From: Paracoccaceae bacterium
GTDB taxonomy: Bacteria; Pseudomonadota; Alphaproteobacteria; Rhodobacterales; Rhodobacteraceae
Assembly: GCA_009773055.1 (NCBI GenBank)
Contig: WOUW01000021.1
Location: forward strand, 1-33,202
Reading direction: 5' to 3'
Length of the DNA stretch: 33,202 nucleotides
Shown here one piece after another: positions 1 through 33,202 of this stretch. Made by a program: the position numbers and the translations under genes. Position 1 is the first letter of the stretch; the number at the start of each line of letters is the position of its first letter. Below the pieces are notes generated by a model that made no database searches, had not been told where the DNA came from, and saw only the letters and a program-made list of their open reading frames with translations.

Positions 1-1380
1 CTCGAGCTTGCCGAACAACTGGTCGACTACGCTGCCGACATGGGGTTCACCCATATCGAGTGCCTGCCAGTCAGCGAGTATCCGTTTGACGGCAGTTGGG
101 GATACCAGCCGGTCGGGATGTTTGCCCCGACGATCCGCCATGGCACGCCATCGGAATTCCGCGCCTTCGTCGATGCTGCGCACCGCAAGGGGCTGGGGGT
201 GATCCTCGACTGGGTGCCGGGGCATTTCCCGACCGATGCGCATGGCCTCGGCCGGTTTGACGGCACATCGTTGTATGAACATCAGGACCCTCGCGAGGGG
301 TTCCACCAGGACTGGAACACGCTGATCTACAACTACGGCCGGGTCGAGGTGAAGAACTACCTCGTCTCTAACGCCTTGTATTGGCTGGAGGAATACCACA
401 TCGACGGCCTGCGGGTCGATGCCGTCGCCTCGATGCTGTATCGCGACTACAGCCGCAAACATGGCGAGTGGGTTCCGAACAAGGACGGCGGGCGCGAGAA
501 CTACGAGGCGATCGACGTCCTTCGCACGACGAACATCACCGCTTATGGTGAAGTGCCGGGGATCATGACGATTGCCGAGGAATCGACGGCCTTTCCCGGT
601 GTGTCGCGGCCTGCGAACTGGGGTGGACTGGGATTCGGGTTCAAGTGGAACATGGGGTGGATGAACGACACCCTGTCCTACATGCAGAAAGACCCGCTCT
701 ACCGGAAGTATCACCATCACCAGATGACGTTCGGCATGGTCTATGCCTGGTCGGAAAATTACATCCTGCCGATCAGCCATGACGAGGTCGTCCACGGCAA
801 GGGCAGCATGCTGTCGAAGATGCCGGGCACCGCTTGGGAGAAGTTTGCCAACTTACGCGCCTACTACGGATTCATGTGGGCGCATCCGGGCAAGAAGCTT
901 CTGTTCATGGGGCAGGAGTTCGCCCAAGGTGCCGAGTGGAACCACAACCAGAGCCTCGACTGGCATCAACTGGACGTCGCGGAACACGCCGGGGTAAAGG
1001 CACTGGTCCGCGATCTGAACCGGGTCTACCGAAATACCCCGGCGCTGCACGTGAACGACACGCGCCCCGAGGGCTTTGCCTGGATCGAGTCGAACGATGC
1101 CGATGCCGGGGTCTACGCCTGGGTTCGCAAGGGCAACGAGGGCCATAAGCCCGTCGTGGCGGTGGTGAATATGACACCGCTGGAACGCAGTTACCGCCTG
1201 GGTCTGCCCCATGCGGGCAAATGGACCGAAATCCTGAACACCGATGCCGAGGCTTACGGCGGGGGCAACCGTGGCAACCTGGGAGGGGTGACCACGGAAA
1301 AGACGCCCTGGCATGGCCAGACGCAATCGGCGCTTGTCACGCTGCCACCGCTCTCGGCAGTGTATCTGCAACAAGACTGA
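1..1380 (+). CDS. glgB: 1,4-alpha-glucan branching enzyme GlgB, C-terminal part (5' end outside window)
   Basis: Makes alpha-1,6 branches in glycogen by cutting and transferring alpha-1,4 glucan chains (GH13, cytoplasmic). The frame is open from base 1 (reads [20 protein letters not shown]), so the start lies upstream; 459 residues are visible of a family length near 730, which covers the catalytic TIM barrel and the C-terminal beta domain but not the N-terminal CBM48. The GH13 catalytic set is visible: nucleophile Asp in [10 protein letters not shown] (codon at 418-420), acid/base Glu in MTIAEEST (near 571), and the third Asp in [10 protein letters not shown] (codon at 781-783). The C-terminal end [12 protein letters not shown] is normal for the family. 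It is the first visible gene of the glycogen operon and lies 37 bases ahead of glgC. Identification is firm; only the missing N-terminus is unseen. Confidence 0.96.
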
Positions 1381-1417
1381 ATTCCGGCGGGGGAACCGCC
1401 ACGAGGGAGGGATGACG

Positions 1418-2689
1418 ATGAAGGCAAGACCGAACCAGCGCCTGTCGAGCCAGGCCATGGCTTTCGTCCTGGCGGGGGGCCGTGGCAGCCGGTTGAAAGA
1501 GCTGACCGACCGGCGCGCGAAACCGGCGGTCTATTTTGGTGGCAAGACGCGGATCATCGACTTCGCGCTGTCCAATGCGCTGAACTCGGGCATCCGCAAG
1601 ATGGCGATTGCCACGCAATACAAGGCGCACAGCCTGATCCGTCACGTCCAGCGCGGCTGGGGCTTTTTCCGGGCCGAGCGGAACGAATATCTGGACATCC
1701 TGCCTGCCTCGCAGCGGATGGATGAAGTGAACTGGTATCGCGGAACCGCCGACGCCGTGGCACAGAACATCGACATCATCGACAGCTATGGCATCAAATA
1801 CGCGATCATCCTGGCGGGCGACCACATCTACAAGATGGATTACGAGGTCATGCTGCGCCAGCACGTCGAGGCAGGGGCCGATGTCACCATCGGCTGCCTG
1901 ACCGTGCCCCGGATGGAGGCGAAGGCCTTCGGCGTCATGCATGTCGACAAGAACATGCGGATCACCGACTTCCTGGAAAAGCCCAAGGATCCGCCCTCGA
2001 TTCCGGGCGATCCGGACCACGCGCTGGCCAGCATGGGGATCTACATCTTCGACTGGGCCTTCCTGCGAGACCTTCTGCTGAAGGACATGTCGGACGACAG
2101 TTCCACCCATGATTTCGGGTTCGATCTGATCCCCTACATCGTCAAGAACGGCAAGGCCGTCGCGCACAAGTTCGCCGACAGCTGCGTGATGAGCGGCCTG
2201 GAAACCGAACCCTACTGGCGCGACGTGGGGACCATTGACGCCTTCTGGCAGGCCAACATCGACCTCACGGACTTCGTCCCCAAGCTGGACCTCTATGACA
2301 GCGCCTGGCCGATCTGGACCTATGCCGAGATCGTGCCTCCGGCGAAGTTCATCCATGATGAGGATGGCAGGCGCGGGTCTGCGGTCAGCTCGCTCGTGTC
2401 GGGGGATTGCATCGTGTCTGGGTCGGCGGTGTCGAACAGCCTTTTGTTCACCGGCGTCCGGACCCACAGCTTTTCCAGCCTGGAGTATGTCGTGGCCCTG
2501 CCGCAAGTGACGGTCAACCGCAAGGCGCAGTTGAAAAATTGCGTGATCGACCGAGGGGTGGTGATCCCCGAGGGCCTGGTGATCGGCGAGGATGCCGAGG
2601 AAGACACCAAATGGTTCCGCCGGTCGGAAGGCGGCATCGTGCTGATCACGCAGGATATGCTGGACGCGCGGGCCAAGGCGTTAAGCTGA
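1418..2689 (+). CDS. glgC: Glucose-1-phosphate adenylyltransferase GlgC
   Basis: Forms ADP-glucose and pyrophosphate from ATP and glucose-1-phosphate, the committed step of bacterial glycogen synthesis; normally an allosteric homotetramer. 423 residues, the usual length. The nucleotide-binding loop [19 protein letters not shown] is at about residues 19-37, the glucose-1-phosphate site FLEKP follows in the middle (bases 1971-1985), and the C-terminal half holds the left-handed beta-helix with [10 protein letters not shown]. Start choice: an in-frame ATG at 1412 directly abuts the Shine-Dalgarno, whereas the ATG at 1418 has GGGAGG (1405-1410) seven bases upstream and gives the N-terminus MKARPNQRL, the style of Rhodobacter GlgC proteins. 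Followed by a 64-base spacer with a strong hairpin before glgA. Confidence 0.97.
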
Positions 2690-2701
2690 AGAACTGGACC
2701 T

Positions 2702-2729
2702 TGCCCGGAGGCTGCGTTAACTCCGGGCA
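2702..2729 (+). promoter_or_regulatory. Stem-loop between glgC and glgA
   Basis: A perfect 9-bp inverted repeat (TGCCCGGAG at 2702-2710, CTCCGGGCA at 2721-2729) with a 10-base loop lies 12 bases after the glgC stop and 24 bases before the glgA start. No run of T follows, so it is not a classical terminator; an mRNA-stability or processing element that tunes glgC relative to glgA is the likeliest role. The structure is seen in sequence; the role is inferred. Confidence 0.55.
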
Positions 2730-2753
2730 GGAAGCTTCTGAAAGGCAAGACAA

Positions 2754-4174
2754 ATGGGCGGTCGGGTTCTGTCAGTGGCATCGGAATGTGTCCCGCTGGT
2801 AAAGACCGGCGGGCTGGCCGATGTCGTGGGCGCGCTTCCATCGGCGCTGGCGGCGACGGGCTGGGAGATGAAGGTCCTGCTGCCCGCCTACCGCACCCTA
2901 CGGGCGCAGGCGGCAAATTGGCCGGTGGTCTGGCAAGAGGCTGATCTTTGGGGCGGCCCCGGTCGGGTGCTTGCCGGTGACGTTGAAGGCGTGCCGATCC
3001 TGTTGTTGGACGCACCGCATCATTATGATCGCGACGGCGGCCCCTATTCGAGCCCGACCGCCGAGCATCCGGACAACGCCGTGAGATTTGCCGCCCTGTC
3101 CTGGGTTGCGGCCGGGATCGCGCGCGAGGGGCTGGACGGCTGGAAGCCCGATGTCCTGCACGCACATGACTGGCAGGCAGGATTTGCTCCGGCCTACCTG
3201 GCCTATCACGGCAACGGCGGAGTGAAGTCGGTCCTCACGGTGCACAACATCGCCTTTCAGGGCTGGGCGCCTGCGCACATGCTGGGCGTTCTGCGGCTGC
3301 CGGGCCATGCCTTCCACCCCGAGGCACTGGAATACTACGGCGGGATTTCCAGCCTGAAGGCCGGATTGGTCACATCGGACTGGATCACCACGGTCTCGCC
3401 GACCTATGCGGCAGAGCTGATGCGACCCGAGTTCGGCATGGGCCTGCAGGGCGTGATCGCCGCGCGGGGGCCGGTTGTGTCGGGCATCCTGAACGGGGTT
3501 GATACCGGGATCTGGGACCCTGCCGCCGAAGAGCCGGCGTTTGGCCCGAAATCGATGGCCGGGAAGGCCGCGGCGCGGGCGGCCTTGTGTGCAGAGTTCG
3601 CACTGGACGTGCCGGGACCGCTGGCCATCGTGGTCAGCCGCCTGACCGACCAGAAGGGGATCGACCTTCTGCCCGCGGTCGTGCCGGACTTCATCCTCGG
3701 TGGCGGGGGGCTGATTGTCCTTGGCTCTGGCGATCCGGGGCTCGAAGCAGCCGTGCGGAACCTTGCCGCACGGTTTCCGGGCCGGGTCGCGGTCCGGATC
3801 GGCTATGACGAAGCGATGAGCCATCGGCTGTTCGCCGGGGCGGATGCGGTGCTGGTCCCCAGCCGGTTCGAGCCGTGCGGGCTGACACAGATGTATGGGC
3901 TGCGCTATGGCACGCTGCCGGTTGTGTCGCTGGTGGGCGGGCTGGCGGACACGGTGATCGGAGCGTCGCCGGCCGCGCTGGCCGCAGGGGTGGCGACCGG
4001 GGTCACCTTCCATCCGGTCGATGCCATGGCCTTCGGGCGCGCGATGGCGCAGCTTCTGGACCTTTACCGCCAGCCAAAGCTTTGGGCCAAACTCCGGACC
4101 AACGCGATGGCGCAGCCCGTGGGCTGGGAGGCTTCGGCGGCCGCCTATGCGAGCCTTTACGAAAGGCTGACCGC

Positions 4175-4178
<4 letters not shown>
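2754..4178 (+). CDS. glgA: Glycogen synthase GlgA (ADP-glucose type)
   Basis: Adds glucose from ADP-glucose to the non-reducing end of alpha-1,4 glucan (GT5, GT-B fold). 474 residues, normal length. The ADP-glucose site KTGGLADVVGALP begins at residue 17 in the N-terminal Rossmann domain; the C-terminal domain holds VSRLTDQKG and the nucleotide-sugar motif SRFEPCGLTQMYGLRYGT. Start at ATG 2754 gives MGGRVLSVASECVPLVKTGG, the standard N-terminus of the family, with AAAGG about nine bases upstream. Its TGA overlaps the GTG start of glgX (GTGA, 4175-4178), indicating translational coupling. Confidence 0.97.
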
Positions 4179-7964
<3,786 letters not shown>

Positions 7965-7986
7965 AGTCGCGCTTTGACCAGACCGA

Positions 7987-8003
7987 TTGTCGATTTGCGA
8001 CAA
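7987..8003. promoter_or_regulatory. Palindromic operator candidate upstream of the MttB-family gene
   Basis: TTGTCG-ATTTG-CGACAA, a perfect 6-bp inverted repeat with a 5-base centre, lies 38 bases before the ATG at 8042. It sits just downstream of a -35-like TTGACC (7974-7979), the layout of a repressor site at a promoter. No cognate regulator gene is adjacent, so the factor is unknown. Confidence 0.45.
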
Positions 8004-8041
8004 ACCTGACACTGGTGTCGAGTTTTCTGGAGGGGACGGCG

Positions 8042-9574
8042 ATGGGCGAGGTCAGGGTCAGATCGGGGCGGCAGGCACGGCAGGCCGAGCGCGCGCAAAA
8101 AGGCGGCGGGGTGGGGCGGCCCTACATCGTCCGCAACATCCCGACCTATGACGTGCTGTCCGAAGAGAACCTGATCCGGATCGAGGCCGCTGCCGACCGC
8201 GTGCTGGCCGAGACCGGGATCGAGTTTCGCGACGACCCGGTGGCCCTTGATCATTGGAAAAGGGCCGGGGCAAAAGTTGACGGGCTGCTGGTCAAGTTCG
8301 AGCCCGGGATGCTGCGCGAGATCCTGAAGTCGGCGCCATCGACCTTCACCCAGCACGCCCGGAACCCCGCCAATTCGGTGCAGATCGGCGGAAAGAACGT
8401 TGTGTTCGCCCCCGCCTATGGCAGTCCCTTCGTGATGGATCTCGACCGCGGTCGTCGGTTTGGGACCATCGAGGACTTCCGCAATTTCATCATGCTTGCG
8501 CAGTCGTCGCCGAACTTCCACCATTCAGGCGGGACGATCTGCGAGCCGACGGATGTGGCGGTGAACAAGCGGCACCTCGACATGGTGATGGCCCATATCG
8601 AGCTGTCGGACCGGCCCTTCATGGGCTCGGTCACCGCCGAGGAGCGGTCGGAGGACAGCATCGAGATGACCCGCATCCTGTTCGGGGCGGACTTCGTCGA
8701 CCAGAACTGCGTGATCCTGGGCAACGTCAACGTGAACTCGCCCCTCGTGTGGGACGGGACGATGACCAAATCGCTGCGGGCCTATGCGAGGGCGAACCAG
8801 GCGGCGGTTATCGTGCCGTTCATTCTGGGTGGGGCGATGGGGCCGGTTACGAACGCGGGGGGGATCGTGCAGTCCTTGGCCGAGACTATGGCGGGCTGCG
8901 CGCTGACCCAGCTGGAGCGGAAGGGCGCGCCGGTCATTTTCGGGAACTTCCTGTCGTCGATGAGCTTGCGGTCAGGGTCGCCGACCTTCGGCACGCCGGA
9001 GCCTGCGATTGGCAGCCAAGTGATCGGACAACTGGCCCGCCGCCTGAACCTGCCCCTGCGCTGCGCGGGGAACTTCACCACGTCAAAGCTGCCGGATGGG
9101 CAGGCGATGATGGAGGGCACCATGTCGATGCTGTCGGCGGTCCATTGCGGGGCGAACTTCATCCTGCATTCGGCGGGGTTCCTCGACGGGCTGCTCAGCA
9201 TGTCCTACGAGAAGTTCATGATGGACGCCGACCTGTGCGGGGCGCTGCATGCCTACCTGGACGGGATCCGGATCGATGACGACCAGCTGGCAGTCGATGC
9301 CTTCGCCGAGGTCGGACCGGGCAACCATTTCTTCGGCTGCAGCCACACGATGCGGCACTATGAGACGGCGTTCTGGGACAGCGAATTGTCGGACAACGAG
9401 CCCTTCGAGAAATGGGAGGCGGCGGGGTCTACGGATGCGGCGACGCGGGCCAACAAGCTGTGGAAGAAGCGGCTGGCCGAGTATGAGGCACCCGCGCTTG
9501 ACGAGGGGGTCCGGGAGGCGCTGCATGACTTCGTGGGCCGGAAAAAGGCCGAGGCGGCGGACGCCTGGTATTGA
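8042..9574 (+). CDS. Trimethylamine methyltransferase family protein (MttB superfamily, non-pyrrolysine)
   Basis: The protein belongs to the MttB family (PF06253), whose members move a methyl group from a quaternary or tertiary amine to a corrinoid protein. 510 residues, close to the family length. The frame runs without an internal TAG to its TGA stop, so this is a member without pyrrolysine, the class to which glycine betaine methyltransferase (MtgB) belongs; the true substrate cannot be read from sequence. Recognisable stretches include VLAETGIEF near residue 60 and the conserved C-terminal GPGNHFFGCSHTMRHYETAF, which is typical of MttB proteins. Start: ATG 8042 has GGAGG with an 8-base spacer; an in-frame ATG at 8015 lacks one. 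No corrinoid protein, reductive activase or methylcorrinoid acceptor is in the window, so partners must be encoded elsewhere. Confidence 0.88.
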   Translation: MGEVRVRSGRQARQAERAQKGGGVGRPYIVRNIPTYDVLSEENLIRIEAAADRVLAETGIEFRDDPVALDHWKRAGAKVDGLLVKFEPGMLREILKSAPSTFTQHARNPANSVQIGGKNVVFAPAYGSPFVMDLDRGRRFGTIEDFRNFIMLAQSSPNFHHSGGTICEPTDVAVNKRHLDMVMAHIELSDRPFMGSVTAEERSEDSIEMTRILFGADFVDQNCVILGNVNVNSPLVWDGTMTKSLRAYARANQAAVIVPFILGGAMGPVTNAGGIVQSLAETMAGCALTQLERKGAPVIFGNFLSSMSLRSGSPTFGTPEPAIGSQVIGQLARRLNLPLRCAGNFTTSKLPDGQAMMEGTMSMLSAVHCGANFILHSAGFLDGLLSMSYEKFMMDADLCGALHAYLDGIRIDDDQLAVDAFAEVGPGNHFFGCSHTMRHYETAFWDSELSDNEPFEKWEAAGSTDAATRANKLWKKRLAEYEAPALDEGVREALHDFVGRKKAEAADAWY

Positions 9575-9596
9575 GTGCCCACGCGTGGGCACTTTT
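9574..9596 (+). terminator. Rho-independent terminator after the MttB-family gene
   Basis: A 20-base perfect palindrome (AGTGCCCACG then CGTGGGCACT, 9574-9593) merges into TTTT (9593-9596) directly at the stop codon. It lies between convergent genes. A second smaller repeat, AAGGTT-TTCGT-AACCTT, follows at about 9634-9650 and could serve the opposite strand. Confidence 0.75.
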
Positions 9597-9682
9597 CAAA
9601 ATCAAGTAATTACAACAGGTTACTCGTGGACGTTAAGGTTTTCGTAACCTTTGCCCAAGCGCCGTGAAAGGAACTGAAGCGG

Positions 9683-10150
9683 TCAGGTCCTGAGGCCGGT
9701 CTCGTAGAGAAGGCCCATGCGCTTGGCCTCGTAATAGTAGCCCTTGGCATACCACATCACGGCGCGGTCTTCGGACCCGCCGGAGACCATCCAGGCCCCG
9801 CGCAGGTACTTGCCCGCATACATCAGGTTGGTTTCGGCATCGAGGAGGCCTTCGGGCGGGCCCTCATAGCCCATGGTCCGCGCGGTCTGCGGCACGATTT
9901 GCATGAGACCGTAGTAGGGGCCGTTTCGCGCCCCCGGGTTATAGTTGCTTTCGCGCTGGATGACCCGGTGCAGGAGGCTTTCGGGGATGCCATGGACCCC
10001 GGCATATTTCCGGATCAGCGCCCGCATTTCGGGCGTCTCGCCGGGGTGGAGGTCGGCGCTTGACACTTCGACTTGCGCGGACCTGCGCCCGCAGGCTGCA
10101 ATCAGGACGAGGGCAGGCAGAACGACCAGGCTGCGACGGGAAAGGGACAT
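9683..10150 (-). CDS. Small lytic transglycosylase lipoprotein (SLT domain)
   Basis: Probably cleaves peptidoglycan glycan strands with formation of 1,6-anhydro ends. 155 residues. An N-terminal signal with twin arginine-like RR and the lipobox LIAAC (Cys20) predicts a lipoprotein. The SLT domain follows: catalytic Glu67 in QRESNYNPGA, then GLMQIVPQTARTMG (81-94) and the Tyr-rich segment WYAKGYYYEAKRMG (133-146). ATG 10150 has GGAG six bases upstream. The domain is short but complete in its core motifs. It is divergent from the HNH gene across a 290-base spacer in which only one promoter (10339-10366) could be supported. Confidence 0.88.
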   Translation of the reverse strand: MSLSRRSLVVLPALVLIAACGRRSAQVEVSSADLHPGETPEMRALIRKYAGVHGIPESLLHRVIQRESNYNPGARNGPYYGLMQIVPQTARTMGYEGPPEGLLDAETNLMYAGKYLRGAWMVSGGSEDRAVMWYAKGYYYEAKRMGLLYETGLRT

Positions 10151-10338
10151 CAGAGGCTCCGCTTCGGCTTGCGGCGTGATAGCGGGGACGCCGGGGCCGT
10201 GGCAAGCCCGGCGCCGCTGGTCTGCGCGGCAACTGGCCTGCCGCCTGCGTAAACTGAGGCTGCAATCGTCACTGCCTTGTTACCCGGATCGGTCAGAAAG
10301 CCTGTGGAAAACCCACGTTGCGCTCTGGCGCTTGGGGG

Positions 10339-10366
10339 TTGCCACGGCGGAAACGCCAGATATAGT
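10339..10366 (+). promoter_or_regulatory. Sigma-70-like promoter for the HNH gene
   Basis: TTGCCA (10339-10344), a 16-base spacer, then TATAGT (10361-10366), pointing at the HNH gene that starts 74 bases downstream. The -10 is a 5/6 match to consensus. It lies in the 290-base spacer between the divergent transglycosylase and HNH genes. Confidence 0.5.
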
Positions 10367-10440
10367 TTCTTAAACCGGGGCGGTCTCCCCGCCCCCGTGA
10401 CAGACAGGTCGACGGGCAAGGCGTGGAGTCTTTGACGTAA

Positions 10441-10980
10441 ATGGACGGCGATTTCAGAACCCAATTCGTGCGCGATCCTGCGGCGCTTAAGCACTACCCC
10501 GCGCTGGTGCTGAATGCCGATTATCGTCCGCTGAGCTACTATCCGCTGAGCCTTTGGCCGTGGCAGGAAGCGATCAAGGCTGCTTTCCTGGACCGGGTGC
10601 AGATCGTCGCCGAATACGACCATGTCGTCCGAAGCCAGCGGCAAGAGTTCAGGATACCTTCCGTGGTCGTCCTGAAGGAATTAGTAAGACCCCAGAAGCG
10701 CGTGGAGTATTGCGGGGCAAGGGGCGATCTGACATTTGACCATGTGCTGCCACGGTCGAAAGGTGGGATCACCAGTTGGGAGAACGTGGTCGCGGCCTGT
10801 TCCCCATGCAACCTGCGAAAAGGCTCGCGCACGCTGAAACAGTCGGGGCTGTATCTGAACCGTCTGCCGCGCGCGCCGTCGGCCGAGGAAATGCAGCTGC
10901 ATGGGCGGCGCTTTCCGCCGAACCATCTGCACGAAAGCTGGATGGATTATCTTTACTGGGATGCAGAACTGGAAGCGTGA
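10441..10980 (+). CDS. HNH endonuclease family protein with a shortened zinc site
   Basis: A member of the HNH nuclease family common in Rhodobacterales. 179 residues. The core reads YCGARGDLTFDHVLPRSKGG then TSWENVVAACSPCNLRKG, which contains the DH pair, the Asn of the HNH fold and the distal CxxC (SPCNLRK context). In the relatives I know, a stretch of about 14-16 residues of the form AFTRFN..FLRD..C.YCG precedes this core and supplies the first Cys of the proximal CxxC. Here PQKRV runs straight into EYCGARG, so that segment and one zinc ligand seem absent, in frame. Catalytic activity is therefore doubtful. ATG 10441; a GGAG lies about 13 bases upstream, a long spacing. Confidence 0.85.
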   Translation: MDGDFRTQFVRDPAALKHYPALVLNADYRPLSYYPLSLWPWQEAIKAAFLDRVQIVAEYDHVVRSQRQEFRIPSVVVLKELVRPQKRVEYCGARGDLTFDHVLPRSKGGITSWENVVAACSPCNLRKGSRTLKQSGLYLNRLPRAPSAEEMQLHGRRFPPNHLHESWMDYLYWDAELEA

Positions 10981-11015
10981 GGCCGCTTGCAGTTTCGCCC
11001 GGTTTGACCTGATGC

Positions 11016-11044
11016 TAGACATCAACCAGCGCAAGCTGTAGAAC
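11016..11044 (+). promoter_or_regulatory. Promoter of the zwf-pgl-pgi operon
   Basis: TAGACA (11016-11021), 17-base spacer, TAGAAC (11039-11044). The predicted transcription start would fall at about 11051, exactly on the perfect palindrome at 11051-11062, an arrangement that suits repression. Box matches are moderate. Confidence 0.45.
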
Positions 11045-11050
11045 GCTGCC

Positions 11051-11062
11051 GTTAGCGCTAAC
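11051..11062. promoter_or_regulatory. LacI-type operator in front of zwf
   Basis: GTTAGCGCTAAC is a perfect 12-bp palindrome with a central CG, the form recognised by LacI/GalR regulators. It ends 22 bases before the zwf ATG and overlaps the predicted start of transcription. The regulator is probably encoded elsewhere; the LacI gene at 31868 has no matching site in its own promoter beyond the six-base core AGCGCT. Confidence 0.6.
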
Positions 11063-11084
11063 AGCGCCTTCCTGGGAGACGGTC

Positions 11085-12539
11085 ATGGTTTCGCGTGTCA
11101 TTCCGGTGGATGTCTTCGACCTTGTGATCTTTGGAGCCACTGGCGATCTGGCGCGCCGCAAGATCCTGCCCGGGCTTTACCGGCGCTTCCTGGCCGGGCA
11201 GATGCCGTCCGACAGCCGGATCATCGGCGCGGCGCGCGCCGACCTGACGGAAGTGGCGTTCCGTGAGCAGGTGCGGGCGGCAATCGCCGAGTTCGTGCCC
11301 AAGGCCCGACAGGACGCAAAAGCGATCGAAGGGTTCCTGGGCCGCATCCACTATGTCGCGATCGACGCCACGGGAACGAACGGCTGGGCCGCCCTCAAAG
11401 GGCTGATGCGCGAGAATGTCGTTCGGGCGTTCTATTTCTCGGTCGCCCCGAGCCTGTTCGGCGACATCGCGCAGCGCCTGTCCGAGCATGGCATCGCCGA
11501 TGCCTGGAGCCGGATCGTGGTGGAAAAGCCCTTCGGCCGCGATCTTGCGTCAGCCAAGGCGCTGAACGAGGTGCTGGCCAAGCACTTCAACGAGACGCAG
11601 ATCTACCGGATCGACCATTACCTCGGCAAAGAGACCGTCCAGAACCTGATGGCGGTGAGGTTTGCCAACATCCTGTTCGAGCCTTTGTGGAAGGCCGAAT
11701 ACATCGACCATGTCCAGATCACCGTGGCGGAGACCGTGGGGGTCGACGGGCGCGGGGCCTATTACGACAAGTCGGGCGCGATGCGGGACATGGTGCAGAA
11801 CCACCTGATGCAGCTTTTGTGCCTGATCGCGATGGAGCCGCCGTATCACTTTGATCCCGATGCCGTGCGGGATGAAAAGCTGAAGGTGATCCGGGCGCTG
11901 AAACCGGTGCCGCACGAGGATATCGTTCGGGGCCAGTATGGGGCGGGGAAGGGCGAGAAGGCCTATGTCGTCCATTCCGAAAACCCGGGTTCGAAGACCG
12001 AAAGCTACATCGCGCTTAAGGTCGCCATCAGTAACTGGCGCTGGCAGGGGGTGCCGTTCTATCTGCGGACCGGCAAACGCCTGCGGGCGCGGGCGTCCGA
12101 GATTGCGATCACCTTCAAGCAGCCGCCGCATGCGATCTTTGACGATGCTAGTGGCTGGCATGAGAACGTACTGGTGATCCGGTTGCAGCCGAACGAGGGC
12201 ATGAACCTGATGGTGATGATCAAGGAACCCGGCCCGGGGGGAATGCGCCTGATGCAGGTGCCGTTGGACATGTCCTTTGCGGATGCTTTGGGCGACGAGG
12301 CCGAGGATGTGCCGGATGCCTATGAGCGTCTGATCATGGACGTGATTCGGGGCAATCAGACGCTGTTCATGCGGGGCGACGAAGTCGAGGCCGCCTGGGC
12401 CTGGACGGACCCGATCATCCAGGGCTGGGAAGCGCGGGGCGACAAGCCGCAGACATATGACCCCGGCTCATCGGGACCGGAGGATGCGTTGATGCTGATG
12501 CACCGTGATGGCCGGCGCTGGCGGGAGATCCGCGAATGA
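11085..12539 (+). CDS. zwf: Glucose-6-phosphate 1-dehydrogenase Zwf
   Basis: Oxidises glucose-6-phosphate to 6-phosphogluconolactone with NADP, the entry to the pentose phosphate and Entner-Doudoroff routes. 484 residues, normal length. The coenzyme fold GATGDLARRK is at residues 17-26; the substrate and catalytic motif RIDHYLGKETVQNL starts at residue 175 with His178 and Lys182. C-terminal ends in [11 protein letters not shown] 11085 has GGGAGA five bases upstream. The stop overlaps pgl by ATGA (12536-12539). Confidence 0.98.
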   Translation: MVSRVIPVDVFDLVIFGATGDLARRKILPGLYRRFLAGQMPSDSRIIGAARADLTEVAFREQVRAAIAEFVPKARQDAKAIEGFLGRIHYVAIDATGTNGWAALKGLMRENVVRAFYFSVAPSLFGDIAQRLSEHGIADAWSRIVVEKPFGRDLASAKALNEVLAKHFNETQIYRIDHYLGKETVQNLMAVRFANILFEPLWKAEYIDHVQITVAETVGVDGRGAYYDKSGAMRDMVQNHLMQLLCLIAMEPPYHFDPDAVRDEKLKVIRALKPVPHEDIVRGQYGAGKGEKAYVVHSENPGSKTESYIALKVAISNWRWQGVPFYLRTGKRLRARASEIAITFKQPPHAIFDDASGWHENVLVIRLQPNEGMNLMVMIKEPGPGGMRLMQVPLDMSFADALGDEAEDVPDAYERLIMDVIRGNQTLFMRGDEVEAAWAWTDPIIQGWEARGDKPQTYDPGSSGPEDALMLMHRDGRRWREIRE

Positions 12540-13207
12540 AACTGGAAACCTACCCGGACCGGGAAATGCTGATGCTGGGGCTGGCGAATGTGATTGCTGG
12601 ACAGCTGGCGGATTTCCTGCGGCGGGAGGGGAAGGCGACCTTGTCGGTGCCGGGGGGGACGACGCCAGGGCCAATCTTCGACACGCTGTCGGGCGTGGAT
12701 CTGGACTGGGCCAATGTGGCGGTCGTGCTGAACGACGAACGCTGGGTGCCCGAGGCATCGGAGCGGTCGAATACCCGCCTTTTGCGCGAGCGTTTGCTGC
12801 GTGGGCGCGCGGCGCAGGCGCGGCTGGTGCCGCTTTATGCGCCTGCCGACCGGCCCGAGGAGATGCTGGCGGCGCTGGAAGACGGTCTGCGGCCGCATCT
12901 GCCGATTTCCGTGCTGGTGCTGGGCATGGGTGCGGACATGCATACCGCCAGCCTTTTCCCTGGTGCCGACCGGCTGGAGGAGGCGCTGTCTCCGGGCGCT
13001 CCACTCTTGCTGCCGATGCGGGCCGACGCGGCAGGGGAACCCCGCATCACGCTGACGGCACGCGTGCTGCGGGAGGCCTTCAACATCCACATCCTGATCA
13101 CCGGCGACGAAAAGCGCGCGGCGCTGGAGCGTGCGATGACCCTGACCCCGATGGAAGCGCCCGTGCGGGCGGTTCTTGACAACGCAACTGTGCATTGGGC
13201 GGAATGA
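12536..13207 (+). CDS. pgl: 6-phosphogluconolactonase Pgl (DevB type)
   Basis: Hydrolyses 6-phosphogluconolactone, the product of Zwf. 223 residues, typical for the DevB-type family related to glucosamine-6-phosphate isomerase. Visible motifs: [13 protein letters not shown] near residue 38, [18 protein letters not shown] near residue 65, and [17 protein letters not shown] near residue 128. Starts inside the zwf stop (ATGA) and ends one base before pgi, so the three genes are translated as one operon. Confidence 0.96.
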
Positions 13208-13208
13208 G

Positions 13209-14723
13209 ATGACGAAATGGGCTGAACTGCAGCGGCTTCACGACGTGAACAAGAGCCGCCATATCCTTGAGCTCTTTGACAAAAGTCGGGCGGGCGATTT
13301 CGCGATCAAGGCTGACGGGATGCTGTTCGATTATTCCAAGACCAATATAGACGCTGGGACCCGTGCCGCGCTGGTGACGCTGGCAGATGTGTCGGGTGTG
13401 GCTGAAAAGCGGGCGGCGATGTTCGGTGGTGCGAAGATCAACGACACCGAGGGTCGGGCTGTGCTGCATGTGGCGCTGCGGGCCGGGGACGATGAGGCGA
13501 TCACCGTTGATGGCAAGGACGTCTTGCCCGAGGTGCGCCGGATTCGCGGGACTTGTGCGGCTTTCGCGCGGGATGTGCGGTCGGGGGCGTTCAAGGGGCA
13601 GGGCGGCAAGATCACGGATGTGGTGAACATCGGGATCGGCGGGTCGGACCTTGGACCGGCCATGGCCTATCTGGCGCTTCAGCCTTTCGCGGACGGGCCA
13701 CGCTGCCATTTCGTCAGCAACGTCGATGGGGCGCATATCCACGACACGCTGCGGGGGCTGAACCCGGAGACGACGCTGGTGATCGTGGCGTCCAAGACCT
13801 TTACCACTATCGCCACGGCCGGTGACAAGACCGCCGCCTATGGTATTGATCCCGCGCGAGTTTTCGGGTTCGAGGACTGGGTCGGCGGGCGCTATTCGAT
13901 GTGGGGGCCGATCGGGCTGTCTTTGATGATTGCGATCGGGCCGGAAGCGTTTGATCAGTTCCTGGCCGGGGGCCGGGCGATGGATCAGCACTTCCTGACC
14001 GCGCCGTTCGGGCAGAACATGCCGGTGATGCTGGCGCTGGTTGGGGTCTGGCACAATCAGATGTGCGGGTATGCAACGCGCGCTGTTTTGCCCTATGATC
14101 AACGGCTTAGCCGACTTCCGGCGTATTTGCAGCAGCTGGAGATGGAATCGAACGGCAAGCGTGTTGCCATTGATGGCTCTGACTTGACCACCCACTCCGG
14201 CCCAGTGGTCTGGGGTGAACCGGGGACCAACGGCCAGCACGCCTTCTACCAGCTGATCCATCAGGGAACGCGGGTGATCCCTTGCGAATTCCTGGTGGCG
14301 CGTCGGGGCCATGAGCCTGACCTTGCACGTCAGCATCTGCTCCTCGTGTCGAACTGCCTGGCGCAGGCCGAGGCGCTGTTGCGGGGCCGCAGCCTTGATG
14401 AGGCGCGGGAGATCATGGCGAAAAAGGGGGCGACCGGGGCCGAACTGGAGCGGCAGGCGCGGCATCGGGTGTTCCCGGGCAACCGGCCATCCACTGTGCT
14501 GGCCTATGAGCAGCTCACGCCCTTCGTGCTGGGCCAGATCATCGCACTTTACGAGCATCGGGTGTTCGTCGAAGGCGTGATCCTGGGGCTGAACTCCTAT
14601 GACCAGTGGGGGGTGGAGTTGGGCAAGGAGCTGGCGCTGGCGCTGCAGCCGGTGCTGGAAGGCAAGGCCGGGACGGACAGCAAGGATGGGTCCACGGCGG
14701 CGCTGGTGGAATTTCTGCGCTAG
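13209..14723 (+). CDS. pgi: Glucose-6-phosphate isomerase Pgi
   Basis: Interconverts glucose-6-phosphate and fructose-6-phosphate. 504 residues, slightly shorter than the 540-550 of enterobacterial Pgi. Motifs: [11 protein letters not shown] (140-150), [13 protein letters not shown] (226-238), catalytic Glu313 in QLEMESNGK, His344 in [11 protein letters not shown] and Lys473 in [12 protein letters not shown]. An ATG at 13176 is in frame but lies inside pgl; the ATG at 13209, directly after the pgl stop, gives a normal N-terminus ([13 protein letters not shown]). Last gene of the operon, ending seven bases before a strong bidirectional hairpin. Confidence 0.97.
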
Positions 14724-14729
14724 CCATGC

Positions 14730-14762
14730 AGCCCAAGAATTTTCTGCGAAAATTCTTGGGCT
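14730..14762. terminator. Bidirectional hairpin between pgi and the RidA-like gene
   Basis: A perfect 15-bp inverted repeat (14730-14744 and 14748-14762, outer part AGCCCAAG, inner part AATTTTC, loop TGC) separates convergent genes, six bases after the pgi stop and 12 before the other stop. The AT-rich inner stem and short loop make it a plausible shared terminator, although neither side is followed by a long T-run. Confidence 0.65.
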
Positions 14763-14774
14763 TGACGGCCGAAG

Positions 14775-15128
14775 TTACTTAAGCGCGACGGTGACGATCA
14801 CTTCGACCTTGTAGTCGGGGGTGGCGAGCTTCGCCTCGCCCGTGGCGCGCGCCGGGGTGTGGCCCTGCGGGACCCAGGTGTCCCAGACCGAGTTCATTTC
14901 CGGGAAGGTCGCCATGTCGGCCAGCCAGATCTGGGCGGACAGGATACGGGTCTTGTCGGTGCCGGCCTTGGCCAGGATCGCGTCGATGGCAGCAAGGGCC
15001 TGCCGGGTCTGGTCAGCGACCGAACCGCCGGGTTCGCCCAGCTGGCCGGCAACCCAGAGGATGCCGTTGTAGGCCACGGCCTCGGACATGCGGGGACCAG
15101 TGCCGTGGCGGGTGATGTCGGTGTTCAT
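14775..15128 (-). CDS. RidA family protein (YjgF/YER057c/UK114)
   Basis: Likely a small trimeric deaminase-type protein; canonical RidA hydrolyses reactive 2-aminoacrylate and related imines. 117 residues, normal size. The family signature region is GHTPARATGEAKLATPDYKVEVIVTVALK at the C-terminus, with the conserved Arg (of PARA) that contacts the carboxylate, and the Glu of KVEV. The N-terminus holds MSEAVAYNGILWVAGQLG. The start ATG 15128 has AGGAG seven bases upstream; an upstream in-frame start at 15179 does not. The exact subfamily cannot be set by eye. Convergent to pgi. Confidence 0.9.
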   Translation of the reverse strand: MNTDITRHGTGPRMSEAVAYNGILWVAGQLGEPGGSVADQTRQALAAIDAILAKAGTDKTRILSAQIWLADMATFPEMNSVWDTWVPQGHTPARATGEAKLATPDYKVEVIVTVALK

Positions 15129-15186
15129 GGGCTCTCTCCTGTTGGCGTCGGGCGGCTGGTTAGCCGGTTCCGGGCGCAAACGGAAG

Positions 15187-15501
15187 CTACTTCACGCGAA
15201 CGCAGTTGAACTGGTCGCCGGTCTGGCCAGAGACCCAGGTGAGGCCCGTCGCCGTCACCGCACCAAGCGCAAGCACATAACCGTTGCCGAAGCGCAGTGT
15301 GTAATTGTTGCCGTCCTTGGCGACGTTCTGGATCGGGTAGGTGTCCGAGCCGTTGTTATAGGTGGTGTTGGTGAAGGTGAACGTCTCGACCCCGCAATCC
15401 CAGGAGCCGACGAACGCATAGGGTTCCGATGGCCCGCTTTCCTGGACACAGGCGGCCAACGACAGAAGCAGGGGCAAGGCGATGAGGCGATGGGACGACA
15501 T
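15187..15501 (-). CDS. Small secreted lipoprotein of unknown function
   Basis: 104 residues. A signal peptide (MSSHRLIALPLLLSLAAC) ends in a lipobox, LAAC with Cys18, so a membrane-anchored lipoprotein is expected. The mature part is short, rich in Thr, Asn and Gly, and carries two Cys (in SWDCG and FNCVRV), which could form a disulfide in the periplasm; alternating TFTFTNTTY and YTLRFGNG stretches suggest a small beta barrel. I do not recognise the family. The ATG at 15501 is chosen because it begins the signal peptide; the open frame continues upstream through the tRNA, which is not coding. Confidence 0.75.
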   Translation of the reverse strand: MSSHRLIALPLLLSLAACVQESGPSEPYAFVGSWDCGVETFTFTNTTYNNGSDTYPIQNVAKDGNNYTLRFGNGYVLALGAVTATGLTWVSGQTGDQFNCVRVK

Positions 15502-15573
15502 GGGCGGCTCCGATGGCTTTGACGCAAGCGTTAAGCGCCGCGCGGTCGTTGTCAATCGCCGAGGGGAGGGAGA

Positions 15574-15647
15574 TGGAGCGGGTGAAGGGAATCGAACCCT
15601 CGTCGTAAGCTTGGGAAGCTTCTGCTCTGCCATTGAGCTACACCCGC
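15574..15647 (-). tRNA. tRNA-Gly (anticodon CCC), CCA encoded
   Basis: The minus strand folds as a 74-base cloverleaf: acceptor GCGGGTG (15647-15641) pairs with CACCCGC (15584-15578), D arm GCTC/GAGC, anticodon loop TTCCCAA with CCC at 15615-15613, T loop TTCGATT, discriminator T and an encoded 3' CCA (15576-15574). The anticodon arm resembles that of E. coli glyU. It reads GGG codons. Confidence 0.95.
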
Positions 15648-15861
15648 GTGAGATCGGATTTAGCCATTCCACCCCGGGAAGGCAAGCCGCTTGCAGAGCG
15701 AAATCAGTGGTCGTCGGGCAGGCCGCGCCAAGGTCGAAGGCGGGCGGGGATCGACCGGACATTGGTCGCTGCCGCAGATCGGACAAGGGCTGGCCTGCAT
15801 TGGTCTGGCACCACCGGCGCGTCAGCTATGGGCCGCAAGGACGGTTCGATCCCTTGGCTGT

Positions 15862-16908
15862 TCAGTATCGTTTGCTGCGGTCCCTTGTCGTCTTGTTCCC
15901 GCGCGGCCCGGACTGAACAGGGGTATTGCTACGGTTCTCTTCGACGAGTTTGCGCCAGCGATCCAGACGCTCCGGATCAATCCGTCCGGCCAAAACGGCT
16001 TGCCGGACTGCGCATCCCGGTTCATGGGCGTGGGTGCAGTCCCTGAACCGGCATTCAGGCGCAAGTTCGGTGATTTCCGCGAACAGGAGATCAAGACCCG
16101 TTGAAAGGTCACTGGCATGGAGCGTGCGGATGCCGGGCGTGTCGATCACCCAGCCGCCGCCGACAATCCGGTGCAGCGAGCGGGATGTTGTCGTGTGGCG
16201 CCCCTTCGCATCGGCTTCGCGGATACTGCCGGTCAGCTGCGCCTCTTCCGGCGACTTCGCGGCAAGCGTGTTGAGCAACGACGACTTGCCGACGCCGGAG
16301 GAGCCCACAAGGGCAACTGTCTGACCGGTCGCGCACCAGCGGGCCAGCGACAGGGCCGCATCCGGTGCCGTTGCATTCAGAGTGATGACATCCAGTCCGC
16401 GCTGGAGGCCAGCCACCTGATCGCGCCAGGGCCTGACATCGGCAACCTGGTCAGCCTTGGTCAGGATGATCACCGGTGTGGTCCCGGCCTCATTGGCCAG
16501 GGCAAGATAGCGCTCTAGCCGCGCGGGGTTGAGGTCGTCATTGCAGGACGAGACGATGAAAAGCGTATCGACGTTCGCAGCGATGAGCTGCGGAGCCTGC
16601 CCACCTTCGGTGCGGCGTTGCAGCGTGGTCTTTCGGTCCAGACGACGCACGGGCATGGAGGTTGCGGGGTCCACAAGAACCCAGTCCCCAACAGCGTAAT
16701 CTGCGGTATTGGCCTGGCCGGGTAGGTTGAGCTTCACCGGGCCGACCGTGGATTCTGCGGTCAATCTGGCGCGATGGACGGTTGCGACACGCATCCTTGC
16801 GAGGCTGTCCTCCCCCGGTTCCAGTTGATTGTCGAAATATGCCGACCATCCGAGGTCCGCCAACGACAGGGTTTCATGATCTGATGATTGGGTCACGAAG
16901 ACCTGCAT
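15862..16908 (-). CDS. rsgA: Ribosome small-subunit GTPase RsgA
   Basis: A circularly permuted GTPase that helps late maturation of the 30S subunit. 348 residues, normal length. N-terminal OB-fold (about 38-100), then G motifs in permuted order: TKAD (150-153) in the place of the usual NKxD, Walker A GSSGVGKSS (202-210), and DTPG (256-259). The C-terminal zinc knuckle has Cys286, Cys291, His293 and Cys299. The ATG at 16908 gives a normal N-terminus (MQVFVTQSSDHETLSLADLG). The gene lies 116 bases downstream of the catabolic operon on the same strand and is probably expressed separately. A 214-base spacer to the tRNA holds nothing that I can support. Confidence 0.95.
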   Translation of the reverse strand: MQVFVTQSSDHETLSLADLGWSAYFDNQLEPGEDSLARMRVATVHRARLTAESTVGPVKLNLPGQANTADYAVGDWVLVDPATSMPVRRLDRKTTLQRRTEGGQAPQLIAANVDTLFIVSSCNDDLNPARLERYLALANEAGTTPVIILTKADQVADVRPWRDQVAGLQRGLDVITLNATAPDAALSLARWCATGQTVALVGSSGVGKSSLLNTLAAKSPEEAQLTGSIREADAKGRHTTTSRSLHRIVGGGWVIDTPGIRTLHASDLSTGLDLLFAEITELAPECRFRDCTHAHEPGCAVRQAVLAGRIDPERLDRWRKLVEENRSNTPVQSGPRGNKTTRDRSKRY

Positions 16909-17024
16909 GGCCGCGATATCTGGCTGATGCAAGTGTTGCCGTGCCTGACCTGTGGCTCGGGCGTCGACCTGGCACGGGGGTGGCGTTGTCTTTCTGCTGT
17001 CGCTCGCGGATCGCCGCGGGTCGG

Positions 17025-17855
17025 TCAGACGGGCAACTTCAGCCCCAGCAGCTCGCGCGCTTCTGTCGTGGATGCTACCCTGCGATTGGACGTGTTGCAG
17101 ATTTCCACCACACGACGGACGAGGGCGGCGTTGGAGGGGGCGAGCGCAGTCTTGTCGAGACGCACGTTGTCCTCGAGCCCGGTGCGGGCGTGGCCTCCGG
17201 CGGCGACGGACCATTCGTTCAGGGTAAGCTGGTGCGGACCGATCCCGGCCGCGCACCATTCCGAGCCGGGGAGCAGGCGTTCCACAGTGCGGATGTAGTA
17301 GTCAAAGACGTCGCGGTCGGCGGGCATGGCGTTCTTCACGCCCATCACGAACTGGACATATGCCGGGGCTTTCAGTCTGCCATCGGCCTGCATGGCGGCG
17401 GCCTGATGGATGTGGGAAAGGTCGAAGCACTCGATCTCGGGCTTGATGTCGTGGGCCAGCATCTCGGACGCCAGCCAGTCGACGAGGTCGGGCGGGTTTT
17501 CGTAGACGCGGGTCGGGAAGTTGTTCGAGCCGACCGAAAGGCTTGCCATGTCGGGCTTGAGGGAAAGCATTGCGCCACGCGCCTTGCCCGCGCCGGAGCG
17601 ACCGCCGGTCGAGAACTGGATGATCATGCCGGGGCAATGCTTCTCGACGCCTTCCTTCAGGCGGGCGAATTTCTCGGGGTCGGCGGAGGGGGTCTCGTCA
17701 TCGTTCCTGACATGGGCGTGGACGATGGTGGCCCCGGCCTCGAAAGCTTCGTGCGTCGATTCTACCTGTTCCGAGACGGTGATCGGCACGGCGGGGTTGT
17801 CGGCCTTGCGGGGCAGCGATCCGGTGATGGCGACGCAGATGATGCAGGGTTTCAT
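17025..17855 (-). CDS. Beta-keto acid cleavage enzyme (BKACE, DUF849)
   Basis: The family condenses a beta-keto acid with acetyl-CoA and splits it to acetoacetate and the shortened acyl-CoA. 276 residues. Zinc ligands His46 and His48 (IVHAHVR) and Glu228 (GLEDNVRLDK) match the positions of the characterised lysine-fermentation member Kce, as does Arg224 (HARTGLED). Other family marks are ITGSLPRKADNPAVPIT at 10-26 and the FSTGG loop at 81-85. ATG 17855 overlaps the stop of the dioxygenase gene (ATGA). As the last gene of a maleylacetate-forming operon, the most likely substrate is 3-oxoadipate, giving succinyl-CoA; that is inference, as BKACE specificity cannot be read by eye. A small GC stem (CGCGG/CCGCG, 17005-17018) follows the gene and may mark the operon end. 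Confidence 0.92.
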   Translation of the reverse strand: MKPCIICVAITGSLPRKADNPAVPITVSEQVESTHEAFEAGATIVHAHVRNDDETPSADPEKFARLKEGVEKHCPGMIIQFSTGGRSGAGKARGAMLSLKPDMASLSVGSNNFPTRVYENPPDLVDWLASEMLAHDIKPEIECFDLSHIHQAAAMQADGRLKAPAYVQFVMGVKNAMPADRDVFDYYIRTVERLLPGSEWCAAGIGPHQLTLNEWSVAAGGHARTGLEDNVRLDKTALAPSNAALVRRVVEICNTSNRRVASTTEARELLGLKLPV

Positions 17856-18730
17856 GTCGGGGCCAGGACGAAGTCGTGTTCCACGAAAAAGTAGGGTTTG
17901 TCGAAGCCTGCGTCGGCGATTGCGGCGGGGTCGGTGATCTTCTGGAACGTTGCGAGCAGGCTTTCCTTCACGCCAAAGACAGCGTCGGAGGTGATGTAGG
18001 GATCATCCGGGTCGAAGATATGAGTGACGAGGCGGGCATGGGCCGGGGCCTCGATGATGTAGTGGAGATGCGCAGGGCGGAAGGGGTGGCGACCGAGAGC
18101 TTTCAGCAGTTGGCCGACAGGACCGTCGTCGGGGATCGGGTAGAACTTCGGCTTCACGCCCTTGAACCAGTAGCTGCCGTCCGGCCCGGTGCGGAACACG
18201 CCGCGCAGATTGAAGTCGGGCTGGATGCCCTTCTGCTGGACGTCGTAGAACCCTTCGTCATTTGCCTGCCAGACGTCGATCTTGGCATTCGCCAGGGGCG
18301 TCCCGTCGGTCGAGCGGATCGTGCCCCGCACCAGCATCGGGTCGCCCTTCTGGTCAAGGCAGATGTCGGCGCCCATCGGCAGTTCCGGCGCGTCGGCGAC
18401 GTGGAAGGGGCCGAGGACGGTGCTTTCGCTGGCCCCGGAGGGTTTGCGGTTGTTGATCGCGTCGACCAGCATCGAGACGCCGGTGACATCGGACAAGAGG
18501 ATGAACTCCTGCCGCCAGTCGTTGCACATGTGGCCGGTGGCCGTGAGGAACTTGATCGCCTCGAACCATTCGGCCTCGGTCGGTTCGATTTCCTTCACGG
18601 CGGCGTGGAGGTGGCGGGTGAGAATGGCCATGACTTCGGCCAGGCGCGGGTTTGTCGCGCGGGCGTTGCGAGAGATGACGACATCGGCGGAGGTGGCTTC
18701 AGTGAAGAAGCCCTGTTCGGTGCTGGTCAT
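17852..18730 (-). CDS. Intradiol ring-cleavage dioxygenase, hydroxyquinol 1,2-dioxygenase type (copy 1)
   Basis: Non-heme Fe(III) enzyme that opens hydroxyquinol (1,2,4-trihydroxybenzene) or a catechol between the hydroxyls; the product of hydroxyquinol is maleylacetate. 292 residues, the length of hydroxyquinol dioxygenases. An N-terminal helical dimer domain (about 20-95) precedes the catalytic domain (about 100-290). The Fe ligands are in place: Tyr162 (EGFYDVQ), Tyr197 (KFYPIPDDGPVG), His221 and His223 (RPAHLHYI), nearly the numbering of the Nocardioides simplex enzyme. ATG 18730 is two bases after the hydroxylase stop; the 3' end overlaps BKACE. Catechol 1,2-dioxygenase is the alternative, but the neighbouring maleylacetate reductase favours hydroxyquinol. 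Confidence 0.93.
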   Translation of the reverse strand: MTSTEQGFFTEATSADVVISRNARATNPRLAEVMAILTRHLHAAVKEIEPTEAEWFEAIKFLTATGHMCNDWRQEFILLSDVTGVSMLVDAINNRKPSGASESTVLGPFHVADAPELPMGADICLDQKGDPMLVRGTIRSTDGTPLANAKIDVWQANDEGFYDVQQKGIQPDFNLRGVFRTGPDGSYWFKGVKPKFYPIPDDGPVGQLLKALGRHPFRPAHLHYIIEAPAHARLVTHIFDPDDPYITSDAVFGVKESLLATFQKITDPAAIADAGFDKPYFFVEHDFVLAPT

Positions 18731-18732
18731 GG

Positions 18733-20484
18733 TCAATGTCCAAGGATGCTGCGCAGGACGCGGGTGAGGTCGGCCTCGGCGCTGGTGGAAGCGGTGCTGC
18801 TGCGCCAGGCGACATGCTGGTCGGGGCGGACGAGGAGGCAACCGCCATCCTTGATCTCGCGCACCTTGTGCCAGTCGCCTACGTGGTCTTCGTAGTCGGC
18901 CCGGGGGCCGATGGTGACGGTGCGCACGTCCATGTTCAGGGCCTCTTCTGCGTTTTTGGCGGCCTTGACCCAGGCCGCGCCGCCAATGCCGGTGATCAGG
19001 GTGAACTTGCCCTTGCCGCAGAGGTCCAACGTGGAGTGCTTGCCCCCGGTCCGGTCATAGACCCAGGCGTGGGGCAGGCGCGCGCCGGGGGTTGTGGTGG
19101 GGTGGTAGTAAAGCTCCATGTTGTCGTTCACAGGGGCGGTTGTCCCGTCGCCGACCACGGCCCCGGAGACGTAGCGCTGGTTCATCTCGACCCCGTGGCA
19201 GTCGAATTCGTAGACCTTGAAGTCGATGGCTTTGCGCAGCGCCTCGCGCTGCGCTTCGCCTGCGGGTGTGGCGTCGCAGCGGGCGGCCATCGAGGCCTCG
19301 ATCCGGTCGTGATCGACGCCGCCATCCATGCCGAGGGCCTCGAAGATCGGGCCGAATTCGGCGATGGACTGGTTGGCGCGGGTGACGATCTGCCGGGCGA
19401 TGGGCGCGCGTTCGGTGGAGTAGCTGTCGAGAAGCTTGGGCGTGGCCTGGCCCTTGACCACGGCGGCCAGTTTCCACGCAAGGTTGAAGGCGTCCTGGAT
19501 CGAGGTGTTGGATCCAAGGCCGTTCGAGGGCGGGTGCCGGTGCGCGGCGTCGCCCATGATGAAGACGCGGTCCTTCTGCATGTGCGTCGCAAAGCAATTG
19601 TTGACCGTCCACGTATTGGCCGAGATCAGGTCGATCTCGAGGTCCGGGACGCCGACCAGCTGGCGGGCCACTTGCGTCGCCATCGCTTCGTCGACAACCG
19701 GGGCGGGCTGGTTGATGTCGTAGCCCCAGACAATCAGCCATTCGTTCCAGGGGCGGACCATACGGACAAGGCCCATGCCGATACCGCCGACGTCGGCGCC
19801 AGGCTGCATGACCCAGTAGAGGACGCTCGGCCGATGAGCGACGTAGCGGGAAAGGTCGGCGCGGAAGAGGATATTCATCGACCCGCCAACGCCCATCTTG
19901 CCTTCGAACGGAAGGCCAGCGTGTTCGGCCACCAGCGAGTTCCCGCCGTCGGCGCCGACGAGGTATTTCGAGCGGATCGTCAGGTCGCGACCTGTCAGCC
20001 GGTCGCGGCAGTTGGTTGTCACGCCCTCGGCATCCTGGACGTGAGAGAGGTATTCGGTGCTCATCCGGGGCTGCGCGCCGCGGGAGCAAGCGGTCTTGAA
20101 CAGGATCGGCTCCATGAAGGTCTGCGGCAGGTCGTTCATCTCGCAAGGCGAGGCGCGGAGGTGGCGGGCTTTCGATTCCGGGCTGGTGCCCCAGGATTGC
20201 ATCCTGCCCAGCTCTTCACCGGCCAGCGAAACGCAGAAGACGTTGTTGCCCATCAGGTGCTGGGGTGCGGCATGGAGCATTGCTTCGGCCTCGACCTCCG
20301 ACCCCAAATCACGCAGCACCTCCATCGTGCGCTGGTTGGTGATGTGGGCACGGGGGGTGTTCGCAAGCCAGCGGTAGCGGTTCACGACCAGCACATCGAC
20401 CCCGTATGAGGCGAGGAGTGCTGCGGTGGCCGAGCCTGCGGGGCCGGTGCCGATGATGAGAACGTCGGTAGTGATGTCGGCCAT
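18733..20484 (-). CDS. FAD-dependent phenol hydroxylase, TfdB (2,4-dichlorophenol 6-monooxygenase) type
   Basis: Class A flavoprotein hydroxylase expected to add a hydroxyl group to a phenolic ring with NAD(P)H and O2. 583 residues, close to TfdB. Rossmann GTGPAG at 12-17; the TfdB-like stretch RWLANTPRAHITNQRTM at 38-54; the GADG motif at 177-180; the FAD ribityl motif GDAAHRHPP at 311-319, followed by NGLGSNTSIQDAFNLAWKLA. The C-terminal thioredoxin-like domain is present, including the terminal DQHVAWR. ATG 20484 has GGAG with a six-base spacer and lies one base from livM; the open frame extends upstream inside livM but is not coding. The actual phenol is unknown: hydroquinone, resorcinol or a substituted phenol would all fit the operon. 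Confidence 0.92.
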   Translation of the reverse strand: MADITTDVLIIGTGPAGSATAALLASYGVDVLVVNRYRWLANTPRAHITNQRTMEVLRDLGSEVEAEAMLHAAPQHLMGNNVFCVSLAGEELGRMQSWGTSPESKARHLRASPCEMNDLPQTFMEPILFKTACSRGAQPRMSTEYLSHVQDAEGVTTNCRDRLTGRDLTIRSKYLVGADGGNSLVAEHAGLPFEGKMGVGGSMNILFRADLSRYVAHRPSVLYWVMQPGADVGGIGMGLVRMVRPWNEWLIVWGYDINQPAPVVDEAMATQVARQLVGVPDLEIDLISANTWTVNNCFATHMQKDRVFIMGDAAHRHPPSNGLGSNTSIQDAFNLAWKLAAVVKGQATPKLLDSYSTERAPIARQIVTRANQSIAEFGPIFEALGMDGGVDHDRIEASMAARCDATPAGEAQREALRKAIDFKVYEFDCHGVEMNQRYVSGAVVGDGTTAPVNDNMELYYHPTTTPGARLPHAWVYDRTGGKHSTLDLCGKGKFTLITGIGGAAWVKAAKNAEEALNMDVRTVTIGPRADYEDHVGDWHKVREIKDGGCLLVRPDQHVAWRSSTASTSAEADLTRVLRSILGH

Positions 20485-20485
20485 C

Positions 20486-21526
20486 TTAGGCTCCTTCGAA
20501 GATGAGGCGGCGTTGGACGGGGAAGAGGGCAATGCCCCAGCGGTCGGCGATAAGTCCCCAGAGGCCGCGCGGGGCAAAGAGCATGGTGGCGATGGCGAGG
20601 AGACCGAGGGCGAGGAGATACCAACTGCCATAGTCGGCAAAAGCGGTCTGCAGCCCCCAGAAGACGAGAACGCCGATAATCGGGCCTTCCAGACGCCCGA
20701 TGCCGCCGATGACGGCGATGAAGATGACGTAGGCGGTCCAGTTCGTGACGGAGAAGGCGGCGTCAGGCGAGATGCGCGCCGTCTGGACGTAGATCAGCGC
20801 CCCGACGAGGCCGGTCATGGTGGCGGCGGACAGGAACACCAGCCATTTGACGCGGGCGGCATCGACGCCGACCGACCGCGCGGCGTTGTCGTTGTCGCGG
20901 ACGGCGGCGAGTGCAAGTCCGGTGCGGGAGCGCAGAAGTGCGTAGATCGCGGCCATGGTGCCGACGGCAAGGGCGAGGGCGAGCCAGTAGGCGAGCACGT
21001 CGCGGGCTGCGGCGTCGCGAAGGTCGAAGAGGCTGGCGATGGCCCCGACTCCCATGATGTCGGAGGTGGCTTCCCGCGGAAGCGAGGTGCCGGTGCCGCC
21101 GCCGAGGGTTTTCCACTGGGCGATGAGAAGGCGCGTCACTTCGGCAATGACCCAGGTGCCGATGGCGAAATAGGCCCCGGTCAGGCGAAAGGCGAAAAAG
21201 GCCATGGGGATCGCCAGGAGGAAGGCAGCGAGGCCGCCGAGGAGAATGGCGGGGACGGGGTCCCACCCCATCAGGATGACCCCGGCGAACATCGCGTAGG
21301 CTCCGATCCCGACGAAGGCTTGTTGCCCGACGCTGACCATGCCGCCGAAACCGGCGATCAGGTTCCAAAGTTGGGCGAGGGTGAGCATGGTGAGGATGAA
21401 GAACAGGTCCTGGATCAGGCTGCGCGACGCGAATGCCGGAAGGACTAGGCCAAAGGCGATCAGCGCGAGGGCGATGATCCCGGCGATGCTGCTGGCGCGG
21501 GTGCGGGTGGTGACGGTGTAGGCCAT
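20486..21526 (-). CDS. Branched-chain-type ABC transporter permease LivM
   Basis: One of two membrane subunits of the HAAT-type importer in this operon. 346 residues with about nine to ten hydrophobic segments. The family loop AVRDNDNAARSVGVDAARVKW (about residues 235-255, EAA-like contact with the ATPases) and the C-terminal IGGIGRLEGPIIGVLVFWGLQ are visible. ATG 21526 shares its last base with the livH stop (TGATG). In this operon the transporter probably imports an aromatic acid or phenolic, as related importers do, rather than branched-chain amino acids. That is inference. Confidence 0.93.
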   Translation of the reverse strand: MAYTVTTRTRASSIAGIIALALIAFGLVLPAFASRSLIQDLFFILTMLTLAQLWNLIAGFGGMVSVGQQAFVGIGAYAMFAGVILMGWDPVPAILLGGLAAFLLAIPMAFFAFRLTGAYFAIGTWVIAEVTRLLIAQWKTLGGGTGTSLPREATSDIMGVGAIASLFDLRDAAARDVLAYWLALALAVGTMAAIYALLRSRTGLALAAVRDNDNAARSVGVDAARVKWLVFLSAATMTGLVGALIYVQTARISPDAAFSVTNWTAYVIFIAVIGGIGRLEGPIIGVLVFWGLQTAFADYGSWYLLALGLLAIATMLFAPRGLWGLIADRWGIALFPVQRRLIFEGA

Positions 21527-22389
21527 CAGTCCACCGCCCGGGGGAAAAGACCGCGTGGGCGGATCAGGAGCACAGCGAGGAAAGCCAGGTGTCCGGCGAG
21601 GATCTGCCATTCGGGATTGAGCTGCGCACCGATAGTCTGTGCGACACCGATGATCGCTCCTCCGAGAAGGGTGCCCCACAGGGAACCGAGGCCCCCGATG
21701 ATCACCGCCTCGAACGCGTAGATCAGGCGGGCGGGGCCGATCGAGGGGTCGAAGTTCGACCGCATCCCGAGGTAAAGGGCAGCGATGGTGACGATGACCA
21801 TGGCAAGGCCGGTGGCGATGGCGAAGACTGACTTCGGGTTGATGCCCATCAGGCTGGCGGTCGTGGGGTCATCCGACACGGCGCGGAAAGCGCGGCCGAG
21901 GGCGGTGGTGTAGAAGATCCGGTTAAGGGCGAAGATCACCAAGACAGCGGAGGCGAAGGTGAGAAGCGGCATGGTGCCGACAGTGACCGGGCCAAGGTCG
22001 ATCGAGGCACTTTCCAGCGGGCCTGCGGCAAGGCGCTGGCTGTCGGCGGAGAAGATCTCCAGCATCCCGTTCTGGAGGGCGACCGAGAGCCCGAAGGTGA
22101 TGAGGAGTGGGGGAAGGATGTCTTTCCCCATCACGCGGTTCAGAACGAAGCGTTGCAGCGCCCAGCCAGCCGCGAACATCAGGGGCGCGGCGAGGAGAGC
22201 GGCGAGGAACGGGTGGAGGCCCGTGGACCCGGTGATGAGAAGGATGGCGAAGGCGGCGAAGACGATGAGGTCGCCGTGGGCCAGGTTCACAAGACGCATG
22301 ATGCCGAAGACGAGGGAGAGGCCCGCGGCGAAAAGGGCGTAGAGCCCGCCGAGAAGGATGCCCTGGACGAGGACGTCTATCCAGATCAT
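21526..22389 (-). CDS. Branched-chain-type ABC transporter permease LivH
   Basis: Second membrane subunit. 287 residues, eight or so hydrophobic segments. Family marks: LLGGLYALFAAGLSLVFGIMR near the N-terminus, NLAHGDL just after it, the cytoplasmic loop RAVSDDPTTASLMGIN, and FEAVIIGGLGSLWGTLLGG towards the end. The ATG at 22389 (MIWIDVLVQGILLGGL) is chosen over the upstream in-frame start at 22464, which would add a non-hydrophobic Arg-rich tail. It is separated from livF by a 163-base spacer packed with inverted repeats, unlike every other junction in the operon. Confidence 0.94.
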   Translation of the reverse strand: MIWIDVLVQGILLGGLYALFAAGLSLVFGIMRLVNLAHGDLIVFAAFAILLITGSTGLHPFLAALLAAPLMFAAGWALQRFVLNRVMGKDILPPLLITFGLSVALQNGMLEIFSADSQRLAAGPLESASIDLGPVTVGTMPLLTFASAVLVIFALNRIFYTTALGRAFRAVSDDPTTASLMGINPKSVFAIATGLAMVIVTIAALYLGMRSNFDPSIGPARLIYAFEAVIIGGLGSLWGTLLGGAIIGVAQTIGAQLNPEWQILAGHLAFLAVLLIRPRGLFPRAVD

Positions 22390-22417
22390 TTGGTGCCTCG
22401 AGCTGTAGGGCTGTTTT

Positions 22418-22523
22418 CGAGATGAGCGCTGGCGCGCAAGCCTTTCATCTCGCCTCTGGCGCAAGCGCCAACCGGCTTGGGCGATGGGGGCATCCTGCCC
22501 CCAAACCCCCGGGGAGTGTTTGG
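22418..22523. repeat. Mosaic of inverted repeats between livF and livH
   Basis: Four nested inverted repeats fill the 163-base spacer: CGAGATGA/TCATCTCG (22418-22425 and 22445-22452); TGGCG/CGCCA with loop CAAG (22457-22470); GGGGGCA/TGCCCCC with loop TCC (22486-22502); and CCAAAC/GTTTGG (22501-22506 and 22518-22523) around a CCCCGGGG core. The right part (GGGGGC...GCCCCC, CCCCCGGGG, then TTTGGGAAAAGAG) resembles the dispersed GC-rich intergenic repeat seen in many Rhodobacteraceae genomes. It breaks an otherwise tightly coupled operon. Confidence 0.6.
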
Positions 22524-22552
22524 GAAAAGAGCAATAGGGAGGGGCCAGTGGA

Positions 22553-23257
22553 TCATGCGGTGGCCCCGAAGTAGGCGGCGTGGATCGCTTCGCGGGTAAG
22601 GTCTTTGGCAGGGGCTTGCAGGGTGACGCGGCCCTCCATCAGGCAGTAGACCCGGTCGGCGACGGAAAGCGCGCGGGCGATGTCCTGTTCGACGATCACC
22701 ACGGCGGCGCCGGAGGCGCGGATCGCGGGGAGGGCGGCGTAGATGTCGCGGATCACCACGGGGGCCAGGCCAAGGCTGATCTCGTCGCAGAGGAGAAGTT
22801 CGGGGTTGGACATGAGGGCGCGGCCGATGGCGACCATCTGCTGCTGACCGCCGGAAAGCGCGGTGCCGGGAGAGTGGCGGCGGTCTTTCAGGATGGGGAA
22901 CAGGCTGTAGATTTCGTCCAGCGACCAGCGGCCCGTGCCGCGGCGGACTTGGCCCCCAATGCGGAGGTTTTCCTCGACCGTGAGGGAGGGGAAGAGCTTG
23001 CGGCCTTCGGGCACCATGGCGATGCCGCGTTGCAGGATCAGGTCGGCGGGGAGCGCACCGATGGGGTCTTCGTTGTGCCGGATCATCTCGGGGGCGTTCC
23101 TGAGGACACCTGTGATCGAGCGCATCAGGGTAGTCTTGCCGGCACCGTTTGCGCCGATGATCGCGACGCATTCGCCTGCGGCGACGTGCAGGTCGATGCC
23201 GAAGAGGGCCTTGAACTGGCCATACTGGGCGGTGAGGCCTTGGACAGAAAGGAGCAT
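22553..23257 (-). CDS. Branched-chain-type ABC transporter ATP-binding protein LivF
   Basis: ATPase subunit of the importer. 234 residues. Walker A GANGAGKTT (35-43), Q-loop region, signature LSGGQQQM, Walker B LLLCDEISLGLAP, and the H-loop replaced as usual in LivF by the EQD of VIVEQDIARA. ATG 23257 lies one base after the livG stop, with GAAAGGAG-like sequence upstream. The downstream end is followed by the repeat-rich spacer. Confidence 0.95.
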   Translation of the reverse strand: MLLSVQGLTAQYGQFKALFGIDLHVAAGECVAIIGANGAGKTTLMRSITGVLRNAPEMIRHNEDPIGALPADLILQRGIAMVPEGRKLFPSLTVEENLRIGGQVRRGTGRWSLDEIYSLFPILKDRRHSPGTALSGGQQQMVAIGRALMSNPELLLCDEISLGLAPVVIRDIYAALPAIRASGAAVVIVEQDIARALSVADRVYCLMEGRVTLQAPAKDLTREAIHAAYFGATA

Positions 23258-23258
23258 G

Positions 23259-23981
23259 TCAGACCTCCATCCCGAGGTAGATCTCGCGGACTTCGCGCGA
23301 GGCCATGATCGCCTCAGGCTCGCCGATGCCGATGACGCGGCCGAAGTCGAGCACGAGCAGGCGTTCGACGACCGAATTCAGCGCATGGAGGACATGTTCG
23401 ATCCAGATGATCGTGACCCCCTTGGCGTGCAGTCCCTTGATCGTCGCGACCAACGCCTGACACTCGCCTTCGGTCAGGCCGCCCGCGATTTCGTCGAGGA
23501 GGAGAAGTTCAGGCCCGGTTGCCATGGCGCGGGCGAGTTCCAGGCGCTTGCGGTCAAGAAGGGATAGCGTTCCGGCGAGCTGGTTGGCACGCGCGAGGAG
23601 TTCGGTGTCCTGCAGGATAGCGACGCAGTCATCGGCGACGTCGGCCTCGCGCTTGTTCCGGCCAAAGGCTGCGGCGGTGAGGAGATTTTCGAAGACGGTC
23701 AGGCCCTCGAACGGCTGGGGGATCTGGAAACTGCGACCCACGCCCAAGCGGACGCGGTCCATCGCTGGGGTGCGGGTGACGTCGCGACCCAGCAGGGTGA
23801 TATGACCGGCGTCAGGCAGGATGTTGCCGGTGATCAGGTTGAAGAGCGTGGATTTGCCCGCCCCATTCGGACCGATGATGCCAAGTGCCTGACCCTTGGG
23901 CACAGAAAAGCTGACATCGTCGGTCACCTTGAGAGCGCCGAAGTTTTTCGAGACGGAAGTGAGGGTCAGGACGTCGGTCAT
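23259..23981 (-). CDS. Branched-chain-type ABC transporter ATP-binding protein LivG
   Basis: Second ATPase subunit. 240 residues. Walker A GPNGAGKST near residue 37; TFQIPQPFEGLTVFENL-type segment (here SFQIPQPFEGLTVFENL); the signature motif is degenerate, LSLLDRKRLELARA, as is usual for LivG; Walker B LLLLDEIAGGL; then HVLHALNSVVERLLVLDFG. ATG 23981 gives the normal N-terminus (MTDVLTLTSVSKNFGALK); the frame is open upstream but there overlaps a hairpin and the binding-protein gene. Lies 49 bases after the binding-protein stop. Confidence 0.95.
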   Translation of the reverse strand: MTDVLTLTSVSKNFGALKVTDDVSFSVPKGQALGIIGPNGAGKSTLFNLITGNILPDAGHITLLGRDVTRTPAMDRVRLGVGRSFQIPQPFEGLTVFENLLTAAAFGRNKREADVADDCVAILQDTELLARANQLAGTLSLLDRKRLELARAMATGPELLLLDEIAGGLTEGECQALVATIKGLHAKGVTIIWIEHVLHALNSVVERLLVLDFGRVIGIGEPEAIMASREVREIYLGMEV

Positions 23982-23997
23982 GGGTGTCGGGCCTTGG

Positions 23998-24025
23998 GTG
24001 CGGCCCCCTGAGACGGGGGCCGCAC
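23998..24025 (-). promoter_or_regulatory. Stem-loop between the binding-protein gene and livG
   Basis: A perfect 11-bp GC stem (GTGCGGCCCCC at 23998-24008, GGGGGCCGCAC at 24015-24025) with a six-base loop lies five bases after the binding-protein stop. No T-run follows. Such hairpins commonly protect the upstream mRNA so that the periplasmic protein is made in excess over the membrane subunits. Confidence 0.6.
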
Positions 24026-24030
24026 AGGGA

Positions 24031-25305
24031 TCAGGCCAGTACCTCCATCGTGCCGCCGGTCGGGATGGCGGGGGCGGTCTGGTTGTCGACGATGACGAGG
24101 TCGAAGGCGCCGTCCTCTTTCCGCCGCCACTGGCCACCGACGAGGGGGGTCTTGGTGACGTTGGCAGCAGCAAAGGGTGGCACGCCTTCGCCCTTCCACG
24201 CGACCTTGCCGACCATGGTGTCGAGGTCTGTCGCGGCGATGGCGGCGGCGATGGCATCAGCATCGGTCACGTCCGAGACTCGGCCCATCACGTTCGACGC
24301 CACTTCGAACAGCGAATGGACAAAGCCGATGGGCTGGGTCCAGGGGCGACTGGTCTTGGCAGTGAAGTCGGCAGCAAGGTCCGCCGCGGACTGGCCGGTA
24401 AGCGAGGACTTGAAGGGATGGGTGTTCGACCACCACACCTCGGATGAAAGGTTGTGGCCAGCCTCACCCAGAGCCTCGACCGACTGCGGGAAGAGGATCG
24501 CTTTGGCAACGGTGATGATCTTGGGGTTGAAGCCCTGCTGCAGGGCCTGATTGCGGAAGGTAGTGAAGTCCGGCGGGATCACCACGCCGGTGACGATGTC
24601 GCAGTTTGCGGCCTTGAAGGCGTTGATCTGGGCCGAGAAATCGTCGTTCAGGTTCTGGTAGCGGCCCGGATCGTTAAGCATGTAGCCCTGCGCCGCAAAG
24701 CCGGGTCCGACGCCGACATTTGGATCGCCCCAGGCGTTGCCGTCGCCGTCATTGGGGAAGAGGCCCCCGACCTGCTTGTTGGTCTCGACCTGGTTCCACA
24801 TGTTCAGGAACACAGCGATGACGTCTTCGAGGCCCCAGAAGTAGTGGAAGGCGTAGTTGAAGGGCTTCCAGCTTGCCGGATCACCGGGGTTGCCTTGCTG
24901 GCCGATGAACCAAGGCTGCCAGGGTGCCATGGTCGAAATGACGGGCATCCCTTCCGCCTCGCAGGTGGTGGCGACGGGGTTGGTGGTCTCAGGCGTGGAG
25001 GCGACGACCATCAGGTTGACCTCGTCGTCGACAATCAGCTCCTTGGCGACAGAGGCGGCGCGGTTCGGATCGGACTGGCTGTCCTTGACGATGACCTCGA
25101 AGTTCGCCCCCGCTTCCGAAGCGAGGAACGCCTCGATATTGTAGGCATCGCTTTCGGCAAAGCCCGCGAGCGGGCCAGACTGCGGGCTGACATAGCCGAT
25201 GCGGATCTTGGCACCCTGCGCGATGGCCGGGGCGAAAAGGCCGGGGGTGGTCAGCGCGAGGCCGGTGGCAGCGCCGGATTTCAGAAGCTTGCGTCTGGTG
25301 ATCAT
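24031..25305 (-). CDS. ABC transporter substrate-binding protein, branched-chain/aromatic type, Tat-exported
   Basis: Periplasmic receptor for the importer encoded downstream (LivG, F, H, M). 424 residues. The N-terminus has a twin-arginine motif, TRRKLLKSG, followed by a hydrophobic run and the cleavage site AIAQG near residue 30, so Tat export is likely. The mature part begins KIRIGYVSPQSGPLAGFAESD, the Peripla_BP_6 signature, and continues with DSQSDPNRAASVAKELI. ATG 25305 has AGGGAGG upstream. The ligand cannot be read from sequence; the operon suggests a phenolic or aromatic acid. Confidence 0.93.
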   Translation of the reverse strand: MITRRKLLKSGAATGLALTTPGLFAPAIAQGAKIRIGYVSPQSGPLAGFAESDAYNIEAFLASEAGANFEVIVKDSQSDPNRAASVAKELIVDDEVNLMVVASTPETTNPVATTCEAEGMPVISTMAPWQPWFIGQQGNPGDPASWKPFNYAFHYFWGLEDVIAVFLNMWNQVETNKQVGGLFPNDGDGNAWGDPNVGVGPGFAAQGYMLNDPGRYQNLNDDFSAQINAFKAANCDIVTGVVIPPDFTTFRNQALQQGFNPKIITVAKAILFPQSVEALGEAGHNLSSEVWWSNTHPFKSSLTGQSAADLAADFTAKTSRPWTQPIGFVHSLFEVASNVMGRVSDVTDADAIAAAIAATDLDTMVGKVAWKGEGVPPFAAANVTKTPLVGGQWRRKEDGAFDLVIVDNQTAPAIPTGGTMEVLA

Positions 25306-25345
25306 GGTTGGTCCTCCCTTTGTTGTGGTTCAGGCTTGCCTTGAG

Positions 25346-26407
25346 TCAGGCGGGGCAGCGCCCGTCGAAGGCCTGTTGCAGCAGGTGTCGGATGCCGTCA
25401 CGGGTGACGGGGCGTGGATTGGCGTAAGGGTTCTTGGTGGCTATTTCGGTTGCGCGGTCGAGGTCGGCTTCCTTGAGGCCCAGGTCTGACAGGCGCAACG
25501 GGGCGTTCAGGGACTTGGCAAAGTGCCAGAGGCCCTTGCCTGCAGCGTCGTAGCCGAAGGTATCGGCTATGGGCCTCAGGAGGTCTTCCACGGCGGGTTC
25601 GTTGTAGGCGGTGGTATGGGGCAGAAGGACGGCATGCGTCTCGGCGTGGGGCAGGCCGAAGCTGCCGCCAAGGACATGGGCGAGCTTGTGGTGCAGTGCC
25701 ATGGTGACATGGCCCAGGGTCAGCGAGCAGCCCCAGGCGGCGTAAAGCGCCTTTGCGCGGGCCTTCTTGTCCTGCGGGTCTTTCGCGAGGGCAGGGAGGG
25801 CATCGCGGAAGGCGGGCATCGCGTCGCGGGACAGGGCCTCGGTGACCGGGTGGCGGTCAGGGGCGTAGAAACCCTCCATCGCGTGCGCGATCGCGTTCAG
25901 CGCCGAGGTGACGGTCAGGGCGAGGGGCAGGGTGAGGGTCAGGTCCACATCGTAGACCACGACCTCGGGCCGGATCTCGGGGTCGCGGCGGGTGGTTTTC
26001 TCGCCACCTGCGGTTTCGCCAAGAATGTCGGTCATTTCGGACCCGGCATAGGTGGTAGGGATCACGACCTGATCGGCCCCGGTGCGGACGGCGATGGCCT
26101 TGCCAAGGCCTGTGGTAGAGCCGCCACCGAGGGAGACGACGCAATCGGCGTTTGCGGCGCGGAAAGCGGCAATGGCCTGGTCGGTCACGTCAGTTGGCGT
26201 GTGCATCACGGCCCCGGCGAAGACACCTGCGGCCCTGTCGCCCAGACGGTCGGCCAGAGCCTGTGCCTCGGCCTGTTGGTGCGGGGTCGAAAGGACGAGT
26301 GCGCGGTGGTGGCCAAGGCGGGCGACTTCATCGGGGACTTGCGCGAGGGTGCCGTGGCCGAAGACCACGCGGGTGGTGAGGCCGGGGAAGGTGAAAGGGC
26401 GGGTCAT
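25346..26407 (-). CDS. Maleylacetate reductase
   Basis: Reduces maleylacetate to 3-oxoadipate with NAD(P)H; member of the iron-type alcohol dehydrogenase superfamily. 353 residues, the normal length for maleylacetate reductases. Marks: GGGSTTGLGKA (94-104, coenzyme), PTTYAGSEMT (117-126), NAIAHAMEGFYAP (171-183), HHKLAHVLGGSFGLPHAETHA (239-259); the PTTYAGSEMT and HHKLAH...PHAETHA pair is diagnostic for this subfamily. ATG 26407 overlaps the esterase stop (ATGA). Both dioxygenase types in the operon can yield its substrate, so it is the meeting point of the pathway. Confidence 0.96.
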   Translation of the reverse strand: MTRPFTFPGLTTRVVFGHGTLAQVPDEVARLGHHRALVLSTPHQQAEAQALADRLGDRAAGVFAGAVMHTPTDVTDQAIAAFRAANADCVVSLGGGSTTGLGKAIAVRTGADQVVIPTTYAGSEMTDILGETAGGEKTTRRDPEIRPEVVVYDVDLTLTLPLALTVTSALNAIAHAMEGFYAPDRHPVTEALSRDAMPAFRDALPALAKDPQDKKARAKALYAAWGCSLTLGHVTMALHHKLAHVLGGSFGLPHAETHAVLLPHTTAYNEPAVEDLLRPIADTFGYDAAGKGLWHFAKSLNAPLRLSDLGLKEADLDRATEIATKNPYANPRPVTRDGIRHLLQQAFDGRCPA

Positions 26408-27063
26408 CGGGGGGCCTCCATCCGAGGGGTGCGACCGGCGGCGAGGTCGATGAGGAGGCTGTCGAGAAGCGCGATCTCGGTGGTGGAGACTTCGTGCGGG
26501 CGGGCGGGAAACACGTCGCAGCGCAGGCGGGCTTCGGCCCGGCCAAGCTCAGTTGCGGCCTCAGCGAAGGCCTCGACAGGAATCCACGGATCATCGCTGC
26601 CAGCGGAGAGGTAGACGGGGAGCCCAGGGGTGAGATCTGCCGAGCGCATGTCGGACGCAATGCCGACGCGGCAGCCGGTGAAGGCTGCCACGGCGTCGGG
26701 AGAGGCCTGGCCAGTGAAGGCGTGCTCCAGCGACAGACAGGCGCCCTGACTGAAGCCGGCGAGGACGAGGGGCAGGCCGGGGGCCATTTCGCGCAGGTCG
26801 GTGATGGCTAAGGCGATGCCTTGCAGGGAGGTCGACAACTCGGCCCGCGTGCTGTCGGTCAATGGGTCGATGGCGCGGGCGGTATACCAGCTCTTGCCCT
26901 CGGCCCGGGGCAGGGCGAAGGCGACGTCCGGGGCGGACAGGTGGTGGATGACCGCCGCCGCCATGTCTTCCGGTGACTGGCCTCGACCGTGGACGAAGAT
27001 GCACAGCACCTTCGCCCGGTCGGGCGGCACGCAAAGGAAGGTGATGTCCGCGACCCCCGGCAT
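26404..27063 (-). CDS. Phospholipase/carboxylesterase family alpha/beta hydrolase (MhqD-like)
   Basis: Serine hydrolase, 219 residues. The oxyanion segment is FVHGRGQSPEDM (23-34); the nucleophile Ser105 lies in GFSQGA; Asp157 or Asp158 (AGSDDPWIP) and His190 (ARPHEVS) complete the triad. In Bacillus a hydrolase of this class (MhqD) is co-regulated with a VOC dioxygenase (MhqO) in quinone and hydroquinone response; here the two genes are adjacent and overlap by one base (TGATG at 27063). ATG 27063 gives MPGVADITFLCVPP. A role in hydrolysing an ester or acyl product of ring cleavage is inferred. Confidence 0.88.
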   Translation of the reverse strand: MPGVADITFLCVPPDRAKVLCIFVHGRGQSPEDMAAAVIHHLSAPDVAFALPRAEGKSWYTARAIDPLTDSTRAELSTSLQGIALAITDLREMAPGLPLVLAGFSQGACLSLEHAFTGQASPDAVAAFTGCRVGIASDMRSADLTPGLPVYLSAGSDDPWIPVEAFAEAATELGRAEARLRCDVFPARPHEVSTTEIALLDSLLIDLAAGRTPRMEAPR

Positions 27064-28019
27064 CAGAAGTTGGCCGGTTCCAGGCCCGCTTCCATCTCGG
27101 CCTGCCGGTCGGCGAACCATGGCGGGAAGACGAGGGACCGACCGATGGCGTCGGCGGGTTCGTCCTTGGCCCAGCCTTCGGGGACGGTCCAGGCAAGCTC
27201 GAACATCGCGCCACCGGGCGAGCGCATATACATCGACTTGAAGTACATGCGGTCCTTCTGTTCGCTGACGTCGGTGTAGCCCATGCCTTCGAGCCGGGCT
27301 TTCAGGGCGATCTGGTTGTCCTCGTTCCCGGTGTTGAAGGCGAGGTGGTGGACGGTGCCCCCGGCCAGCGTCCAGGTGCCCTGCGGGCTGTCGCGGTCGG
27401 TGATCAGCTCGATGACAGACCGCAAGCCGTCATTCTGCGGCACGATCCACATGCTGCCGTTCGGGTCGGTCCCTTCCCGCCGGAACTGCATGCCGATGTC
27501 GAGGAATTCCTCCATTGTGCCAGCATCCATCACGGCAACCGCGCCGCCGTAGATGCCCTTGATCGCCACCTGTGCGGTGGTGCCCTGTGCTTCGTTGACG
27601 ATGGGTTTGCGCGGATCGTCGGGGTTTTCCACCAGCTCGTGCGGGATGCCGCAGGGATGGGCGAAGACCACGCGCGTCAGGCCGAAGCGTTCGCCCTTGG
27701 TGGCCGGAATGCCGTGTTTGTTCAGCCGGTCGACCCAGAAGTCGGCGGCCCCGACCGGGATCGCCTGCATGATCGTGCGCGTCTGGTTGGTGCCGCGACG
27801 GCCAAAGATGCCGGGCTTCTTGAACGGGAAGGTGGTGATGATGGTCGAGGCATCGCCGTGCCTTGACCCATAATAGAGGTGATAGACCGGTAGGACGCCG
27901 TCAAAGAGCACGGTACGCTTGACCGAATAGAGGCCTAGGGCCTTGGTGTAGAAGTCGTAGTCCTCCTGCACGCCGTGCGTGCTCATAGTCAGGTGGTGGT
28001 AGCCGGAGACAAGGGCCAT
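27063..28019 (-). CDS. VOC-superfamily ring-cleaving dioxygenase (PcpA/LinE/MhqO type)
   Basis: Fe(II) dioxygenase of the type that cleaves hydroquinones next to a hydroxyl (PcpA, LinE). 318 residues, two repeated VOC units. The metal triad of PcpA (His11, His227, Glu276) has counterparts in His8/His9 (GYHHLT), His224/His225 (GTVHHLAFNT) and Glu274 (GAMFELAWTVPEGWAKDE). Start choice: ATG 28028 would sit directly on the Shine-Dalgarno, whereas ATG 28019 has GAAGG with a nine-base spacer and gives MALVSGYHHL. Five bases separate it from the upstream dioxygenase gene. Hydroquinone, chloro-, methyl- or methoxyhydroquinone are possible substrates; a catechol extradiol role is less likely. Confidence 0.9.
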   Translation of the reverse strand: MALVSGYHHLTMSTHGVQEDYDFYTKALGLYSVKRTVLFDGVLPVYHLYYGSRHGDASTIITTFPFKKPGIFGRRGTNQTRTIMQAIPVGAADFWVDRLNKHGIPATKGERFGLTRVVFAHPCGIPHELVENPDDPRKPIVNEAQGTTAQVAIKGIYGGAVAVMDAGTMEEFLDIGMQFRREGTDPNGSMWIVPQNDGLRSVIELITDRDSPQGTWTLAGGTVHHLAFNTGNEDNQIALKARLEGMGYTDVSEQKDRMYFKSMYMRSPGGAMFELAWTVPEGWAKDEPADAIGRSLVFPPWFADRQAEMEAGLEPANF

Positions 28020-28024
28020 CGGGG

Positions 28025-28882
28025 TCATCCTTCGGTCTTTGAGGGTTGCGGGACGGACTCCCGGTCGAGGACCAGAGAGACGGTGAGGGAGCGGGGGCCG
28101 AAATCGGCAATCAGGGCGGGTTTGACGGCAAAGAGCGCGTCGCGGGCGATGGCGGGATCGGCGCCATCGAAGATGGCTGTCACCAGTCGACGGTGGCCCG
28201 GAGCCGTGACGGCGAAGTGGATATGCGCAGGCCGGTCCAATGAAAGTCCAAGGCGGCGCGCAAGCTGGCCCACTGGCCCATCATCGGGCAGAGCATAGCC
28301 ACCGGGCCGGATCGTGCGGAAGTGGAAGCGGCCGTGGGCGTCAGCGGTGAAGCAGCCACGGAGGTTGTGTTCCGGCTGATTGTCGGGGTCCTGGTTTTCG
28401 TAACGGCCTGCGCCATTCGCGTGCCAGACCTCAACCCGCGCGCCGGCCAGCGGAACCCGGTCGGCATCCATGACCTGGCCGCTTACGGAAATGGACTCAC
28501 CAGTGCCGTCCCGGCAGAGGTCGGCTCCGAGTGGCAAAACCGGCGCGTCGGCGCGGTAGAAGGGGCCCGGCAGGGTGGACGGAGTGATGCCGGAGCTTGC
28601 CGCCCGGTCGCCGGAAAAGACACCGTCAGTCAAACCGAAGACATCGGCCAGGAGAACCCATTCCTGGCGTCGGGCGTCGGTCGCATAGCCGACGTCGGTC
28701 AGGAACTGCACGAAGGCATCCAGTTCCACCGGCGACGGGCGGAGGGTGGCGATGACCTGAAAGGCGTGGTCCATGATCAGCCGGACGGCATCGCCAAGCC
28801 GGTCCGACGGGCTGGCTGCAAGGCGATGACGCAGCTCGGCTGCGACCTCGTGGCCCTCAGAGCTGTTGCCCTGTCCGTCCAT
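28025..28882 (-). CDS. Intradiol ring-cleavage dioxygenase, hydroxyquinol type (copy 2)
   Basis: First gene of the operon. 285 residues. Fe ligands Tyr161 (AGRYENQD), Tyr196 (GGYALPDDGPVG), His220 and His222 (RPAHIHFA) are all present, with the N-terminal dimer helices at about 15-90. It differs widely from copy 1 (for example GSMW-less linker, GRYENQ against EGFYDVQ), so the two are old paralogs or separate acquisitions, not a recent duplication. ATG 28882 has GGGAGG about ten bases upstream; the open frame upstream reaches into the LysR gene on the other strand and is not coding. Could cleave hydroxyquinol, a substituted hydroxyquinol or a catechol. Confidence 0.92.
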   Translation of the reverse strand: MDGQGNSSEGHEVAAELRHRLAASPSDRLGDAVRLIMDHAFQVIATLRPSPVELDAFVQFLTDVGYATDARRQEWVLLADVFGLTDGVFSGDRAASSGITPSTLPGPFYRADAPVLPLGADLCRDGTGESISVSGQVMDADRVPLAGARVEVWHANGAGRYENQDPDNQPEHNLRGCFTADAHGRFHFRTIRPGGYALPDDGPVGQLARRLGLSLDRPAHIHFAVTAPGHRRLVTAIFDGADPAIARDALFAVKPALIADFGPRSLTVSLVLDRESVPQPSKTEG

Positions 28883-28960
28883 CCCCTGTGCCCCTCCCAG
28901 ATGCACGGTCAAGCCTAGGCGCAGAGCGTGTGTCGGGTGATGACTTTTCGGAAGATCAAT

Positions 28961-28975
28961 ATACCATCTGGTTAT
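28961..28975. promoter_or_regulatory. LysR-type recognition box (ATA-N9-TAT) between the regulator and the catabolic operon
   Basis: ATACCATCTGGTTAT (minus strand ATAACCAGATGGTAT) contains the T-N11-A pattern of LysR regulators with flanking ATA/TAT symmetry. It lies 79 bases upstream of the first catabolic gene, the distance expected for activation, and overlaps the start codon of the LysR gene, as expected for autoregulation. Confidence 0.55.
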
Positions 28976-29924
28976 GAAATTGAGCGAAGCCCACCTGATC
29001 CAGCTTTCTGCAGTGGTGGATGCCGGCAGCGTCAGCAAGGGCGCTGCGGCGTTGGGGCTGTCGCAGCCCGCCTTGTCGCGGTCGCTGGCGCAGTTGGAGG
29101 CGCGTGTGGGCAAGCCGCTGTTCATCCGCGACCGGCGGCCCTTGCAAGCCACACCGCTGGGGGTGCAACTGGCCGCACATGGTCGGCGCATGTTGATGGA
29201 AAGCCGCCGCGCAAGCGAGGCGGTGCAAAGCCTGCTACGGGGCACGCGGGGACTGGTGCGGGTGGGCGGCGTGCCCTTCTTCATGGATGCGATGATCAGC
29301 CGGATCATCGCGTCGTTCCAGAACCAGCATCCCGACGTGGATTTTCAGCAAAGCTATGGCAACCTGTCCGAGGTCGGCACTGGCCTGCGCGCCGATCAGC
29401 TTGACCTCGGAATTGTGCCTCTGGGGATATCGGGTGAACCAGACGGGCTGTCCTTCACCGCCATCCTGGCCGCACGCAATGTTGTCTGCTGCCGGGTTGG
29501 TCATCCGCTGCAGCACAGCAAGAGAGTTTCGACCGGCGATCTCGGCCACTATCCTTGGATCGCCCCGCTGCCCGGTTCGCCGCTTCTGGCGGATCTGTTC
29601 GCCATCAGGTCCTCGCTGGGTTCGGTCGAGCTGAATATCCGCTACTCGGGCGGATCGTTGCTGTCGGTGATCAACTATATGGCCGAGACCGATGCTCTTG
29701 CCATCCTGCCGTTTTCCGTCTGGTTTGCCGAGCGCAAGCACAACCGCCTGGCCGTCCTTCCGGTCGACATTCCGCAGCCGCAAAGAAACCTGGGCATCTT
29801 GCGGCTTCCGGGACCTGCCACCAACGCGGCAGCAGCGGCTTTCTCGAACTTTGTGGTCCAGTCATTCGACTCCATGCAGCAACTGATCTTGCGGCACGAA
29901 AACGCGGTCGTCTGGCGGCGCTAG
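28974..29924 (+). CDS. LysR family transcriptional regulator of the catabolic operon
   Basis: 316 residues, the typical length. The winged helix-turn-helix lies at about residues 5-62, with the recognition region GSVSKGAAALGLSQPALSRS (18-37) and LEARVGKPLFIRDRRPLQATPLG after it; the C-terminal effector domain begins near residue 90 (VRVGGVPFFMDAMI). It is transcribed divergently from the 12-gene operon with 91 bases between starts, the standard layout for a LysR activator and its target. The inducer is probably a pathway aromatic or muconate-like intermediate. No Shine-Dalgarno is visible before ATG 28974, and no other Met fits, so leaderless or weak translation is possible. Confidence 0.92.
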   Translation: MKLSEAHLIQLSAVVDAGSVSKGAAALGLSQPALSRSLAQLEARVGKPLFIRDRRPLQATPLGVQLAAHGRRMLMESRRASEAVQSLLRGTRGLVRVGGVPFFMDAMISRIIASFQNQHPDVDFQQSYGNLSEVGTGLRADQLDLGIVPLGISGEPDGLSFTAILAARNVVCCRVGHPLQHSKRVSTGDLGHYPWIAPLPGSPLLADLFAIRSSLGSVELNIRYSGGSLLSVINYMAETDALAILPFSVWFAERKHNRLAVLPVDIPQPQRNLGILRLPGPATNAAAAAFSNFVVQSFDSMQQLILRHENAVVWRR

Positions 29925-30057
29925 GGCAGGGCAAAGCAGGCAACCTGAAGCGAAAGGCTTGCCTTGGTCGACACTGACGGCGACGACAGAGCCTTGCTTC
30001 CGCTTTCTCACTTTAGCCAGCGATTTTTTCTCGCTTCGTCCGCTTCTGGCGCAGGGA

Positions 30058-30217
30058 TCAGTTCAATACCGAAGCCATTGCAACCGGAGCCCAATCCCTG
30101 GCCGACCGCGTAGCGGCCTCTGCCATCGCAAGGGCGGCCACTCCATCGGCAAGCGTGACTGGCAAGGCCGATCCTGTCTTGACTGCGGTCACGAAGGCGG
30201 CCCATTCGGCGGCGGAT
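30058..30217 (-). pseudogene. Remnant of a Gfo/Idh/MocA dehydrogenase (C-terminal ~53 residues)
   Basis: The minus strand reads SAAEWAAFVTAVKTG, SALPVTLADGVAALAMAEAA, TRSARDWAPVAMASVLN and stops at 30058. The PVTLADGVAALAMAEAATRSAR part is characteristic of the C-terminus of inositol 2-dehydrogenase-like Gfo/Idh proteins. The rest of the gene is missing; the sequence passes, one base out of frame, into the binding-protein remnant at about 30218. The stretch 29925-30057 beyond it, to the end of the LysR gene, shows nothing that I can support. Confidence 0.7.
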
Positions 30218-30445
30218 AAGCTGGACGACGTCCGGGGCGAAATTGTCATAGTTCACGAGGCGAAGGTAGGTCACCTCGCCACCGTTCGCGACCACTCCCG
30301 GAGTGGCGTCGTCAATGCCCTTCTTGATGATGTTTCAGAAGGCGTTGTCGTTTGATCCGCCGATCACGGCGATCTTCGCTGCCATCGCGGCAGAACCGAC
30401 TGACACCAGCGCCGTGGTCGCCAGCACTTTGGCGAAGGTTTTCAT
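30218..30445 (-). pseudogene. Remnant of a sugar ABC transporter substrate-binding protein (N-terminal ~76 residues, nonsense codon)
   Basis: From ATG 30445 the minus strand reads a Sec signal peptide MKTFAKVLATTALVSVGSAA ending in MAA, then KIAVIGGSNDNAF, a TGA stop at 30337-30335, and in the same frame NIIKKGIDDATPGVVANGGE then VTYLRLVNYDNFAPDVVQL. TGA replaces the expected TGG (NDNAFWNIIKKG), and the frame then breaks off at 30218 into dehydrogenase sequence. This is the start of a Peripla_BP_4 sugar receptor, now dead. It lies downstream of the hydroxylase gene in the same orientation, with a 113-base gap that holds no clear element. Confidence 0.75.
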
Positions 30446-30558
30446 GAAGCTCGTTCTCTGTCTTCTCCCGGAGGCCGCCTGATTGGACGGCTTGTTGATC
30501 CTGGGGTCGTCACCACCTGGCCAGCCTCCTCGACCGGTCGGTGGAATGGTTGTAGGGG

Positions 30559-31575
30559 TCAGGTGCGGGCCGCTTTCGCGTTCATCCGCGCTTTCTTTTT
30601 CTGGAAGCGTGCGTTCATAAGTGCCTCGCCGTCCTTCGAGCCGTCGTGCCAGTAGCCGAACCACTTATCCAAGGGGATCAGCCCGTCGCCGCCGTAGTTC
30701 ACCTCGAAATACTTGTGGTGCAGGTAGTGGGCGTAGGCGTGGCTATCGAGCGTGCGGTCCTCGGTCAGCTCCAGCTTGTCAAAGCCGATATGCCCGTTCA
30801 CCGCCCCAAATCCCGCCAGGTGCAGCTGGTAGATCGCGAGCAGCGGGTTCGACGGGATGATCAGGTGCCAGAAGGCGACGGCGTGGTAGAGGAACCCTTC
30901 GACCGGATGCATGGACAGCGACGACCACGGCGACGGATTTACCGAGTTGTGGTGGACCGAGTGGATCCATTTGTAGAGGATCGGCACATGGATCAACCGG
31001 TGGATCGCGAAGAAGTGGACCTCATGGATCGCGGGGCTGATCAGGGCCAGTGCGACCAGCCAGGGCCAATGCGTCTCCCACGGTAGCCAGGTGGCCCAGC
31101 TGTTGGCAAAAGCCCAGAGGAACAGGACTTCGACCAGCGTCCAGAGCGGGATCGAGATGAAAAAGGACCGCAGGAAGTTGTCGATGGTCTGGCTATTGAA
31201 CCAGAAGACGTCCGAGGGCTGCTCGGCGGGGAACTTGCCGTTGTACTTGAACCGGGTGCCCTGCTTTTTCTTCACATACCAGAACAGCTCGACCGAACCA
31301 TAAAAGACGAAGATCGCCGCCGCGTTGGCCGCGTAAAGCCACAACGCCCAGCCCCAGGACAGAGTCTTCATCACCTCGACATCGGGCACGACGAAGAACC
31401 ACCAGGTCAGGGTCGTTGCCATATGAAAAGCGTTCCAAGGCCAAAGATACTCCGGAACCCAGGCCAGCACCTTTGGCAGGCTGAAAGGACGACGCCAGAA
31501 CGGCGGCAGCTCAAGATGTGCAATTGGAGCCCAATCGCCGCGCTTGTTGCGGATGCCGTGTTGCAGATCGTCCAT
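30559..31575 (-). CDS. Sterol desaturase / fatty acid hydroxylase superfamily membrane protein
   Basis: Integral membrane di-iron oxygenase, 338 residues. The histidine motifs are intact: HRLIH (192-196), HSVHH (205-209) and HYLHH (283-287), with hydrophobic segments at about 48-65, 75-98, 137-158 and 170-184. The superfamily covers sterol desaturases, fatty acid and carotenoid hydroxylases and alkylglycerol monooxygenase; the substrate cannot be assigned. ATG 31575 is preceded by AAGGAGG at a good distance; the frame is open far upstream but that part is not coding. It sits between a LacI gene (divergent) and the dead sugar-uptake remnants, so whether it belonged to that system is open. Confidence 0.9.
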   Translation of the reverse strand: MDDLQHGIRNKRGDWAPIAHLELPPFWRRPFSLPKVLAWVPEYLWPWNAFHMATTLTWWFFVVPDVEVMKTLSWGWALWLYAANAAAIFVFYGSVELFWYVKKKQGTRFKYNGKFPAEQPSDVFWFNSQTIDNFLRSFFISIPLWTLVEVLFLWAFANSWATWLPWETHWPWLVALALISPAIHEVHFFAIHRLIHVPILYKWIHSVHHNSVNPSPWSSLSMHPVEGFLYHAVAFWHLIIPSNPLLAIYQLHLAGFGAVNGHIGFDKLELTEDRTLDSHAYAHYLHHKYFEVNYGGDGLIPLDKWFGYWHDGSKDGEALMNARFQKKKARMNAKAART

Positions 31576-31765
31576 TCTGGTCCTCCTTCTCTGCGTGGTC
31601 CGGCTCTTTGCAGTCGGACTGCGGACAGCACAGAGGTCTTCGTCCCGGAGATATGTCCCCAGGCTGCTGGGCCAGTGGCCCCATCCAATGCGATCCGAAA
31701 CCTTCCTCCCGAGGACGGCGAGACTCAGTCTCTTGTCCCGGCTTGATGAGGTGGAGATAAGCGCC

Positions 31766-31779
31766 TTGACGGAAGTCAA
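31766..31779. promoter_or_regulatory. Inverted repeat in the divergent promoter region of the hydroxylase and LacI genes
   Basis: TTGAC-GGAA-GTCAA is a perfect 5-bp inverted repeat; each arm also reads as a -35 box (TTGACG rightward, TTGACT leftward), so one site could cover both divergent promoters. No convincing -10 partner is present at standard spacing. A single AGCGCT core (31802-31807) lies further right, 61 bases before the LacI ATG. The 292-base spacer 31576-31867 shows no gene. Confidence 0.35.
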
Positions 31780-31867
31780 ATCAACCCGCCATGATAGTGG
31801 AAGCGCTATATCGTCGCATTCGTATCTTTTAGTCAAGAAAATGACATGAAAAATATCAGGATAGCCT

Positions 31868-32890
31868 ATGCGCCGCCCAACAATCCCCGACGTTGCCGAA
31901 GCCGCCAGCGTGTCGATCGCGACCGTGAACCGCGTCCTCTCGGGGGCGACCAACGTGCGGCAGGCAACGCGGGAACGGGTTCAACGCGCGGCTGAAGAGA
32001 TCGGGTTCTATGGTCTTGGCAGCATCCAGGCCCGCGTTGCCGCCGCGCGACCGCACATGCGCTTTGGGGTGCTGCTGCTTCAACCCCATCGTCCGTTCTA
32101 TCAGAACGTAGCCCGCGCACTGGAGCAGGCCGCGTCCAGTGCTGACGGAGCGGAGGTAGACCTGCGGATCGAGTTCCTCGAAGACCTGTCGCCCCAGAAT
32201 GTAGCGACCCGGGCGCTGGACCTTGCCAGCACCTGTAATGCGATCTGCGTGACGTCCGCCGTGCATCCGGTGGTGACCCAGGCGCTGGAGCAGATCCAGG
32301 CCCAGGGCGTCCCGGTCTTTGCACTGATCTCGCAAATCTCGGTAACGGGTCAGATTTCCTACATCGGTCTGGACAATTGGAAGGTCGGCCGCACCTCGGC
32401 CTGGACCTTCGCCAACATCTGCAAGGCACCGGGAAAGATCGGTATCCTGATGGGCAACGCCCGCTATCGGAACCAGGAAATGAACGAGGCCGGTTTTCGG
32501 TCCTATTTCAGGGAATACGCACCGGACTTCATTCTGCTCGAACCGGTCTCTACATTCGAGTCGGCAGCTGTCGCGCAGGAGCTGACCGAGAAGTTGCTAA
32601 CCGAGCACCCGGACCTCGCAGGCCTCTACATCTCGGGTGGGGGTGTCAGTGGAACATTGGCTGCGCTTCGCGCTTCTGGAAGGGCCGGATCGATGGTCGT
32701 CGTGGGGTACGACCTGATGGACGTGACGCGCGCAGCTTTGCTGGACGGGACGATGACGCTTGTGATTTCACACCCATTGGCGCGCCTGGCCCGTGAAGCA
32801 ATAGATGGGATGGTCCGGGCTTGCACTGCACCAGGAAGCAACCAGACGAGCATCGTCCCGTTTGAAATCTACACAAGGGAAAACCTCTGA
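31868..32890 (+). CDS. LacI family transcriptional regulator
   Basis: 340 residues. The N-terminal helix-turn-helix is TIPDVAEAASVSIATVNRVL (5-24) with the hinge following at about 45-58; the rest is a Peripla_BP sugar-binding domain, including GILMGNARYRNQEMNEAGF and the late TLVISHPLARLAREAIDGM. ATG 31868 has AGGA seven to eight bases upstream. A regulator of this form normally controls a nearby sugar ABC operon; here the adjacent uptake genes are decayed, so it is probably an orphan that may still act on the hydroxylase gene. Between its stop and the IS end (32891-33103) I see nothing that I can support. Confidence 0.92.
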   Translation: MRRPTIPDVAEAASVSIATVNRVLSGATNVRQATRERVQRAAEEIGFYGLGSIQARVAAARPHMRFGVLLLQPHRPFYQNVARALEQAASSADGAEVDLRIEFLEDLSPQNVATRALDLASTCNAICVTSAVHPVVTQALEQIQAQGVPVFALISQISVTGQISYIGLDNWKVGRTSAWTFANICKAPGKIGILMGNARYRNQEMNEAGFRSYFREYAPDFILLEPVSTFESAAVAQELTEKLLTEHPDLAGLYISGGGVSGTLAALRASGRAGSMVVVGYDLMDVTRAALLDGTMTLVISHPLARLAREAIDGMVRACTAPGSNQTSIVPFEIYTRENL

Positions 32891-33103
32891 TCGGGGTGGA
32901 CGAGAATCGCAGTTTTGGGCCGAAAGAGATCGTATCCCCGCCACAGCTTTCGCCCACCGGTCTGGTCGACGTGCTACCTGACTGTCCAGCGCGGTGGCGA
33001 GACAGTTCCGTTTGCAGTCACCAGAAACTACCGTCAAGCGGGCAACCTTGCGGATACGGCGCTGCACTGCACATGCCAGTGTGGGCGTCAAAGTTGGGAC
33101 GTC

Positions 33104-33202
33104 TGAGGTGCCCCTAGATTTGTAGACGCTTTGCCCCCTAACTTTGAGGCTAGGAGGCCGACATGGGGACGAGCAACTACAGCGACGAGTTCAAGCGGGA
33201 TG
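33104..33202 (+). mobile_element. Left end of an IS3-type insertion sequence (truncated by window edge)
   Basis: The element seems to begin at TGAGGTGCCCC (33104), a TG-initiated terminal repeat as in IS3 elements, about 59 bases before the transposase ATG. The other end and target duplication are outside the window, so the exact boundary is uncertain. Confidence 0.55.
33163..33202 (+). CDS. IS3-family transposase OrfA, first 13 residues
   Basis: Reads MGTSNYSDEFKRD up to the window edge, the standard start of OrfA proteins of IS3-family elements (helix-turn-helix, HTH_Tnp_1), with TAGGAGG seven bases upstream. Only the N-terminus can be seen. Confidence 0.8.
   Translation, partial: MGTSNYSDEFKRD

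Follow-up and report, generated by a model that had tools for sequence, protein, structure and literature searches.

Operons that link hydroxyquinol-type ring cleavage and maleylacetate reduction to a terminal gene of the BKACE (DUF849) family recur in the order Rhodobacterales. One such operon lies in the window analyzed here, the whole stretch of 33,202 nucleotides (contig WOUW01000021.1) from a bacterium of the Paracoccaceae. The beta-ketoadipate pathway is the textbook bacterial route for lignin-derived and pollutant aromatics, and the conserved union of hydroxyquinol cleavage with BKACE suggests that the maleylacetate branch, too, makes use of a BKACE shortcut that is already known. A sequence-only reading of the window had presented this as a distinct lower half of the pathway. 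The shortcut itself is in print: the available text of PMC8963497 and PMC12379598 proposes BKACE in place of PcaIJ/PcaF for protocatechuate (pca) clusters of Methylobacterium. Its hydroxyquinol version, with maleylacetate reductase (MAR), was not found in the literature searched, and the claim to novelty that is sound concerns this branch.

Organization of the operon and the proposed route

Twelve intact open reading frames lie on the minus strand between positions 17025 and 28882 (Table 1). The single strand agrees with the earlier description; "mostly overlaps of 1-4 bases" holds for five of the 11 junctions (BKACE/HQD1, LivM/LivH, MAR/ABH, ABH/VOC and VOC/HQD2). The remaining junctions are three gaps of 1-2 bases and three of 40, 49 and 163 bases, so that "mostly abutting" is the apter wording. 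The divergent LysR-type regulator is likely to control the operon, and a homologue was present at 22 of the 28 MAR loci retrieved. A terminator scan found no terminator 3' of BKACE, which says little.

Table 1. Genes of the operon and its divergent regulator, with positions in the window.
Feature	Position	Strand	Matches and prediction
BKACE (DUF849), last gene	17025..17855	-	PF05853 317 bits; NF053568 494.4 bits; predicted 3-oxoadipate:acetyl-CoA acetyltransferase
HQD1, hydroxyquinol 1,2-dioxygenase-type intradiol dioxygenase	17852..18730	-	best PDB match 8r2x 324 bits, then PnpC 3n9t
FMO, FAD-dependent phenol monooxygenase, HbpA/TfdB kind	18733..20484	-	PDB 4cy6 598 bits, 6u0p 442 bits; PF01494, PF21274
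LivM-type ABC permease	20486..21526	-	PF02653
LivH-type ABC permease	21526..22389	-	PF02653
LivF-type ABC ATPase	22553..23257	-	PF00005
LivG-type ABC ATPase	23259..23981	-	PF00005
SBP, periplasmic substrate-binding protein of importer	24031..25305	-	PF13458
MAR, maleylacetate reductase	25346..26407	-	PDB 3w5s 417 bits, 3hl0 408 bits
ABH, alpha/beta hydrolase (phospholipase/carboxylesterase family)	26404..27063	-	PF02230
VOC-fold ring-cleaving dioxygenase, PcpA/MhqO type	27063..28028	-	PDB 4huz 218 bits, 3oaj MhqO 147 bits; PF00903
HQD2, second intradiol dioxygenase	28025..28882	-	PF00775, PF04444; PDB 8r2x 182 bits
LysR-type regulator, divergent from operon	28974..29924	+	PF00126, PF03466

Homology assigns the upper-pathway enzymes. 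The best structural matches of MAR are PDB chains named maleylacetate reductase, and the PDB entries nearest to HQD1 are 8r2x, 3n9t and 1tmx. The first of these, 6-chlorohydroxyquinol 1,2-dioxygenase, is the nearest structure for both HQD1 and HQD2. The nearest structure for VOC is 2,6-dichlorohydroquinone 1,2-dioxygenase (4huz); for FMO it is 2-hydroxybiphenyl 3-monooxygenase (4cy6), with 2,4-dichlorophenol 6-monooxygenase (6u0p) also matching.

On this basis, FMO would form hydroxyquinol from a phenol, with resorcinol or hydroquinone as candidate substrates, and HQD1, perhaps together with HQD2, would cleave the ring to maleylacetate, which MAR would reduce to 3-oxoadipate. BKACE would then condense 3-oxoadipate with acetyl-CoA and split the product into succinyl-CoA and acetoacetate; therefore neither 3-oxoadipyl-CoA nor a dedicated PcaF would be needed. 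A CoA transferase of the PcaIJ/ScoAB family and an ordinary acetoacetyl-CoA thiolase, both encoded elsewhere, would complete the acetoacetate, with the same net stoichiometry as in the classical route. VOC, ABH and HQD2 may be an optional add-on, probably for hydroquinones. We regard the route as a whole, from hydroxyquinol through maleylacetate and 3-oxoadipate to BKACE cleavage with acetoacetate finished elsewhere, as quite probable.

The terminal gene is predicted to encode a 3-oxoadipate:acetyl-CoA acetyltransferase

The operon BKACE exceeded the cut-off of the NCBIfam equivalog NF053568 "3-oxoadipate:acetyl-CoA acetyltransferase" (350 bits) by 144 bits, and three further BKACE models matched it, each below its own cut-off. 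No difference from the NF053568 protein was found; what differs is the hydroxyquinol operon context. His46, His48, Arg224 and Glu228, which we take to be the active-site residues, are intact, as had been noted from the sequence, and they do not vary among the 100 BKACE sequences compared, of which the window's is one. Operons of the pca, catechol and hydroxyquinol types hold BKACEs with 71-89% identity to the window protein, and the protocatechuate, catechol and hydroxyquinol branches share the metabolite 3-oxoadipate. Because the equivalog match is joined by similar BKACEs in three types of 3-oxoadipate-forming operon, the predicted conversion of 3-oxoadipate and acetyl-CoA to succinyl-CoA and acetoacetate is well supported, and with it the substrate suggested by the sequence-only reading.

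In the available text of PMC4922564, 3-oxoadipate is a listed BKACE substrate, and the family is described as promiscuous, which counts against the assignment. The sources disagree about the BKACE group for 3-oxoadipate, which is G3 in that text and G4 in the available text of PMC8963497.

CoA transferase, thiolase and PcaF

Family and profile matches of the operon's proteins revealed no PcaIJ or PcaF gene among its 12. To that extent the proposal of a pathway without CoA transferase and thiolase stands; acetoacetate, however, still needs activation and thiolysis, and a PcaI/ScoA-family gene is located on another contig (C87) of the window's genome (TIGR02429, 231.7 bits against a cut-off of 128.5; the model cannot separate PcaI from ScoA). 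The best pcaF match in this genome reached 372 bits (cut-off, 597), and thiolases are present below the PcaF cut-off. Since the genome is only 59% complete, absence of pcaF from it cannot be shown; missing PcaIJ/PcaF was rejected as evidence there, and the congener G155 (99% complete, same operon) was used instead. G155 has one CoA transferase, and its best pcaF match (529 bits) is also below the cut-off. A CoA transferase scored above the cut-off in all 8 genomes searched. A transferase near BKACE is expected if BKACE makes acetoacetate: a transferase of the PcaIJ/ScoAB family is encoded on the same strand no more than 11 kb from 10 of 99 BKACE matches, and on plasmids carried by Phaeobacter inhibens P88 and Sulfitobacter CB2047 it comes directly after BKACE.

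These genes could also serve a classical lower half, in which 3-oxoadipate would pass through a transferase of the PcaIJ type and a thiolase, either PcaF-like or from beta-oxidation, both encoded elsewhere, and BKACE would be auxiliary, recycling spill-over 3-oxoadipate or setting the CoA balance. The PcaI/ScoA-family gene in the window's genome and all 8 relatives searched fits this explanation, as does the co-occurrence of BKACE and pcaF. In a survey of 196 genomes of the order, both scored above their cut-offs in 102 (of 140 with BKACE), and the two genes are positively associated. Mutual exclusion was accordingly rejected as evidence for replacement, and the proposal that BKACE stands "instead of" PcaIJ/PcaF finds no support across the order. 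Against the classical explanation, 38 of the 196 genomes have BKACE with no pcaF above the cut-off, namely 37 near-complete ones, G155 included, and the window's incomplete one. Both genes were missing by these cut-offs from none of the 28 genomes with MAR, compared with 28 of the 168 others.

Genetic reports bear on the same choice. Roseovarius nubinhibens requires a CoA transferase on 4-hydroxybenzoate, which the authors read as PcaIJ, and still grows on this substrate after loss of pcaF plus a second thiolase (ISM_RS10035), from which they infer mutual back-up among several thiolases (PMC12442348). The transferase mutant does not discriminate, because on the BKACE route, too, acetoacetate depends on this transferase. 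In the available text of PMC12379598, a construct with pcaHGBL and kce but without pcaIJ/F lets M. extorquens grow on protocatechuate; a kce-removal control is absent from that text, and host transferases and thiolases are possible contributors. Taken together, we consider the classical lower half unlikely, and the BKACE route offers a testable account of PcaF dispensability in a marine roseobacter.

BKACE in the protocatechuate, catechol and hydroxyquinol branches

In a tree of the 100 BKACE sequences, the three operon contexts, labelled by automatic thresholds, interleave: the hydroxyquinol label has to change 12 times along the tree, and well-supported branches force at least 5 of these changes. 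A BKACE clade peculiar to hydroxyquinol operons was therefore rejected. Position 252 (I/L) is the only one that splits the three contexts at a majority above 80% in each. At position 14, all 27 hydroxyquinol-type and all 15 catechol-type rows have L, and the 28 protocatechuate-type rows are divided between L (16) and V (12). Two loci labelled catechol-like have hydroxyquinol features nearby: L012 holds importer genes resembling those of the window, and L132 adjoins an opposite-strand hydroxyquinol-type operon. The BKACEs of L055 and L126 are the same sequence, and a single strain probably accounts for both loci. Thirty of the 99 BKACE matches, which weigh against the proposal, sit in contexts left outside the 3-oxoadipate assignment, some beside an acyl-CoA dehydrogenase. 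Cluster 76, found behind some BKACE genes, had been considered as a thiolase; its member at L084, when checked, proved to be a BenE benzoate transporter. The pca operon of L017 reads pobA-pcaD-pcaC-pcaH-pcaG-BKACE-pcaB-like, and WP_011241826.1 is the pca-operon BKACE of Ruegeria pomeroyi DSS-3.

The chlorinated hydroquinone and hydroxyquinol for which the nearest structures of VOC, HQD1 and HQD2 are named might suggest that BKACE acts on a substituted (e.g., methyl- or chloro-) 3-oxoadipate, formed from substituted hydroquinones through VOC/HQD2 and poorly handled by PcaIJ/PcaF. This is very improbable, given that BKACE also closes operons where no VOC, ABH or HQD2 was found (e.g., L123, L124 and L127) and that only position 252 sets it apart from BKACEs of pca operons, whose substrate would be unsubstituted.

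More broadly, BKACE and an acetoacetate:succinyl-CoA transferase might form the main lower beta-ketoadipate pathway in Rhodobacterales, as one exchangeable terminal module for all three branches; we put this forward tentatively, as somewhat less probable than its contrary. If it is true, the "pcaIJ" of marine roseobacters would act mainly on acetoacetate, and the growth of R. nubinhibens despite the two thiolase losses would be explained, presupposing a BKACE in that strain.

Recurrence of MAR with BKACE

Confinement of the MAR-BKACE association to one genome would have refuted the sequence-only proposal; the association recurs among the 196 genomes, which hold 29 MAR loci. BKACE positions were read from the retrieved locus stretches. 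At 18 of the 29 loci, BKACE and MAR share a strand and are no more than 10 kb apart, and at 15 of the 18 BKACE comes after HQD1 and closes the full core MAR-SBP-LivGFHM-FMO-HQD1-BKACE. A rough chance model that gives each 4-Mb genome 3 BKACE copies and looks 12 kb to each side of MAR predicts 0.26 same-strand neighbors among the 29. At the G065 locus, BKACE is adjacent on the opposite strand. BKACE was not found at 10 of the 29 loci in the 14-19 kb stretches searched (less than 5 kb downstream at L141), and pcaF is directly beside MAR at 3 of these 10. Several loci end at contig ends (e.g., L010 and L011), so that MAR could not appear there. That BKACE is an unrelated neighbor placed by chance at the operon end is hardly tenable given these counts and its 4-base overlap with HQD1, although the same operon in G175, G047, G053, G068 and Rhizobium indigoferae has no BKACE behind HQD1.

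Related systems and annotation

The pca cluster of Methylobacterium, as far as the available text describes it, resembles the window in being an aromatic operon with a BKACE-family gene (kce) and without pcaIJ and pcaF, for which the same reaction is proposed; it belongs to the protocatechuate branch, whereas the window's operon represents the hydroxyquinol branch with MAR and an ABC importer. In Cupriavidus (R. eutropha) H16, the CatM/BenM regulon includes a COG3246 gene, with beta-ketoadipate suggested as a possible substrate in the available text of PMC6449761. There too a BKACE-family gene goes with ring-cleavage genes, by co-regulation and in the catechol branch.

The R. indigoferae operon on pRinCIP108029c (LysR, dioxygenase, MAR, SBP, ABC importer, FMO, intradiol dioxygenase) has, as annotated, the window's upper-part gene order; unlike the window, this one Rhizobium form viewed lacks a terminal BKACE, VOC and ABH. 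A named cultured strain with BKACE in a hydroxyquinol operon is Phaeobacter gallaeciensis P11, whose plasmid pP11_c has MAR, the importer, an intradiol dioxygenase and, in last place, BKACE (WP_024099500.1), all on a single strand as in the window. It differs in a monooxygenase that stands first and is annotated differently, in a TetR regulator and in having no HQD2, VOC or ABH annotated.

Annotation by pcaIJ and pcaF alone may label such pathways incomplete. Among the 40 plasmid records listed of 85, nearly all annotated ones call the BKACE gene a "3-keto-5-aminohexanoate cleavage" protein or enzyme, a name that masks its likely function.

Organization of the operon

The operon consists of twelve intact genes on one strand, transcribed in the order HQD2, VOC, ABH, MAR, SBP, LivG, LivF, LivH, LivM, FMO, HQD1 and BKACE. 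Families were assigned with Pfam, NCBIfam and comparison with solved structures: HQD1 and HQD2 are intradiol dioxygenases, VOC a PcpA/MhqO-type dioxygenase, ABH an alpha/beta hydrolase, MAR maleylacetate reductase, SBP the substrate-binding protein of a Liv-type ABC importer, FMO a FAD monooxygenase and BKACE a DUF849-family protein. The sequence-only reading of an aromatic operon ending in BKACE was confirmed, and the residues His46, His48, Arg224 and Glu228 that it reported as intact were all present. Its description of the genes as mostly overlapping by 1-4 bases held for 5 of the 11 junctions; the other six are gapped, three by 1-2 bases and three by 40-163 bases. The VOC of the window is similar to Bacillus MhqO.

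Locations of the operon and of associated features (window positions unless a locus or contig is named)
Feature	Location	Strand	Remark
Twelve-gene operon	17025-28882	-	runs from 28882 to 17025
HQD2-VOC-ABH front module	26404-28882	-	complete
LysR gene	28974-29924		divergent from operon, ahead of its first gene
tRNA-Gly (CCC) gene	15574-15647		downstream of operon
Acyl-CoA synthetase-like and 2-oxo acid dehydrogenase-like genes	L119:13160-16899 (genome G053)	same as HQD1	predicted, after HQD1
Acyl-CoA dehydrogenase	L014:8138-10816 (with BKACE)		directly upstream of BKACE
Acyl-CoA dehydrogenase	L023:8278-10816 (with BKACE)		directly upstream of BKACE
Distant further DUF849 match	G000:C46:68290-69118 (window's own genome)		two pieces

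Recurrence of BKACE beside MAR

Recurrence was assessed in 196 genomes of one order, namely the window's own and 195 others of 90% completeness or more. A MAR homologue (E <= 1e-30) was carried by 28 of them, at 29 loci. One of these loci is the window; the other 28 were examined as stretches of 14-19 kb. At 18 of the 29 MAR loci BKACE was encoded no more than 10 kb away and on the same strand; it adjoined MAR on the opposite strand in G065 and was not found within the stretches at the remaining 10. Since a rough model predicts only 0.26 same-strand neighbours among 29 loci by chance, the association of MAR with BKACE exceeds chance, and the proposed co-occurrence in other genomes was borne out. 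Among the best 80 of 577 BKACE relatives in named genomes, seven loci had MAR on the same strand (L016, L021, L027, L048, L055, L056 and L089), and L010 and L011 carried HQD1 and ended at a contig edge. A cluster of the same kind lies on plasmid pP11_c of Phaeobacter gallaeciensis P11.

A core of nine genes, from MAR through the importer, FMO and HQD1 to BKACE, was found whole and in the order of the window at 15 of the 18 same-strand loci; it was rearranged in G107, and the importer was missing from the stretches seen of G109 and G034. A LysR homologue was present at 22 of the 28 fetched loci. The front module HQD2-VOC-ABH was complete in the window, G155, G175, G018, G047 and G187, and G068 had VOC and ABH alone. 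In G175, G047, G053 and G068 the core lacked BKACE, and different genes came after HQD1. Because the front module is optional and BKACE is missing from some cores, the operon is modular, with BKACE as its exchangeable end. At three loci without BKACE (G077, G131 and contig C4 of G059), pcaF, the gene of the classical thiolase, directly adjoins MAR; the G077 gene was checked and is PcaF.

Plasmid pRinCIP108029c of Rhizobium indigoferae shares the dioxygenase, MAR, SBP, ABC importer, FMO and intradiol dioxygenase with the window, but its operon has no BKACE. It is the one viewed among the 140 Rhizobium entries in 307 plasmid records with HQD1-like matches. An Agrobacterium tumefaciens plasmid is annotated with dioxygenase-VOC-hydrolase-MAR, similar to the window's front module and MAR, whereas importer, FMO, HQD1 and BKACE are missing from the stretch seen.

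Probable substrate of BKACE

The window's BKACE scored 494.4 bits (cut-off, 350) against NCBIfam NF053568, '3-oxoadipate:acetyl-CoA acetyltransferase', and matched three other BKACE models, including lysine-fermentation Kce, below their cut-offs. By neighbouring genes, 99 BKACE matches, which came from 98 of the 108 loci, were labelled hydroxyquinol-type (26), protocatechuate-type (28) or catechol-type (15), leaving 30 unlabelled. The hydroxyquinol-type comprised 22 with MAR and HQD1, one that also had pca genes, one with MAR and a weaker-matching dioxygenase, and two with HQD1 only. On a tree of these matches plus the window (100 sequences, 98 different), whose bootstrap had not fully settled, the hydroxyquinol label required 12 changes, at least five of them forced by well-supported branches; the label was clustered, none of 500 shuffles being as low, yet did not form a single clade. 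Position 252 was the sole one separating the three contexts at a >80% majority among the 100 rows.

The protocatechuate, catechol and hydroxyquinol routes share 3-oxoadipate. Since the enzyme moves among these three upstream routes almost unchanged, BKACE most likely acts on this common metabolite. Gene context is the strongest evidence from this analysis for its role; together with the NF053568 score, context in three branches makes the chemistry read earlier likely right.

Acyl-CoA dehydrogenase genes of cluster 22 (12 loci) stand beside same-family BKACEs, directly upstream at L014, L023 and L039 and 1-5 kb upstream at L015, L018, L024, L031, L076 and L085; the L014 protein, the sole member scanned, has about 170 N-terminal residues beyond the matched family region. 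Against the 3-oxoadipate model, the further, distant DUF849 match of the window's genome scored only 82 bits for one piece and 49 for the other. On the Ruegeria pomeroyi DSS-3 megaplasmid, BKACE comes next after pcaG in a pca operon and is annotated as 3-keto-5-aminohexanoate cleavage protein.

CoA transferase and the probable fate of acetoacetate

BKACE would yield succinyl-CoA and acetoacetate, and the latter would be processed further by a CoA transferase and a thiolase. The earlier idea of a pathway dispensing with these enzymes is therefore not supported: because acetoacetate needs both, their functions are moved, not removed. In 10 of the 99 BKACE matches, a PcaIJ/ScoAB-family transferase was encoded in the same orientation no more than 11 kb away. 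It follows BKACE at L049, L084, L147 and L149. In Phaeobacter inhibens P88 (L147) the order is pcaC-pcaH-pcaG-BKACE-transferase A-transferase B-pcaD-cycloisomerase, and in Sulfitobacter CB2047 (L149) it is BKACE-transferase A-transferase B-benE; the incomplete plasmid gene tables annotate no thiolase in either stretch. This placement in catechol and some protocatechuate operons suggests that the transferase activates acetoacetate.

In the window's genome, a transferase of this family lies on a different contig from the operon. All eight relatives searched had one above the cut-off of a model that does not tell PcaI from ScoA. In these nine genomes the subunits were 81-91% identical to the pair beside BKACE in Marivita, and G018 had a second pair, 42-48% identical.

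Relation to published pathways

The distinct lower half of the pathway proposed earlier is anticipated, in principle, by publications on sister branches. PMC4922564, following Bastard et al. 2014, counts beta-ketoadipate as a BKACE substrate. Methylobacterium pca clusters have a DUF849 gene and lack pcaI, pcaJ and pcaF, for which a new pathway variant was raised (PMC8963497). The BKACE reaction on 3-oxoadipate is stated in PMC12379598, where M. extorquens with pcaHGBL and kce grew on protocatechuate, and a COG3246 protein belonging to a catechol regulon was suggested to cleave beta-ketoadipate (PMC6449761). A search of open-licence papers found no hydroxyquinol or MAR version with BKACE among those listed. 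The present analysis adds this recurrent version, evidence for one kind of BKACE serving three branches, and the pairing of BKACE with the transferase.

BKACE and pcaF across genomes

Judged by the cut-offs, BKACE and pcaF were both present in 102 of the 196 genomes. BKACE stood alone in 38, of which 37 are near-complete and one is the window's, pcaF stood alone in 28, and another 28 had neither gene. The 102 genomes with both speak against a simple replacement of pcaF by BKACE; the two genes are positively associated, and BKACE therefore often accompanies pcaF instead of standing in for it.

According to PMC12442348, a Roseovarius nubinhibens transferase mutant did not grow on 4-hydroxybenzoate, while inactivating pcaF together with a second thiolase lowered the final density; its authors infer complementation by other enzymes or routes. 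Both results would be predicted by a BKACE route, if the strain has BKACE, and also by the authors' reading of PcaIJ with redundant thiolases. Among the 28 MAR genomes, 19 had both BKACE and pcaF, seven BKACE only, two pcaF only and none neither; all 28 genomes with neither gene were among the 168 without MAR.
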